Assembly: GCF_003550175.1 (NCBI RefSeq)
Contig: NZ_QXDF01000001.1
Span: 458,501-522,500, forward strand
Source of the DNA: Dichotomicrobium thermohalophilum
Lineage (GTDB): Bacteria; Pseudomonadota; Alphaproteobacteria; Rhizobiales; Rhodomicrobiaceae
Length of the DNA stretch: 64,000 bases
Direction: 5' to 3'
The notes beneath the pieces were generated by a model that made no database searches, was not told where the DNA came from, and saw only the letters and a program-made list of their open reading frames with translations. Every line of letters starts with the position of its first letter. Within the stretch, counting starts at the first letter, position 1. Positions 1 through 64,000 of the stretch are shown piece after piece. Made by a program: the position numbers and the translations under genes.

Positions 1-723
1 GCCGGGCACTCCCGAATGCCGGTCTACCGCGAGACGCTGGATGCGCCGACCGGCATGATCCATATCAAGGACCTTCTAACCTGGATCGCCACACAGGCGG
101 AAAAGGCAGCGCAACCCGCGGAGGGCAACGCGGCTGATGGACAGACCATGCAGCTTGGTGCCGTGGACCTGTCGCGGCCGATCCATTCTTCGCTTCTGGT
201 GCGCGATGTGCTTTACGTGCCGCCGTCGATGCCCGTGGTCAGCCTGCTGCTACGGATGCAGAGCCAGCCGATCCATCTCGCCATCGTGGTCGATGAATAC
301 GGCGGCACCGACGGCCTTGTGACTATCGAGAACCTGATCGAGGAAATCGTCGGCAATATCGAGGACGAGCACGACACCAACGGGGATCTGGAGATCCGCG
401 AGGCGACGGATGGCCTGATCGCATCGGCGCGTACGCCGATTGAGGACCTGGCCGAGCGGCTGGGCGTGGAGGAACTGGTCGCGCCCGAGCACGAGGACGA
501 GGTCGACACGCTTGGCGGTCTGGTCTTCACGCTTTTGGGCCGCGTGCCGTTGCGCGGCGAGCTGGTGCCGCATCCGAGCGGGATCGAGTTCGAAGTGCTG
601 GAGGCTGACCCGCGCCGGATCAAGAAGCTGAAAATCCACCTGAGAAAGGCGGACGAGGCCCGGCACGTAAAGCGCCACGCCGATATATCTGGCGCGACCG
701 GCAGCGGCGAAAGCGAGTCCTAA
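1..723 (+). CDS. CBS-domain hemolysin/CorC-HlyC family protein, 5' end outside window
   Basis: The reading frame is open from base 1, so the start and any N-terminal DUF21 membrane domain lie upstream. What remains is the second half of a CBS pair (from the [12 protein letters not shown] segment to about [23 protein letters not shown], the usual CBS2 signature of this family) followed by the C-terminal CorC_HlyC transporter-associated domain, recognisable from the [15 protein letters not shown] segment. Family members are inner-membrane or membrane-associated proteins linked to magnesium/cobalt handling; the name hemolysin is historical. In many alphaproteobacteria a short soluble CorC-like form follows ybeY and precedes lnt, and whether this is that form cannot be seen here. 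The family call is secure, the substrate is not. Confidence 0.88.
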
Positions 724-750
724 GCCGCCCGGCGGTCGCGCGCGAACCGC

Positions 751-1401
751 TTACGCCTCGGCCATCGGGTAGGAGACGCCTGTCCCGCGAATGCCGCAAT
801 AGCCGGCGGGGTTCTTGGCCAGATACTGCTGGTGGTAGTCCTCCGCAAAGTAGAAGTCAGGCGCGGGGAGAATCTCGGTGGCGATCGGCCCCTGCCCGCG
901 CGTCTTCAGCGCCTCGGCATAGGTCTCGCGCGAGGCCTCGGCTGCTTCCTTCTGCTCCGGCGTGGTGTAATAGATCGCAGAGCGGTACTGCGTGCCGACA
1001 TCGTTGCCCTGGCGCATGACCTGCGTCGGATCGTGGCTCTCCCAGAACACCCGCAGAAGCTTCTGCAGCGAAACCTGTTGCGGGTCATAAGCAACGAGCA
1101 CGACCTCGTTATGCCCGGTCATACCGGAGCAGACTTCCTCGTAGGTCGGGTTCGGCGTGTAGCCGGCGGCATACCCCACCGCCGTGACGTAGACGCCCGG
1201 GATCTGCCAGAACAGCCGCTCGGCCCCCCAGAAGCAGCCCATACCGAAAACGATCGTCTCGATCCCCTCAGGATAAGGCCCCTTGAGCGGCTTGCCGTTG
1301 ACGAAATGGCGCTCGGCCGTCGGGATCGGGTCCCTGCGGCCCGGCAGCGCCTCCTCCGGCGCGGGCATCGTGAGCTTCTTGCGTGGCGTGAACAGTCCCA
1401 T
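751..1401 (-). CDS. msrA: peptide-methionine (S)-S-oxide reductase MsrA
   Basis: This enzyme reduces the S epimer of methionine sulfoxide in proteins, repairing oxidative damage with electrons from thioredoxin. The catalytic GCFWG motif is present with Cys56 as nucleophile, and the conserved [18 protein letters not shown] and GHNEVV segments follow. A C-terminal NPAGYCG segment supplies a recycling cysteine. At 216 residues with about 45 residues before the catalytic core it is one of the longer MsrA forms. A methionine twelve codons in is a possible alternative start, but a GAGAG stretch precedes the chosen ATG. It stands alone, convergent with the gene before it. Confidence 0.95.
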
Positions 1402-1549
1402 GACATCTCTCGCTGAACGTTGACTGGCCCTCTGAAGGTAATCCGCGCCCTCGCCCGTGCAAAGCGCGCGCCGTTCACTTTCGTGTTGACCAGCCCCGCC
1501 CCCCGGCGCAATTTGCTAACGCTTTGCCACTTGCGATGGAGACGGGGAG

Positions 1550-2296
1550 ATGGCGCAAGCGACGGCGACTGGCGAGGTTCCGGCCTACACGCATGGGCGC
1601 GGACTGCGCGTCATTCTGAGTATCGGCTTTTTCCTGTTCCTGCTGTTCGCCGTCAATGCGGGGGCAGGAACGGTCTGGCTGGCCACGCACAATCTGCCGG
1701 GCACGGCGGCGATTTTTGCCGTGATGTTCATCCTCGGCCTTGTCATCCTGCTCTACATCGGCATTTTCCTGTTCGCCGCTTCCCACACGCGGCTGGAACT
1801 CGGCGAGGATGGCGCGCGCATGGTGCTGCCCAACTGGCGTGGGCCGATGCCCTTGTTCCCCTACACAGAGATCGAGATTCCTTATGACCAGATCGCGGCG
1901 GTCGAGACGCGCGGGGAAATCTACCGCTATCTCGTCATGCCAACGCTGATGCGCTCGGTCAGCATCCTGCGCAAGGACGGCGAGCGGTTCACGCTGGGCT
2001 ATATTCGCGAAAACACGACCGACCCGGCTGTGCCGTTCAACGAGGTGGCTGAACGCATTGCCGAGCGGGCGGGCGTGAGCATCAACAAGCGCGGCGTTGT
2101 TGACTGCGGCAATCGCTTCCGCGTCATGGTCCAGGATGAGCCGAGCTGGGACTCGGCAGAATGCACGCCGGTCGACGTCGAAAAGGCCCGCAAGCGCGAG
2201 AAATGGCTCTGGATGCTGGCTTTCGCGGTGTTCGCGGTTGCCGTCATCGCGGCGATCGGCTTCCAGATTGCTGAGCTGTATATCCTGACGGGATAG
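1550..2296 (+). CDS. hypothetical membrane protein, three predicted TM segments
   Basis: I do not recognise a named family. The 248-residue protein starts after a GGAGACGGGGAG purine-rich leader. Two hydrophobic helices lie near residues 20-40 and 55-80. They are followed by a roughly 130-residue soluble region that reads like a PH-like or photosystem-assembly-type beta domain (LELGEDGARMVLPNWRG, IPYDQIAAVETRG), and a last helix lies near residues 225-247. The order of two N-terminal helices, a beta-rich domain with an IAAVETRG-type strand and then a further helix resembles bacterial PH-domain membrane proteins (YdbS/YcxB style), but this is an inference from pattern. The gene abuts a convergent small membrane protein. 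Confidence 0.75.
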   Translation: MAQATATGEVPAYTHGRGLRVILSIGFFLFLLFAVNAGAGTVWLATHNLPGTAAIFAVMFILGLVILLYIGIFLFAASHTRLELGEDGARMVLPNWRGPMPLFPYTEIEIPYDQIAAVETRGEIYRYLVMPTLMRSVSILRKDGERFTLGYIRENTTDPAVPFNEVAERIAERAGVSINKRGVVDCGNRFRVMVQDEPSWDSAECTPVDVEKARKREKWLWMLAFAVFAVAVIAAIGFQIAELYILTG

Positions 2297-2299
2297 ATG

Positions 2300-2614
2300 T
2301 CAGTTGGTAAAGACGTCGAGCCGCTTGCGCCTGTCGCCCAGCAGATAGAGCAGAGCGCCCAGTCCGCCGACCACGATCCACGCCGGCAGTAGCAGGATCG
2401 TCGTGATCACCGGGTCCCAAAGAAACGGCGCCACGTGACGCTCAATCCCCGCCTGCGCCGCGTTCAGGCTTTCCGGGTGGATCGAATACCAGTGTTCGCC
2501 CAGCGAGGTGAACACGAGCGCGCCGTTGTCGGCCAGCATCCGCGTGCCGTCATAGACTAGCGCGACGACCGCGAGCAGCATCAGCCATACGCCGAGCACT
2601 CTCAGAATGAGCAT
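2300..2614 (-). CDS. small two-TM membrane protein of unknown function
   Basis: A 104-residue protein with one hydrophobic helix at residues 3-22 and another near residues 70-92 (the TTILLLPAWIVVGGLGALLYLLG region), ending in a basic RRKRL tail that probably lies in the cytoplasm. The loop between the helices is likely periplasmic. An AAGGGGA ribosome-binding site sits about seven bases before the ATG, which supports the start. Small proteins of this layout are widespread in alphaproteobacteria and are sometimes labelled PetM-like; I would not transfer a cytochrome b6f role. The stop codon lies three bases from the end of the convergent gene. Confidence 0.72.
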   Translation of the reverse strand: MLILRVLGVWLMLLAVVALVYDGTRMLADNGALVFTSLGEHWYSIHPESLNAAQAGIERHVAPFLWDPVITTILLLPAWIVVGGLGALLYLLGDRRKRLDVFTN

Positions 2615-2810
2615 GCCGAATCCCCTTCATTCGGCCGAGGTGAACCAATAACTATGAAGATGTGTACGCCTGCCCAGCGCCAGGTTCAAGGCCGCTGAGC
2701 AGGTCACCGGCGCAGACCGCTACCGGATCCAACGCGCGTCTTGTGTGAGCGCGCACCTTCGTTATATTGCAGGGCCTGCGCTGGAATGATTACCTTAGAG
2801 ATGGCATCGC

Positions 2811-2900
2811 GGAGGGGTGGCCGAGTGGTCGAAGGCGCACGCCTGGAACGCGTGTAGGCGGGAAACCGTCTCGAGGGTTCGAATCCCTCTCCCTCCGCCA
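2811..2900 (+). tRNA. tRNA-Ser (anticodon GGA)
   Basis: The 90-base sequence folds as a class II tRNA: acceptor stem GGAGGGG/CCCTCCG-type ends, D arm, anticodon stem CACGC/GCGTG with loop CTGGAAC (anticodon GGA at 2845-2847), a long variable arm as expected for serine, T arm with GGTTCGAATCC, and an encoded CCA end. It reads UCC and UCU serine codons. Spurious protein frames run over it on both strands and should not be annotated. Confidence 0.97.
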
Positions 2901-2972
2901 TTTCGCATATCCGGACAACTGATCAAGCATCCTTCTCAGGCAGCTACGCATCGAACCCTGTCCGCCCTGTTT

Positions 2973-2994
2973 CGGGTTTGCCCGCGATTTTTTT
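2973..2994 (+). terminator. probable terminator after tRNA-Ser
   Basis: A short CGGG-TTTG-CCCG hairpin is followed two bases later by a run of seven T. It lies about 70 bases after the tRNA CCA end, which fits a rho-independent stop for the tRNA transcript. A wider pair, GCCCTG at 2964-2969 with CAGGGC at 2995-3000, encloses the hairpin and the T run. The hairpin stem is only four pairs, so strength is uncertain. Confidence 0.5.
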
Positions 2995-3074
2995 CAGGGC
3001 TGCACGGACAACGCGCCGATAGTTTGTAAGAAATTCTTTCCGCTGGGTAGACGCTTGCGTTAGGATTCCGTCTT

Positions 3075-3344
3075 ATGGTCACACTCGATTTGAACCGGCC
3101 GGATGAAATCGCCGCGTGCCGCGCCGCAGTGAGCGTCTATGTCCAGACATACTGGCGGGCCCGCATGGACGGTCCGGCCTACCAGGCCGCGGTCTCCGCC
3201 TATCAGGAGCATCGCCCGGACCTGTCCCTCGATGAGGTTCACGGCCGAACATCTTCTGCTATCGCCATGGCCGCAGAGGTCGATCCCGATGTGTTCTGGG
3301 GAAAGAGTTGGCGCCTGCCGCCGGGCAGTTTCAAGACCGGCTGA
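3075..3344 (+). CDS. small hypothetical protein
   Basis: An 89-residue soluble protein that I do not recognise. It has no signal peptide or membrane helix. Codon use follows the G/C third-position bias of neighbouring genes, and an AGGA lies about nine bases before the ATG. The first 60 residues look helical and carry tyrosines and arginines (AVSVYVQTYWRARMDGPAYQ), and a conserved-looking WGKSWRLPPG segment is near the C-terminus. It sits alone between tRNA-Ser and the TldD/TldE pair. An antisense frame of similar length (3060-3242) is less convincing. This is the weakest of the protein calls in the left part of the window. Confidence 0.5.
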   Translation: MVTLDLNRPDEIAACRAAVSVYVQTYWRARMDGPAYQAAVSAYQEHRPDLSLDEVHGRTSSAIAMAAEVDPDVFWGKSWRLPPGSFKTG

Positions 3345-3528
3345 AACCTGGGCATCGGTAGCGCGCAGCGTGGCTCGTCCGGCCCCGCGCCACGGGCGGA
3401 AATGATGTGCGGCACTGGCATCAGTCGACGGCTCAGGCTAGCCTTGTGTGGTGTTGAGCCTGATGCATCCTGGATGTGAGGGGTGACGAGATCACCCGTC
3501 CCCGTATCATGCAGACAGTGGAAGGTTC

Positions 3529-5016
3529 ATGACAGACGGCCTTCTTGACCGCAGCACCTGCGCAAATCTCGCGGATACCGCGCTTCGCAAGGCCCGGCTC
3601 GCAGCGGTCGATTACGCGGACATTCGCATCGGAACCAATCAGAGCGAGCTTCTCTTTGCCCGCGAGGACAAGCTGAAGGCTGTCAATACCGCGACAGAGA
3701 CAGGGGTCGGCGTCCGGGTCCTTGTGAACGGTAGCTGGGGCTTTGCCGGCAGCAACATGGTCTCCGACACCGAGATCGGTCGGCTTGTCGATGCAGCCGT
3801 CGCGACCGCGCGCGCAACCGCGGTCATCCAGAAACGACCGATCGCGATCGAGGACCTGCCGAGCTACCAGGCGGAGTGGGCCATGCCCGTAGGTGTCGAG
3901 CCGTTCAGTGTTCCGACCGACGTAAAGGCCGATCATCTACTGGCGATCAATGACGCGGCGATGAAAGCTGGCGCCGACTATTGCGCGGCGACGTTCCAGT
4001 TCGTTCGCGAGCAGAAATTCTTCGCCAGCACGCGTGGCAGCGAGATTTGCCAGACGCGCGTTCGCAGCTATCCGTTCTTCCGCGCGACCGCCGTGGACAG
4101 GGATACCGGCCGGTTCGTGACCCGCGACAGCCTGGCTGCCGCGCGCGGCGCCGGCTGGGACTATGTTGAACGCTGTGATCTTGTTGACGAGGCCAGCAGG
4201 GCCGGCGCGGAAGTTCGTGAGAAGCTGCACGCCAAGCCCGTCGAGCCGGGCGCGTACGATGTGGTCATTGACCCGACCAACCTGTTTCTCACCATTCACG
4301 AAACTATCGGCCACAGCACGGAACTGGACCGGGCGCTGGGTTGGGAGGCGGATTTCGCCGGCACGTCCTTCCTGACGCCGGACAAGCTGGACACGCTGCA
4401 ATTCGGCGCGCCGATGATGACGGTGATCGGCGAGCGGTCGCAGGACGAAGGGCTCGCCTCCGTCGCCTACGACGATGACGGCGTACGCACCGCCGGCCGG
4501 GAGTTTCCGGTCATCGAGAATGGTGTGTTCAAGAACTACCAGATGGCGATGGGACAAGCGCAGCTGATCGGCCGCGACGGGTCCAATGGCTGCGCCTACT
4601 GCGCCAGTCCGGCGGATTTCCCGATCCAGCGGATGCCGAACATTTCACTGCAGCCGAACCCGGAAGCATGCTCGCTCGATGACCTGATCGGCGGGGTCGA
4701 GCGCGGCATCTACATCAACGGCGCGGGAAGCTGGAGCATCGATCAGCAACGCGACAACTTCCAGTTCTCCGGCCAACTCTTCTACGAAATCCGCAACGGC
4801 AAGCTCGGGCCGATGCTGCGCGATGTCGCCTATCAGGGGCGCACGGTGCCGTTCTGGAATTCGCTCGACGGGCTGGGTGACCGCTCGACCTATTTTCTTG
4901 GCGGAACCTTCACCTGCGGCAAGGGACAGCCGATGCAGCCTGCGCCCGTATCGCATGGCGCCGTGCCCGGGCGCTTTCGCGGCGTGACGATCCTGAACAC
5001 CGAACGGAAAGCCTGA
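3529..5016 (+). CDS. TldD/PmbA family metalloprotease, TldD-like subunit
   Basis: TldD-type proteins form a heterodimer with a TldE (PmbA) partner and cleave short unfolded peptides; known substrates in other bacteria include microcin B17 precursor and the antitoxin CcdA. The TldD active-site helix is visible as HETIGHSTE, with His257, Glu258 and His262 positioned to bind zinc; E. coli TldD carries HEASGHGLE at the equivalent place. Length is 495 residues, normal for the family. A GGAAGG lies six bases before the ATG. The partner starts one base after the stop, so the two are translated together. Divergence from classical TldD suggests this is a paralogous pair, not the housekeeping copy. Confidence 0.9.
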   Translation: MTDGLLDRSTCANLADTALRKARLAAVDYADIRIGTNQSELLFAREDKLKAVNTATETGVGVRVLVNGSWGFAGSNMVSDTEIGRLVDAAVATARATAVIQKRPIAIEDLPSYQAEWAMPVGVEPFSVPTDVKADHLLAINDAAMKAGADYCAATFQFVREQKFFASTRGSEICQTRVRSYPFFRATAVDRDTGRFVTRDSLAAARGAGWDYVERCDLVDEASRAGAEVREKLHAKPVEPGAYDVVIDPTNLFLTIHETIGHSTELDRALGWEADFAGTSFLTPDKLDTLQFGAPMMTVIGERSQDEGLASVAYDDDGVRTAGREFPVIENGVFKNYQMAMGQAQLIGRDGSNGCAYCASPADFPIQRMPNISLQPNPEACSLDDLIGGVERGIYINGAGSWSIDQQRDNFQFSGQLFYEIRNGKLGPMLRDVAYQGRTVPFWNSLDGLGDRSTYFLGGTFTCGKGQPMQPAPVSHGAVPGRFRGVTILNTERKA

Positions 5017-5017
5017 G

Positions 5018-6352
5018 ATGCTGCTGTCGCGCGAAGAGGTCGAGCGGATCACGTCACGCCGGCTCGCGGCGTCGCGCGCGGACGGCTGCATTGTCCATGT
5101 GAGCGGTAGCGACAAGGTCAATCTGCGCTTTGCCCGAAACAGCGCGACCTCGAACGGCGCACGAAGCGCCGTGGGCGTGACGATCACCTCGCAGTTCGGG
5201 CAGCGGTCTGGCTCCGCGACGGTGAACGGCCTCGATGAGGACGCGCTCGATGCCGCCCAGCGCCGCTCGGAAGAGATCGCGCGCAAAGCGCCGCCCGATC
5301 CGGAGCAGATGCCGCCGCCAAGCCCGCAGAGCTACGCGTCCAACGCCGCCTACGACACCGACACGGCCCAACTGGAGACCGCGCGGCTTGCCGAGGCCGC
5401 GCAGACGGCCATCGCCGCCGCCGAGGCCGGAGGCGTGGATGCAGCCGGGTATGCCGAGGCGGGCGGGCGCTTCCGCGCGGTCGCCAACAGCGCGGGGCTG
5501 TTCGCTTACGAGCGCGACAGCATCGCGGATTTTACCGTGACCGCGCGGCGCAAGGACGGAAGCTGGTCCGGCTGGGCCGGCGGCTCGGAGCATCGCTTCG
5601 ATGCGCTCGATCCGGAGCAAATCGCCCGCGACGCCGTCGCCAAAGCCGCGCACGATGCGACGCCGCTTGACCTGGAGCCGGGCAAGTACACGGTGCTGCT
5701 GGAGCCGTCAGCGGCCGGGGAACTGCTGCGCTATCTGATGTGGGCGCTGGACGCCCGTGCGGTGGATGAGGGGCGAAGCTGGTTGAGCAGCGCGGCCGGC
5801 CAGTCGAAGATCGGGCAGCAGCTTCTGGATCCGAGCGTCACAATCACCTCCGACCCCGCCGATCCGCTCGCGCCCAGTCCGACCTTCGACCGCGAGGGCC
5901 TTCCCCATCAAGCCACGGTCTGGGTCGAGGACGGCGTCGTGAAGACCCTGGCGTGTTCGCGCTACTGGGCGCAGAGGACCGGGCGGGATGCCCGCCCCGC
6001 ACCTGCCGCCCTGACGATGGCGGGCGGCTGGACATCGCTCCAAGACATGATCCGGGCGACCGCCCGCGGAATCCTCGTGACACGCGTGTGGTACACGAAC
6101 ATGCTCGATCCGCAGAGCCTGCTTCTCACCGGGCTCACGCGCGACGGCAATTTCCTCATCGAGAATGGCGAAATCGTCGGTCCGGTCCGCAACTTCCGCT
6201 TCAACGAAAGTCTGCTTTCGATGCTGTCCAACATCGAAGCCATCGGCCCGAGCGAGCGCATCCACGGCGGTGACCTCCACGGAGCGCCGGTGGCCGTGCC
6301 GGCGCTTCTCGTGAACAACTTCACCTTCTCCAGCCGCTCGGCAGGAATCTAG
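5018..6352 (+). CDS. TldD/PmbA family protein, TldE-like partner subunit
   Basis: A 444-residue member of the PmbA/TldE branch. It lacks a HExxxH zinc helix, as expected of the non-catalytic subunit, but keeps the family fold with the LEPSAAGELLRYL and NFRFNESLLSMLSNIEAIGPSER-type C-terminal segments. It begins one base after the TldD-like stop (TGA-G-ATG), which fits an obligate two-subunit enzyme made from one message. The expected role is a shell subunit that shapes the peptide channel. Nothing next to the pair suggests a dedicated peptide substrate. Confidence 0.88.
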   Translation: MLLSREEVERITSRRLAASRADGCIVHVSGSDKVNLRFARNSATSNGARSAVGVTITSQFGQRSGSATVNGLDEDALDAAQRRSEEIARKAPPDPEQMPPPSPQSYASNAAYDTDTAQLETARLAEAAQTAIAAAEAGGVDAAGYAEAGGRFRAVANSAGLFAYERDSIADFTVTARRKDGSWSGWAGGSEHRFDALDPEQIARDAVAKAAHDATPLDLEPGKYTVLLEPSAAGELLRYLMWALDARAVDEGRSWLSSAAGQSKIGQQLLDPSVTITSDPADPLAPSPTFDREGLPHQATVWVEDGVVKTLACSRYWAQRTGRDARPAPAALTMAGGWTSLQDMIRATARGILVTRVWYTNMLDPQSLLLTGLTRDGNFLIENGEIVGPVRNFRFNESLLSMLSNIEAIGPSERIHGGDLHGAPVAVPALLVNNFTFSSRSAGI

Positions 6353-6437
6353 ACAGCCGGCACAGTATCCAGCTTATAGTCAGTTAGGGGAACAAAGGGG
6401 GCAGCGGACGAGGCAGGCCAAATCAGCGCAGCAGCGC

Positions 6438-8426
6438 CTAGGCGATCGGCTCCTGCTGCAAGGACGGCTCGCATTGCGCGACGGTGCCATACTCCTCGTA
6501 CCACGCCTGGAACATGAGCACGGTCCACAGCTTGTAAGCATGACGGCCGCGGCCCGCCAGGTGATCCTGCCAACATGTCCTGATCGCCTGCGCATCAAGC
6601 AGCCCCTGCCGTCTTATCATGTCGGGATTCAGCAAATCCTCTGCCCATGGGCGAAGCGGGCCGCGCAGCCATTCCCCCACCGGCACCGAAAATCCCTGCT
6701 TGGGCCGTTCTATCAGCTCGCGCGGCACATGCCGTTCGAGCCATTTGCGGAGCAGCCACTTACCCTTGCCGCCGCGCAGCCGCATCGCATAGGGCAGTGA
6801 CCACGCATACGCGTAAAGACGCGGATCCAGCAAGGGTGCCCGGACTTCCAGAGAAACGGCCATTGACGCGCGATCCACCTTGGTCAGGATGTCATTCGGC
6901 AGGTACGACAACCCGTCCCGGAACATCATCTGTTCGGCGAAGTTCAGGCCCTGCGGTTGCCGGCCGGGATCGGTCAGGGGGATACGCGAAAAAACCGCGT
7001 CGAGGACGGGCGTCTGCGCGTCCGGCCACTTCGCCACCAGGTGATCGTAAATCTCCGCCGCGTCGGCCAGCGGCAACAGTTCCGCCAACTTGTAAAGACG
7101 TTCGCCGAACTGCGGGTGCTGCGGCACCAACCGGTTCCAGCGCTCGATGGAAACACGCTGGATTGCCCGGCTCATGGCTGCGCGGACTCGGCGGGGCAGC
7201 CACCCGATGCGCTGCCACAAGGCCGGGACGACATAGTGCCGCTGATAGCCGCCGAAAATCTCGTCACCGCCGTCGCCGGAAAGAGCGACCGTGACTTGCT
7301 GACGCGCGAACTGCGACACCATAAAGGTCGGGATCTGCGAGACATCGGCAAACGGTTCATCATAGATGGTAGGCAGGCGCGGAATGATATCGAGCGCCTC
7401 CTTTGGGGACATGTAATGCTCGTGATGTTCGGTCCCCAGATGCGCCGCGATTTCGCGGGCATGGACTGCCTCGTCAAAGCCTGTTTCCCTGAAGCCGATG
7501 GAGAACGTCTTGACCGGGCGCTCGGACTGGGACTGCATGGCCGTGACCACGGCGCTGGAATCGATCCCGCCTGACAGGAAAGCGCCCAAGGGGACGTCGG
7601 AGATCATGCGTTCTGCCGTGCACTGGCGGAGCAGACCGTCCAACCTGCCGATTGCCGCGTCGTCGCTCACCGGCTCTTGCTGAGCGCGCGCCTCTTGGAC
7701 CACCTCCATCATGTCCCAGTAGGGTTCCATGAGGGCGCTGATATCGGCACCCGGCGCTATACGGCCGCCAGACAGATCCAGCGTCACACGGCAGCCCGGC
7801 AAAAGCTGCCAGGTGTTCTCGTAGATCGAAAACGGCGCCGGCATATCGCCATAGCGGGAATAAAGGGCCAGCGCCCGGCGTGAAATCGTTCCTTGAAAAG
7901 AGGGGTGTGCGCGGAGGGCCTTCAGTTCGGACGCGAACACGAGGTCACGGCCGGCCCAACCGACATAAAGGGGCTTCTTGCCCATCCTGTCGCGGACGAG
8001 ATGCAGGACTTTCGCCTGCCGATCCCACAGGGCAAAGGCGAACATGCCGTTGAGTTTCTCCAGCGCGCGGTCGAGACCCCACCGCTCGAACGCGGCGAGC
8101 ATGACCTCCGTATCCGAATGACCCCTGAACCGGACGGCCCCCGCTTCAAGCTCGGCCATCAGCGACGGGAAGTTGTAGATCTCGCCGTTATAGCTGATGA
8201 CATAGCGCCCGCTGTGGGAGGCCTGGGGCTGATGGCCCTCCGCAGACAGGTCGATGATCGACAAGCGCCGGTGCGCCAGACAAAGTGGCCGTTCGGCCTC
8301 CTGCCAGACCCCCTCGTCATCCGGGCCGCGATGCGCCAGGCGGTTGGCCATGGCCATGGCGACCCGGCGCTGGACCAGCCGGTCCGTTGCAGGGGCGGCC
8401 GAGAAAATGCCGGCAATACCGCACAT
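6438..8426 (-). CDS. asnB: asparagine synthase (glutamine-hydrolysing), exopolysaccharide-locus type
   Basis: The N-terminal glutaminase domain begins MCGIAGIF, so Cys2 is the nucleophile after removal of Met1; RHRGPDDEG and NGEIYNF mark the Ntn-type fold. The C-terminal synthetase domain has the PP-loop SGGIDSSAV near residue 285 and a later SGDGGDE motif. At 662 residues it is longer than E. coli AsnB (554). This long form is often found in exopolysaccharide loci, including XrtA/PEP-CTERM ones, where it is thought to amidate a sugar or another carboxylate acceptor instead of supplying asparagine. It is the last gene of the left-hand unit, 15 bases after the ligase/polymerase gene. Confidence 0.93.
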   Translation of the reverse strand: MCGIAGIFSAAPATDRLVQRRVAMAMANRLAHRGPDDEGVWQEAERPLCLAHRRLSIIDLSAEGHQPQASHSGRYVISYNGEIYNFPSLMAELEAGAVRFRGHSDTEVMLAAFERWGLDRALEKLNGMFAFALWDRQAKVLHLVRDRMGKKPLYVGWAGRDLVFASELKALRAHPSFQGTISRRALALYSRYGDMPAPFSIYENTWQLLPGCRVTLDLSGGRIAPGADISALMEPYWDMMEVVQEARAQQEPVSDDAAIGRLDGLLRQCTAERMISDVPLGAFLSGGIDSSAVVTAMQSQSERPVKTFSIGFRETGFDEAVHAREIAAHLGTEHHEHYMSPKEALDIIPRLPTIYDEPFADVSQIPTFMVSQFARQQVTVALSGDGGDEIFGGYQRHYVVPALWQRIGWLPRRVRAAMSRAIQRVSIERWNRLVPQHPQFGERLYKLAELLPLADAAEIYDHLVAKWPDAQTPVLDAVFSRIPLTDPGRQPQGLNFAEQMMFRDGLSYLPNDILTKVDRASMAVSLEVRAPLLDPRLYAYAWSLPYAMRLRGGKGKWLLRKWLERHVPRELIERPKQGFSVPVGEWLRGPLRPWAEDLLNPDMIRRQGLLDAQAIRTCWQDHLAGRGRHAYKLWTVLMFQAWYEEYGTVAQCEPSLQQEPIA

Positions 8427-8441
8427 GGTTGCGAAACTTTC

Positions 8442-9812
8442 TTAATGACTGCCAGCGGACCGGCGGCCAGTCGCCTTCACTCGCCGCTTCCCACCGACGC
8501 CTTGCAAGCCGACTCGGGTCATCCGGAGGATGCGATCCTCCATGACCTTGGGGGGGCGAGGTGTCTGCCGGCGCAGCACGAGCGGACGCGCGTAACTCCC
8601 AAGAACCAGACTGAGCGTGAGAACGAACCAGACGATCGGATGTCGGAAGATAAAATGCGTCATGCTGAACGTGGCGACAGCGGCGAGCAGGGTCGGCAGG
8701 TATGTCAGGCCGATCGACATCGTCCCGGTGATTGCCTTGCCTCCCAGCCAGACCAGCGCGATAACGGCGAGCAGCCCGCCCTGAAGCATCACGTCCGCCA
8801 GGGTATTGTGCACCTCGAAGTTCGGATACGCCTCGTATCGTGGCTCGCGCAAATTCGCGGGGCGCATGAGATGCGGTCCGGGTCCGAGCCCGAGGAAGCC
8901 ACTTTCGACACTGCGATCCAGCGCACGCATCAGCGCCTGGGACCGATACGCGACGTCTCGTTCGATGACTTTTGTCCGCGAGTCAACGGAGCGAAGGGTC
9001 TGGGTTTCGCTTGTCACGAGGCTGTAAACGAGAGGCGCCGACGCGAGGAGCATCGCGAGGCATGCGAGCACGCTCAGCATGCCAGCAGAGCTGCGGGTCC
9101 CGGCGCCGCTGGGCGTTCGCAGCCAATGCCATAGCCTGATGGCGGACAGGACGAGGAGGCCTGCCACCAGGGACAGCAGGAAGGTGTCGCTTTTGGTCAG
9201 CAAGCCTGCCATCAGCGGAAGCAGCGCGAGGCTGATAGCTGCGAGCTTCGCCGAACCGCTGGCAGCCGTTTCCAACAGGTGGAGCGACAGGAAGAAAAGG
9301 ATCAGGCACAACAAGGCTAACTGATTTGCATTCGTGGTCCAGCCGCAGAGACGGTCATAATACCAGACCTCCAGGCCCCAGGTGGGCAGCGCGCCGAACG
9401 CTTGTGCCAACTGGACGCCAAGGCAGATCGACCCGAAGGCCGCGGCAAGCCATGCCGCGCGGTTCAGTCGCCTTGGCGCGTCATGCTGGATGGCGGCCAT
9501 CAGGCTGATCGCGGCGACCAGCGCAAATGCGATCGTGTCGTGGCGCATCAGCGTGGGGTCGTTGCGCTCGCCGACAACGTACGCCGTTATCAGTCCCACG
9601 CACAGGCCGGCCGCGAACAGAGCCCAAAACGTCAGCAACCGCTGTGAAGCGGATGAGAGCGGTGCGTTCAGCCGGTGTGCGCTGCCGACGAGGCTTAAGA
9701 GCAGCCACAGGAGCAGCGATACTTCGCCCGGGCCGATCGGCGCGCCTGACACGCGTAATTGGGTAAATATCGCTGCGACCAATCCGATCGCGAGAAGGCC
9801 GTCCCGGATCAC
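8442..9812 (-). CDS. O-antigen ligase/polymerase-like membrane protein
   Basis: A 456-residue polytopic protein with about ten to twelve hydrophobic helices and a large periplasmic loop in the second half (roughly residues 255-335) that contains the family marker EVHNTLADVMLQGG, where the HN pair is the conserved part. Such proteins either polymerise repeat units (Wzy) or ligate a glycan to an acceptor (WaaL); the sequence cannot separate these. Within this locus polymerisation of flipped repeat units is the likelier job because no other Wzy candidate is present. The C-terminus is a basic tail of about 40 residues. The gene lies 46 bases after the epimerase gene. Confidence 0.85.
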   Translation of the reverse strand: MIRDGLLAIGLVAAIFTQLRVSGAPIGPGEVSLLLWLLLSLVGSAHRLNAPLSSASQRLLTFWALFAAGLCVGLITAYVVGERNDPTLMRHDTIAFALVAAISLMAAIQHDAPRRLNRAAWLAAAFGSICLGVQLAQAFGALPTWGLEVWYYDRLCGWTTNANQLALLCLILFFLSLHLLETAASGSAKLAAISLALLPLMAGLLTKSDTFLLSLVAGLLVLSAIRLWHWLRTPSGAGTRSSAGMLSVLACLAMLLASAPLVYSLVTSETQTLRSVDSRTKVIERDVAYRSQALMRALDRSVESGFLGLGPGPHLMRPANLREPRYEAYPNFEVHNTLADVMLQGGLLAVIALVWLGGKAITGTMSIGLTYLPTLLAAVATFSMTHFIFRHPIVWFVLTLSLVLGSYARPLVLRRQTPRPPKVMEDRILRMTRVGLQGVGGKRRVKATGRRSAGSH

Positions 9813-9858
9813 GCTTGTAGTCCCGTCACCGCGTTATCAGTTCCCATCTTCGACCCCT

Positions 9859-10983
9859 CTACGCCGTGGAGCGCAGCGCGTGCGCTTCCAGCCCCGGCAG
9901 TTCGTAATTTCCGTAGAACGTTCCGCGCGTTGAGACGTCGTCGAGCATATGGGCGGAGAGTGCCCAGATGATCTCGTCGATGCCTTGCTCGATCGACACA
10001 AGCGGTGTGAAGTGCAATTCGCGCTTGACCTTTTCAAAGTTCACGCGGTAATTGCGCCGGTCCTCGCTGTCAGGCTTGTAACTTACCCGCCGGCCGGGAA
10101 GCCGCTGGAGGATCCGGTCCACGATCTCCTGCTTTGTATGATTGTTGGCGTCGCCGCCACTATTGAAGACTTCGAAGGCGACACGGCCGACCGGGTAATC
10201 AAGTACGCGGGTGATCAGGCGCGCGAAATCCCGCACATGGCAGTAGGGTCGCCAGGTGTGTGCATCGAAAACGGAAAGCTCTCTGCCAAGGAAAAGGTCC
10301 CGCGTGAACTCATTGACCGTGAGGTCGAACCGCATCCGCGGTGAGAGACCGAAAGCGGTCGCGAAACGAAGGATCGTCGGCGCGTAATCCACCTGTCCTT
10401 CAAGCCCGAGGAGGAACTTCTCCGCGGCGACTTTGGAACGAGCATAACTCGAGAGTGGCTTCAGCTCGAAGTCTTCGGTGGCGATCTGATCGTCGCCGAT
10501 GATCCCGTAATTCGAGCACGTGGATACGAAAATGACCTTGTTCAGGCCTCGCCCGTTCAGCGCGCGGATGCAAGTCTGGATCGCCTGATCGTTAACGCGC
10601 TCTGCGGCCCCCGGGAACTTCTTGGTGATCGGATCGCCGACGAGCCCGCCCAGAATAATGACATCTGTGATGCCGGCCAGCGCCTGCTGCATCGTTTCGG
10701 GGTCGCCCATATCGCCCAACATCAGCTCGTAACGGGGATGCGAGATGTATCCGAGGACGGACGCGCCGTTATGGTAGGCGAGACAGTCCAGGTTGCGGAC
10801 AAATGCGCCGGCCGCGAGAAGATAGCTCGTCAGCGGCGCGCCGATATAGCCGGCGCCCCCTATGATCAGGATCCGCCTTTCAGGATCACCGCCTCGGGCC
10901 GCGCTGAACCGGCTCTGCTCCTCAGACAGTTCGGTCCGGATACCTGGCGGCAGCACCATCAATTCTGAGTGATCTATCAGCAT
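9859..10983 (-). CDS. NAD-dependent epimerase/dehydratase (extended SDR)
   Basis: The Rossmann motif GGAGYIG is at about residues 42-48, and the active-site pattern follows as STCSNYG and YARSKVAAE (Tyr-x3-Lys). This is an extended short-chain dehydrogenase acting on a nucleotide sugar, so it probably makes or modifies a precursor of the polysaccharide. I start it at the ATG at 10983 because AGGG lies about ten bases upstream; an in-frame ATG at 11013 lies inside the TTCATAAG dyad, has no ribosome-binding site and would add ten residues. It is the first gene of the left-hand unit. The exact sugar reaction (4-epimerase, dehydratase or other) is not decidable from sequence. Confidence 0.88.
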   Translation of the reverse strand: MLIDHSELMVLPPGIRTELSEEQSRFSAARGGDPERRILIIGGAGYIGAPLTSYLLAAGAFVRNLDCLAYHNGASVLGYISHPRYELMLGDMGDPETMQQALAGITDVIILGGLVGDPITKKFPGAAERVNDQAIQTCIRALNGRGLNKVIFVSTCSNYGIIGDDQIATEDFELKPLSSYARSKVAAEKFLLGLEGQVDYAPTILRFATAFGLSPRMRFDLTVNEFTRDLFLGRELSVFDAHTWRPYCHVRDFARLITRVLDYPVGRVAFEVFNSGGDANNHTKQEIVDRILQRLPGRRVSYKPDSEDRRNYRVNFEKVKRELHFTPLVSIEQGIDEIIWALSAHMLDDVSTRGTFYGNYELPGLEAHALRSTA

Positions 10984-11006
10984 AGGTTTTCCCTGATGTG
11001 TCCGTG

Positions 11007-11022
11007 TTTTCATAAGTGAAAA
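11007..11022 (-). promoter_or_regulatory. dyad shared by both exopolysaccharide units (left copy)
   Basis: TTTTCATAAGTGAAAA has perfect six-base arms (TTTTCA/TGAAAA) around a TAAG centre. It ends 23 bases before the start codon of the epimerase gene. A related element lies 20 bases before the first gene of the right-hand unit (23393-23412), in the same orientation. The two share TTCATAAG and GTGAAAA or TGAAAA. The position near the start codons allows either a DNA operator or an RNA element in the leader. Confidence 0.5.
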
Positions 11023-11250
11023 TTGCGGAATGACAAATAAAACAGCCCATTAATTTTTGATTAATAATTTTGTATATGAAATACACAGTATGTGTAAGCA
11101 AAAATCAAATAATAAACAGAACAACGATATCAAAACGTCTTGTGGAAAGCTAGTCGGTCAAGCTTGTGCGGTGAATGCCGCGTTTACGGACAGCTTAAAG
11201 AACGAAGAAAAATAAGGTGCCTTCGCGATCCGTCGAGTTCTCCTCGATGT
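11023..11250. promoter_or_regulatory. AT-rich gap between the two exopolysaccharide units, likely promoter region
   Basis: This stretch is much richer in A and T than its surroundings, especially 11030-11120, and holds no credible gene. A perfect 15-base dyad TACACA-GTA-TGTGTA lies at 11082-11096. Read on the minus strand, TTGCTT followed after 17-18 bases by an ATATAC-like hexamer gives a weak candidate promoter for the epimerase unit, with the dyad inside the spacer. A small TCGAG/CTCGA hairpin at 11233-11247, just after the flippase stop, lacks a T run and is a poor terminator. Confidence 0.4.
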
Positions 11251-12615
11251 TCAGGCTGGAACCGGACGAAGCAGGCCCAGTGCGCCCGGAAGAATTTGCA
11301 ATTTCCGCCAGATGTCGACGGCCATCAGAGCGTTCCAGACGACAAGAGCGGCTGCGGTCGCGATGGCGGCACCCGTCAGACCTAACGGGATGACAAGACC
11401 CGCGCAGAGCAGGCCGTGGAATATCGCCGATATGACAAGCATTCTTGCGGCCCCCGTCTCGTTCCCGGTCATGGCCATAAGGAGAAGCTGCGAGCCGGCG
11501 CTTGCCGCCAGTAACTGCCCGAGAAGCAGGATTCGCAGCGGCACTTCGCCAGCCCGAAATTCCGGGCCAAAAAGCGATAGAATCGGGCCTGCGGCGACGC
11601 TGAGGACCAGTACGATCCCACCGCCCGCCAATAGCGAAAGGAGCGCGGCGCGCCCGACAAGGTTCTGCACGTCCGCCAGTCGCCCCTCGGCATGCATCCT
11701 TGCGATGGTCGGAGCAAACATCGTGTCGATCGCGGTTCGCGGGAGCACGACGAGCATGGCCATACTGAAGATCAGAGCGTAGATACCCGCCTCGCGGTGC
11801 ATGTCACCGAGGCCGAGAACGAGAACGCCGGTCTTGTCAAACAGGGCCTCCACCGCCGTGACGACGAGGAGTGGCAGGGCGGCTTTCCGCCATGTCCCGG
11901 CGTCAATCTTGGGCGCGGCGCTGAAGAGCTGGGCCGGTTGCAGTCGGCGCATCCAGTAGGTGGCGAAAGCCAGGCCAAGCACGGTCCCCGCAACCATCGC
12001 GCTCATTACGAGAGGCGCTCCGGCCTGCTGGACCCCGAAGAGCAGAACAGCGAACACGCATATGGTCACGACGGGTTCGCGCACCACTCTTTCGGGAGCG
12101 AGAGCGGACACAACGCCACCAAACCCGCGGACAGCGGCACTGCGTAGTGTCAGCAAAGGCAGCAACAGCACAATCGGCAGCCCCACCAGGAAGGTCAGCC
12201 GCAACTCCCGGGTCATCGCTCCGCCAGAAAGCAGCACGACAGCCGCGCCCGCGGCAATCAGGGCCAGCGCGACCGTAAAAACCTTCCGCTCGGCATATGC
12301 AATGACGCCAGCCAGATGGGGCCAGTCCTGTTGCGCGGTGTATGTCGGTATGAACCGCAACAGAGCGGTGTTAAAACCGAACATGGCGAAGTAGGACAGG
12401 ACGACCATCCAGGCGAGCACATAGGCATAGATGCCGAAAGACTCCGCGCCGAAAGTCCTCGCGATCAAAAGCTGCGTGACGAAAGCCAGGCCGTGGCCGA
12501 AAATGAACACGGCGAAAGCCGCCGCTCCGCCAGTGGCGAGGCGGGCCCCCAGCGGACCATCCCGCAACAGGCTGGCGCTTCGCCCCACAACCAGTGCAAG
12601 GCGTCCCTTGATCAT
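11251..12615 (-). CDS. oligosaccharide flippase, Wzx/MATE-like (polysaccharide biosynthesis protein)
   Basis: A 454-residue membrane protein with about twelve to fourteen hydrophobic helices in the arrangement of Wzx/PST flippases, which move undecaprenyl-linked repeat units across the inner membrane. The early segment with LIARTFGAESFGIYAY is typical of the family (helix 1-2 with the FGxxSFG-like turn). The ATG at 12615 overlaps the stop of the upstream co-polymerase as ATGA, so the longer open frame reaching 12918 is not the gene. It closes the right-hand unit, and the AT-rich gap follows. Confidence 0.88.
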   Translation of the reverse strand: MIKGRLALVVGRSASLLRDGPLGARLATGGAAAFAVFIFGHGLAFVTQLLIARTFGAESFGIYAYVLAWMVVLSYFAMFGFNTALLRFIPTYTAQQDWPHLAGVIAYAERKVFTVALALIAAGAAVVLLSGGAMTRELRLTFLVGLPIVLLLPLLTLRSAAVRGFGGVVSALAPERVVREPVVTICVFAVLLFGVQQAGAPLVMSAMVAGTVLGLAFATYWMRRLQPAQLFSAAPKIDAGTWRKAALPLLVVTAVEALFDKTGVLVLGLGDMHREAGIYALIFSMAMLVVLPRTAIDTMFAPTIARMHAEGRLADVQNLVGRAALLSLLAGGGIVLVLSVAAGPILSLFGPEFRAGEVPLRILLLGQLLAASAGSQLLLMAMTGNETGAARMLVISAIFHGLLCAGLVIPLGLTGAAIATAAALVVWNALMAVDIWRKLQILPGALGLLRPVPA

Positions 12616-14528
12616 CCCACTGCCCACTTCCTGACGCGGCGGGACCATTCGGAAATGAATGCGGTGGCCCCGGCCACTGCCGACGCAGGCGCACGAACGA
12701 CCTTCGAGATGGCTTTCTTGACTCCGCCGGGCCGAGCGGGCGGAAGCAACCTTGCCCCATGCCTGGTCATGACTTCCGTCGCGTCGCCGAAGCCGTACCG
12801 GGCATGGGCTCGGGGCGCCACCTGGGTAATCACGGCGCTCACCCCTTGCGCTTCGCCGCGCGATGCGATCAGCGCGTCCACTGCGTTCCGGGCAATCCGC
12901 GTGCGGGTTGCCCCCCATTTGACGGCGAAGATCACCCGATCGGCCATCCGCGCGATCAAGCCAGCCTCGGCACGCCCAAGCGCGGGCGGCCCGTCGATGA
13001 GGATCACATCATAGCGAGAGCGGAAATCGTTGAGCGTCGTCTGCCAATACGGGTCTGAGACCAGCCTCACGGGATCGACCTGACCGGACGTCATCGGCAA
13101 CACATGAAAGTCCAGATCCGGGTCGGTCAGCACGGCTGCGTTCCGGTCCACGCGCTGTGCCATCAGGTCGACCAGGCTATAGCGCGCTTCGACGCCAAGC
13201 TCCTTCAGGACGCTTGGTGTTCTAAGGTCAAGGTCGATCAGGAGGACACGTCTTCCGATGCTGCCGGCATACTGCGCAAGGCTTACTGCCAGCGGTGTCT
13301 TGCCCTCGCCGGGTTCGCTGCTCGTGACCATCACGGTCTCGGCAGCGCTGGAGGTTTGCGCAAAGCCTCCTGCGGCTGCGACTGAGCGGATCGACTCGGC
13401 GAAAGCAGAGAACGGCTCCTGACGAAGCGAGTCGTGCGCTCCTCCGGACCGGAGACTCCGCGATCGCGGCACAAGTCCGAGACACGGGATCGACAGCGCG
13501 CTGGTGACGTCCTGCGCGCTGCGCAGGCTTTGATCGAGCCGGTCGCGCGCGATCACGAGGAAGGATGTCGCGATCAGCAGGAAGACGGCGCCCGGAACAA
13601 CGAACAGCATCGGATGCAGCGAACTTGGCTCGACGGGCGGACTGGCGGGCGAGGCGATCCGCAGGTTCGGAGCGACGGATTCGAGTTGGCGCTGCAGCTC
13701 GCGCCGGCGCTGTTCCAGTTCGACCAGGAGCTGTGCCTTGCTGCTTGCGCTCGCCTTGGACTCCGCGGCCTCCGAGGTTGGCGATCGACCGTCTGGTCCG
13801 CCCCCTGCCTCGATCGGCGTTTCGGGTTCGAATTGCTGGCGCATCTGCTCGCGCGCGGTATCAATGTCGCTGCGAAGTCGGGAGATTCCGCTGTCCACGC
13901 GCGCAAGTTCGTCTCGGATTTGATCTGCCTGCTGGCTGACCTGCTGCGCGAGGTAGACCTCTGCCATGCGGTTGGCCAGATTCGCCGCCTCGTTCGGGTC
14001 CGGCAGGGTCACGCGGATTGCGATGATGCGCGATGACATGAGCTGGTTGATGGAAATCCGTTCGCCGAGCCTTTCGACGAGACGCTCGTTCTTGCCGTTT
14101 TCGAATTGGGGCAGCGGCGCGATGACCTTCCGCAGGAAATCAGGCATCCGGAGCATCACCATATGGGTGTCGAGGATCATCTGCCTGTCAGCCGCATCGG
14201 CAGGCGCTGTCTGTCCGGCTTCTGGTCCCCATCCCGGCAAGACTTCGATTTGTGCCATCGCCGTATAATCTGGCGGGATCTGTCTGGCCGCCAGCGCCAG
14301 CAGAACCGTGCCGATGACGGTCACCCCAAGTATTATCCACCACCGGCGCAACAGCACGGACCAGAGCTGGTGCAGGCTCGGTTCACCCTGCGTCCCGGCT
14401 GCCTGTCCGGTCTCAGCCTGTGGCGTCGCGGCCAGCTTGGAGAACTGTCGACCGGTCAGACTCTGCGCTGGCTGTCTGTCTGGGTTGGCGGCCTTCGGGC
14501 GGCGCTGTTCGGACGTCCGCTCATACAT
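12612..14528 (-). CDS. Wzc-like polysaccharide co-polymerase with BY-kinase domain
   Basis: This protein controls polymer length and export. The N-terminal Wzz domain spans the first TM helix (residues 64-81), a periplasmic region with a helical hairpin (about 190-285) and a second helix (306-327). The cytoplasmic ATPase has Walker A (GEGKTPLA, 407-414), Walker A' (VLLIDLDLRTP, 428-438) and Walker B (VILIDGPP, 508-515). A tyrosine cluster normally autophosphorylated at the C-terminus of Wzc is absent: the last 60 residues contain no tyrosine. The gene overlaps the glycosyltransferase stop by eight bases. Either phosphorylation occurs elsewhere or only the ATPase cycle is used. Confidence 0.9.
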   Translation of the reverse strand: MYERTSEQRRPKAANPDRQPAQSLTGRQFSKLAATPQAETGQAAGTQGEPSLHQLWSVLLRRWWIILGVTVIGTVLLALAARQIPPDYTAMAQIEVLPGWGPEAGQTAPADAADRQMILDTHMVMLRMPDFLRKVIAPLPQFENGKNERLVERLGERISINQLMSSRIIAIRVTLPDPNEAANLANRMAEVYLAQQVSQQADQIRDELARVDSGISRLRSDIDTAREQMRQQFEPETPIEAGGGPDGRSPTSEAAESKASASSKAQLLVELEQRRRELQRQLESVAPNLRIASPASPPVEPSSLHPMLFVVPGAVFLLIATSFLVIARDRLDQSLRSAQDVTSALSIPCLGLVPRSRSLRSGGAHDSLRQEPFSAFAESIRSVAAAGGFAQTSSAAETVMVTSSEPGEGKTPLAVSLAQYAGSIGRRVLLIDLDLRTPSVLKELGVEARYSLVDLMAQRVDRNAAVLTDPDLDFHVLPMTSGQVDPVRLVSDPYWQTTLNDFRSRYDVILIDGPPALGRAEAGLIARMADRVIFAVKWGATRTRIARNAVDALIASRGEAQGVSAVITQVAPRAHARYGFGDATEVMTRHGARLLPPARPGGVKKAISKVVRAPASAVAGATAFISEWSRRVRKWAVG

Positions 14529-15888
14529 TGGCGTTCCTGTTGCCTCCGAAATGTTCTGAGCGGCTCGGGTTGGCCGTTGGCAAATTTTCGGGGATCATCG
14601 CGTGCGCCTGCTGCCGCGCGGGGTGGTCTACCGAGCCAGTCTGGGCGCTCTCCGTTTTGGTTTGGGCGGTGGCGCCCGCAGCGAGCCGCTCGTAGGCGGT
14701 CGCATAGGCGTCGACGATCGCCTCGAGGCTGAAAGTCTGAACAACGCGCCGGCGGGCGCGCTGTCCCATTTCGTGCGCGGAGTCCCGATCGTGCAGGAGG
14801 TCAAGGATGCGATCGGCGAGCTGTCGCGGTTGACCGGCGGTAACGACAAAGCCGCTTTCTCCGTCCTCGACCACATCGGGGCATCCGGGCATGTTCGTCG
14901 TGACGATCGGCAGGCCAGCCAGGCCAGCCTCAAGCAGGACGCGCGGAACGCCTTCACAAAGCTCGGTGGGGAAGGCGAAGATGTCAGCCATGCTTAGAAG
15001 TGAGGGAACGTCGGACCTTGGCCCGATCGCCATGACGTAGGGCGCGTGACGGTCGATTTCGGCCTGCGTTACGGCCAGCTTGCCTTCTGTCTCGCGCGAC
15101 CCGACGAGCAGGAAGCGGACGCCGGGCCGTACGGCATACACCAGCGCGGCGGCCTCCAGGAGGGCGGGTATGCCCTTGATGCGCGAGAGACGCGTGACGG
15201 TGATGACGACTTCAGCGTCCGCGAGACCGAGGGCCGTCCTCAACTCTTCAGCTGATGGTCCTTCGCTGCGCCGTTTCTCGAAGTTGGCGATATCTGCACC
15301 GGAGCCAGGAATGAGGCAGCTTCCACCGCGACCGATCATGTGCCGTTCTTTGAAGAACGCCTCATCGCTCCGGTTCTGGAATACGGTCAGCGTCGTCCAT
15401 GGCGCCGTTGCCCGATGCAATATGTTGAAAGCCGGCCGGAGCGCCCGAGCGGGCAAAGACTGTGAGGAGAACAGCCAGCCAAGCCCGTTAATCGTCCGCA
15501 TGACGTGGGTTCCCGGTCTGGCGCGCGCGGCCGCTGGCACCAGGATGCCGGGCTTGGTATCGAAGCTGTGCACGATATCGGGCTTATGCTCGGCTATGAT
15601 GCGCCGGAGATCCCGCAGGGCGCGCCAGTCGGCCAGCGGATTGGCAAATCGGTCGAAGCTGTACGGGTAATACCGGATACCGTTGCGCGCGAAGGGGTCG
15701 CTTGAGCACGTTCCCGCAGCGGCCACGTCGAAGCCCATTTTTGCGAGTTCGAGCAAGAACGGAATGCGCAGGTCGTGATCCGACCCGCCGACCAGCAGGA
15801 TGCGCGGTGGCACCGGTTGCCGCACTCGGTCGGTCCCTGCGACAGACGTTGATGAGGATTGAGCCGTTTGCCGCGCGACGCCCGTCAT
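14521..15888 (-). CDS. glycosyltransferase family 4
   Basis: A GT-B enzyme of about 455 residues that adds a sugar to the lipid-linked repeat unit at the cytoplasmic face. The N-terminal half has the segment HSFDTKPGILVPAAAR and TINGLGWLFSS, typical of the PglA/WbnK-like subgroup that adds HexNAc or related sugars to undecaprenyl-diphosphate glycans. The C-terminal donor domain contains ADIFAFPTELCEGVPRVLLEAGLAG with the E-x7-E motif of retaining GT4 enzymes. The final 60 residues after the GT domain are low-complexity and poorly conserved in appearance. The start overlaps the export gene stop as ATGA. Donor and acceptor sugars cannot be read from sequence. Confidence 0.9.
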   Translation of the reverse strand: MTGVARQTAQSSSTSVAGTDRVRQPVPPRILLVGGSDHDLRIPFLLELAKMGFDVAAAGTCSSDPFARNGIRYYPYSFDRFANPLADWRALRDLRRIIAEHKPDIVHSFDTKPGILVPAAARARPGTHVMRTINGLGWLFSSQSLPARALRPAFNILHRATAPWTTLTVFQNRSDEAFFKERHMIGRGGSCLIPGSGADIANFEKRRSEGPSAEELRTALGLADAEVVITVTRLSRIKGIPALLEAAALVYAVRPGVRFLLVGSRETEGKLAVTQAEIDRHAPYVMAIGPRSDVPSLLSMADIFAFPTELCEGVPRVLLEAGLAGLPIVTTNMPGCPDVVEDGESGFVVTAGQPRQLADRILDLLHDRDSAHEMGQRARRRVVQTFSLEAIVDAYATAYERLAAGATAQTKTESAQTGSVDHPARQQAHAMIPENLPTANPSRSEHFGGNRNANV

Positions 15889-17264
15889 CTGGCATCCTCC
15901 CGCTGCAGATGGGTGAGGCCAAGATCGGCAACGCTGTCGTCATCCCTGGAGTGTTCACCAGTGCGCAGGACGCCTATGCCCATTGGCCCTGGATCGCCAA
16001 GTCGGACCTCGATGACGTCGCCCGGCAAGACTTCAAAATCCTCGTTTTCGACATAACGCTGGATCCCGTCCGGCATCCGGCGGTGCACAATGAGCTTCGG
16101 ACCGGTGCCGTCGCGGCCATTGCTTGATGGTCCAAAGGACCTTTGCGGCGGGACGGACCTCGCCAAACGCAGCTTGCGTGTCGCAGCCCGCGCCTCGATG
16201 CGCGCGGCAGCCTCCTCGGCCATTGCCTGTTCCAGCTCGTCGTAAAGGTCGCTCTTGCGGTCTGCCTCCAGCTTGTGCAACTGCAACTGGCGCTCCGCCC
16301 GCTGGCGCTTCGCTTCGCTCAGTCGCGCCTGGGCCTGCAGAAGCCGCGTGGAGGAGAAAAGCGTGGCACGGCGCGCATCGGACAGTCGCTTCGACGTGAC
16401 AATCCCTTCGGATCTGAGGTTGCGGAGCGACTCCAGATCGGTGCTGTCGGCCTCGTAAGATTTCTCCTCGACCGCCACCTGCTGTTCGACGATCGCGATC
16501 TCTTCATCGAGCTGCTCGATAAAATTCTTGATGGCGGTACGCTCGCGCTCGAAGCGCGCGTTGCGGTTTTCCAGTTGCGTCACGGCCTGAGCGGCGATCC
16601 GGTCCCGGATGGCCGGCTGCAGCGGCAGCTCCGAGGGGATCGCGCTCTTCGCAGCCGCTGGCTTTGGCGACGCCTTGCCCAGTTCAGCCTTGATCCGCCA
16701 GATGCGTGCGCGCTGCCGCGCGATGGTCTGCCAATGCGCCTCGCGTTCCGCCGAGGCATCCAGGGCGCTGAACGCGACGCTGACATTCGTATCATTGCGC
16801 AGGCTGATGTAGCCGCCCGCCAGGGCAATCGCCTCGCGAATGGACATCGGCCCGCGATACGAATACTCGCCGGGCTGCGTTACGTCGCCTTTGACGTAGA
16901 TCGGGCGATAGCTGGCTATGCTGACGATCACGTCATCCACGCCAATCGCGGCCGCTCTCTCCCTGCCGCCCGTCGCGGTGAAGGTAACGACTTGGCCGCT
17001 CAGCGCCGACTGGATGCGCCTGCGAAGTTCGGCCACGGTGAGGCCGGCCACGGACAAGGTGCCGGCAATCGGAATCGCGATCGTTCCATCCGTCTCTATG
17101 CGCACGCGGCGCTCCAGGTCAGGCATGCTGAACACGTTGATCTCGATGACATCGCCCGGACCGGTGCGGTATTCTGCGCCGGCAAGCGTGGCGGGCGCAG
17201 CCACGCTCAGCAGGGCGCCGAGAGCGATAGCGACTGTTCTGGCTGTGATCCGCGACAGGTTCAT
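15885..17264 (-). CDS. polysaccharide export protein, ExoF-like with long coiled coil
   Basis: An outer-membrane export (OPX) relative. A Sec signal peptide occupies residues 1-29 (cleavage near TLAGAEY) and has no lipobox cysteine, unlike E. coli Wza. The Poly_export domain follows (YRTGPGDVIEINVFSMPDLERRVRIETDG), then SLBB-like segments, then a coiled coil of about 130 residues rich in Glu, Arg and Lys. A second SLBB-like segment ends in FEVLPGDVIEVRL. This layout matches ExoF-type proteins of rhizobia, where the coiled coil bridges the periplasm instead of forming a Wza barrel. I use the ATG at 17264, which overlaps the upstream stop as ATGA; the open frame extends further but without coding character. 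Confidence 0.88.
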   Translation of the reverse strand: MNLSRITARTVAIALGALLSVAAPATLAGAEYRTGPGDVIEINVFSMPDLERRVRIETDGTIAIPIAGTLSVAGLTVAELRRRIQSALSGQVVTFTATGGRERAAAIGVDDVIVSIASYRPIYVKGDVTQPGEYSYRGPMSIREAIALAGGYISLRNDTNVSVAFSALDASAEREAHWQTIARQRARIWRIKAELGKASPKPAAAKSAIPSELPLQPAIRDRIAAQAVTQLENRNARFERERTAIKNFIEQLDEEIAIVEQQVAVEEKSYEADSTDLESLRNLRSEGIVTSKRLSDARRATLFSSTRLLQAQARLSEAKRQRAERQLQLHKLEADRKSDLYDELEQAMAEEAAARIEARAATRKLRLARSVPPQRSFGPSSNGRDGTGPKLIVHRRMPDGIQRYVENEDFEVLPGDVIEVRLGDPGPMGIGVLRTGEHSRDDDSVADLGLTHLQREDAR

Positions 17265-18553
17265 TGTGCCTCCGAGGTCCGGGACGTCGCCTTCGGTGGA
17301 TTCCACGTCGTCACGAAAGCCGAGACGGGCGCGCCGGGCTTGCCCCAGTTGCTGGCCCATATGACGCGCGATCCGTCTGGGGAGGGCGAGCCGTGCGCCT
17401 CGCTCAGGTACTCGGCGTCGGCGCCGTAAGTGTGGGCCAGGCGGTGGACCTCGCCGCTGCCGTCGATCCGCAGCGCAACGACCTCCTGGTAGTACGGGGC
17501 CGGGTAGTCGAGCTTCCTGGTGTTGGCGTAAGACCCCGAGAAACTCACGAAGACCCATCCCGGCAGCTTGATATTGCGGGCCGAGATGTGGCTGGCGTTG
17601 CTGTAGGGGATCAGGCTGGTCACGGCGCCGTCCGAAAGCCGGCGCTTGACGACGTGGAACTTGTCCGGCTCGGATTTGCTGACGCCGACGTAAACATCCT
17701 CGCCGTCGGCATCTATGGTCATGTCGCCGTGACCGGGCCGATGGTGCTCCGGCCAGTGCTGGATCAGCTTGCCGTCTGTCGTGAAGACATAAGCCGGTTC
17801 ATGACCGTCGTCCGTCCTCTGCGCGACGTAAACGTAGCGGCCGCTCGGGGAGATCGTGGCGTAGTGGTTCTCGCCTTCCAGGCCATCGAGCATTATGTCG
17901 GGGTGTTTCTGGCCGTCCCGCAGGTCCAGGGCAAACGCGACGAGCTTGCCTTCGGCATCGAGGCCGCGCAGAACGATCAGGTCGCCGTCGGCCGACAGGT
18001 TGCCTTTGTACGGACCGAAAACGAGCGCGCGATAGTCTTCGGTCTTCCACAGGCTCTTCCATGTCCTGCTTCTCGGGTTCCACGCCGACACCCCGGAGGG
18101 ATACACGCACACCATGATGTCCGGGTCGCGCGGGTGCCATTTGCAGTCATGGCTGCCAGACACCTGCCGAACGAACAGCGGCTCATAGGTCTGCCCGTCG
18201 ACGAAGCACAGGCCCGGACAACCTTCGGTGATGAGCAGCAATGACTGGTCTGCGTTCCACGCCTGCGTGCTGGAGTAGCGATGCCGGCAGGCTTTCGGTC
18301 CGCAAACCACGCCCGGCAGGAAGAGAGCTTCGGGGTCGGTGACACGCGTGAATGTCGTGCTGAAGGTGGGGTCCGTGACAGTTTCCAGATAGTCCGGAAC
18401 CGGGAGAGGTGCCGTTTTCAGCAGGTCCCGGTTTTCTGAAGCGCGGCTGACCTGCGCCACGGCGACGACCGTGATCGTCACCGCGACGACCAGGCCGAGC
18501 CAGGGCGAGAAGGCCCTGCGCAATCTTGATGGCTTGTTGGTCCCGCACCGCAC
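17261..18553 (-). CDS. membrane-anchored or secreted beta-propeller protein of unknown function
   Basis: A 430-residue protein with an N-terminal hydrophobic helix (about 14-35) acting as signal or anchor, followed by repeats typical of seven-bladed propellers: ISPSGRYVYVAQ, NLSADGDLIVL, TIDADGEDVYVG and SPDGSRVIWASNWG. Cysteines cluster early (GVVCGPKACRH, CPGLC), and may form periplasmic disulfides. The fold and the SPDG-x-W-AS-NWG ending recall oligogalacturonate lyase and TolB-like propellers, so a polysaccharide-binding or polysaccharide-cleaving role is plausible in this locus. The metal-binding histidines of characterised lyases cannot be assigned with confidence. It starts six bases after the DegT stop and overlaps the export gene by ATGA. 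Confidence 0.72.
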   Translation of the reverse strand: MRCGTNKPSRLRRAFSPWLGLVVAVTITVVAVAQVSRASENRDLLKTAPLPVPDYLETVTDPTFSTTFTRVTDPEALFLPGVVCGPKACRHRYSSTQAWNADQSLLLITEGCPGLCFVDGQTYEPLFVRQVSGSHDCKWHPRDPDIMVCVYPSGVSAWNPRSRTWKSLWKTEDYRALVFGPYKGNLSADGDLIVLRGLDAEGKLVAFALDLRDGQKHPDIMLDGLEGENHYATISPSGRYVYVAQRTDDGHEPAYVFTTDGKLIQHWPEHHRPGHGDMTIDADGEDVYVGVSKSEPDKFHVVKRRLSDGAVTSLIPYSNASHISARNIKLPGWVFVSFSGSYANTRKLDYPAPYYQEVVALRIDGSGEVHRLAHTYGADAEYLSEAHGSPSPDGSRVIWASNWGKPGAPVSAFVTTWNPPKATSRTSEAQ

Positions 18554-18559
18554 GTCGCT

Positions 18560-19750
18560 CTAGCCTCCAGGGCTTTCTTGAGATTCGAGAACCTCGGTCT
18601 CTCCAGCCGCGCTCAGAACCTCGTCGCAGATGGTGTCGACGTCGGCGTCGCTTAGCAGCGGATGCAGCGGCAGCGTGACCTCCCGCGCGGCGACATCGAG
18701 GGTTTTCGGAAGCGGTCCCTGCTCGGGGCATCTCTTCCGGTAATGGGTGAAGAGGTGAACCGGCGGATAATGAACGCTGGTCTGAATGCCGCGCGCCTTC
18801 AGCGCTTCGCGGAATGCCGTGCGTGAGCGGGCGTCTTTCAGGACGATGGGCATGATGTGGTGCCCGGCATCGTCTATCCGGTCGGTGAAGGGCAATGTCA
18901 TGCTCGGACAATCCGCCAGGCGCTCCTCGTATCTCCGGGTCAGCGCCTTCCGGCGCGCGTTGGCGCCGTGCAGCTTGCCGAGTTGGACGAGGCCGAGAGC
19001 CGCGGTGATTTCGGTGCCGCGGTAGTTGTAGCCCAAGTCGACAACGTCATAATCCGATGCCCGCCCGGCGGCGCGGTCCCAGCTCGTCTTGGTCATGCCG
19101 TGGGCGCGCGAACGACGGGCGTCCTCGGCAATGCGGTCATCGTCGGTGACGATCATTCCGCCTTCGCCGGTGACGAGGTTCTTGTTGGCGAAAAAGCTGA
19201 AGCACCCGGCGGCCCCGATCGTGCCGAGCTTGCGTCCTGTAAGCTGTGGGTCTGCGCCCAGCTCGTAAGTGGCGCCGATCGCATGGCACGCGTCTTCGAT
19301 CACCGCGAGTCCGTGCCGATCGGCGAGCGCCATGATGCGGTCCATGTCCGCCGCATAGCCGGCGAGGTGCACGACGATGATTGCCGACGTGCGAGGCGTG
19401 ATCCGCGCTTCAAGGTCGCTCAGGTCGAGGTTGAGATCGTCGGGGCCGCCAATGTCGACGAAGACCGGCGTCGCGCCTTGGTAGAGGATGGCGTTCGCCG
19501 ACGCGACGAAAGTGTAGCTCGGGACCAGAACTTCATCGCCAGGCCCGATGCCACATGCTTTCAGTGCGAGATGCAGGGCTGCGGTGCAGCTTGAAACGGC
19601 TACGGCGTGCTTGGTCCCCATCATCTCGGCAAAGGCGGCTTCGAACTCGGCAGTGCGCGGGCCGATGGACAGCCACTTGCTGCGTACGACGTCCGCGACA
19701 GCGCGGGCCTCCTCCTCGCCCATGTCGATATCGGAAAGCAGGAACCTCAT
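18560..19750 (-). CDS. DegT/DnrJ/EryC1/StrS family sugar aminotransferase
   Basis: PLP-dependent enzyme that transfers an amino group to a keto-sugar nucleotide, giving an amino sugar for the polymer. The PLP lysine is Lys190 in FFANKNLVTGEGG, the AVIEDACHAIGA motif carries the cofactor aspartate, and VPSYTFVASANAI is the substrate loop. Length (396) is standard. The start overlaps the deacetylase stop as ATGA. The probable substrate is a 4-keto sugar, which would be supplied by a dehydratase either in this locus or elsewhere. Confidence 0.93.
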   Translation of the reverse strand: MRFLLSDIDMGEEEARAVADVVRSKWLSIGPRTAEFEAAFAEMMGTKHAVAVSSCTAALHLALKACGIGPGDEVLVPSYTFVASANAILYQGATPVFVDIGGPDDLNLDLSDLEARITPRTSAIIVVHLAGYAADMDRIMALADRHGLAVIEDACHAIGATYELGADPQLTGRKLGTIGAAGCFSFFANKNLVTGEGGMIVTDDDRIAEDARRSRAHGMTKTSWDRAAGRASDYDVVDLGYNYRGTEITAALGLVQLGKLHGANARRKALTRRYEERLADCPSMTLPFTDRIDDAGHHIMPIVLKDARSRTAFREALKARGIQTSVHYPPVHLFTHYRKRCPEQGPLPKTLDVAAREVTLPLHPLLSDADVDTICDEVLSAAGETEVLESQESPGG

Positions 19751-20802
19751 TGTGGTCTCCTCGCCGGTGTTGGGGGCTCAACGGATGGCTTGACCGGCCC
19801 ACAGGGTTGCGCATCGCGCTCCAGCGCGTGGCCAAGCGGTCCGGGATGGACAAATTTCTGGTAAACGTGTCTCAGCTTGCGCATGACTCCGCGATTGCCT
19901 ACCGAATGCCATTGATGTTGCCGAACCCACCAATAGAGGCGGGCGGGTTGTGGCAGATCGCTCAGATCGCTGTAGGTGGACCACTGTTCGTAATCGGCGA
20001 GCAGGTCGTACGGATGCAGGTAGACCTGCGGCACAAATCCCTTTTCCCAGGCTTCGTCTAGCAGGGAGGTCACCAGCTTTGCCGGCAGGAGGCGCAGATA
20101 GGTTCCCCCGACGACGCGCACCCCCAGTCCCGGCGTCAGCGGCCGCCAATAGATGGCGAACTCGTGAAGCTCGCTGTCTGCAAATCGGCGCAGCTGTGGG
20201 TGGTGGGGCGCGCCGTCGTGATGCGTGCTCACATGGCTGGAATCGTACACGAAGACTTCCGACAAAACCTTGTACGCCCAGTGCGCACATCGGGCGTCGA
20301 TGGAGAAATCTGGTGCACGAAAGCCTTTCACGGGCTGACCGGACGCAGCGCTGAGGACATCGACGGCGCGCTCCAGGTTGCGCCGAAACGTCGGCGGATC
20401 ATGGTCGCGGATCTGATCGTGCTCGTAATAGTGACAGCCGATTTCATGGCCGTCGGCAGCGATGCGGCGCACGATATCGGGATAGTCCCGAGCGACCTGA
20501 CCTGTAACGAAGAAAGTCAATCGGGCGCCGGACAGTGCGTCTTGCGCGAAATTGTCGATGATCTCGTAGCCGGCCGTCAGTGCTTCGGGGCCCTGCCGGG
20601 GAGCACGAATACCCCGGGCGCGCTGGAAGTCGTGCAGAAAATCCTCGAAGTCGATCGTGAAGTAGCATTGCTTCCGCTCGCCACGGAGCTGAGGAGGCCT
20701 GGAGTCCAGCTCAGGCGTCGCGGACTGCTTGCAGTCGGGACGCAGCGCATCCGTCGCAAGCGCGCTCAGGTCGTCCGACCTGATCGGTTCGCCGCGCATC
20801 AT
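19747..20802 (-). CDS. polysaccharide deacetylase, XrtA-associated type
   Basis: A NodB-fold (carbohydrate esterase 4) enzyme of 351 residues. Motif 1 is FTIDFEDF, motif 2 is HEIGCHYYEHD supplying the metal histidines, and motif 3 is GFRAPDFSI. The FTIDFEDF form and the C-terminal HPYDLL segment resemble the polysaccharide deacetylases found with exosortase/PEP-CTERM loci. It has no clear signal peptide, so it may act on lipid-linked precursors or leave by another route. I start it at the ATG at 20802, which overlaps the FemAB stop as ATGA; the open frame continues upstream inside that gene and is not coding. Confidence 0.88.
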   Translation of the reverse strand: MMRGEPIRSDDLSALATDALRPDCKQSATPELDSRPPQLRGERKQCYFTIDFEDFLHDFQRARGIRAPRQGPEALTAGYEIIDNFAQDALSGARLTFFVTGQVARDYPDIVRRIAADGHEIGCHYYEHDQIRDHDPPTFRRNLERAVDVLSAASGQPVKGFRAPDFSIDARCAHWAYKVLSEVFVYDSSHVSTHHDGAPHHPQLRRFADSELHEFAIYWRPLTPGLGVRVVGGTYLRLLPAKLVTSLLDEAWEKGFVPQVYLHPYDLLADYEQWSTYSDLSDLPQPARLYWWVRQHQWHSVGNRGVMRKLRHVYQKFVHPGPLGHALERDAQPCGPVKPSVEPPTPARRPQ

Positions 20803-21872
20803 GGGATCCCCCGAACGATCATGGGGCCCAGAACGCGCGTTGCCGCCACCGGAAGCCGCTGCCAAAGCTGAATTGCCAAGGCGAACTTCCGGTTGTCCGG
20901 GCGCATCGACTGCGTGTCGCCGCGGCGCAGATAATACTGCCAGGTCACCGGCCGGGCGGTCGCACCCCACTTCTTCTTGAAGATATATGTCGCCCCGCCG
21001 AGCGTGCTCCGGCCGAAGTCGAATTCAGTCTGGCCGCGCTCTATCGCCCGCTCGATGGCGTTCCAATACATCAGCGAGTTGGCCGCCGTTTTGCGATAGG
21101 CACGCAGCGCGGCGGCACTCGGGATTTCGGTGAGTCCAGGACCGTGAATTGCGAGGCAGGCTGCGATCGGAGCGCCGTCGAGGCGAACAACGCCGAATTC
21201 GGCATTGTCGCGCGCCGCGGCCGCAATGTTTCTGAACAAGCGCAAAGGAAACACCGGCGTTCCGAGGTCGCGCATATTCCGGGAAAAGACCTCGTAGAAC
21301 GCGCGGATGGACTCATCATCCCGGCCCCACGACACCTGGAGCCCGTGTTTGGCGGCCTTGCGGATCTGGGTTCGGACTTCCGACTTCAAGCCGCGCCAGT
21401 TCTCATCGGCCTCGGCACCGAGAGGAAGCCGCATCTGCACCTTGGCACTCTTTCCGACGACAAGCCGGTCATCATCGAGCGGCTCAAGCTGGCGCAACTC
21501 AAGGTAGTTCGTGTCCAGCTCCTCTGCGAGCCGGATCGCCGTACCAAGCACTTTCCTGCCAACGGCCTCGTCGGCGCAGATGACGCCGCCCCAGTTGACG
21601 TAGGGCACGCTCACAAGGAAGCGGCCGAACAGAGACGAGCGCATGAAGATCGCCGGCAAAAGGCCGACGACATCGCCGCCCCGGGTTGCTTCGATGATGA
21701 ATGGCTCCTGGCGAAGACCTGTCGCAATGGCCTCGATGATTTCCGGATCGCAGTACATCGCCGGCTCGCCGTTTGCGCGTAGAAAGTCACGCCAGCTTGC
21801 CCAGCGGTCTTCGCTCTCCGGGAGCCGGTGCACCGTTGTTGAAATGTCGAGTGGCTTATGCATGACCTTCAT
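20799..21872 (-). CDS. FemAB-like GNAT-fold protein, XrtA/PEP-CTERM-associated type
   Basis: A 357-residue protein of the FemAB/GNAT superfamily. The signature near the C-terminus, EFDFGRSTLGGATYIFKKKWGA followed by WQYYL, matches the FemAB-like proteins found with exosortase-associated exopolysaccharide loci. A RRAG-like central region (SEVRTQIRKAAKHGLQV) precedes it. FemAB proteins use aminoacyl-tRNA to add amino acids to peptidoglycan; here an aminoacyl transfer to an amino sugar is a reasonable guess. Start choice is uncertain: GTG at 21887, ATG at 21872 and ATG at 21863 are all in frame and none has a strong ribosome-binding site. It overlaps the deacetylase by ATGA. Confidence 0.85.
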   Translation of the reverse strand: MKVMHKPLDISTTVHRLPESEDRWASWRDFLRANGEPAMYCDPEIIEAIATGLRQEPFIIEATRGGDVVGLLPAIFMRSSLFGRFLVSVPYVNWGGVICADEAVGRKVLGTAIRLAEELDTNYLELRQLEPLDDDRLVVGKSAKVQMRLPLGAEADENWRGLKSEVRTQIRKAAKHGLQVSWGRDDESIRAFYEVFSRNMRDLGTPVFPLRLFRNIAAAARDNAEFGVVRLDGAPIAACLAIHGPGLTEIPSAAALRAYRKTAANSLMYWNAIERAIERGQTEFDFGRSTLGGATYIFKKKWGATARPVTWQYYLRRGDTQSMRPDNRKFALAIQLWQRLPVAATRVLGPMIVRGIP

Positions 21873-21921
21873 CGATCGGACCCGCACAGGACCGGCGGGG
21901 TAAGGCGAACCTGCCGCGCCG

Positions 21922-22665
21922 TCACTCCGCTACACCTGGCAGGGATTCGAGCGGCTGCTCTGCTTGCAGGAAGTGCTCCCTGAGCATTTGGAATCGTTGC
22001 GAGGCGACCTCGTAGTCACTCGGGCGCCCGATATCTAGCCATTCGCTATCACTCAGATAGACTTTGACTTTTTTCCCTTGTTCTAACAGGTCTTGAACCA
22101 GTGATGGCAGGTCCAAATACGTATTGGGCGCATATGACGCCAGCGTATCGCGATTGAATACGTAGACGCCCATTGACACGTCGTAGGGAATGTTTGGCTT
22201 TTCCCGATACCCGGTGACCTGCATTCGGCCATCAAACTCGATCACGCCGAGATCGACACGCGTGTTGCACCGATAACAGGCGATCGTCAGCGCAGCCTGC
22301 GATCGGAGGTGGGTTCGAAAAAGCTCGCCGTAGTTCAACGTCGTAAGCACGTCGCCATTCATCACGATAAAGTTCTCGGGGAGATCATTGAGGAGCAGAA
22401 GCGGACCCGTTGTCCCCAAGGGCTGCTCTTCCCGCGAATAGTCGATCTTGACGCCCCATCGCGCCCCGTCCTGGAAGTAGGCTGTCAGCAGCTCAGCAAG
22501 ATGTCCGACCGCCAAGGTCACATGAGACACGCCATAGTTCTTGAGTTGTCGGATCACGATTTCCAGTATCGGCATGTCTCCCACAGGAACCATAGGTTTG
22601 GGGAACGTGATGGTGTACGGTGCTAGACGACGGCCTTTTCCACCCGCAAGAATAACCGCCCGCAT
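21922..22665 (-). CDS. sugar nucleotidyltransferase (NTP_transferase family)
   Basis: A 247-residue enzyme that activates a sugar-1-phosphate to a nucleotide sugar. The N-terminal signature LAGGKGRRLAPYT with FPKPMVPVGDMP binds the nucleotide and sugar phosphate, and MNGDVLT supplies the metal aspartate. Closest in pattern to mannose-1-phosphate guanylyltransferase or glucose-1-phosphate thymidylyltransferase without an extra C-terminal domain. An AAGGAG lies about eight bases before the ATG. It follows the sugar transferase by 14 bases. Base composition is more AT-rich than in the genes to its left, as in the next gene. Confidence 0.9.
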   Translation of the reverse strand: MRAVILAGGKGRRLAPYTITFPKPMVPVGDMPILEIVIRQLKNYGVSHVTLAVGHLAELLTAYFQDGARWGVKIDYSREEQPLGTTGPLLLLNDLPENFIVMNGDVLTTLNYGELFRTHLRSQAALTIACYRCNTRVDLGVIEFDGRMQVTGYREKPNIPYDVSMGVYVFNRDTLASYAPNTYLDLPSLVQDLLEQGKKVKVYLSDSEWLDIGRPSDYEVASQRFQMLREHFLQAEQPLESLPGVAE

Positions 22666-22679
22666 AAAACCTGCTCCTT

Positions 22680-23372
22680 TTAGTTGGTTGATTTCAAACG
22701 CACCCTGGATTCTTTGATCGAGCGCCCCTGTTCGTTGCTCCCGTCCTTGGATAGTTCGTCAATGTTCATCGGGGGTGGCATGAATACGGCGACGAGCGAC
22801 CGTATAACCCACGACAGATCCGAAAAAATTGTCGCTCGCGCATAGTATTCGATGTCCAATTCCGCTTTTCGGGGAAAAAGAACGCTCTCGTAAAACTCAT
22901 TCGCGTCTCGGCCCGGCGGATACATATCCGCTTCATTGCGGAACATCGTTTGGCTCGGACCAAAGATGCCTGGAGTTATCTCGAGTAGCGCCTTGTGCTG
23001 TCCTTCGAAACAATGACTGAACGCAGGAATTTCAGGGCGGGGGCCCACAATTGACATGTCGCCACGCAAGACATTGATGAGTTGCGGCAATTCATTGAGT
23101 TTTGTTTTGTCGAGGAATTTGCCGACCCGACTATATCTTTCATCGTTGACTAGTGTAACATGCGGTGCCGATGAAAAATCATCGTTCGCAAACTTTCGAA
23201 ATTTATTGATGTAAAAAATATGTCCATTCCGACCAATTCGACGTTGTCGGAAGATAATAGGTCGGCCATCGTCAAACCAAATCGCTACGGCGATCAGGGC
23301 AAACAGTGGAAAACTTAATAATAGCCCGAAGACGGCAATGCCGATATCGAGCAGACGCTTTTGGACTGTCAT
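22680..23372 (-). CDS. initiating undecaprenyl-phosphate sugar transferase (small PGT)
   Basis: A monotopic phosphoglycosyltransferase that starts repeat-unit assembly on undecaprenyl phosphate. One reentrant or TM helix lies at about residues 8-32, followed by FRQRRIGRNGHIFYINKFRKF and the catalytic KTKLNELPQLINVLRGDMS with the VGPRP loop. It lacks the four-helix N-terminal domain of WcaJ/WbaP. The ATG at 23372 is preceded by GTGGGAA; a GTG at 23381 would add three residues. It is the first gene of the right-hand unit. Codons around 23140-23340 are clearly richer in A/T than the rest of the locus. Confidence 0.92.
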   Translation of the reverse strand: MTVQKRLLDIGIAVFGLLLSFPLFALIAVAIWFDDGRPIIFRQRRIGRNGHIFYINKFRKFANDDFSSAPHVTLVNDERYSRVGKFLDKTKLNELPQLINVLRGDMSIVGPRPEIPAFSHCFEGQHKALLEITPGIFGPSQTMFRNEADMYPPGRDANEFYESVLFPRKAELDIEYYARATIFSDLSWVIRSLVAVFMPPPMNIDELSKDGSNEQGRSIKESRVRLKSTN

Positions 23373-23392
23373 GGTTCCCACTCATGCACCCG

Positions 23393-23412
23393 CACTTCAT
23401 AAGAAGTGAAAA
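23393..23412 (-). promoter_or_regulatory. dyad shared by both exopolysaccharide units (right copy)
   Basis: CACTTC-ATAA-GAAGTG (23393-23408) is a dyad with six-base arms, followed by AAAA. With the left copy at 11007-11022 it shares TTCATAAG and then GTGAAAA after two extra bases. It ends 20 bases before the sugar transferase ATG, in the same orientation as the left copy. Confidence 0.5.
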
Positions 23413-23953
23413 GAAAAAACGTTTTATCGAGAAATAAAAAACAATTTAGCGCGCGAACGGCCTCAAAGTGTTTGTGATTAAAACGGTATTTTTGAATGCC
23501 GACTGGATCAAGCGCTCGGATATATGATGGTGAAGTAGATCTGAAGCGCCGGGCGCAAATTTTGAATGGTGGCGACCATCTTTAAATAAAAATGATTCAG
23601 GGCAGATAGTATTTGAGATGGGGTTTCGCGCACTCCGGCTCGCGAACAGCGTCGTTCGCACCCCTCACGCGTCACGAGCGACTCGCTTTAACGTCGGAGC
23701 GCTCGGCGTGAGATGGCGCTGTTGCAGAGGAAAGCGCCAGCCCGCTTCGCCTGGAGTCTCCGGCGAGGTCTGGGGGATAATAGGTGCTGCTTGCGCCGAA
23801 AGGGCTTTGCCTCGTTTCGATGGCCCGAATCCGTTTCAGCCCCAGCCGCAGTTCCGACGTTCTGTCGCTGGCACAGACCTTGCTACTATTACGCCGGAGG
23901 GGCGCGCGTCTTTGAGCGGCGCGCCGAAACACGGCATACAAGAACGAGGACAA
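23413..23953. other. gap between exopolysaccharide locus and gamma-glutamyltransferase gene
   Basis: No convincing gene lies here. The left part (23409-23450 and 23570-23600) is rich in A and T and should hold the promoter of the right-hand exopolysaccharide unit, although I see no clean -35/-10 pair. The right part, 23630-23950, is GC-rich and open in the frame of the next gene, but its translation looks non-coding and the next gene's ribosome-binding site lies at 23945-23949. Confidence 0.45.
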
Positions 23954-25549
23954 ATGCTGGATACACTACGCTCGAAAGGCGCGATGATCACCGCGCCGCA
24001 CCATCTCGCCGCGCAGTCCGGTCTTGCGGTCATGCGTGAGGGCGGCAATGCCCTCGAGGCAATGATCGCGGCGGCCGCCACGGTAGCGGTCATCTATCCG
24101 CACATGAACGCCATAGGCGGCGATGGTTTCTGGCTGATCGCCGAGCCGGGTCAAGCGCCCGTAGGCATCGACGCCTGCGGTCCTGCTGCGGCGCTGGCCG
24201 ACTCGGCCTTTTACGAAGCGCATGGCGTCACCGAAACGATCCCGGCGCGCGGCGGGCTGGCGGCGCTGACGGTCGCGGGAACGATTGCCGGTTGGGAAGC
24301 GGCGCACGCTTTGGCCCAGGAGGCGGGCGGGCGCCTGCCGCTCGAGCGGCTGCTTGCGGATGCCGTCCACTACGCACGCGAGGGCATTGTCATCACGGAC
24401 AGCATGGCGGCGTTGACGGAATCGAAGCGCGCCGAACTCGCGCATGCACCGGGCTTCGCGGAAACTTTCTTGCTCGGTGGACAGGCGCTGCAGCCGGGTG
24501 CCGTGCTCCGCCAGCCGCGCTTGGCGGACACGCTGGCGCAGCTTTCGCGCGCCGGGCTGCGCGACTTTTACGACGGCGATATTGCCCGCGCGCTCGCGTA
24601 TGATCTGGAGGCGGCGGGCAGCCCGGTTCGCTTGACCGACCTTGAAGGCTTCGCCGCGCAGCGGGTCGCGCCGATCAGTGTCGCGCTCGATGCCGGCACG
24701 CTCTATAACATGCCACCGCCGACACAGGGGCTGGCCTCGCTGCTGATCCTCGCGATCTACGAGCGGCTGCGCGCCGAGCAGGCCGAGTGTTTCGACCATG
24801 TGCACCGGATCGTCGAGGCGACCAAGCGTGCCTTCCTGATCCGCGACGCGCATGTCACCGACCCGCGCTTCGCCAGCGCCGCGCCGGCGGATTTCCTCAC
24901 GCCGGAGCGCATCGCCGCCGAGGCGGAAGCGATAGACGTCGAACGCGCCGCGCCCTGGCCCGCGCCGGCGCCGGGCGGCAACGACACGATCTGGATGGGC
25001 GCGGTAGACGCGGATGGCCGCGTCGTCAGCTTCATCCAGTCGATCTACTGGGAGTACGGCTCCGGCGTCGTCTCGCCCGCGACGGGCGTGCTCTGGCAGA
25101 ACCGGGGCATCAGTTTCTCGCTCGACCCGAGCGCAGGGAACCCGCTTCAGCCCGGGCGTAAGCCGTTCCACACGCTGAACCCGGCCCTCGCGCGTTTCAG
25201 TGATGGGCGCGTGATGACCTACGGCACCAAGGGCGGCGAGGGCCAGCCGCAAACGCAGGCCGCGATCTTCTCGCGTTACGCCATGCATGGCCAGCCGCTT
25301 CAACACGCCGTGACCGCGCCGCGATGGTTGCTAGGCCGGACTTGGGGCGAGCAGAGCACGAGCCTGAAGATCGAGGACGGCTTTGGCGATGACTTGATCG
25401 CGCGTCTACGCCACGCGGGGCATGATGTCGAGGTCACAGAGCGGTTCGCGCAAATGATGGGCCATGCCGGCGCGATCGTCCGCCGCCCGGACGGCACGCT
25501 GGAGGGCGCCAGCGATCCGCGCAGCGACGGTTCGGTCGCCGCGCTCTAG
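23954..25549 (+). CDS. gamma-glutamyltransferase family (Ntn-hydrolase) protein
   Basis: A 531-residue homologue of gamma-glutamyltransferase. The family start (TAPHHLAAQSGLAVMREGGNALEAMIAAAA) is intact, and the autoprocessing site is Thr345 in GGNDTIWMGAVD, after which a small subunit of about 187 residues would be released. The GEGQPQTQ segment is the usual oxyanion/glycine-rich region in a variant form. The absence of a signal peptide points to a cytoplasmic enzyme, as in the group acting on non-glutathione substrates (acylases, oxamate-like or cephalosporin acylase relatives). GAGGA lies five bases before the ATG. It runs into the TauE/SafE gene, with overlapping stops. Substrate unknown. 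Confidence 0.87.
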   Translation: MLDTLRSKGAMITAPHHLAAQSGLAVMREGGNALEAMIAAAATVAVIYPHMNAIGGDGFWLIAEPGQAPVGIDACGPAAALADSAFYEAHGVTETIPARGGLAALTVAGTIAGWEAAHALAQEAGGRLPLERLLADAVHYAREGIVITDSMAALTESKRAELAHAPGFAETFLLGGQALQPGAVLRQPRLADTLAQLSRAGLRDFYDGDIARALAYDLEAAGSPVRLTDLEGFAAQRVAPISVALDAGTLYNMPPPTQGLASLLILAIYERLRAEQAECFDHVHRIVEATKRAFLIRDAHVTDPRFASAAPADFLTPERIAAEAEAIDVERAAPWPAPAPGGNDTIWMGAVDADGRVVSFIQSIYWEYGSGVVSPATGVLWQNRGISFSLDPSAGNPLQPGRKPFHTLNPALARFSDGRVMTYGTKGGEGQPQTQAAIFSRYAMHGQPLQHAVTAPRWLLGRTWGEQSTSLKIEDGFGDDLIARLRHAGHDVEVTERFAQMMGHAGAIVRRPDGTLEGASDPRSDGSVAAL

Positions 25550-26370
25550 AATGCGGAAGTGTAAAGCCGCACCGCGGTGATCAGCAGAAACAGGCCGAAC
25601 GCCCGGCGCAACCAGACAGACGGCAGCGCATGGGCGATGCGCGCGCCGACCGGGGCGAGGCTCGTGGAAAGAAGCGCGATGATCGCCGCGCCGGGCAGCA
25701 GCACGTAACCCAGGTAGCCGTCCGCGAACGCGGTCTGCGACCAGCCGCTGAGCACGAAGCCGATCCCTCCGGGCACCGAGATGATGAGCCCCAGCACGGA
25801 GGCCGTCGCGACGGCCCGATGGATCGGCATGTTGAACAGGCTCAACAGCGGCACGCCGACGGTCCCGCCGCCGATGCCCATCACCACCGACACGCCGCCA
25901 ATAAACAGGCCCAGCGCGCTTTGGCCAACGGCCCCCGGCAACTTATCGGCGAGTCGCGCGCCCTCTGGGCGCAGCAGCATGTTCCCAGCAACGAGCAGCG
26001 CGACGGTGGCAAACACGATCGTCAGCACCGCCCCGGCGACGAAGGCCGCCAGTAGCGTTCCAGTGATCACGCCTGCGAACACCGAGGGCGCCAGCGTCCT
26101 GAGCGTGCCGGTATCGACCGCGCCGCGGCGGTAATGCGCGCGCGCCGAGCTGATCGAGGTCGGGATGATGACGGCGAGCGAGGTGCCCACGGCCACATGC
26201 ATCCGCAGCGCCTCGGGCACGCCGACGAATGGCAGCATCTCGAACAGGACCGGCACGATCACGATCCCGCCGCCGACGCCGAGCAGCCCCGCGACCACGC
26301 CGGCGACTGCGCCGCACGCGCCGAGCACGGCGGCCAGCGCCAGCAGGTCCTGCCATGTCCCCAAGTCCAT
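25546..26370 (-). CDS. TauE/SafE family sulfite/organosulfur exporter
   Basis: A 274-residue membrane protein with about eight hydrophobic helices and the two family repeats: AGLLGVGGGIVIVPVL near the start and the GGVSVVMGIGGGTVGVPLLSLF segment in the second half. Members export sulfite, sulfoacetate or related C2-C3 sulfonates. I start it at MDLGTW (26370), five bases after the TRAP large-permease stop; a longer open frame has no membrane character. Placement at the end of a TRAP unit suggests uptake of an organosulfur compound by TRAP and disposal of a sulfur product here. Confidence 0.88.
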   Translation of the reverse strand: MDLGTWQDLLALAAVLGACGAVAGVVAGLLGVGGGIVIVPVLFEMLPFVGVPEALRMHVAVGTSLAVIIPTSISSARAHYRRGAVDTGTLRTLAPSVFAGVITGTLLAAFVAGAVLTIVFATVALLVAGNMLLRPEGARLADKLPGAVGQSALGLFIGGVSVVMGIGGGTVGVPLLSLFNMPIHRAVATASVLGLIISVPGGIGFVLSGWSQTAFADGYLGYVLLPGAAIIALLSTSLAPVGARIAHALPSVWLRRAFGLFLLITAVRLYTSAF

Positions 26371-26375
26371 CCCGC

Positions 26376-27698
26376 TCACCAGCCGATCGCGTCCGGCAGC
26401 CAGGTTGCCAGCTCGGGGAACAGGAATAGCAGAGCCAGCCCGACAAGTTGAATGCCGATGAAGGGCAGGACCCCGCGATAAATCGCCAGTGTTGTCACCT
26501 GTGGTGGGGCGACACCCTTCAGGAAGAAAAGCGCCCAGCCGAACGGCGGCGTCAGGAACGAGGTCTGCAGGTTCATCGCAACCAGGATCGCGATCCAGGC
26601 CATGTCCACGTCGGCGGCGACGAAGATCGGCAGGAACATCGGCAGCGCGATGTAGGAAATCTCGATCCACTCCAGGAAGAAGCCGAGAACGAACAGGATC
26701 AGCATCAGGAACAGAAGCTGGCCGTCCAGACCGCCGGGGATCATGGCGAAGGCATCTTGTACCAGGTGCTCGCCGCCGAGCCCGCGAAAGGCCAGCGCGA
26801 AAGGCTGTGCGCAGATCAGGATGAAGAAGCACATGGCGCTGGTGGCGAGGCTGGAACGCATGACCTCAGTCATCACCGACAGCGACAGACGCCCGGAAGC
26901 GGCGGCCAGCAGGATGCTGCCCATCGCGCCCATCGACGCGGCTTCGGTTGGCGCGGCCACGCCCCCGATGATTGATCCGAGCACGAGGATGACAAGGCCG
27001 ATGGGCGGGATCACGACCAGGATGATCCGCTGGATGAGCCGCAGGGTGCTGACCTCCTGGCGCTCGGCCAGCGGGATAGGCGGCACGGTGTGCGGCAGAA
27101 AGACGCCCAGCAGGATCAGATAGAGGAAGAACAGCCCGGCGAGGATAAGGCCCGGTATCAGCGCGGCGGCGAAAAGCGTGCCCACTGACTCGCCCATGAT
27201 GTCCGCCAGCAGGATCAGCACGAGGCTCGGCGGGATGATCTGCCCCAGCGTGCCTGAGGCGCAGATCACACCGCAGGCTACGCCGTGGTCGTAGCCCCGT
27301 CGGATCAGCGGGCTCAGCGCGATCAGCCCGGCGGTCACCACCGTCGCGCCGACGATGCCGGAGGACGCGCCCATCAGGACGCCGACAACCACGATCGCCA
27401 TTGCCATCCCGCCGCGCAGCCGTCCCATCGCCAGCCCGATCACGTCGAGCAGGTCCTCCGCCAGCCGCGACTTCTCCAGCATGACGCCCATGAAGATGAA
27501 CAGGGGCAGCGCCAGTAGTGTGTAGTTGGTCACGACTCCGTAGATGCGCGCGGGGACCAGATTGAACAGCGTCGCGCCGAAGCCGAGATAGCCGAACACG
27601 AATCCGGAGACGGCAAGGCTGATCGCCACCGGCACGCCGATGATGATCAGCACGAAAAAGCCGCCGATCATGGCGATGGCCAGCAGCTCAGTTTCCAT
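26376..27698 (-). CDS. TRAP transporter large permease subunit (DctM-like)
   Basis: A 440-residue integral membrane protein with about twelve helices. The family signatures are visible: GVPVAISLAVSGFVFGYLG near the N-terminus, GASSGIVGATVVTAG, and IIPPSLVLILLADIMGESVGTLF. It carries out sodium-driven import together with the small subunit and the periplasmic binding protein. Its ATG lies 11 bases before the end of the small-permease gene, so the two subunits are translationally coupled. Confidence 0.94.
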   Translation of the reverse strand: METELLAIAMIGGFFVLIIIGVPVAISLAVSGFVFGYLGFGATLFNLVPARIYGVVTNYTLLALPLFIFMGVMLEKSRLAEDLLDVIGLAMGRLRGGMAMAIVVVGVLMGASSGIVGATVVTAGLIALSPLIRRGYDHGVACGVICASGTLGQIIPPSLVLILLADIMGESVGTLFAAALIPGLILAGLFFLYLILLGVFLPHTVPPIPLAERQEVSTLRLIQRIILVVIPPIGLVILVLGSIIGGVAAPTEAASMGAMGSILLAAASGRLSLSVMTEVMRSSLATSAMCFFILICAQPFALAFRGLGGEHLVQDAFAMIPGGLDGQLLFLMLILFVLGFFLEWIEISYIALPMFLPIFVAADVDMAWIAILVAMNLQTSFLTPPFGWALFFLKGVAPPQVTTLAIYRGVLPFIGIQLVGLALLFLFPELATWLPDAIGW

Positions 27699-28230
27699 GA
27701 TGGTCGCTCTTGGAAGTGTTCGTTTGGCTCTGCAGCAGCGCCTGTGCGGTGCGCGCGACCTGCACGAGCGCCTGAAGCGCCAGCAGCGCGAAGCCCAACG
27801 GAATGAAAGACTTGAGCACGAAGCGGTATGGCAGTCCGCCGGGATCCGGCGAGCCTTCGTTCATGGCGAGGCTTTGACCGACATATGGCAGGGACAGCTT
27901 GATGACGATCACCGAGATCGCGAGCGTCAGCACGGCAGAGAGCAGTCGCACCAGCGCCTGCGTCCACGGCCCGAAACGCGCATAGAGGATGTCGACGCGC
28001 ACCTCGTCGCCGCGATGTAGCGTGAAGGACATGCCGATCAGCATGGTGACGGCCAGCAAGTGCCATTCCAGCTCCTGCAGCGCCACCAGACCGTAGGCGA
28101 ACAGGTACCGCGCCAGCACGTCGAAGGCGACCAGCAGGACCAGCCCCAGCCCGAGCCAGGCTGTGAGCCGGCCAGCCTGACCGACCAGCTTGTCCGCATG
28201 GTCGATCAGGCCGGAGAGCGATCCTTTCAT
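27688..28230 (-). CDS. TRAP transporter small permease subunit (DctQ-like)
   Basis: A 180-residue protein with four hydrophobic helices and the usual DctQ marker ELEWHLLAVTMLIGMSFTLHRGDEVRVDI. It lies between the large permease and the binding protein gene in the standard PQM order for transcription. It starts 21 bases after the binding-protein stop. Confidence 0.92.
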   Translation of the reverse strand: MKGSLSGLIDHADKLVGQAGRLTAWLGLGLVLLVAFDVLARYLFAYGLVALQELEWHLLAVTMLIGMSFTLHRGDEVRVDILYARFGPWTQALVRLLSAVLTLAISVIVIKLSLPYVGQSLAMNEGSPDPGGLPYRFVLKSFIPLGFALLALQALVQVARTAQALLQSQTNTSKSDHHGN

Positions 28231-28251
28231 CGAGCGATCCGGGAAGGCTGA

Positions 28252-29337
28252 TCAGCTCAGATATTCGTGGTACGGCTTCTCGCTGATCGTCGCCCAGGCC
28301 CGGTGCTTGTCGCGGAAGGCCATGAAGGCGTCGTGGACCTTCTTGGTCTGCGGGTCCTTGGCGGCCTCGGCTTCGAGGACGTCGAAGGTGATCTCGCGCA
28401 TCTTGCTGACGATCTCGGCGGGCAGAACGTCGGCCTTCACGTCATAATTCTTCACCAGGTCATCGAGCGCGTCGGCGTTGTTGGCCTCGGACCAGGTATG
28501 GCTTTCGATGTTGCAGGCCATCGCCGCGGCCTTGACGATCTCCTGCAGATCGGTCGGCAGCGATTCCCAGGTCTGCAGGTTGATCAGGAGTTCGGTGACG
28601 TTCGACGGCTCGTGCCAGCCGGTGGTGTAGTAGTATTTCGCGGCCTTTTGCAGCCCGAGACGGCGATCCTGATACGGGCCGACGAACTCCGCCGCGTCGA
28701 TCACGCCGCGTTCCAGCGCGGGAAAGATTTCGCCGCCCGGCAGCAGCTTCACGTCGACACCCAGCTCCTTGTAGACTTTGCCAGCGAGGCCGGGGATGCG
28801 CATTTTCAGGCCGTTGAAGTCCTCGACGGACTCGATCGGCTCGCGGAACCAGCCGGTCATCTGCACGCCGGTATTGCCCATCGGAAAGGCGATCAGGCCG
28901 AGAGGCTTGTAAAGCTCCTGCCACAGCTCCAGACCGCCGCCATGGTAAAGCCAGGCGTTCACGCCCTGGAAGTTGAGTCCGAAGGGAACCGTGGTGAAAT
29001 ACTGCGCAGCAAACAGCTTGCCGGCCCAGAAATAGGCGTTGGCCGCGTTCATCTCGACCGTGCCGGCCTGCACGGCGTCGAAGCCCTCAAGTGCGGGGAT
29101 CAGCTCGCCGGCGGCGAAATGCTGGATCTTGAGCCGGCCGCCGGACATCGCGTCGACCTTCTTGCAGAAGTCGGTCGGGCTGCCGGGGCCGACCGTGTAG
29201 AACGGCGCGCCCGGCGGGTAGGCGTTCGTCATCTAGAGCGTGAAGGTCTCCTGCGCCCGTGCGATGGAGGGGGCGGCGAGGCCGGCCGTGGCGGCGGAGG
29301 CGGCGCCGGCTGTCTTCAGGAAATCCCGTCGTTTCAT
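28252..29337 (-). pseudogene. TRAP substrate-binding protein (DctP/TakP-like) with in-frame amber codon
   Basis: The frame encodes a Tat signal (MKRRDFLKTAGAAS..., residues 1-29), then QETFTL, then TAG at 29235-29233, then MTNAYPPGAP and about 325 residues of an intact binding protein, all in the same frame. Relatives usually have a residue such as Lys at this place, so a single AAG-to-TAG change would explain it. Translation could restart at the ATG directly after the amber codon, but that product would lack a signal peptide. The mature part resembles the TakP/mannitol-type group (GVIDAAEFVGPYQDRRLGLQKAAKYY, with the GWHEP segment). It could be a true null, a suppressed stop or a base-call error. 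Confidence 0.82.
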
Positions 29338-29452
29338 GCCGATGTCTCCCTTGGTTGTTGCGACGCAATCCGCGTAGCAACGGCCGTGCCAGAGCCTCAT
29401 AGCGCTGAATTTCTTGGATAAATCGAGCTGACGGTGATTATGATGCAAAGAT

Positions 29453-29492
29453 TGTGCACATAGAATGCGCGCTACGGCTAGCGTGTATACAC
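29453..29492. promoter_or_regulatory. candidate GntR operators in the TRAP/gntR divergent region
   Basis: Two dyads lie in the 247-base space between the divergent genes: TGTGCACA at 29453-29460 and GTGTATACAC at 29483-29492. The second contains GTATAC, the core often seen in FadR-subfamily GntR operators. Their spacing (centre to centre about 31 bases, three helical turns) would allow two dimers on one face. Confidence 0.5.
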
Positions 29493-29584
29493 AATGGCGA
29501 GATTGTCCGTTCCAAAAAACAAGACGGTTCTCCTGCTGGCAAAATCGTGTCACTCTGCCGGGAAAAGCCGCCTGAAAGCGAGGG

Positions 29585-30361
29585 ATGGGAGACGTGCCGC
29601 AAAACAGCGAGAAGAGGGCCACGCGCGCGGAGATCGTATGCCGCCAACTGGAGGACGAGATTGTTTCGGGCGCGCTCGCGCCGGGGACGCGGCTGGAGGA
29701 AAAGGCGTTGGCCGCGCGATTTCGCATGTCGCGCACGCCGGTGCGGGAGGCGCTACAGCAACTCGTCTCCAAATCACTCGCGATACGCCAGCCCTATCGC
29801 GGGGTTGTGGTTGCGGAAGTATCGCGCGAACGGCTGGACGGTCTGTTCGAGGCGATGGCCGAGGTCGAGGCGATGTGCGGACGCATCGCCGCGCAGCGAA
29901 TGACCACATGGGAGCGTGCTGAGTTGACCCGGATCAACGAGCGACTTGCCGATGCCTCGCGCGACCGCGGTCGGGCGGGCTACGAGGCGCTCAACGAGCA
30001 GTTCCACGAGTTGATTTACCACGGCACCCACAACGAAACGCTCGCCAACATGGCGCTGTCGCTGCGGTTGGAGCTGTCGCCTTACCGGCGCTTTCAGTTC
30101 CGCAATGCCGAGCGGATCGCGCGCTCGCATAGTGAACATCAGGCGATCGTCGATGCCATAATCCTGCGTGATCCGTCGGCGGCTGAGATGCAATTGCGCA
30201 AGCATCTGCTCAGCGCAGCGGAGGCGTCGCTTTCCGCGGTCAGCGAAGCCAGCGTTCAGAATACGCGATCGGGACGCGCGGCGATAACGCGGCTTGACGA
30301 GCGGCCCGGAACACCGGACAGCCGACCTCAAGAGCGCGTGCGTACCGAACCCACATCATGA
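29585..30361 (+). CDS. GntR family regulator, FadR subfamily (FCD domain)
   Basis: A 258-residue protein with an N-terminal winged helix (IVCRQLEDEIVSGALAPGTRLEEKALAARFRMSRTPVREALQQL, about residues 17-60) and a helical FCD ligand domain (about 85-215). The FCD metal site is suggested by the N-E-x-F-H-x-L-I-Y segment and a later HxxI region. It is transcribed divergently from the TRAP genes and probably represses them until a carboxylate ligand is bound. The tail after about residue 220 is low-complexity. The start has a poor ribosome-binding site; a GTG three codons later is an alternative. Confidence 0.9.
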   Translation: MGDVPQNSEKRATRAEIVCRQLEDEIVSGALAPGTRLEEKALAARFRMSRTPVREALQQLVSKSLAIRQPYRGVVVAEVSRERLDGLFEAMAEVEAMCGRIAAQRMTTWERAELTRINERLADASRDRGRAGYEALNEQFHELIYHGTHNETLANMALSLRLELSPYRRFQFRNAERIARSHSEHQAIVDAIILRDPSAAEMQLRKHLLSAAEASLSAVSEASVQNTRSGRAAITRLDERPGTPDSRPQERVRTEPTS

Positions 30362-30454
30362 AAGCGTCGTGCACGGTTGCACTCACCGGTCCATCATGAC
30401 TGAGCCAATAGATCGGCGGCGCGCCGCAGCGGACGGGACGAGGCAGCTCGTTAC

Positions 30455-31660
30455 CTAGTTCCGTTGTTTCGCGGCGATCAGATTTTCGCCGATGATTTCG
30501 CAAATCACACGGCAGTCCTCTGGCGTAAAGGTCAGCGGCAGGCGCATGTCGAACGTGTTCGAAAGGATTGCCCGGGTCCGCGGCAAGTCCGGCAAATCGC
30601 CCAGATAATGCCAGCTATCAAACCGGCTCGTGTAACCGCGCGGCTCGTCTTCACCGAACCATTTCAGGGCGACGCCATCCGCCTCGCACTTACCTAGAAA
30701 ACCGGAGATTTGCTCTTCCGTAATCTCTCCAACGCGGAATTGAATCGAACTGCCAATGAAATCTTCCCGCTGATGGCGCTCTGGCACTTCTATTCCGGGG
30801 ATTTCCCGCAGACATCGCTCCATCTCGTGATAGAGCGCGTTCCATCGCGCGCAATTCGCGTCCAGCTGCCTGAGTTGCGGCCGAAGGATTGCTGCGCGCA
30901 GGTCGTCCATCCGCCCGCTGAAGTTGGGGATGTTCAGCCGCAATGACTCGAATGTTTCCTTCGGCGGCCGCGCGCCGTGCCTCTCGAAGAGCATATATGA
31001 GCCTGAGTAGAGAATGGCTCTTGCAGCGACTTCCGGATCGTCGGTGACGAGGAGACCGCCCTCACCCGAATTGATGTGCTTGTACGTCTGGGTGCTGAAG
31101 CAGGCGACGCGGCCGAAGTTGCCCGACAGCGTACCGTTCCACGAAGCGCCCATGGTGTGGGCGCAGTCCTCGATGAGGATGAGGCCAACGTCATCGCAGG
31201 CTCGCTTTACCGCGTCCATGTCCGCGATGTGGCCGCGCATATGCGACATGAGAAAATACTTCGCCCCGGACTCCCGTGCTTTTGCCAGCAGATCTCCGAT
31301 ATCGACATGATAATGCTCGTCGATCTCGACCAGCACGGGCCGTGCGCCGCTCTGATAAACGGCTCCGGGGACCGGCGCCAGGGTATAGGCGTTCATGAGA
31401 ACGGCGTCGCCCGGCGAAACTCCCGTGGCTCGAAGCGCAACGTGAATGGCGTAGCCGCCGGAGGTGCAAGCCAGGCAGTATTTGCGCCCCTGATAGTCGG
31501 CGAACTCCTTCTCCAGCAAGGATGCTTCCGACCAGTCGTCGCCGCTTGTATTGTACCGATGCAAACGGCCTGACTGCATGACGGTGACCGCTTTCTCAAT
31601 GGCGTCGTCGGGAAGGGGTTCCTGCTGGGTGAAGGATTTTGAGAAGCGCTTTTGCGACAT
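30455..31660 (-). CDS. DegT/DnrJ/EryC1/StrS family aminotransferase, orphan
   Basis: A second PLP enzyme of this family (401 residues), unlike the one in the exopolysaccharide locus. The PLP lysine is Lys194 in TQTYKHINSGEGG and the cofactor aspartate is in LIEDCAHTMGA. It stands alone between gntR and an aldo/keto reductase, with no sugar genes on either side. The C-terminal segment (FDSWHYLGDLPDLPRTRAILSNTFDMRLPL) is intact. Possible roles are amino-sugar formation for another glycan or for a small natural product; the context does not decide. Confidence 0.88.
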   Translation of the reverse strand: MSQKRFSKSFTQQEPLPDDAIEKAVTVMQSGRLHRYNTSGDDWSEASLLEKEFADYQGRKYCLACTSGGYAIHVALRATGVSPGDAVLMNAYTLAPVPGAVYQSGARPVLVEIDEHYHVDIGDLLAKARESGAKYFLMSHMRGHIADMDAVKRACDDVGLILIEDCAHTMGASWNGTLSGNFGRVACFSTQTYKHINSGEGGLLVTDDPEVAARAILYSGSYMLFERHGARPPKETFESLRLNIPNFSGRMDDLRAAILRPQLRQLDANCARWNALYHEMERCLREIPGIEVPERHQREDFIGSSIQFRVGEITEEQISGFLGKCEADGVALKWFGEDEPRGYTSRFDSWHYLGDLPDLPRTRAILSNTFDMRLPLTFTPEDCRVICEIIGENLIAAKQRN

Positions 31661-31880
31661 TCCGGGCTACCATCTGTGACTTTGCTTCGGTTGTCAGGCT
31701 AGCGCAGTCGAACTGCATGAGATAGCGCATTCCGATAAAATCCTCTCCTCCGCACAATGGGCAATCCTGCGTAAGCTGGTTCCGAGACTGGAGTGGGGGG
31801 CGCCGCACCGGCCGTGCACGCAAAAGGGGCAGGGACGTGACCGCAAGTGGACCGCAAGGGTTTTCCCAAGGAGGTTGAGC

Positions 31881-32729
31881 ATGTCTGTATCCGCCGTCCG
31901 AACGCGCACGCTGCCGTCCGGCGACGAGATCCCGGCGCTCGGGCAAGGAACCTGGTTCATGGGTGATGACTCGCGCCAGCGAGACGATGAGATCCAGGCG
32001 TTGCGCCTCGGTCTCGACCTTGGGATGTCGTTGATTGATACCGCCGAGATGTATGGCGGCGGCGCCGCGGAAGAGCTGGTCGGCGAGGCGATCGCCGGTC
32101 GCCGCGACAGGGTCTTCCTGGTGAGCAAGGTGCTGCCGAGCAACGCCAGCAAGAAGGGCGTGATTTCCGCCTGCGAGCGGAGCCTGCGGCGGCTCGGCAC
32201 CGACCGGCTCGACCTGTATCTGCTGCACTGGCGCGGCGGGACACCGCTTGCGGAGACGCTCGAAGGCTTCGCCGCGCTCACCGAAGCTGGGAAGATAAGG
32301 CACTGGGGCGTCAGCAACTTCGACGTGGCCGATATGGACGAACTCTTGAGCCTGCCAGGAGGGAGCGCCGTCCAGACCAACCAGGTGCTTTACAACCTCA
32401 TGCGCCGCGGCATCGAGTGGGACCTGCTGCCCTGGGCCCGCAAGCGCGGACTCCCGATCATGGCTTATTCTCCGATCGAACAGGGTCGGATTCTTCATAA
32501 TCCCGGCTTGCAGAGCGTGGCCGAGCGGCACGACGCAACTGCAGCCCAGGTGGCGATCGCCTGGTTGCTGCGGCAGGACGGAGTTGTGGCCATTCCGAAG
32601 GCGGGCACGCCGAAACATGTCGAGGCGAACCGCGGCGCACTGGACCTCTGCTTGACCGACGCAGATCTCGACACGCTCGACCAGGTTTTTCCGCCACCGC
32701 GGGGGAAGAAGCCGCTGGAAATCATCTGA
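31881..32729 (+). CDS. aldo/keto reductase family oxidoreductase
   Basis: A 282-residue (alpha/beta)8 NADPH-dependent oxidoreductase. The catalytic tetrad can be placed at Asp ([11 protein letters not shown]), Tyr in the same segment, Lys ([10 protein letters not shown]) and His (LLHWRGG). [13 protein letters not shown] and the late [16 protein letters not shown] segment, which binds the 2'-phosphate, complete the pattern. An AAGGAGG six bases before the ATG at 31881 fixes the start. The gene is divergent from the orphan aminotransferase with a 220-base gap. Substrate unknown. Confidence 0.93.
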
Positions 32730-32764
32730 GCGAAGGGGCGCGGGATCGTGCCCACCCTCTCGCC

Positions 32765-33403
32765 CTAACCCTCGCCGAGCAGCCTTGGGGTCGCCGTCTC
32801 GATCAGCTTGTTGACGTCCATACCCGGCGCGACATGGGCGTAGTCCTCGTCGATAAGCAACGAGGCGGCGCCGTGCACGAAGGTCCATAGGCGCAACGCG
32901 ACGTCACGAGCGTCGTCATCACGCCCATTGGCCGCGCAGTACATTTCGACCTGCCGGATCAGCCCACCGAAGCAGTCCATGCCGGTTTCCAGCACGCCCT
33001 CGACCTTCTTTACCTGCGCGTTTTGCCCGAACATCATCCGAAACACGCCCGGCTGCCCCGCGGCGAACCCCACGTATGACTTGCCCATTTCGATAATGCC
33101 GTCGCGCGTGCCCTCGCCCACGCGCATTACCGCTGCCCGGTTCGCTTCGGCCAGGCCGCGAAAGCCGCGATTAACGACCTCTGCGAGCAACTCGTTCCGA
33201 TCCCGGAAGTGCCGGTAGGGTGCGGCGGTCGAGACGCCGGCACGTCGACAGGCATCCGCGAGGCTGAAATTGTCCGGCCCCTTCTCCTCCACGAGCTGGG
33301 TCGCGGCGGTAATCAGCGCCTCCTTCAATTGTCCGTGATGATAGCTCTTGCGCTTTCCCAGCGCCTGTCCGCCGTCCGGCTCGTTCTCCTCCATCTTCTT
33401 CAT
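32765..33403 (-). CDS. TetR/AcrR family repressor of the adjacent RND genes
   Basis: A 212-residue regulator. The HTH lies at about residues 27-72 (ALITAATQLVEEKGPDNFSLADACRRAGVSTAAPYRHFRDRNEL), and a helical ligand domain of the TetR_C_33-like kind follows. It is divergent from the RND adaptor gene, and the space between holds two closely related dyads that are probable binding sites. By analogy it represses the pump until a toxic ligand binds. Confidence 0.92.
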   Translation of the reverse strand: MKKMEENEPDGGQALGKRKSYHHGQLKEALITAATQLVEEKGPDNFSLADACRRAGVSTAAPYRHFRDRNELLAEVVNRGFRGLAEANRAAVMRVGEGTRDGIIEMGKSYVGFAAGQPGVFRMMFGQNAQVKKVEGVLETGMDCFGGLIRQVEMYCAANGRDDDARDVALRLWTFVHGAASLLIDEDYAHVAPGMDVNKLIETATPRLLGEG

Positions 33404-33454
33404 TCCGCTTGTTTTTTATCGTTGTCGCTCGGCGCTCAACTTTTCCATTGAAAA

Positions 33455-33505
33455 GTTAGCGGCACTAACATAACGTCGGGCGCACCATGTTAAGGCCATT
33501 AACAT
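33455..33505. promoter_or_regulatory. twin TetR operators upstream of the RND pump
   Basis: GTTAG-CGGCA-CTAAC at 33455-33469 and ATGTTAA-GGCCA-TTAACAT at 33487-33505 share the pattern GTTA-N7-TAAC. The second has perfect seven-base arms. Their centres are 34 bases apart, and both lie between the tetR-type gene and the adaptor gene. Confidence 0.72.
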
Positions 33506-33530
33506 AGCGTATCGCCGACGGAGATTAAAG

Positions 33531-34691
33531 ATGACAGATGAAGCCCGCGCCGCACAGCCCAAGGGGCTCTGGCGCAGCCTGGGCAGGCATTTGCTGGTCC
33601 TGATTGCGGCAGGTGTGATCGTCAGTGCCGCGGCAGGCGGGATCGCGGTTCTTCACATGCGCGCCCTCGCGGAAGCGCCGGTGGACGCCAATCCACCGCT
33701 GACGGTGCGGACGATGACGCTGGACAAGCGCGACGAGTATGCGACCGAGCAGCGTTTCGCCGGCCGCATCGAGGCCGCGCGCGAAACCCGTGTGGCGTTC
33801 GAGCGGCGCGGGCTGGTTGATCGCGTGCTGTTCGACGAGGGCGACGAGGTGCAGGCGGGCGCGCCGGTCGCCGAACTCGACCAGTCGAAGCTGAAAGCCG
33901 AACGCAAGCGCCTGGAGGCGAATAAGCGCGAGCTACAGGCGCGACTGGCGCTGGCCGAGCGCACGCTCGAACGGCAATCGACCCTGTCGCGCCAGGGCTG
34001 GCAAAGCGAGCAGCGATTCGACGAGGCGCGCTTTGCCGTCGACGAGCTGAACGCTACGATCGAGAAGATCGCCGCGCAGATCGAGGCGATTGATATCGAC
34101 CTTGAAAAGTCGGTGTTGCGCGCACCCTTCGCGGGCACCGTCACAGCCCGTCACGTCGATGAGGGCGCGGTTGTTCAGGCTGGCGCGCCGGTGCTCGGCC
34201 TAGCGGAGACCTCACGCATCCACGCGCGCATCGGCGTGACAGCGGCGGTCGCCGAGGAGTTGGTCATCGGGCAGAGCTATCCGCTCGCCGTCGGCGATCG
34301 GCCAGTTCGCGGCAAGCTGGTCGCCGAGCGCCCCGATATCCAGACTGGCACACGCACCGTCACCGCCTTGTTCGCCATCGACAACCCGGGCGCGCCGCTG
34401 GGCGAGGTTATCGAACTGATCCGCACCCGCACGATCCAGCAGCCCGGCGCATGGCTTCCGCTCACCGCGCTGGTGGAAGACCGGCGCGGCCTGTGGTCGG
34501 TCTACCGCGTGCGCGGGGAAGGCGAGGAAAAGACCGTTCAGCGCCGCACCGTTGAGGTTCTGCACAGTCGCAACGGGCGCGCCTTCGTTCGTGGCCTGTT
34601 CGCCGATGGCGAGCAGATCCTGCGTGATGGTACCAACCGCGTGGTCCCCGGCCAGCGCGTGATCCTTTCCGAAAAAATCGCCGAAAACTAA
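33531..34691 (+). CDS. RND efflux periplasmic adaptor (membrane fusion protein)
   Basis: A 386-residue adaptor that links an inner-membrane RND pump to an outer-membrane channel. The N-terminal helix (about 19-41) anchors it. The barrel-sandwich halves flank an alpha hairpin of about 80 residues (ELDQSKLKAERKRLEANKRELQARLALAER through the IEKIAAQIEAIDIDLEKSVLRAPFAG segment), and beta-barrel and proximal domains follow. GGAG lies seven bases before the ATG. The pump gene starts 12 bases after the stop. No outer-membrane factor gene lies beside it, so a channel encoded elsewhere is needed. Confidence 0.93.
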   Translation: MTDEARAAQPKGLWRSLGRHLLVLIAAGVIVSAAAGGIAVLHMRALAEAPVDANPPLTVRTMTLDKRDEYATEQRFAGRIEAARETRVAFERRGLVDRVLFDEGDEVQAGAPVAELDQSKLKAERKRLEANKRELQARLALAERTLERQSTLSRQGWQSEQRFDEARFAVDELNATIEKIAAQIEAIDIDLEKSVLRAPFAGTVTARHVDEGAVVQAGAPVLGLAETSRIHARIGVTAAVAEELVIGQSYPLAVGDRPVRGKLVAERPDIQTGTRTVTALFAIDNPGAPLGEVIELIRTRTIQQPGAWLPLTALVEDRRGLWSVYRVRGEGEEKTVQRRTVEVLHSRNGRAFVRGLFADGEQILRDGTNRVVPGQRVILSEKIAEN

Positions 34692-34703
34692 GCGGGGCCG
34701 CCG

Positions 34704-37700
34704 ATGAAAGCCGCCTTCTACAAGAACCCGCGCCTGTTCGCGCTGGCCGTTCTGCTTATCCTCGCCGCCGGGCTGTCCGCCTTCTTCACCATCGCGCGGC
34801 ATGAAGACCCGACGATCAGCAACCTGTTCGCCACCGTCGTCACGCCGTTTCCCGGCGCGGACCCGGCCCGCGTCGAGGCGCTCGTGACCGAGAAGATCGA
34901 GGATGAACTGGAGCAGATCGCGGAGATCGACGAGATCACCTCCACCTCGCGCGCGGGCATCTCCGTGATTCAGGTCGAGTTGTCCGAGTTTATCTCCGAA
35001 ACCGAGATCGAGCAGACCTGGTCGGAAATTCGCGACGCGCTGGGCGACGCGGCCATGCACCTGCCGGACGGGGTGCCCGACCCCGAGTTCGACAACGACC
35101 GCACGGGCGCTTTCACGGCCATCGCCGCGCTGGTGCCGGATCGGTGGCAAGGCGCGGAGGCGGTTACACGGCGCTATGCCCTCTCGCTGCAGGACCGTCT
35201 GCGCGCGCAGGCTGGAACCGAGCTGGTGCGCCTCTACGGTATGCCCGAAGAAGAGGTGCTGGTGCGCATCGACCGGCGCAAGCTGGCCTCGCTGGGTCTT
35301 AGCGCCGATGCGGTCTCACGCGCCATCGCCCAGGCGGACTCCAAGGTCGAGGCGGGACAGCTTCGCGGCGACACCGAACTGCTGATCGAGGTCGAAGGCG
35401 AAATCCGCTCGCTCGACCGAATCCGGCGCGTGCCAATCGCAGAGAGCGCGAATGGCCAGATCGTACGGGTGAGCGACGTCGCCGAGGTCATCAAGCAGGT
35501 CAAGACCCCGCCGGAGAGCATCGCGTTTGCCGGCGGCGAGCGCGCGATTCTGATCGCCCCGCGCATGGAGACGGGCCGGCGCGTCGATTTGTGGGCCGAG
35601 GAACTGCGCGACACGGTGGGCGCGTTCCGCGCCGAACTGCCCACCGGGCTGAAGCTGGAGCTGCTGTTCGACCAAAGCGAATATACCCAAGAGCGCCTCG
35701 CGGGCGTGGCGCAGAACCTGTTGATCGGCGTGGCGCTGGTGGTCGGCGTACTGCTCGTCACGCTGGGCTGGCGCGCGGCCATCGTCGTGGCAGCGGTCCT
35801 GCCGCTGGCGAGCCTGATCGCGCTGCCTGTCCTGAAGGCGCTGGGCATTCCCATCCACCAGATGTCCGTGACCGGCCTGATCGTCTCTCTTGGGCTGCTG
35901 GTGGATGCGGCGATCGTGATGACGGACGCGATCGGGAGGCGGCTGCGCGCGGGCGCCACGCGCTTGCAGGCCGTGCGCGAGTCCGTCGACCGGCTGGCCG
36001 CGCCGCTGCTCGCCTCGACCATCACCACCGCACTGGCATTCATGCCGATGGCGCTTTTGCCCGGCCCGGCAGGCGATTTCGTCGGCTCCATCGCCATCGC
36101 TGTGATCGTGATGTTGCTGTCGTCATTCGCGCTGGCGCTTACGCTGACCCCGGCGATGGCGGGTTGGCTGCTGGCGGGCGGCGACAGCGCGACGCCGGAG
36201 CGGTCGAGTGCGCTGGGCCGCGCCTTCGGCGGCTCGCTCGCGCTGGCGCTGCGCCACCCGCGCCTGTCGATCCTGGCCGCGCTGATCCTGCCCGTCATCG
36301 GCTTCGGCGCCTTTCCCACGCTCAAGGCGCAGTTCTTCCCCGGCGTCGATCGCGACCAGCTTTACATTCAGGTGAAGCTGCCGAGCGGCACATCGATCGA
36401 CAGCACAGCGGCGCTGGCCCGCGAGATCGGGGCAAAGGTGCGCGCCAACGACGAAATCACTGCAGTGCAATGGGTCGTGGGCGAGAGCGCGCCGGCCTTC
36501 TACTACAACATGATCACCGACCAGGATCAGACGCCCAGCTTTGCCGAGGCGCTGGTCACGACACGCTCACCCGAGGCGACCGAGCGCATCCTGCCCGATC
36601 TGCAGCGGGAAGTTGACCGCGCATTTCCCGAAGCGCGCATCGTGGTGCGCGGGCTGGTGCAGGGGCCGCCGGTGAACGCGCCGGTCGAGCTGCGCCTCGT
36701 CGGGCCGAACTTGGAGACGCTGCGCCAGCTCGGCGATGAGTTGCGGCTGGTCATGGCGCGGGAGCCGGAGATCAAGCAGGTACGCACGCAACTTGAGCCG
36801 GGCGAGCCGAAGATGCTGGTCAATCTGAGCGAGGAGAAGGTCCGGCTGGCTGGCCTCGACTTCAGGGCCGTCGCGCGGCAGCTATCGGCAACGCTTGATG
36901 GAGCGACGGGCGGCTCGCTGATCGAGGGCACGGAGGAGCTTCCGGTGCGCGTGCGGGTCGGCGAGGATGTGCGCGAACGCGCCTCGGCCTTGCGTACGCT
37001 GGACATTACCGGGCCGAACGCGCGACAGCCTGCGCTTCAGGGCGACTATCCCGGCATTCCGCTTGCCGCGCTGGGCAAGGTCGAGGTCGTGCCCGCGCAT
37101 ACCCCCATCTACCGGCGCGACGGCGAGCGCATCAACACGGTGCAGGGCTTCGTCCAGCGCGAGGTGCTGCCGGAAGAGGCGCTGCAAAAGGTGCTCGCCA
37201 GCGTCGAGAAAAGTGATTTCGAACTGCCGCATGGCTACCGGCTGGAGGTTGGCGGCGACTCGGATGCGCGCAGCGAGGTCCTGGCAAACCTGCTGGCCCA
37301 GCTTGGCCTGATCGTCGCGCTGACCATTGCGGCCATCGTGGTCACCTTCAACTCATTCCGGCTGACGGCCATCACGCTGATGGTCGCGGGGCTGTCGATC
37401 GGGCTGAGCCTGCTGGCGCTGGCGACGTTCCAGTATCCGTTCGGCATCCAGGCGGTGATCGGGGTGATCGGCTCGATCGGCGTATCGATCAACGCGGCGA
37501 TCATCATCCTGACGGCGCTGCAGCAGTCGCCGGCGGCGATGGCCGGCGACCTGGCGGAAATCCGTGCCATCGTACTGGCGCAGAGCCGGCACATCATGTC
37601 CACCACGATCACGACCTTCGGCGGCTTCCTTCCGCTGATCCTCGAAGGCGGCGGATTCTGGCCCCCCTTCGCGATGTCGATCGCTGGCGGCGTACTGCTG

Positions 37701-37835
37701 TCGAGCGTCGTGTCGTTCTACTTTACGCCGCCGATGTTCTTGCTGCTCAGGCGTGCTCCACGGCATCGCGCCGCGCACAATAGCCACTTGGGCGTCGAAA
37801 CTGATGGTCAGCGGTTCCCGCAAGTCGCCAATTGA
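34704..37835 (+). CDS. RND family efflux permease
   Basis: A 1043-residue AcrB/HAE-like pump with 12 TM helices and two large periplasmic loops. In TM4 the proton-relay segment reads GLLVDAAIVMTDAI: Asp401 matches AcrB Asp407, but the second aspartate (Asp408) is Ala402, as in several divergent branches that use a single Asp. The second half has the matching VIGSIGVSINAAIIILTAL helix, where N and A replace the usual glycine-rich pattern. It probably exports lipophilic or cationic toxicants under control of the TetR-type regulator. The C-terminus (FLLLRRAPRHRAAHNSH...) is basic and cytoplasmic. Confidence 0.93.
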   Translation: MKAAFYKNPRLFALAVLLILAAGLSAFFTIARHEDPTISNLFATVVTPFPGADPARVEALVTEKIEDELEQIAEIDEITSTSRAGISVIQVELSEFISETEIEQTWSEIRDALGDAAMHLPDGVPDPEFDNDRTGAFTAIAALVPDRWQGAEAVTRRYALSLQDRLRAQAGTELVRLYGMPEEEVLVRIDRRKLASLGLSADAVSRAIAQADSKVEAGQLRGDTELLIEVEGEIRSLDRIRRVPIAESANGQIVRVSDVAEVIKQVKTPPESIAFAGGERAILIAPRMETGRRVDLWAEELRDTVGAFRAELPTGLKLELLFDQSEYTQERLAGVAQNLLIGVALVVGVLLVTLGWRAAIVVAAVLPLASLIALPVLKALGIPIHQMSVTGLIVSLGLLVDAAIVMTDAIGRRLRAGATRLQAVRESVDRLAAPLLASTITTALAFMPMALLPGPAGDFVGSIAIAVIVMLLSSFALALTLTPAMAGWLLAGGDSATPERSSALGRAFGGSLALALRHPRLSILAALILPVIGFGAFPTLKAQFFPGVDRDQLYIQVKLPSGTSIDSTAALAREIGAKVRANDEITAVQWVVGESAPAFYYNMITDQDQTPSFAEALVTTRSPEATERILPDLQREVDRAFPEARIVVRGLVQGPPVNAPVELRLVGPNLETLRQLGDELRLVMAREPEIKQVRTQLEPGEPKMLVNLSEEKVRLAGLDFRAVARQLSATLDGATGGSLIEGTEELPVRVRVGEDVRERASALRTLDITGPNARQPALQGDYPGIPLAALGKVEVVPAHTPIYRRDGERINTVQGFVQREVLPEEALQKVLASVEKSDFELPHGYRLEVGGDSDARSEVLANLLAQLGLIVALTIAAIVVTFNSFRLTAITLMVAGLSIGLSLLALATFQYPFGIQAVIGVIGSIGVSINAAIIILTALQQSPAAMAGDLAEIRAIVLAQSRHIMSTTITTFGGFLPLILEGGGFWPPFAMSIAGGVLLSSVVSFYFTPPMFLLLRRAPRHRAAHNSHLGVETDGQRFPQVAN

Positions 37836-37886
37836 ACCTCCGCGGAAATGGCCGACGCCGTCGTATACCAAACAAGAGCTTTGGGA

Positions 37887-37961
<75 letters not shown>

Positions 37962-38082
37962 CTTAAGGCTTTGAATAAGTCACCAAAGCCGCCGGGGCAA
38001 GGGGTGAAAACAAATTGGTGCGGGTTTCGCGGGTCGGGCTCGCGCGCTATCTTGGAGGAAAGCGCCATCGGACCATTTTCAC

Positions 38083-38250
38083 ATGAGCGGCAACGGCAAG
38101 AACGGCAAGGACAAACCGCCAGCTAACGACGACCGGCAGACCCGGCTTGCGCAAGCCTTGCGTGCCAACCTGCGCAAGCGCAAGGCCCAGGCACGTGCGC
38201 GCCGCACTTCGGGAGAGCGCCCTTCGGACAGACGCTCGGAACAAGACTGA
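38083..38250 (+). CDS. small basic protein (55 residues)
   Basis: The short frame encodes a very basic, helix-prone protein whose core RLAQALRANLRKRKAQARAR resembles small conserved proteins found in many alphaproteobacteria (often upstream of murA). The composition suggests RNA or membrane-phospholipid contact, but no function is known. A GGAGGAA stretch lies more than 20 bases before the ATG, which is too far for a standard ribosome-binding site, so the exact start is uncertain. Confidence 0.62.
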   Translation: MSGNGKNGKDKPPANDDRQTRLAQALRANLRKRKAQARARRTSGERPSDRRSEQD

Positions 38251-38375
38251 TCCGCGGACAATTCATTTGACAATGGGCGCGGCCTGCCTGATGGCGGACG
38301 CGTCGTGCGATATGCAGGACGCCTGCGCCGACTTTCCGATCGAGCGGCGCGCTTAACGGCTTGCGCGGACACATC

Positions 38376-39653
38376 ATGCTGGCGAACGTCGCTCCTATTA
38401 CGGCATTGTTGCTGGGCGTCGCACTCCTTCAGCTCGGTAACGGGCTGCAGGGCACACTGCTGCCCGTGCGCGCGCAGGTGGAGGCTTTCACTCAGCTTGA
38501 GCTGGGCGCCCTCGGCTCGGCCTATTTCTTCGGCTTCGTCGCCGGCTGCTACTTCGGGCCCTGGCTCGTCCGCAATTCGGGGCACATCCGCACCTTCACC
38601 GCGATGGTTGCCCTGGCGTCCGCGCTGGTGCTGACCCACCCGCTGGTCGTCGATCCGGTGTTCTGGCTGGTCGTCCGCGCCGGCTCCGGGGCGTGCTTCG
38701 CGATCCTCTACATGGTCATTGAGAGCTGGCTGAATGCGCGCTCCTCGAACGTCACGCGCGGCCTGATATTCGCCGTCTACGCCATCGTCAGCTTCGGGAT
38801 GCTCGGCATGGGGCAGCTACTGCTCGCAGTGGACAGCCCGACCGGGTTCCCCCTGTTCCTGTATGCGTCGATTCTCGTGTCCGTGGCGGCGGTTCCGGTC
38901 GCCTTGTCGCGGTCGCCGCAACCCGAGCCGATCGAGTATATCCACATCCGATTCGTGCACTTGTATCGCATTTCGCCCGTCGGCATGGCCGGCAGCTTCA
39001 TCGTGGGCGCGACGAGCGGTGCGATATGGTCGCTGGCGCCGATCTTCTTCGGTGGCGGCGCGGCCAGCACGGAAGCCATAGCCGTGTTCATGACGGTCAT
39101 GATCCTGACAGGCGCGATCGGGCAGTGGCCGCTGGGCCTGATTTCTGATCGGATGGACCGCCGCCTCGTCATCGCCGCGACGGCGTTCCTGTCGATCTGG
39201 GCTGGTCTGGCGATGAGCCTTTTCGGCACCGACACCGGCCGGCTGTCCCTTGTCCTGACCGGCATTTTCGGTTTTCTGTCGTTCCCGCTCTATATGCTCT
39301 GCGTCGCGCATACGAACGACTCCGTGGAGCATGACGGCTTTGTCGAGGCGGCAAGCGGTCTGCTGCTGATCTGGGGCGCCGGCGCTGTCCTCGGGCCGCT
39401 GGTGGCCTCGAACGTCATCGTCGCGGTCGGGCTCGGCGGTCTGTTCTATACCACCGCCGCGCTGCACGCTGTCCTGCTGGCCTTTACGGTCTACCGCATA
39501 AGCCAACGCGAGGCGCGCCCGGCCGAGGAGCGCGGCGAGTTCCTCGATGCCGTGCGCGTCGGCCAGACCGTCTCGACGGTCGACCCGCTCACGCATGAGG
39601 AGGAGGCTGGGGAAGAGCAGCCGCCGCAGGCTGGTGCTCAGGCCGCAGGTTAA
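38376..39653 (+). CDS. major facilitator superfamily transporter (YcaD/UMF-like)
   Basis: A 425-residue carrier with twelve hydrophobic helices in two halves. The loop 2-3 region and RSGSGACFAILYMVIESWLNA helix resemble the YcaD-like group of MFS proteins (AGxCFAxLYMVIESWLN is characteristic). The last 50 residues are a soluble acidic tail. A TTG five codons earlier could also serve as start; I prefer the ATG because the family begins near MLANV. Substrate unknown. Confidence 0.88.
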   Translation: MLANVAPITALLLGVALLQLGNGLQGTLLPVRAQVEAFTQLELGALGSAYFFGFVAGCYFGPWLVRNSGHIRTFTAMVALASALVLTHPLVVDPVFWLVVRAGSGACFAILYMVIESWLNARSSNVTRGLIFAVYAIVSFGMLGMGQLLLAVDSPTGFPLFLYASILVSVAAVPVALSRSPQPEPIEYIHIRFVHLYRISPVGMAGSFIVGATSGAIWSLAPIFFGGGAASTEAIAVFMTVMILTGAIGQWPLGLISDRMDRRLVIAATAFLSIWAGLAMSLFGTDTGRLSLVLTGIFGFLSFPLYMLCVAHTNDSVEHDGFVEAASGLLLIWGAGAVLGPLVASNVIVAVGLGGLFYTTAALHAVLLAFTVYRISQREARPAEERGEFLDAVRVGQTVSTVDPLTHEEEAGEEQPPQAGAQAAG

Positions 39654-39732
39654 CCATTGGTTGCAGCCAACGGTTGCCTGCAGTTAAAAAAATCTGTACC
39701 TGCCACGCATCTGTGGTAATCTCAAAGTTTAT

Positions 39733-39771
39733 CCCCGATGACAAATTTTAAGAGTTCTGGGGACATCGGGG
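39733..39771. repeat. inverted repeat upstream of the zinc peptidase gene
   Basis: CCCCGATG (39733-39740) and CATCGGGG (39764-39771) are perfect eight-base arms around a 23-base AT-rich spacer. The repeat lies 68 bases before the next start codon and 80 bases after the MFS stop. It could form a leader hairpin or bind a dimeric regulator. There is no T run, so it is not a standard terminator. Confidence 0.5.
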
Positions 39772-39839
39772 CTGCGTTAGCGTGAGCGTCTGGCGGCAAA
39801 CTTTACGGCGATCAGGGTTTTCAAACGGGGGGAAATCCG

Positions 39840-40637
39840 ATGGACATGCTTCACGCGGGCGCTGTGGCGGGCGGCGCGGCAACCAATCAGGTAAAAATCA
39901 AGGGGCTTGATTGCCCACTGGAAATCCGGCACTCGCCGCGGGCGACGCGCCTGTCGCTCAAGGTGAGTCACACGCGCCGGGCGGCGATCCTGACGCTGCC
40001 GCGCCGGGCGCGGCTGGAGGATGCGGGCGACTTCGTGGCCCGGCATCTTGACTGGCTGCGCGACCAGACGCGCAAGCTGCCGCAGCCGGTGCCGCTGGCT
40101 TGCGGGGCGGTGATCCCGCTGCGCGGCATGGCGCACAAGGTGGAGTTCATAGGCCCCGTCCGGTCGGAGAGCGTCGTGATGCCCGAAGGCGAGGGCGACG
40201 GCGTCTGGCAGGGCTACTGGGCGGATCGCGAAGTGACGGAGGCGGCGCTGCCGCGCCTGCGCGTGAGCGGCGAGCCGGACCACGCGCCGCGCCGTCTCGC
40301 GGACTGGCTGAAGGCGCAGGCCCGCGCGGATCTGTCGGAGCGGGTGGCGCATCATGCGGGCGCGCTCGATGTGGCGCCGAAGCGGATCAGCGTGCGCGAC
40401 CAGTCCACGCGCTGGGGCTCATGCTCGTGTTCAGGGTCGCTGTCGTTTTCCTGGCGGCTGATTTTTGCGCCGGCCTTTGTGCTGGATTACGTCGCCGCGC
40501 ATGAGGTGGCGCATCTGCGCGAGATGAACCACGGGCCGCGTTTCTGGCGGCTGGTACGCGACACCATGCCGGAGATGAACGCCGCGCGGCGATGGCTCCG
40601 CGAATATGGCGCCGAACTCCACCGCTTCCAGATCTGA
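39840..40637 (+). CDS. M48-type/YgjP-like zinc metallopeptidase
   Basis: A 265-residue protein of the YgjP (DUF45/WLM) group. The zinc site is HEVAHLREMNHGPRFW, with HExxH plus a downstream histidine, preceded by the strand RWGSCSCSGSLSFSWRLIFAP typical of the group. The N-terminal half (LEIRHSPRATRLSLKVSHTRRAAILTLP) is the usual beta domain. It is cytoplasmic; the physiological substrate of the family is not established. GGGGGAAA precedes the ATG by a few bases. Confidence 0.92.
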   Translation: MDMLHAGAVAGGAATNQVKIKGLDCPLEIRHSPRATRLSLKVSHTRRAAILTLPRRARLEDAGDFVARHLDWLRDQTRKLPQPVPLACGAVIPLRGMAHKVEFIGPVRSESVVMPEGEGDGVWQGYWADREVTEAALPRLRVSGEPDHAPRRLADWLKAQARADLSERVAHHAGALDVAPKRISVRDQSTRWGSCSCSGSLSFSWRLIFAPAFVLDYVAAHEVAHLREMNHGPRFWRLVRDTMPEMNAARRWLREYGAELHRFQI

Positions 40638-40730
40638 CAGCCTGCCCGTCCGCCGCCCGCCGAGGCGGCGCTTTTGATTCTTGGGTCGTAATAAGCCAAG
40701 AATGGCCTCGGTTATGTAAAAATTTACGCC

Positions 40731-43700
40731 ATGATCGAAAGTTTCCGAGATTACCTGTCTGCAATTCGTGAGACTCCTCTCGGTCAACACACGGAATATA
40801 CCGGTCGCTCCCCCCTTGAGGCGCTTTTGCGCAATTTCGCCGCCCAGGGTGGGTACGCCGTCCAGCACGAACCGAAACGCGAAGCCGGCAAGGGCGCGCC
40901 TGACTTCAAGCTCACCAAGGGCGGGTTGATCCTTGGCTATGTCGAAACGAAGCCGATAGGCGAAAACCTCGACAAGGTCCTGAAATCAAAGCAGATCGAG
41001 AAATATCGCGAACTGTCGAGCAATCTACTTCTTACAGACTATCTCCAGTTTATCTGGATCAACGGCGATAGCGTTCAGCGCGCGCGGCTGTGTCATGCGA
41101 CCGACCTTGAGAAACTGGATTTCCGGCTAACAGAGGCTGATGCCGCCGGGGTCGCGAAGTTGCTGAACGGCTTCTTCTCCACAGCGCCAAAGAAAATCGG
41201 GGCAGCCGAAGACCTCGCTCTGGCGCTTGCCACGCGCAGTCAACTCCTTCGTGACTTCATTGGCGAAGAAATGGTGCGGCAAGAGCGCGAGGATGCAGCA
41301 GGAAAGCTCTATGGCCTGTTCGAGGTATTTCGCGATCAGGTGTTCCAAGAGCTTACTGCTAAGGAGTTCGCCGACGCCTTCGCGCAGATGCTGGCTTACG
41401 GCCTTTTCCTCGCCCGGCTGAACTCAGGCAAGACAAACGTTACGCTGCATAATGCGCGCGAACATGTGCCGGGTTCGTTTCGGCTCATCCGTGAGCTTGT
41501 GGATTTCCTGCCTGTACTAACCAATCCCAACTACGGCGACATCCGCTGGGTGGTGGAGGAAATACTTTCCATCGTGAATGGCACGGACATCGCCGCCATC
41601 CACGAGGACCTGTCTTTTCGTCAGCGCAAGGTGCGCCGCGGCGTCAGGGCGCGGAGCGAGGATGAGGCGCGGCTGTTTGAGCGCGACCCGTTCGTCTATT
41701 TCTACGAGGACTATCTTTCCCGCTACGATCCGACCTTGAGGGAGTCGCGTGGCGTCTACTACACGCCGCCGCCGGTGGTCAATTTCATTGTCCGCGCCAT
41801 AGATGACATCCTGAAGGACAAGGACACTTTCAATATCAAAGCCGGGCTGGCGGACCACAACAGCGTCACCGTTCTCGATTTCGCCTGCGGCACGGGCACC
41901 TTCCTGGTCGAGGTGTTCGAGCGCATTTTCTCAAACATCGGCGGGCCGGACTCTGGCAAGGCTGCATTGGTCGTGCGCGAGCATATGCTCAGGAACATCT
42001 ACGGGTTTGAATATCTCATCGCGCCCTACACCATCGCCCACCTAAAGCTGTCGCAATATCTGAAAGACAAAAAACACGAACTGAGTGATGACGAACGGCT
42101 GCTGATCTATCTCACCAACACGCTGGAACCGATTGATCCGCAGAAGAACCTGCTGCTGCCGGAGCTGACCAAGGAGGTCGAGGCGGCGCAGAGGGTCAAG
42201 GATAAGCCCATCCTCGTCATCACAGGCAACCCGCCCTATTCGGGGCATTCGCGTAACATGGGACCTCATGCGTGGGCGTCCGTACAGGAATACAAGAAGG
42301 GTTTCCCGGACCTCGACAAGCCCGGTCAGGGGAAGTGGCTGCAGGACGATTATGTCAAGTTTATCCGCTTTGCGCAGATGAAGATGGATGCAGTCGAAGA
42401 AGGGATTGTTGGGGTCATCACAAATCACTCCTATCTCGACAACCCGACCTTCAAGGGCATGCGCAAGTCGCTCATGCAGACGTTCGACCAAATCTACATC
42501 CTTGATCTGCATGGCAATGCGAAAAAACAGGAGCGGGCGCCCGACGGAGGCGATGATCAGAACGTGTTTGATATTCAGCAAGGTGTCGCCATTGCATTCT
42601 TCGTCAAAAAGCCTGAAGTCGAGAAAGGCGTCTGGCACGCCGATCTATGGGGCAAGCGTCTGTCGAAGTACGAAGCCTGTGCGAGCGGCGAATTTTCGCG
42701 AATGGATTGGCAGGCAGTTACGCCTTCGGCTCCGCTATACCTGTTTCACCCTTGGGATGAAGATATTGGTCGAAAGTACGAAAAATTCTGGTCCGTTCCG
42801 GCGATCTTTGCGCCGCTTGGCGATCCCGCACCGGGAATAGTGACGACCCACGATCAGTTTGCGATCTCGTTCACTCGGGAAGAGGCGATAGAGAAAGTGG
42901 AACGTCTGCTGGCCACAAAAACAGAGGCGGAAGCGCGGCAGCTTTTCAGGCTCTGCTCCCAATCACAGTGGAGCTACGAAAAGGCAAAGAAAAAACTTGC
43001 CGACGGTTCGTGGCGCACGAAGGTTGTTCCGATTTTATACCGTCCGTTCGATGTCAGATGGACTATTTGGGATAGTCACGTTGCCGTTCATCGGCGTGAG
43101 CGCGTTATGAGCCACATGCTTGGACCGAATTTTGGTTTAATCTTTGTCCGACAAATTTCTCACGCTGCTCAAGACATTTCGACTTACGCTCTTGTTGCTG
43201 ATAGTCCCGTTGATAATCGTACATTCTTGAGTAGCAAAGGTACTGCATTTTTAGCCCCTCTCTATATGAATACGGATTATAAAATCTACGAAAATATTTC
43301 CCATGATTTCCGGGCCTTTATCGACAAACGCTACGAGCACCACTACACGCCCGAGGAAATCCAGGGCTTCATATACGCCATACTGCATGCGGCGACTTAT
43401 CGAGAGGAATATGCCGAGTTTCTGCGCATGGACTTCCCGCGCATACCCTTCCCCGAGGACAAGGCTGACTTTGAAGCGCTGTCGGAGCTTGGCTGGGACC
43501 TGATACAAAAGCATCTGCTGCGCGACATACCGGACACGGGGCTTGGCAAGTATCAGGGCAAGGGCGAGAACCATGTCGAGAGACCGCGCTACGCGGAGGC
43601 CGAGCAGGCGATTTACATCAACGAAACGCAGAAGTTCGAGCCAGTGCCCCCAGAGGTCTGGAACTTTCACATCGGCGGCTATCAGGTGATGGAGAAGTAC

Positions 43701-43841
43701 CTCAAAGATCGCAAGGGGCGGACGCTAACGCTCGACGAGATTACCAACGTGGAGAACATCGCGAACGTCCTCGCCTTCACCATCGAGCAGATGGAAAAGA
43801 TCGACGCGGCCTACCTCGCCGCCTTCGCGGATCGTGGATAA
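40731..43841 (+). CDS. single-chain restriction-modification enzyme, type ISP-like, without helicase
   Basis: One 1036-residue chain seems to cut and methylate DNA. Residues 1-130 look like a PD-(D/E)XK nuclease: Asp58 in GAPDF and Glu72-x-Lys74 in YVETK. Residues about 360-620 are an N6-adenine methyltransferase, with SAM motif VLDFACGTGTFLVEV near residue 385 and catalytic NPPY at 500-503. The C-terminal 400 residues match the target-recognition domain of LlaBIII-type ISP enzymes. Those enzymes carry an SF2 helicase between nuclease and methyltransferase; there is no room for one here. Composition drops to A/T-rich codons around 43000-43300, which suggests transfer. Confidence 0.86.
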   Translation: MIESFRDYLSAIRETPLGQHTEYTGRSPLEALLRNFAAQGGYAVQHEPKREAGKGAPDFKLTKGGLILGYVETKPIGENLDKVLKSKQIEKYRELSSNLLLTDYLQFIWINGDSVQRARLCHATDLEKLDFRLTEADAAGVAKLLNGFFSTAPKKIGAAEDLALALATRSQLLRDFIGEEMVRQEREDAAGKLYGLFEVFRDQVFQELTAKEFADAFAQMLAYGLFLARLNSGKTNVTLHNAREHVPGSFRLIRELVDFLPVLTNPNYGDIRWVVEEILSIVNGTDIAAIHEDLSFRQRKVRRGVRARSEDEARLFERDPFVYFYEDYLSRYDPTLRESRGVYYTPPPVVNFIVRAIDDILKDKDTFNIKAGLADHNSVTVLDFACGTGTFLVEVFERIFSNIGGPDSGKAALVVREHMLRNIYGFEYLIAPYTIAHLKLSQYLKDKKHELSDDERLLIYLTNTLEPIDPQKNLLLPELTKEVEAAQRVKDKPILVITGNPPYSGHSRNMGPHAWASVQEYKKGFPDLDKPGQGKWLQDDYVKFIRFAQMKMDAVEEGIVGVITNHSYLDNPTFKGMRKSLMQTFDQIYILDLHGNAKKQERAPDGGDDQNVFDIQQGVAIAFFVKKPEVEKGVWHADLWGKRLSKYEACASGEFSRMDWQAVTPSAPLYLFHPWDEDIGRKYEKFWSVPAIFAPLGDPAPGIVTTHDQFAISFTREEAIEKVERLLATKTEAEARQLFRLCSQSQWSYEKAKKKLADGSWRTKVVPILYRPFDVRWTIWDSHVAVHRRERVMSHMLGPNFGLIFVRQISHAAQDISTYALVADSPVDNRTFLSSKGTAFLAPLYMNTDYKIYENISHDFRAFIDKRYEHHYTPEEIQGFIYAILHAATYREEYAEFLRMDFPRIPFPEDKADFEALSELGWDLIQKHLLRDIPDTGLGKYQGKGENHVERPRYAEAEQAIYINETQKFEPVPPEVWNFHIGGYQVMEKYLKDRKGRTLTLDEITNVENIANVLAFTIEQMEKIDAAYLAAFADRG

Positions 43842-43907
43842 CGCGCCGGCGCCGCCCCGCGCCGTGAGCGAATCAGGCACCTTTTTGAATAACTGAGAGG
43901 TGCAACG

Positions 43908-44179
43908 ATGAACCAGATCGACCTGTTCGGAGAGAGTTTCGGCACGCCGCGCTATGTGCCCAAGCCAGAGCATGTGCGCAACCGGCTGCAAAGCATCCTC
44001 GACACGCTGCGCGCAGCAGATAGCTGGCCGTGGCCGCCCGTCATCGTGCGGCAATATCGGGACCTGACGCTGCCCTATTTGTATGAACAACTGCACGACC
44101 CGGCTGAGGCCGCGCGCTGGTCCGATCTTATTGACGCGGAAATCGCCCGGCTGGGCGAGCCGCTGGTTGACACCCCCCG

Positions 44180-44183
<4 letters not shown>
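43908..44183 (+). CDS. small unknown protein downstream of the restriction enzyme
   Basis: A 91-residue soluble protein that begins MNQIDLFGE, continues with [29 protein letters not shown] and ends with an acidic helix ([18 protein letters not shown]). I do not recognise a named family. A GAGAGG lies before the ATG. It follows the restriction-modification gene by 66 bases in the same direction, so a functional link (control or accessory protein) is possible. Its stop overlaps the convergent rpoD stop by three bases. Confidence 0.7.
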
Positions 44184-46219
<2,036 letters not shown>

Positions 46220-46529
46220 ACCCTACTCCAAACGATGCCACCCGCGCCGCCAATGCCGCACGTTATGTGGCTGCTGTTGGATCGCTACAGACCAATGAAT
46301 CGTCTCGGACGTCGTGACGCCGCCGCGTGCTTTCGCGCGTTCTGTCGCGATGTCTCTCCGAGAAAATCCGCGCTCATCACCCAGTTCGGAACCCGCGTTT
46401 TCCCATTCTCACCGCTTACGACGTCGACGCTAATCAGGTCTTAAACAATCGCGCCATAATCCGCACGGCTCTATTCGGCTACATGTGCGTTGCATTTTGA
46501 GCACATCAACCCGAAGCGGCCCCGACGCC
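46220..46529. other. 310-base gap between dnaG and rpoD
   Basis: No gene is evident. The gap should carry the rpoD promoter, but I see no unambiguous -35/-10 pair on the minus strand. A GACGC-CTCAC-GCGTC hairpin at 46524-46538 straddles the dnaG stop and has no T run. Short open frames here look non-coding. Confidence 0.4.
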
Positions 46530-48398
46530 TCACGCGTCAGGCAGGTCCGCACCGTGATCCAGATTTGCCAATTCCTCGTTCAGGGCGCGCAAGCGGATGA
46601 AGTTTTCTTCTGATTGCTCCTCGGCAAATGCCTGTTCCGCCGCTGCAAGCTCCTGTCTTAACGCGGACGCCTTTCGATGCAAAGCGGTGATGTGCTGCCA
46701 CGCCGCTTCGATGTCCGCACGTGAGGCGTCTGCCCGGAAATGGGCGCCAAGCTCACACGCGGCCAGGCTTTCTGTTTCCTTAAGCGCGCCGTCCAACCCC
46801 ATGTTGTGCAGGTGATGGCGCAGCGAGTCTATGTCAAGTTGATTTATCGTAACATGTGCAGCATTCAAGCCGTCCAGCAGCCGCCGCGCGGCCTGGCTCT
46901 CCAGGTGCAAGGTGGCGACATCCTCTGCGACCGTGTCCAATAGCCAAGGGTGGCGGACGAGCGCCTGGACGATCACAGCTTCGCGCACGGGTGAGCCGCC
47001 ATCCGGCCGGCGGACCAGCGCGCTGTTGGCCAGCGCTTCGCTGGCGCCGGCGCGATCGCCATAGCCCGCTGAGGGCTGCCGCCAACCATTCGTTCGATGC
47101 CGCGGCGGCTGCTCCCGACGCCGTGGCGCGGTGCGGAACATCTGGAAAAGCCGGTCCCGGAAGGCGCGCGTGTAGTAGTTGCGCACCGTCGGCTCGCCGA
47201 TCGTGCCGGCCAGGGTACGCAGCCGGGCCTCCAGCGCCGCGCGCCGCTCCGGCGTTGACCAGTCACCCGCGCCGGTCTCGCGCTGCCAGATCACGTCGAT
47301 GAGCGGTTTGGCCTGTTCCAGAATGCTGCGCATCGCGCCCGCGCCGTCGCGCCGGATCAGGTCGTCCGGGTCCAGCCCTTCCGGCAAATAGGCAAAGCGC
47401 AGGCTCTTGCCCGGTGCGAGCAGCGGCAATGCCGCCTCTGCCGCGCGATAGGCTGCCCGCCCGCCTGCCTCATCGCCGTCGAAGCAAAGGATTGGCTCAT
47501 CCGCCATGCGCCATAGCAGCTTGAGCTGTTGCTCGGTGAGCGCGGTGCCGAGCGGCGCCACCGCCTGCGGGAAGCCCGCCGCCGCTATCGCGATAACGTC
47601 CATGTAGCCTTCCGCGACGATCACTTCACCGCGCTCGTGGGCCGCCTTGCGCGCGTTCGCGGCGTTGAACAGCATCGCGCCCTTGTGAAACAGCGGGGTC
47701 TCGGGCGAGTTCAGATATTTCGCCGGCTGGTCCGGGTCGAGCGCGCGCCCGCCGAAGGCGATCACCTGTCCGCGCAGGTCGGTGATCGGGAAGATGATCC
47801 GGTGCCGGAAGCGGTCGTAGGGCGTGGCGATGTCCTCGCCGGCGATGACCATGCCCGCGGCGGCCATGTCCTCCACGCTGAAGCCCTGCGCGGTGAGGTG
47901 AGACTTGAGCGCGGAGCGCGAGGCGGGCGCGTAGCCGATGCGGAAGGCGGCGGTCGTCTCGGCGTCCAGCCCGCGGCGGTGGAGATAGTCGAGCGCTGCC
48001 GCGCCCGCGTTGCCGCGAAGCTGCGCCTCGAACCACTTGCACGCCGTCTCGGTGAGCCGCAACAGCCGGTCGCGCTCGGCCTCGCGCGCCTCGTCCTGCG
48101 CCGAGGGCTTGGGCAGGTCCACGCCCGCCTCGCCGGCAAGCTGCTGGACCGCCTCGGGGAAGGACAACCCTTCCGTCTTCATCAGGAAGGTGAAGATGTC
48201 GCCGTGCTCCCCAGTGGCGAAGCAGTGATAGAAGCCCTTCTGGTCGTTGACCGTGAAGGACGGCGTCTTCTCGTCCTTGAACGGCGACAGCCCGACAAAC
48301 TCGCGCCCCTGGCGCTTGAGCCGGACCCGCCGCGACACCACGGCGGAGACGGGCAGGCGCGCGCGGATTTCATCGAGCAGGTGCTGCGGGAACTTCAT
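46530..48398 (-). CDS. dnaG: DNA primase DnaG
   Basis: Makes RNA primers for replication. Domains in order are the N-terminal zinc-finger-like domain (1-100), the TOPRIM catalytic core (about 255-345, with VAEGYMDVIAI and FDGDEAGGRAA acidic residues) and a C-terminal helicase-binding domain from about 470. The zinc ligands are largely lost: where other primases have C-x2-H and C-x2-C, this protein reads GLSPFKDEKTPSF and FYHCFATGEHGD, keeping a single cysteine. The same loss is known in rhizobial primases, so the gene is functional, not degraded. Length (622) is normal. Confidence 0.97.
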   Translation of the reverse strand: MKFPQHLLDEIRARLPVSAVVSRRVRLKRQGREFVGLSPFKDEKTPSFTVNDQKGFYHCFATGEHGDIFTFLMKTEGLSFPEAVQQLAGEAGVDLPKPSAQDEAREAERDRLLRLTETACKWFEAQLRGNAGAAALDYLHRRGLDAETTAAFRIGYAPASRSALKSHLTAQGFSVEDMAAAGMVIAGEDIATPYDRFRHRIIFPITDLRGQVIAFGGRALDPDQPAKYLNSPETPLFHKGAMLFNAANARKAAHERGEVIVAEGYMDVIAIAAAGFPQAVAPLGTALTEQQLKLLWRMADEPILCFDGDEAGGRAAYRAAEAALPLLAPGKSLRFAYLPEGLDPDDLIRRDGAGAMRSILEQAKPLIDVIWQRETGAGDWSTPERRAALEARLRTLAGTIGEPTVRNYYTRAFRDRLFQMFRTAPRRREQPPRHRTNGWRQPSAGYGDRAGASEALANSALVRRPDGGSPVREAVIVQALVRHPWLLDTVAEDVATLHLESQAARRLLDGLNAAHVTINQLDIDSLRHHLHNMGLDGALKETESLAACELGAHFRADASRADIEAAWQHITALHRKASALRQELAAAEQAFAEEQSEENFIRLRALNEELANLDHGADLPDA

Positions 48399-48503
48399 CG
48401 GCGCTCAGGATGCGGTTGGTGATCGCGGCGATGATGGGGTGATTCGCGCGCGGGAGCGGCGGCGTGGACAGTCCCTGTGACTTGCGGGGACAATGTGGAG
48501 AGG

Positions 48504-49385
48504 CTAGGATGGCTCGCGCGCGGCGATCGCCTCGGCCAGTGCCACGGTGCGCCGCGCCATGTCGGCGTGCAGCCGCTCGACCATCCGTCCGTTGATCGAA
48601 ATCGCGCCCTTGCCGGCGTTTTCCGGCCTGTCGAATGCCGCGATGATCTCGCGCGCCCGTTCAACCTCATCCGCCGAGGGCGAGAAGGCCAGATTGCACG
48701 GCTCGATCTGGCGCGGGTGGATCAGCGTCTTGCCGTCCATGCCCAGTTCGCGGCCCTGCTCGCACTCCGCCGCGAAGCCGGCATCATCCGCGAAGTCGTT
48801 GAACACCCCGTCTATGATCTCCAGCCCATAGGCCCGCGCAGCGAGCACGCAGGTCGACAGCCAGGACAGCATCGGCGCACGCCCCGGTGCGAGGGCCGCG
48901 CGCGTTTCCTTCGCAAGGTCGTTGGTGCCCATGACGAAGACGGTGAGCGGGTTGCGCTCGCTGGCGGCCGCGGCGGCGATCTCATTCGCGCGGATAATCG
49001 CCATCGGCGTCTCCATCATCGCCCAGAGCGTCAGTTCGGCCGGCGCGCCGTGATCCGCGAGCATCGCCCGCACCTCGGCCAGCCCTTCCGGCCCGTCCAC
49101 CTTGGGCAGCAGGAGGCCATCCGCGCCCGAGGACGCTGCCGCGCGCAAGTCCTCTGCGCCCCACGGGCTGTTCAGAGCATTGATGCGGATGATGACCTCG
49201 CGCGGCGCATAGCCGCCCTGCTTCACCGCCGCGACGACCTGATCCCGCGCGAGCGCCTTTTCCTCGGGCGCGACGGAGTCCTCAAGGTCGAACAGCAGGC
49301 AGTCGGCCGGGAGCGACCGCGCCTTGTCCAGCGCCCGCGCGTTGGAGCCGGGCATGTACAGAACGCTTCTGCGGGGTGTGATCAC
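48504..49385 (-). CDS. CitE-like (HpcH/HpaI family) CoA-ester lyase
   Basis: A 293-residue TIM-barrel enzyme that cleaves or hydrolyses beta-hydroxyacyl-CoA compounds such as malyl- or citramalyl-CoA. Conserved segments are SVLYMPGSNARALDKA, LFDLEDSVAPEEK (metal Glu/Asp), ETPMAIIRA and GTNDLAKE, then KTLIHPRQIE. I use the GTG at 49385 because GAGGAAGG lies directly upstream; the open frame reaches further but without coding character. It follows dnaG in the same direction after a 105-base gap. Confidence 0.9.
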   Translation of the reverse strand: MITPRRSVLYMPGSNARALDKARSLPADCLLFDLEDSVAPEEKALARDQVVAAVKQGGYAPREVIIRINALNSPWGAEDLRAAASSGADGLLLPKVDGPEGLAEVRAMLADHGAPAELTLWAMMETPMAIIRANEIAAAAASERNPLTVFVMGTNDLAKETRAALAPGRAPMLSWLSTCVLAARAYGLEIIDGVFNDFADDAGFAAECEQGRELGMDGKTLIHPRQIEPCNLAFSPSADEVERAREIIAAFDRPENAGKGAISINGRMVERLHADMARRTVALAEAIAAREPS

Positions 49386-49454
49386 GCGCCCTTCCTCACT
49401 GCCAGTTGGCGCGAGAATACGGAGCCGCACGCGAGCGCGCAACCGGCCGGGCGG

Positions 49455-49568
49455 TTACTTCTGCTGGTTCCGGTTGTTGAAGAGAATGTTCAGGACAAAA
49501 GCGATGCCGTAGATCAGGGCGGGGATGACAACGAGGATCAGGATCGTGACAGCGATAAGTTCGATCAT
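49455..49568 (-). CDS. 37-residue single-TM peptide
   Basis: The frame encodes one hydrophobic helix of about 28 residues followed by a polar NNRNQQK tail, beginning MIELIAV. A GGGAC lies about ten bases before the ATG. Such tiny membrane peptides are common but hard to prove; the clean hydrophobic pattern and its position in a gap between two minus-strand genes support it. Confidence 0.5.
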   Translation of the reverse strand: MIELIAVTILILVVIPALIYGIAFVLNILFNNRNQQK

Positions 49569-49646
49569 GATATGGGTCCCGGACTGCGTTTGACGTGCGG
49601 AAAACGGGCGGGGGCGGCTGGTGGACCTGCGACACACGGGCGCAGA

Positions 49647-50024
49647 TCAGACGCGCTTGGCAACGAAGCGCTGGAGCCGCGGGCGCACGCGCAGGAACAG
49701 GTCGTAACCCCGGTCGAGCAGCCAGCGGCTCGGGGCGTTGTCGGTGAGCCAGCCGAGCCAGCGGAATGCGCTTAAGTGCTTCCAGATCTCGATGAAGCCC
49801 GCGGCGCCGACGCGCGGCGTGCCGTCCGGCATGACGACGTGGAAGCGGGCCTTCGCGCTCGCCGCGTTCACGCCGCAGACCTCGACGCCGTCGGGCGCGG
49901 TGCTGATGTCGCGCCACTCCAGCCGGTCCGCGCCGCGCAAGCGCCGGTAAAACGCGATCTCGCGGACGCATAGCGGGCATGCGCCGTCGTAGAGGACGGT
50001 CGGTTTGTTCGTCGTGTTCGCCAT
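49647..50024 (-). CDS. DCC-family thiol-disulfide oxidoreductase-like protein (DUF393)
   Basis: A 125-residue protein with the family motif YDGACPLC near residue 13, followed by EIAFYRRLRGADRLEWRDIS. Members have a thioredoxin-like fold with a CxxC pair, but their in vivo partners are mostly unknown. I start at MANTT (50024); upstream codons of the open frame overlap the divergent leader of the pyridoxal kinase gene. Confidence 0.88.
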   Translation of the reverse strand: MANTTNKPTVLYDGACPLCVREIAFYRRLRGADRLEWRDISTAPDGVEVCGVNAASAKARFHVVMPDGTPRVGAAGFIEIWKHLSAFRWLGWLTDNAPSRWLLDRGYDLFLRVRPRLQRFVAKRV

Positions 50025-50062
50025 GCTACAGATTCGCGCCAAGCGCACGTTTGGATCAGCCC

Positions 50063-50875
50063 ATGCCCACCGTCCTCGCCATCTCCTCGCAGGTCGTCTT
50101 CGGCCATGTCGGCAATTCGGCGGCCGCGTTCGCGCTGCGCCGGCTGGGCGTGCATGTGCTGCCGGTGCCGACGATCGTGCTGACCAGCAACCCGGCGATC
50201 AGCCCGCACGCGATCCAGCACATCGCCCCGGACAAGCTCGACGAGATGCTCGGCGCGCTGGCGGCGAACGGCTGGCTCGACCGGCTCGACGCGGTGCAGA
50301 CCGGCTATCTGCCCAGCGCCGCGCATGTGGCCGTGGCGGCGAAGTGGGTGCGGCGGCTGAAGGCCGAAGGCGCGCTTTACGTCTGCGACCCGATCATCGG
50401 CGACGAGCCGGCGGGGCTGTATCTGCCGGAGGCGAGCGCGCGGGCGATCGCGGAGGAGCTGCTGCCGCTGGCCGATGTCGCCACGCCCAACCGCTTCGAG
50501 CTGGGCTGGTTCGCGGGCGCGGAGATCGCGGATGCGGCGGGCGCGCTGGCGGCGGCGCGTGTGCTGCCGGCGGAGTGCGTGCTGGCCACGTCGTGCCCCG
50601 CGGATGGGCGTCTCGCGAATTTGCTGGTCGCGCGGGCGGGCGCGTGGCGCACGGAGGTCGGCGCGCATGAGCGGCTGATCCCCGGCGCGGGGGACTTTTT
50701 CGCCGCGCTGTGGCTGGCGCATGTGCTCCGTGGCGAGAGCCGGGTGACGGCGCTGGCGCTGGCCACGGCGGGGACGGAAGCCGCGATCGCCGCGAGCGGC
50801 GGCGAAGGCATCGACATCGTCGGCACGCAGGGCTTATGGACCGCGCCCCAGCCCTGGCCTGTCGTCAAGGCCTGA
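50063..50875 (+). CDS. pdxY: pyridoxal kinase
   Basis: A 270-residue ribokinase-fold enzyme that phosphorylates pyridoxal (and perhaps pyridoxine) in the vitamin B6 salvage pathway. The N-terminus ISSQVVFGHVGNSAAAFALRRLG and the TIVLTSN segment are typical of PdxY. The anion-hole GAGDFFAA carries the catalytic aspartate, and the CDPIIGDEPAGLY segment binds nucleotide and metal. It is divergent from the DCC-family gene with a 38-base gap. Confidence 0.93.
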   Translation: MPTVLAISSQVVFGHVGNSAAAFALRRLGVHVLPVPTIVLTSNPAISPHAIQHIAPDKLDEMLGALAANGWLDRLDAVQTGYLPSAAHVAVAAKWVRRLKAEGALYVCDPIIGDEPAGLYLPEASARAIAEELLPLADVATPNRFELGWFAGAEIADAAGALAAARVLPAECVLATSCPADGRLANLLVARAGAWRTEVGAHERLIPGAGDFFAALWLAHVLRGESRVTALALATAGTEAAIAASGGEGIDIVGTQGLWTAPQPWPVVKA

Positions 50876-50899
50876 GCGTTCCTCCCCGGCGCGCGCTGG

Positions 50900-51199
50900 T
50901 TATAGCACCGACCGAAGCACGACTAGGCTTGCAACCCCGACAAATACGGCCAATAGCAATGGCAGGCGGAACGCAGCAATAGCCGTAAGCGCCCCGGCGA
51001 TCGCTTCGGCCGCGCCGGCTGACAGAACCGCAGGCGCGATGATCGCCGTCAGAACGGCTGGCGGAACGGCGTTGAGCGCCGCCGTCATTCGCGGCCCAAG
51101 ATGCCGCTCGCGCATCACCAGGTAGCCACTGATGCGCGTCAGATACGTAACCACCGCCATGGCCAGGATCGTCAGAAGGCTCGCCATATCCATGATCAT
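50900..51199 (-). CDS. AzlD family small transporter subunit
   Basis: A 99-residue protein with three hydrophobic helices, including the AzlD-type AVVTYLTRISGYLVM start. With AzlC it forms an exporter of branched-chain amino acids or similar compounds. The ATG overlaps the azlC stop as ATGA. Confidence 0.92.
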   Translation of the reverse strand: MIMDMASLLTILAMAVVTYLTRISGYLVMRERHLGPRMTAALNAVPPAVLTAIIAPAVLSAGAAEAIAGALTAIAAFRLPLLLAVFVGVASLVVLRSVL

Positions 51200-51915
51200 G
51201 CCCTCGACAGTTGGGCGCGGTCGCCCGGATTAAGTACAGCCGCGAGGCCGACAGCCGTCAGGCTACCGAGGATCACGTACCAGGGGGCGGGCAGGATCTG
51301 GTAACTCAGGGCCGAAACGGCGGCGCTGGTGGCGACGACGGGGAACCAGGCCGGGGTTTTGCGAAAACCAACAATCAGGGCAATGAACATCGCGGCGAAA
51401 ACGAAGTCGAGCCCCCATGCTTCCGGGCGGCCGATTCCGGTACCGAACACGCCGCCGGCCAGCGTTCCGCTGATCCAGCAAACGAAAAGCGGGATGACGA
51501 GGCCGGCGTAATAGGCGGGGGTTAGACGGCTATGCATTGCCCGGGCCTCGGCCAGCGCCCAGACTTCATCGGTCAAGGCATAGAACGCGGCAAAGCGTTG
51601 CGCTCCGCGAAAGGCGGCCATGTGCCGCGCGAGAGAGGCGCCCATCATGACATGGCGCAGATTGACCATGAACGTTGCGAAGACGATTGCCGCCGCCGGC
51701 AACGGCGTTGCCCAAAGCCCGATTGCGACGAACTGCGACGCGCCAGCGAACACCGTGGCGCTCATCAGGCCGATCTCGGCCAGCGACAGACCGCGCTCGC
51801 TGGCGAGTGTGCCCCACACCAGCGCAATCGAAATCGCGGCGATGCAGATCGGCAGCATTGCCGCCGCGCCCCGGCCAAACTCTCGCCGAAGACTGTCACC
51901 ATCTGGTCTTGGCAT
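51196..51915 (-). CDS. AzlC family transporter subunit
   Basis: A 239-residue protein with seven or eight helices. The AzlC markers are the opening WGTLASERGLSLAEIGLMSATVFAGASQFVAIGLW and the later NLRHVMMGASLARH segment. It is the large subunit of the AzlCD exporter. The AraC-family gene lies immediately upstream in the same direction, a common local regulator arrangement. Confidence 0.93.
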   Translation of the reverse strand: MPRPDGDSLRREFGRGAAAMLPICIAAISIALVWGTLASERGLSLAEIGLMSATVFAGASQFVAIGLWATPLPAAAIVFATFMVNLRHVMMGASLARHMAAFRGAQRFAAFYALTDEVWALAEARAMHSRLTPAYYAGLVIPLFVCWISGTLAGGVFGTGIGRPEAWGLDFVFAAMFIALIVGFRKTPAWFPVVATSAAVSALSYQILPAPWYVILGSLTAVGLAAVLNPGDRAQLSRA

Positions 51916-51939
51916 TGCTCGTCCCCGAAACCGGATGCG

Positions 51940-52803
51940 TCAGGTCATGCGCGCGAACGCTCCGGGAGTCACGCCAATCCGCGCTTTGAACGCCCGGGTC
52001 ATGTGAGGTTGATCCGCGAAACCGGCGGCTGCCGCCACCTCAACCGGCGTCAGGCCGGAGCGGAGCAGCCGCCGCGCAAGCCGCACGCGCCGATCCACGA
52101 GAAAGGCGTGCGGCGTCAGCCCCGTTTCCTGCTTGAAGGCGCGAATGAGATGTGAGCGCGACAGGCCGGCAATCTGGGCGAGCGTGGCCAGATCGACGTT
52201 CTCGGGCAGGTTCGCCTCCAGATAGTCCTTGGTCCGGATGACGGCGCCCCGCTCGTTCCTGAGGTGCTCATCTTCGGCGTCGAGGCGTGCGTGGCGAACG
52301 AGCATTCGCCGCAGGACGCTGATCATCGCCTCATCGACGCACAAGGCGTCCTCACTGCCCTGCATCGCCTGATGCGTGTCAAGAAAGGCCGTGCTCAGTT
52401 CAGGATCGCGGACTACCGGCGCGTCAAAAGTCAACGTCCCTTTCGGGGATTTGCCCATGATGTCCGTGGCGATGTCGGTAATCAGGTCGATGCTCGGATA
52501 GATCATCCGGTACGCATAGCCGGCACCCTCGGGCCGCCCATCATGAACGGTATCCGGATTGACGAAGCAAAGATCACCGGGTCGCGCCGCATGGGCTACG
52601 CCCGCGATTTCGAAGCGCTCACAACCGGCGACGATTGTGCCGATTACATATGTCTCGTGCGTATGGCGCTCGTAAACATGGGTGCGGAACGTCGCGGTGA
52701 GACATTCCAGATCGCCGTAGCGCGGTTCGCGCCACAAGGTCGCCGATTCGCCATGGGCCAGTGGCGCTTCTCTCAGCATGTCTTGTTGGGTGCGCATCTG
52801 CAT
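51940..52803 (-). CDS. AraC family regulator with cupin sensor domain
   Basis: A 287-residue regulator. The N-terminal cupin domain (about 20-110, with HTHETYVIGTIVAGC and a PGDLCFVNPDTVHDG loop) senses a small molecule, and two HTH motifs occupy about residues 185-285 (VDLATLAQIAGLSRSHLIRAFKQETGL and PVEVAAAAGFADQPHMTRAFKARIG). It precedes azlCD in the same direction, so it probably controls that exporter in response to an amino acid or an analogue. Confidence 0.92.
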   Translation of the reverse strand: MQMRTQQDMLREAPLAHGESATLWREPRYGDLECLTATFRTHVYERHTHETYVIGTIVAGCERFEIAGVAHAARPGDLCFVNPDTVHDGRPEGAGYAYRMIYPSIDLITDIATDIMGKSPKGTLTFDAPVVRDPELSTAFLDTHQAMQGSEDALCVDEAMISVLRRMLVRHARLDAEDEHLRNERGAVIRTKDYLEANLPENVDLATLAQIAGLSRSHLIRAFKQETGLTPHAFLVDRRVRLARRLLRSGLTPVEVAAAAGFADQPHMTRAFKARIGVTPGAFARMT

Positions 52804-52887
52804 GGAACGACATTAGCGGTTTGTGCGCCCTCTGGCTTGAACGAAAGTGCGGTCTCCGGATCGGTGCGCCGCACTCATCAGCCAGGG

Positions 52888-54936
52888 CTACCGCACAAAC
52901 CCCAGCCCCGCGCCCGCGCCGGGCTTCGTCCGGCTCACCTGACCGAGCATCTCCACCACCTGCGCCTTGTCGCCCTTCGCGCCGAGCATGTCCGCCCGGC
53001 TGTAGACCTGCGCAAAATCGCCCGGCGTAAGATTGTCAAACGCCAGCCCGCCTTCCGGCGGCTCGCTCCAGCCGAAAAACACCCGGAACGCATGCGCCAG
53101 CGCCGCCTTGTCCAGATAGGTCAGCGTGATGTGAAAGGTGAAGCGGCGCAGCGAGGCGGTGTCGAACCGCTCGAACAGGTTGGTCGTGAAGCACACCGGC
53201 AGCGGGTGCTGCTCCATCCAGGTGAGCATCTCGTTGACCTGCGTGACCTCCCAGGAGCGCACGGCGTCGCGCCGGTCCAGCAGGAAGGATTCCGCCTCGT
53301 CGAACACCAGCATCGCCCCGGCGTCGCGCGCCTCCTCGAAGGCTTCCGCGATGCGCTTTTCCGACTCGCCGACGAACGCGCCGAGCAGGTCGGAGCCGCG
53401 CTTCTGGATGATGTCCATGCCCAGACGCGAGGCGAGATAGCGCGCGTAAGCCGATTTGCCCGTGCCCGGCGGGCCGGACAGGACGATCGAGAAGTTGCGG
53501 CGCTGCCCGGCGGCGACCTGTTCGGTGAAGGCGACGAGGTCGCAGTCCGCGCTGGCGAGCTTGGGGTCGAAGTCGACATCGCTGGACACACCGCGCGCGC
53601 CCGCGCCGGAAACCGCGCGCACCACGCCGCTGGCGGCTCGCTCCACCGCGCCCGCGCCCTGCCCGGCGTAGCGCGCCGCCTTCAGCGCGTTCTCCATGAT
53701 CGCCGGGGTGGCGTCGATCTTGCGGGCAAGGCCCTCAAGCTCCTGCTCCGACAAGCTCACGCCGTGCCGGTCCGACAGCCGGCGCAGAATGCGCTCGCGC
53801 TGGCGCGCGGGCGGCAGGCGCAGCTCGATCGCCAGCGTCATGCGGCGCAGCACCGCCGGGTCGATCTCGTGGATGTTGTTCGAGGTCCACAGTACCGGGA
53901 CCGGGCTGCGCTCCAGAACGCGGTTGAGATACAGCTTCGAGCCGCCGCGCCCGATGAGCTGCGAAGCGACATCCTCCATCTCGTCGAACAGCACCGCGGC
54001 GTTCTTCGACCCCGCCAGCAGTCGCAGCGAGAAGACGAGGTCCGCCAGCCGCGCGGAGCGGTCCTGCTCGGCCTGTGTGCCCGCATCCTCGCCCGCGCCG
54101 TAGAGCGTCAGGCCCGCGGCCTCGGCCGTGACCTTGCACAGCTCAGTCTTGCCGGAGCCGGGCTGGCCATACAGCAGGATGTTGACGCCCGCCGCGCCCT
54201 CGCGCGCCGCCCCGCGCAGCACGCCGGCGATCAGGTCGCGGTCGGTTTCAACGTGATCGTAGTCGTCCGCCCTGATCGCCGCCTTCAGCGGTGTGCCGAG
54301 GAACGCCTTGCGCATCTCGGCGAAGTCGGCGAATTCGCGGTCCAGGCAGTTGTTGACGCGCGGCGGGATCTGGAAGCGGCCGTTGAAGCCGGAGATTTCG
54401 TCGCCGTCCTCATCCAGCTTCAGCAGCCCCGAGACGATCAGGTCGCCGTCCGGCCCGATCAGCGGCTCGACCACGCGCGCGGGCTGGCCGGTCATCGCGG
54501 CGATGGTGCGGCTGAACGGTGTGATGACCTCGCCCACGCAGTCGCAAAGATATTCGACCTGATCGAAGCGCGCGTAATAAGCGATCAGCGCGACGATATC
54601 CGCCGATGCGGGCGGCAGGCCCAACTCGCGCACAAGCATCTGGATATTACGCGTCAGCGGCTCGGGGGGCGGCGTGGCCTTTGCAGCGGCTTGCAGCTCC
54701 TGAAGGACTTGCGCCTCATGCGTGCGATAGGCGCGCTCGAACTCCGCGACATTGAACCCGCCGCCATAAAGATGGCCGATCACCTTCGCCAGCGGTTTCG
54801 GGACCGGCAGTGAGAGGACTTCGGAGCGTTCGTTGAGCCAGTGGGTCAGATGCCGAAGCGCGCGCAGGGGCAGGTCTGGCCGCGCGAGCACGCGCGACAG
54901 GTAGCCCGCGACAAGGCTGCGTTCGGTATCATTCAT
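52888..54936 (-). CDS. double AAA ATPase of unknown function
   Basis: A 682-residue protein with two complete ATPase modules. Module one: GQPGSGKTE (Walker A) and VLFDEMEDV (Walker B) at about residues 240-310. Module two: GPPGTGKSAY and LVFDEAESFLLDRR at about 490-560. The first 200 residues are helical with no recognised domain. It starts at MNDTERS; the open frame extends further upstream without coding character. Double AAA proteins remodel protein complexes, but no partner or adaptor is encoded nearby. Confidence 0.8.
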   Translation of the reverse strand: MNDTERSLVAGYLSRVLARPDLPLRALRHLTHWLNERSEVLSLPVPKPLAKVIGHLYGGGFNVAEFERAYRTHEAQVLQELQAAAKATPPPEPLTRNIQMLVRELGLPPASADIVALIAYYARFDQVEYLCDCVGEVITPFSRTIAAMTGQPARVVEPLIGPDGDLIVSGLLKLDEDGDEISGFNGRFQIPPRVNNCLDREFADFAEMRKAFLGTPLKAAIRADDYDHVETDRDLIAGVLRGAAREGAAGVNILLYGQPGSGKTELCKVTAEAAGLTLYGAGEDAGTQAEQDRSARLADLVFSLRLLAGSKNAAVLFDEMEDVASQLIGRGGSKLYLNRVLERSPVPVLWTSNNIHEIDPAVLRRMTLAIELRLPPARQRERILRRLSDRHGVSLSEQELEGLARKIDATPAIMENALKAARYAGQGAGAVERAASGVVRAVSGAGARGVSSDVDFDPKLASADCDLVAFTEQVAAGQRRNFSIVLSGPPGTGKSAYARYLASRLGMDIIQKRGSDLLGAFVGESEKRIAEAFEEARDAGAMLVFDEAESFLLDRRDAVRSWEVTQVNEMLTWMEQHPLPVCFTTNLFERFDTASLRRFTFHITLTYLDKAALAHAFRVFFGWSEPPEGGLAFDNLTPGDFAQVYSRADMLGAKGDKAQVVEMLGQVSRTKPGAGAGLGFVR

Positions 54937-55046
54937 AAGGGCACGGCCGCCCCGGGGGCCTGAACATACGCACTCATCCCCCTGTATGTATTGCTTTCGC
55001 GCGGGGTCGGGCAAGTGCCGTGCTGCAAGCGGCGGCGGGTTGGTCG

Positions 55047-55463
55047 TCAGCTTCCGCTTGACGAGAGGGCCTTGGTCTCGATGTGTCTTGCAGCGGGGCG
55101 CGTGCCTGTCCTCTCGCTTTTGGTACCCTGCCGACGCAGCGCCGCGAGCCGCGCCCGCTCGTCCTGCAGCGCGCGGGTCAGGGCCATATGCCGGTTCACG
55201 TCATAGCTCCAGTGGCCTGCCCGGCCGCGCTTCCGCTCGCCGCGCAGCGCCCGCTCCAGAGCCGCGACAACGCGCTCGGCATCGGCGGGGTCGGTCGACT
55301 CAATCTCGCTCGGCCATAGCGGCACCAACCGGGCAAGGCGGCGCGTGCGCGCATCTGCCGCAAACAGGGCTGGCGCGCGATCCCTGTGCTCGGGCGCATG
55401 CCAGCTTTGGATGCGGGGCCTGCGCCGCTTGTCACTCTGGCTTTGTTGAACATGATACGTCAT
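55047..55463 (-). CDS. hypothetical basic protein
   Basis: A 138-residue soluble protein, strongly basic in the first 30 residues (SDKRRRPRIQSWHAPEHRDR), with an acidic-basic helical middle and ending in a SSSGS tail. The GHWSYDVNRHMALTRALQDERARLAAL segment recalls DUF6477-type proteins, but I hold this weakly. AAGGAG lies nine bases before the ATG. It lies upstream of the AAA gene in the same direction, with about 110 bases between. Confidence 0.6.
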   Translation of the reverse strand: MTYHVQQSQSDKRRRPRIQSWHAPEHRDRAPALFAADARTRRLARLVPLWPSEIESTDPADAERVVAALERALRGERKRGRAGHWSYDVNRHMALTRALQDERARLAALRRQGTKSERTGTRPAARHIETKALSSSGS

Positions 55464-55550
55464 CGTTGCGGCTCCTTTTACGCGGAACCGCAAGGCTGTC
55501 ACGCCGTATCGGGGCGGGGATAACTTGTCTCGGGTATGCGTTCGACGGCG

Positions 55551-56117
55551 TTAAAAATATCTGAGGCTCATGACAACCGGGGCGATCCAGGAAACCTCAG
55601 CATCATAGGCCACCTCCGCGCCCGCATCGTGCGGCACGAGTGTCCAGCCGTTGCCGTTGCTGCGGATCACGCGCGTGAACCTGATCTGTCCATCCTTCAT
55701 CTGCACGAGGCAGTCAGCCCCATGCGCCCTGGTGTAGTCCGCCTCCTTCAGGCGGTTGGCCACGAGGATGGTTCCGGCGTCGTAAAGGCCCACCCGCGCA
55801 TCGAGTTGCACTGCCACCGGATTGTCTGCCGGGACATGCAGATGCAGTACGTTGACCTGCTTGCCCTCGCTGGTGAGCACGCGCCCGTTCTGCATAACGC
55901 GGCCGATAACCGGAATTTCCCGTCCTCCGGGCCGGGCGATCAGATCCGCCGGCTCGATGTTCAGCGCGTTGGCGATCTTTTCCAACCAGTCGGTGGAAAC
56001 GGTCATGTTCGCCGTCTCAAGGCGCTGGACCGTTTGCGGCGTGGTTGAAATCTTGTCGGCCAGCTCTTTCAGCGTCAGCCCGCGCAGCTTACGGAACTCG
56101 CGAATTCTGGTTTCCAT
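55551..56117 (-). CDS. XRE family repressor with degenerate S24/LexA-like domain
   Basis: A 188-residue regulator. Residues 1-55 form an HTH (LRGLTLKELADKISTTPQTVQRLETANM), and residues about 75-180 match the LexA/CI C-terminal fold (VQLDARVGLYDAGTILVANR in place of the GDSMEP strand). The nucleophilic serine of LexA-type autoproteases is missing, so it probably cannot self-cleave and may act as a ligand- or protein-regulated repressor. It is divergent from the DnaA-HTH gene, and a TTTAC-N7-GTAAA dyad lies between. Confidence 0.88.
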   Translation of the reverse strand: METRIREFRKLRGLTLKELADKISTTPQTVQRLETANMTVSTDWLEKIANALNIEPADLIARPGGREIPVIGRVMQNGRVLTSEGKQVNVLHLHVPADNPVAVQLDARVGLYDAGTILVANRLKEADYTRAHGADCLVQMKDGQIRFTRVIRSNGNGWTLVPHDAGAEVAYDAEVSWIAPVVMSLRYF

Positions 56118-56181
56118 GTCGGGATCCTCTTGTTTTGGATCACCCTATACGAGATTTTTTACCAGGGATTTGTTCTGCATT

Positions 56182-56198
56182 TTTACTTTTTATGTAAA
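56182..56198. promoter_or_regulatory. candidate operator for the XRE repressor
   Basis: TTTAC-TTTTTAT-GTAAA has perfect five-base arms in an AT-rich stretch between the divergent xre and DnaA-HTH genes. It is the only clear dyad in the 145-base gap and could control both directions. Arms are short, so confidence is modest. Confidence 0.42.
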
Positions 56199-56262
56199 TT
56201 GTCAGCGCACGGGTGTTTTCGACGACCTTTGTTGTCCCGAACAGAAAGGGGGTAGACGGCGT

Positions 56263-56682
56263 ATGAGTTGGGAGTTTGAGGATCGGTGCATGAAGGATGT
56301 GCCTCTCCCCGAACACTACATAGGTATATCAAGCGCTTATCAAGCACAATATATTCAGTTTTCAGCTCTCGGCGGCCTTTTAGAACAGGCGGTCAGCACG
56401 ATGTTCGCCGTGCCGCGCTGCGAGCTTCGCGCGGGGCGGAGATGTGAGGCCCGCGTCGCATTCGCGCGACAGGTTGCCATGTATCTCGCCCACATCATTT
56501 TCGGCCTGACGCTGAGCCGGGTCGGCCAGCTCTTCGGCCGCGATCGCACCACGGTCGCGCACGGTTGCGCGGTGGTCGAAGACCGCCGCGAAGACGTCGC
56601 GCTCGATCGAGCTCTGAACATCGTCGAAAACGCGCTGCGCAGAGCGCCTTTTCGTGGCGTAATGTCTGGAGGAAATCATTGA
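56263..56682 (+). CDS. DnaA C-terminal-like helix-turn-helix protein
   Basis: A 139-residue protein whose second half matches the DNA-binding domain IV of DnaA: RQVAMYLAHIIFGLTLSRVGQLFGRDRTTVAHGC, close to the DnaA box-binding signature. It lacks the AAA domain, so it cannot initiate replication alone. A GGGGG stretch lies about ten bases before the ATG. The stop overlaps the next start (TGATG), so the two proteins are made together. Such pairs are conserved in Hyphomicrobiales. Confidence 0.86.
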   Translation: MSWEFEDRCMKDVPLPEHYIGISSAYQAQYIQFSALGGLLEQAVSTMFAVPRCELRAGRRCEARVAFARQVAMYLAHIIFGLTLSRVGQLFGRDRTTVAHGCAVVEDRREDVALDRALNIVENALRRAPFRGVMSGGNH

Positions 56683-57548
56683 TGAGTGAATCCGACGCGC
56701 TGACCCCGGAGGCAGAAAAACTGCTGCGTAAACTGAGCCGACGGAATACGCGCCTCGTGCGGTGTCGCACAAACGAAGTAGAGGGTGAATCTGATCCTGC
56801 CTTCATTTTGACACAGGGTTCATCCTTGGGCAGAGAAAAAACACGCCGCATTTCTTCTGATCTGGTTTCGGCGCTTTGGAGGCAACAATTAATTACGTCA
56901 GATGATGGCGGGTTTGTGCTCTCGGAAACCGGGCGGGCGTTTTTAAAACGAAAACTTGCGCGCACTGATGCATTTCAACAGCAGCATCAGGAGCGTGCCA
57001 TGGAAACCGTGGAGATCGAGGGTGTTCGCAAGCCCGCGCTTGTCAATGAGACTGAAAGCCCCCTGGGCTGGCTGCGCCGGCGCAAGGACAAGAGCGGCCA
57101 GCCGTTGATTGACGCCGCGCAGTTCGAAGCCGGTGAGCGTCTGCGCCGTGATTTTTTCCACGCCGGTCTGACGCCGCGCGTAACCGCGAGCTGGGACGGG
57201 ATACCGGGAGACGGCGCCTCACGCCGCGCGGCGCCTGGCGTCTCGGCGAACCTTCGCGAGCAGACGGTGGCGGCGCAGCAGCGTATTCGCCGCGCGCTGG
57301 AGGCGGTCGGGCCGGACCTTGGTGACTTGTTGGTAGACGTATGCTGTCACCTCAAGGGGCTGGAGGAGACCGAAAAGGCGAAGGGCTGGCCGCGGCGTTC
57401 CGCCAAGCTGGTGTTGCAGATCGCGCTCAGGGAGCTTGCGCGGCATTACGGGCTTCTCCGCTCCGCCGGGGAGGCCGCGCACGACACGTCGCGCCGGCTC
57501 CTGCATTGGGGCGCGCCGGACTACAAGCCGCAGATACAGGATTGCTGA
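56682..57548 (+). CDS. DUF6456-type protein
   Basis: A 288-residue protein coupled to the DnaA-HTH gene by a TGATG overlap and a GGAGG ribosome-binding site. The N-terminal part (about 1-110) reads like a winged-helix domain, and the C-terminal part contains GWLRRRKDKSGQPLIDAAQFEAGERLRRDF, the DUF6456 signature. Members are thought to be DNA-binding regulators, but function is not established. It is convergent with sufE. Confidence 0.85.
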   Translation: MSESDALTPEAEKLLRKLSRRNTRLVRCRTNEVEGESDPAFILTQGSSLGREKTRRISSDLVSALWRQQLITSDDGGFVLSETGRAFLKRKLARTDAFQQQHQERAMETVEIEGVRKPALVNETESPLGWLRRRKDKSGQPLIDAAQFEAGERLRRDFFHAGLTPRVTASWDGIPGDGASRRAAPGVSANLREQTVAAQQRIRRALEAVGPDLGDLLVDVCCHLKGLEETEKAKGWPRRSAKLVLQIALRELARHYGLLRSAGEAAHDTSRRLLHWGAPDYKPQIQDC

Positions 57549-57550
57549 GA

Positions 57551-57979
57551 TCAGGCCGTGGCGGTGCCTAGCGCCGCCGCGGCGTCCTGCTTCACGCGCT
57601 GGACCATCGAAGCGAGACCATTCGAGCGCTGGGGGGTCAGGTGATCCCGCAGGCCGATCTGATCGAAGACCTTTTCGGCGTCGAGCTGTGTGATCTCGTC
57701 GGCGCGCTTGCCGGAGTAGAGCGCGATCAGAATGGCGATCAAACCGCGTACGATATGCGCATCGCTGTCGCCACGGAACTTGAGGACCGGGCGCTGCGCG
57801 TCGCCCTCGTGCTCCGTCACCAGCCAGACCTGGCTGACGCAGCCGCGGACCTTGTGATCCTCCGTGTAATCCTCCGGCTGGAGGGGTTCGAGCTCCTTGC
57901 CGAGTTCAATCACGTAGCGGTAGCGGTCCTCCCAGTCGTCCATGAACTCAAAATTCTCGATGATCTCGTCGATACTCAT
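57551..57979 (-). CDS. sufE: SufE family cysteine desulfurase activator
   Basis: Receives persulfide sulfur from a cysteine desulfurase such as SufS and passes it to the Fe-S scaffold. The active cysteine is Cys47 in HKVRGCVSQVWLV. Length (142) is standard. The suf operon itself is not in this window, so this is a stand-alone SufE copy, as often seen in this group of bacteria. Confidence 0.93.
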   Translation of the reverse strand: MSIDEIIENFEFMDDWEDRYRYVIELGKELEPLQPEDYTEDHKVRGCVSQVWLVTEHEGDAQRPVLKFRGDSDAHIVRGLIAILIALYSGKRADEITQLDAEKVFDQIGLRDHLTPQRSNGLASMVQRVKQDAAAALGTATA

Positions 57980-58102
57980 GGTCGTGCCGAATGCTGTATT
58001 GTCCTGATCTCCCCTAGAGATAGGGGCGCGGCGGGCGGCTTGCCAACCGCGAATTGCTCAGGGCTACGCGAAGGCGCCCAGCTCGGATCGCGCTGCCAGC
58101 CT

Positions 58103-58549
58103 TCAGGACGGCACGCAGGACCGCACACTGTCCCAGAGCCGCTCCCAGACCGGCGGCATGAGAGCTTCGGGCGGCTCCACGAACTCCATGTAGAAAAGAT
58201 AGACGATGAAGGCACCCGCCAGCACTTCGAAAAACGCCTCGGTATATTTCAGCTCCCCAAGCTCGGCCAATTCGCCGCCCTTCCGATAATCCTTTTCGCG
58301 CGAGTGGAGCACCATGCCGAGGCCGAACACGAAGCCGATCGCCAGCAGCCCGATCTCCAGCAGGTTGAGCACTGTCATCGTCAGGCAGCCGATGAAATTC
58401 GTGATGAAGATCGCGAAGGTGAGACCGGCCGGCGTGATATTCCCGAGCCGCGCGGAGGGCACCAGCCAGCACAGCGCGCAGTAGCCGGCATACAGCGCGA
58501 TAATCAGGAAAAAGAGTTTGCGGACGCCAAGGGTAACCGTGTTTTTCAT
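58103..58549 (-). CDS. hypothetical membrane protein, four TM segments
   Basis: A 148-residue protein with helices near residues 9-29, 40-62, 66-84 and 105-122. I do not recognise a family. The ATG at 58549 is preceded by AGGGGG at about nine bases. It lies downstream of dapD in the same direction (31 bases between), but looks unrelated to lysine synthesis. Confidence 0.7.
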   Translation of the reverse strand: MKNTVTLGVRKLFFLIIALYAGYCALCWLVPSARLGNITPAGLTFAIFITNFIGCLTMTVLNLLEIGLLAIGFVFGLGMVLHSREKDYRKGGELAELGELKYTEAFFEVLAGAFIVYLFYMEFVEPPEALMPPVWERLWDSVRSCVPS

Positions 58550-58579
58550 CGCGCCCGCCCCCTGTTCCATGCGGCGCGA

Positions 58580-59416
58580 TCAGGTGCGCAGCAGCTCGTT
58601 GATCGAGGTCTTGGCGCGCGTGCGCTCGTCGACGCGCTTGACGATCACGGCGCAATAGAGCGACGGGCCGGGCGACCCGTCGGGTAGCGGCTTGCCGGGC
58701 ATCGTGCCGGGTACGACCACGGAGAACGGCGGCACTTCACCCATATGAACTTCGCCGGTGGTGCGGTCTATGATTTTTGTGGACGCGCCGAGATAAACGC
58801 CCATCGACAGCACCGAGCCTTCGCGCACGATCACGCCCTCGGCGACTTCCGCGCGCGCGCCGATAAAGCAGCCGTCCTCGATGATGACCGGGTTGGCCTG
58901 GAGCGGCTCCAACACGCCGCCGATGCCCGCGCCGCCGGACAAATGCACGTTCTTGCCGATCTGCGCGCAGCTTCCGACTGTCGCCCAGGTGTCGACCATC
59001 GTGCCCTCGTCGACATAGGCGCCCAGGTTCACGAAGCACGGCATCAGCACGACGCCCGGGGCGATATAAGCGGAATGGCGCACGACGCAGTTCGGAACGG
59101 CACGGAAGCCGGCCTCGCGGAAGCGGGAATCGTCCCAGCCTTCGAATTTCGAGGGAACCTTGTCCCACCAGGTCGCGCCGCCGGGACCTCCAGGGATCGT
59201 GCTCATGTCGTTGAGCCGGAAGGAAAGTAGCACCGCCTTCTTCAACCACTCGTTGACCTGCCAGCCGCTCGCGGTCGGCTCGGCCACACGCCCCTCGCCG
59301 GAGTCGAGCATTTTCAACGCGGTGTCCACCGCCTCGCGCACCTCGCCCTGCGTTTCGGCGCTGATCTCGTCGCGCCGCTCGAACGCTTGCTCGATGACTC
59401 CGCGAATGTCCGTCAT
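58580..59416 (-). CDS. dapD: 2,3,4,5-tetrahydropyridine-2,6-dicarboxylate N-succinyltransferase
   Basis: Catalyses the succinylation step of lysine and meso-diaminopimelate synthesis. The 278-residue protein has the helical N-terminal domain and a left-handed beta helix of hexapeptide repeats ([49 protein letters not shown]). The catalytic Asp is in the VDTWATVGS region. The start overlaps the nucleotidase stop as ATGA, so it is cotranslated with the two upstream genes. Confidence 0.97.
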
Positions 59417-60201
59417 GTGCTTGTCCCTCGGTCAAGTTCCTTTTCGCCGCCTGTTTCGCCGTCCGCGCCTGTGTTGTCAACGCTGTCGCGCGGGGCGATG
59501 ACCGGCCCGAGCGCGTTCAGGAAGCCCGTCAGGTCGTCGGTGAGGTGATGGACATGCGGCGGCAACGGGCGGTCCGGGCTGATTGTCCGCTGCGCCGGGT
59601 GATCATGGTAGGACGAATGCACCAGCACCGTGACCATGCCGAGCGCATGCGCGGTTTCCAGGTTGTGCGGCAGATCCTCGAACATCGCTGAGCGTTCTGG
59701 CGCGATTCCGTGCGCGCTGCAGAACCGGTCGAAGGCGTGGCGCGTCGGCTTCGGGATATAGTCTGAGGAGGCGATGTCGAAGATATCGTCGAACACGTGC
59801 AGGACTTCGAGTTTCTCGGCGACGCGCTCGGCATGGCGGCGGGAACCGTTCGTGAAGATGTAGCGCTTGCCGGGCAGCGCCCTGGCCGCTCTCGCGAGAT
59901 CGGGTGCCGGCTGGATCGGGCTGAGGTCGATGTCGTGGACGTAATCGAGGAAGTCGGTCGGCCGAACGCCGTGCTGCTTCATCAGCCCGGCCAGCGTGGT
60001 GCCAAAGGTGCGATAGTAATGCTTCTGAATGCGGCGCGCCTCCTCGGGCACGACCTCCAGATAATTCGCAATGAACTCGCCCATGCGGCGGTCCACCTGA
60101 TGGAACAGGTTGCTTTCAGCCGGATAGAGCGTGTTGTCCAGATCGAAAATCCAGGTATCGACCTTGCGGAAGTCCGCCAAATCGCGCGCGCTTGATGTCA
60201 T
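59413..60201 (-). CDS. pyrimidine 5'-nucleotidase, HAD superfamily
   Basis: A 262-residue HAD hydrolase with motif [10 protein letters not shown] (nucleophile and acid aspartates), motif [10 protein letters not shown] and motif [22 protein letters not shown]. The [10 protein letters not shown] start and the four-helix cap match the SDT1/pyrimidine 5'-nucleotidase group, which removes phosphate from UMP, CMP or modified nucleotides. It lies between argB and dapD with ATGA overlaps on both sides, an order conserved in Hyphomicrobiales. Confidence 0.92.
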
Positions 60202-61130
60202 TCGCGTTCCGTTTTCTCCGGTTGTCCGGTTTCGGCCTTGATCAGTGTGCCCGCGCCATGCGCGGTGAACAACTCCAGCAGCACGGCATGAGGGACCTTG
60301 CCGTTGATGATGACGACGCCTTCGACACCCGCTTCCACTGCTGCCATGCAGGTCTCGATCTTCGGGATCATGCCGCCGGTGATGGTGCCATCGGCGATCA
60401 TGTCGCGCGCCTGCCCGGTCGTGAGCGAGGTGACCAGTTCGCCCTTGGCGTCCAGCACGCCCGGAACATCGGTGAGCAGCAACAGGCGTTTCGCCTTCAT
60501 TGCCCCCGCCAAAGCGCCGGCGAAAGTATCGGCATTGATATTGTAGGTCAGGCCGTCCCGCGCCACCCCGAGCGGCGCCACAACCGGGATAAGGTCGCTT
60601 TCGGTAATGACATCGACGATATGCGGGTTCACGGTCTCCGGCTCACCGACGAAGCCGAGATCGACCAGCTTCTCGATCTGCGATTCCGGGTCGCGCACTG
60701 TCCGCTGCAGTTTGCGCGCGGTCATCAGGTTGGCGTCCTTGCCCGAGATGCCGCAGGCCTTGCCGCCGAAGCGGTTGATCATCGCCACGATCTGTTTATT
60801 GATCGAGCCGGCGAGCACCATCTCGACAACGTTGACCGTCTCCTGGTCGGTGATGCGCAGGCCGTGCGCGAACTGGCTCTCGATGTTGAGCCGCTTGAGC
60901 AGTGACTGGATCTGCGGCCCGCCGCCATGCACCACGATGGGCCGGACGCCCGACTGCTTCAGCATGACGATATCGCGCGCGAAGGTTTCGCCCAGCGCCG
61001 GGTCGCCCATCGCGTGCCCGCCGTATTTCACCACCACCGTCTGGCGATCATAACGCTGCATGTAAGGCAGCGCTTCCGACAGCACCTTGGCCTGCAAGGC
61101 CGGCAGGATTCCCTCACCGCTTTCCGACAT
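60198..61130 (-). CDS. argB: acetylglutamate kinase
   Basis: Phosphorylates N-acetylglutamate in arginine synthesis. The 310-residue protein has KYGGHAM and [10 protein letters not shown] (nucleotide and substrate loops), the [20 protein letters not shown] segment and a C-terminal [12 protein letters not shown] motif. The N-terminal helix before the core ([12 protein letters not shown]) matches the arginine-sensitive hexameric form. I start at MSESG (61130) because AAGGAG lies seven bases upstream; the open frame continues to 61748 but is antisense to the next gene. It is the first gene of the argB / nucleotidase / dapD unit. Confidence 0.97.
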
Positions 61131-61337
61131 TCTCGACTCCTTACGCTCCGTCCCAACTGAGTATCCGGCCTTGGCCCGCGCGACAACAGCGCCGGGTCTG
61201 CGCGCCCAAAAATCGCGTGTTCCCAGAGGGCTGACATATTTCGGCTTCGGTCTTGGGGAATCGTGCGGATTATGCCACACACAAGCGTCCGGTGGCCGAG
61301 GGGGTAAGGCGCACCGGCGGGAGAGGACTGTTTGCGT

Positions 61338-62735
61338 ATGACGGAACGGGCAAAGGCCGTGAACGAACTGCCGCATTCGGCCTATTTCGCGCACACGGTG
61401 CGGCGGGCGTATTCGGTCGCTCAGCGGCGCGGCAGCGCGATCGTCGGACTTGAGCATTTTCTCTATGCGTTGCTCGATGACCCCGATGCGCTCGCCCTGA
61501 TGGAAGGGTGCGACGCCGATATCGCCTCTATCCGCGTGGAGTTGGGTACCGCGATAGAGAAGACGACGCCGCGCCAACTGCTTGGTAAGGACGAAACCCC
61601 GCAAGCCGGCAAGGGGCTTCGACATGTCTTGCAGGTGTCCCAGAAGGGCGCGCGGGAATCCGGGCGTTCGGAAGTAGACGGTGCGATCGCGCTGGCCGCG
61701 CTTGTCGGGCAGAGTGATACGGCGGTGGCGCGGCTGCTGAACCGGCACGGCCTAAGCTTTGGCAAGGCGCTGGGCTGGATTGACGCGCAAACCGCCCGTG
61801 ATGCATCAGCGGCTGCGCCGCTGCCCGAACCGGAAGAACAGCCCCGCGCCGCACCATCCCCGGCAGCGCAGCCGTCACAGCGTCCCGCGCCGGCGAAGCG
61901 TGATATGCCGCCGACCAAATCACGCGAGCGGAACGGCGCGGAGCCAACCCTCGAAGACATGCTGGCGACGATCCGCGACGTCATAGACGAAGAGGCGGAG
62001 GCGCCACCGCCCGCGCCGGAGCAACGGCGTGCGCCCGCACGTAAACCGGGCGCTCAGGCGCCCACGCCCTCTGGTGCCCGTCAACCCGCGGAAACGCGCC
62101 CGCCGGCACCGAACAAGGGTGGAAAGGGTGGACGCCGGAAAACGAACGGGGCCGCCGGGGCGCAGCATAAGCGCCGCCGTGCCGCCGAGGCCGACGCGGA
62201 GCCGAAAGTCCCGGCATTGCTGGGTAAACTCGTAGAGCGCATCCCGCGCACCATGCGTGAGGGCGAGCGAGAGCATATCGAAGTTCGCATCGCCCGCGAG
62301 GCGTCGGAAGAGCTCCTCAGTGGCGTTCAAGGGCGCGGCACGACGCATGTCCACGGCGTCACCGTTACCCGCGCCATGAGTCTCTCCCTGCGCGCGCCGG
62401 ATGGCGGGTTCATGATCGAGCCGCTGACGCCGGAAACGCAGTGGGTGTTCGACCGCCCGAGCTTCCTTGAAAGCGAGCCGTTCGGCCGCTGGGAGTGGGT
62501 CGTCCTGCCGATGAAGCGCGGCAGCCGGAAGCTGCAGCTCATCGCCGCCGCGCGCAGCGTGGACGAGAACGGGATGATTGGCGACGTGGCGCTGCCCGAG
62601 CAGGTCATCGACGTGCGCGTGCGGATCAACTGGGCACGCAGCTTGCGCAAGGTCGCCCTGTGGGCAGGGCTGGCGATCGCTGGCGGTGTGCTTGCAGAGA
62701 TCGCGACCCGCTTTTTCCCCGGCCTGATGGGTTAG
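61338..62735 (+). CDS. Clp-N domain protein with PopZ-like motif and C-terminal membrane anchor
   Basis: A 465-residue protein of unknown function. Residues about 15-155 are two Clp-N repeats ([18 protein letters not shown] and [19 protein letters not shown]) as in ClpA/ClpB/ClpC N-domains, but no AAA module follows. Residues 160-300 are Pro/Ala/Arg-rich linker containing [18 protein letters not shown] at 202-219, which closely matches the PopZ N-terminal helix EPTMEEILASIRRIISED. Residues about 315-430 form a beta-rich domain, and a TM helix (about 442-462) ends the protein. It is divergent from argB. A role in adaptor or polar-scaffold binding is an inference. Confidence 0.72.
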
Positions 62736-64000
62736 CCTGCCCACATCTGAAATGCGATCGCCGCGAGCGCCAGCGCTCCCGCCCAGATTCCCAGCCGTCC
62801 CCAGCGCGCGCCCCTGTCCGTCGCCGCACTGAGCCGCGCAACCGTCTCGTCATCCAGCCGCACGCCGCTTTCGCTCATCTCCGCGAGGCTCTTGCCGACC
62901 CGGTTGGCCTGGTCGGAGAGCTGCGGCACGGCGGCGAGAAACTCCGCCAGGCTGACCGCACCTTCAGCCGCGTCGCGCAGCCGAGCGCTGGCGCCCATTT
63001 CCGTGGTCATCCAGTCGCGCACCACCGGTTCGGCCGCTTCCCACATGTTCAGACGTGGATCGAGCGAGCGGGCGACCCCCTCGACCACGACCATCGTCTT
63101 TTGCAGCAGCAGCAACTCCGGCCGCGTGCGCATGTCGAACATCTCCGTGACCTCGAACAGTTGCCCGAGCACGCGGCCCATCGAGATTTCCTCCGCCGTC
63201 CGGTCCTTGAGAGGCTCGCCGATCGCCCGAAGCGCCTGCGCGAAGGTCGCCACGTCCTGGTGCGGGGGCACATAGCCGGCCTCGAAATGGACGCGGGCGC
63301 AGCGCATATAACTGCGCGTGAGAAAGCCGTAGAGGATCTCCGCGAGGAAACGTTTTTCCTTGGGGCCGAGCCGACCCATGATGCCGAAGTCGATGGCGAT
63401 GATCCGGCCGCTGAGGTCGACGAACAGATTGCCCTGATGCATGTCGGCGTGGAAGAAGCCGTCGCGCATCGCGTGCTTGAGGAAGGCGCGAATGATGTTG
63501 ACGCCGAGCTGCCGGCGGTCGAGACCAGCGCGCTCAATCGCTGCGACGTCACCAAGCGGGATCGCATCCACCCACTCGACGGTGAGCACCCGGCGCGAGG
63601 TGCGCATCCAGTCGATCGCCGGTACGCGAAAATCCTTATCGCCGTGCCTCTGGATGTTGTCATGCATCTCGGAAAGGCCTGCGGCCTCCATCCGCAGGTC
63701 CATCTCCAGCTCGACCCATTCCGCCAGCGTGTCGACGACGGCGACCGGGCGCAGTCGGCGCGACGGGGCGTGGAACCGCTCGATCATCCGCGCGGCGAAA
63801 TAGAAGGTTGCCAGATCGCGCTGGAAGCGCCGCTCCACGCCGGGTCGCAACACCTTGACCGCGACGTCGCGCGGCGGGCGGCCCGGCGTGTTGATCGTTG
63901 CCTTGTGAACCTGGGCGATGGATGCCGCAGCGACGGGCGGTCCGAAGCTGTCGAACAGCGCATCGACATCCACACCGAAGGCTTCCGAGATCGCGCGCTT
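62732..64000 (-). CDS. ubiB: ubiquinone biosynthesis kinase-like UbiB, N-terminal part outside window
   Basis: The frame is open to base 64000, so the start is to the right. The atypical kinase-like (ABC1/ADCK) motifs are present: FGPPVAAASIAQVHKA (the A-rich loop), VKVLRPGVERRF, and the KHAMRDGFFHADMHQGN and AIDFGIMGRLG segments that replace the protein-kinase catalytic and DFG motifs. Two C-terminal hydrophobic helices anchor it to the membrane. UbiB supports coenzyme Q synthesis, probably by handling lipid intermediates. Its stop overlaps the convergent Clp-N gene. Confidence 0.95.
   Translation of the reverse strand, partial: KRAISEAFGVDVDALFDSFGPPVAAASIAQVHKATINTPGRPPRDVAVKVLRPGVERRFQRDLATFYFAARMIERFHAPSRRLRPVAVVDTLAEWVELEMDLRMEAAGLSEMHDNIQRHGDKDFRVPAIDWMRTSRRVLTVEWVDAIPLGDVAAIERAGLDRRQLGVNIIRAFLKHAMRDGFFHADMHQGNLFVDLSGRIIAIDFGIMGRLGPKEKRFLAEILYGFLTRSYMRCARVHFEAGYVPPHQDVATFAQALRAIGEPLKDRTAEEISMGRVLGQLFEVTEMFDMRTRPELLLLQKTMVVVEGVARSLDPRLNMWEAAEPVVRDWMTTEMGASARLRDAAEGAVSLAEFLAAVPQLSDQANRVGKSLAEMSESGVRLDDETVARLSAATDRGARWGRLGIWAGALALAAIAFQMWAG

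Follow-up and report, generated by a model that had tools for sequence, protein, structure and literature searches.

TRAP transporters need a binding protein in the periplasm. The dctP gene described here resembles the Tat-leader proteins of the DctP family (TRAP) in its Tat leader, its PF03480 domain, its conserved arginine and the dctQ and dctM genes downstream. Unlike them, it has an in-frame stop at codon 35, which is absent from the 80 relatives read. Bacterial pseudogenes made recently by a single nonsense mutation are a known class, and dctP is similar to these as well: there is one stop, the rest is intact, the relatives are unbroken and constraint reaches to the recent past. It differs from such pseudogenes in that the stop lies at the border of leader and mature protein with an ATG next to it, so that a leaderless product may still arise. 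The last comparison is with gene pairs coupled by termination and reinitiation, in which a stop and a start are likewise adjacent (0 nt apart here; PMC10666635). In contrast to such pairs, the two portions of dctP form a single gene in the 80 relatives read, and there is no sign that the arrangement was selected.

In the 64,000-nt stretch of DNA that was analysed (the window), an in-frame TAG on the minus strand divides a single frame in two: a Tat leader of 34 codons and a DctP-type part of 326. The frame runs from the ATG at 29337 through the TAG (codon 35) and the ATG at 29232 to the terminal stop at 28254-28252. The TAG at 29235-29233 is in frame both with the first ATG and with the 326-codon ORF (29232-28252), and the gap between it and the second ATG is 0 nt. 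A previous sequence-only reading of this DNA had stated that a TAG interrupts an otherwise intact frame at this position, and this was confirmed. The parts of the split gene are:

29236..29337, minus strand: Tat export signal and the first six mature residues, a 34-codon open frame (NCBIfam Tat-signal model TIGR01409, 24.8 bits vs a cut-off of 16.7)
29233..29235, minus strand: in-frame TAG with an ATG directly after it; a sense codon in 80/80 relatives read
28252..29232, minus strand: the remaining 326 codons of the DctP-type TRAP solute-binding protein, which are open and conserved (PF03480, 178.5 bits vs a gathering score of 23.4; structure match 7ug8)

The translated leader is MKRRDFLKTAGAASAATAGLAAPSIARAQETFTL. 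Its expected AxA cleavage site presumably lies six residues (QETFTL) before the stop, which would place the stop at mature residue 7. The stop had been described as lying exactly after the signal peptide; it is in the region of the leader/mature border, but six residues past the expected site. The split is more than a chance juxtaposition of two frames, since all 80 relatives read continue from leader to mature part without a stop.

The downstream ORF belongs to the DctP family. Besides PF03480 it exceeds the threshold of NCBIfam NF037995 (58.1 vs 50), and it falls under that of TIGR00787 (66.9 vs 175.05). Among solved structures the best match is 7ug8, "Ketoacid-binding protein", and other DctP proteins are also among the best. 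Because of these matches, the substrate of the operon is likely a carboxylate. Residue 145 of the 326-codon part, within LKMRIPG, is an arginine here and in 80/80 relatives; we take it to be the conserved arginine of the family, going by the motif rather than by a structure. PF04290 and PF06808 lie directly downstream, as expected for the family, while the TAG breaks the frame that in the family leads uninterrupted from the export signal into the binding domain. For the conserved DctP arginine a ligand-binding role is described in PMC4646407.

The neighbouring genes are:

27688..28230, minus strand: DctQ small permease subunit (PF04290, 78.3 bits; matched in 80/80 relative loci)
26376..27698, minus strand: DctM large permease subunit (PF06808, 251.4 bits, and TIGR00786 over cut-off; 79/80 relative loci)
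25546..26832, minus strand: TauE/SafE-type exporter ORF as listed (PF01925 at residues 170-422)
23618..25549, plus strand: gamma-glutamyltranspeptidase (PF01019 at residues 137-638; found in 63/80 relative loci)
29585..30361, plus strand: GntR/FCD-type regulator, divergent from dctP (PF00392 and PF07729; a GntR match in 32/80 relative loci)

The counts come from TBLASTN at 1e-10 on either strand of the 80 relative loci, with at most ~4 kb per side; those for gamma-glutamyltranspeptidase and GntR miss genes further off, and a GntR match in a relative may be a different regulator. The first part of the listed TauE ORF overlaps dctM in another frame. The count for this ORF (74/80) was dropped because some of its matches, which came from the overlapping part, fall inside the dctM of relatives. 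The starts listed for the TauE-type and the gamma-glutamyltranspeptidase ORFs are probably too far upstream and the true ones internal, as both ORFs begin well before their domains. The earlier statement that the transporter subunits, exporter and regulator are intact agrees with the Pfam domains detected in DctQ, DctM, the GntR regulator and the TauE-type ORF. A link of the dctP operon with gamma-glutamyl compounds is no more than a suggestion from the gamma-glutamyltranspeptidase neighbour. In a scan for promoters and terminators, the single promoter-like site is at 29415-29444 (plus strand; 0.1 expected) and points towards the GntR gene; the minus strand gave none, and no terminator-like site was found. 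Further away in the window (11254-17798, minus strand) there are genes of polysaccharide synthesis and export: Polysacc_synt, a Wzz/AAA chain-length protein, a glycosyltransferase and a Poly_export/SLBB protein.

A genome scan found 254 relatives of dctP, of which the best 80 (74-90% identity) were read at the site of the stop. The codon before the conserved MTNAY is Lys in 67, Arg in 12 and Gln in 1 of these 80, and a stop in none. The stop is thus not a conserved, programmed feature. MTNAY itself is found in 80/80 relatives read, and its Met is an internal residue there. The earlier proposal that one base change from AAG suffices to create the TAG fits the predominance of Lys codons. Among these best 80, the nearest relatives are from Filomicrobium and similar genomes, with 88-90% protein identity. 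In the same order 199 genomes were searched and, besides the gene's own genome, 6 have a match at 1e-150 or better, all with an open frame; the five read at the site have Lys (4) or Asn (1), and all six may be among the 80 relatives. The 7 other genomes of the family contain no dctP match at 1e-100 or better, with the caveat that two of them are 82 and 88% complete.

From this distribution, the dctP operon looks accessory in its family. The stop appears to be specific to this genome as far as is testable, with this one genome covering the genus; the lineage for which this specificity was tested is broad, with nearest relatives only 88-90% identical in protein. No relatives of dctP were found in viral contigs. 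Among plasmids 92 records match it, the best with 73.4% DNA identity over 94% of the query.

Outside the stop, dctP looks constrained, judging by its substitution pattern. Compared with its five nearest relatives it has a dN of 0.063-0.073 and a dS of 0.96-1.57, in line with the values among those relatives themselves (dN 0.032-0.085, dS 1.08-2.06), although dS is near saturation. It departs from columns invariant in the 80 relatives at 1/129 (Leu to Met), and in a leave-one-out comparison the relatives show 0 to 3 sole departures of this kind. The 95% upper bound on neutral changes since a loss of constraint is 0.016 per non-synonymous site (291 sites in invariant columns). Low divergence and the single departure mean that the lesion is young, or not real, or that the protein is still used; the constraint test fits all three alike.

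The sequence-only reading had left the choice between a recent knockout, a base-call error and a suppressed stop. We consider it probable that a recent nonsense mutation knocked out the binding protein of one TRAP uptake operon: relatives are intact at the site, and the remainder of dctP is conserved and has no further break. At codon 35 the Tat leader's frame comes to its end, and the 34-residue product would be unable to bind substrate. Since the codon next to the stop is an ATG, ribosomes that terminate may start again there and produce a 326-residue binding domain that has no export signal. Such a domain would remain in the cytoplasm and leave the DctQ-DctM permease without a periplasmic partner. 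As TRAP uptake depends on a periplasmic binding protein, high-affinity uptake by the dctP operon should be lost. Other TRAP systems remain: the genome has 12 DctP-family places, including dctP (counted from behind its stop), and no internal stops are listed for them. The rest of the operon would be undecayed because the lesion is young. Against a knockout, the permease genes and the regulator keep their domains, and the absence of other lesions would be expected equally if the consensus were wrong or the protein were still used. A stop of this kind would be an ordinary event.

The main rival, rather unlikely but to be taken seriously, is that the stop is an error or a minority variant in the assembly consensus and that the living cell has an intact gene. 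The functional appearance of the rest of dctP and of the permease genes agrees with it, and so does what seems to be missing from the assembly. No 16S rRNA was found in the genome, and tRNA-Ile(GAT) and tRNA-Ala(TGC), which are usually located in rRNA operons, are absent from its 45 tRNAs. Together these suggest an assembly without the rRNA operon, which metagenome bins often lack, and part of the genome is probably missing from it. However, the 16S result is weak evidence, as the same search missed the gene in 5/14 control genomes, and the assembly is given with 7 contigs, a completeness of 99.84% and a contamination of 0.05%. An erroneous consensus is also not favoured by the window scan, in which no second clear in-gene stop was seen; the scan is weak, covers only stops and ranked the dctP stop 42nd by score. 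Based on rough codon usage, it gave 49 stops flanked on either side by coding-like sequence; 40 of these are under another chosen ORF. The other 9 include the dctP stop itself, two gene boundaries (34689 and 51942, with a different Pfam family on each side), the end of dctP (28254), one stop antisense to dctQ (28018), one antisense to a longer ORF (57221), and 49649, 59689 and 59764.

The two remaining rivals keep the protein in use. Readthrough at a useful level, by a suppressor tRNA or near-cognate decoding, would still provide an exported binding protein; the visible constraint on dctP and the lack of another lesion agree with it, but we regard it as highly improbable. An amber suppressor was sought among the 45 tRNA genes of the assembled genome, all decoded with ARAGORN, and none reads UAG. 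The two PylS (TIGR02367) matches are far under the cut-off (29.3 and 19.9 vs 178.15 bits; 1/14 controls exceeds it), and TAG ends 13/45 window ORFs in a rough choice by codon usage, so a suppressed stop is unlikely, and genome-wide recoding of TAG was rejected on the same count. Conserved recoding of UAG would show as a stop in relatives, and none of the 80 read has one here. The RNA surrounding the stop does not exceed shuffled sequences in stability (z 1.07; 173/200 fold at least as well). It is very unlikely, too, that the split is used, with reinitiation yielding a cytoplasmic substrate-binding protein with a function of its own, such as that of a ligand sensor or sink. The ATG behind the stop has an AGGAG 15 nt upstream (29252-29248), but this is further than usual for a ribosome binding site. 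As the Met of MTNAY is internal in all 80 relatives read, the ATG did not evolve as a start, and none of the 80 has the stop-ATG layout. The gap of 0 nt is within the range of -8 to +10 nt taken as predictive for reinitiation in PMC10666635. The same source nevertheless associates efficient coupling chiefly with overlaps of 4 or 1 nt and reports that at +2 nt the efficiency was cut by 5, 20 and 70% in three E. coli pairs. A combination, in which the stop-ATG acts as a fate switch between occasional readthrough to an exported protein and reinitiation to a cytoplasmic ligand sink or sensor, is barely credible.

Beyond annotation, the importance of the probable knockout is slight. Automatic annotation could place the start of the gene at 29232 and yield a 326-residue binding protein, which would hide the cut-off export signal. 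If the suppressed or reinitiated reading were true, the locus would be an unusual route for moving a periplasmic protein between compartments.

Some candidates from the tRNA search were set aside. A tRNA-Leu with the anticodon printed as "tag" reads CUA, not UAG. The tRNA-Sec model matched 15 places, two of them over the cut-off, and these are the positions of tRNA-Ser(tga) and tRNA-Ser(cga). One of the 45 tRNA genes is a partial tRNA-Lys(CTT) (C1:1246509-1246583), a second copy of the 3' end of the complete tRNA-Lys(CTT) at C1:1213428. Of the 8 integrase-family matches in the genome, two are located between these copies, near the partial one, and the copies look like the ends of an integrated element of ~33 kb (C1:1213428-1246583). 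The premature dctP stop also forms one of the rare CTAG words of the 64,000-nt window, in which 22 are observed vs ~214 expected from base composition alone.
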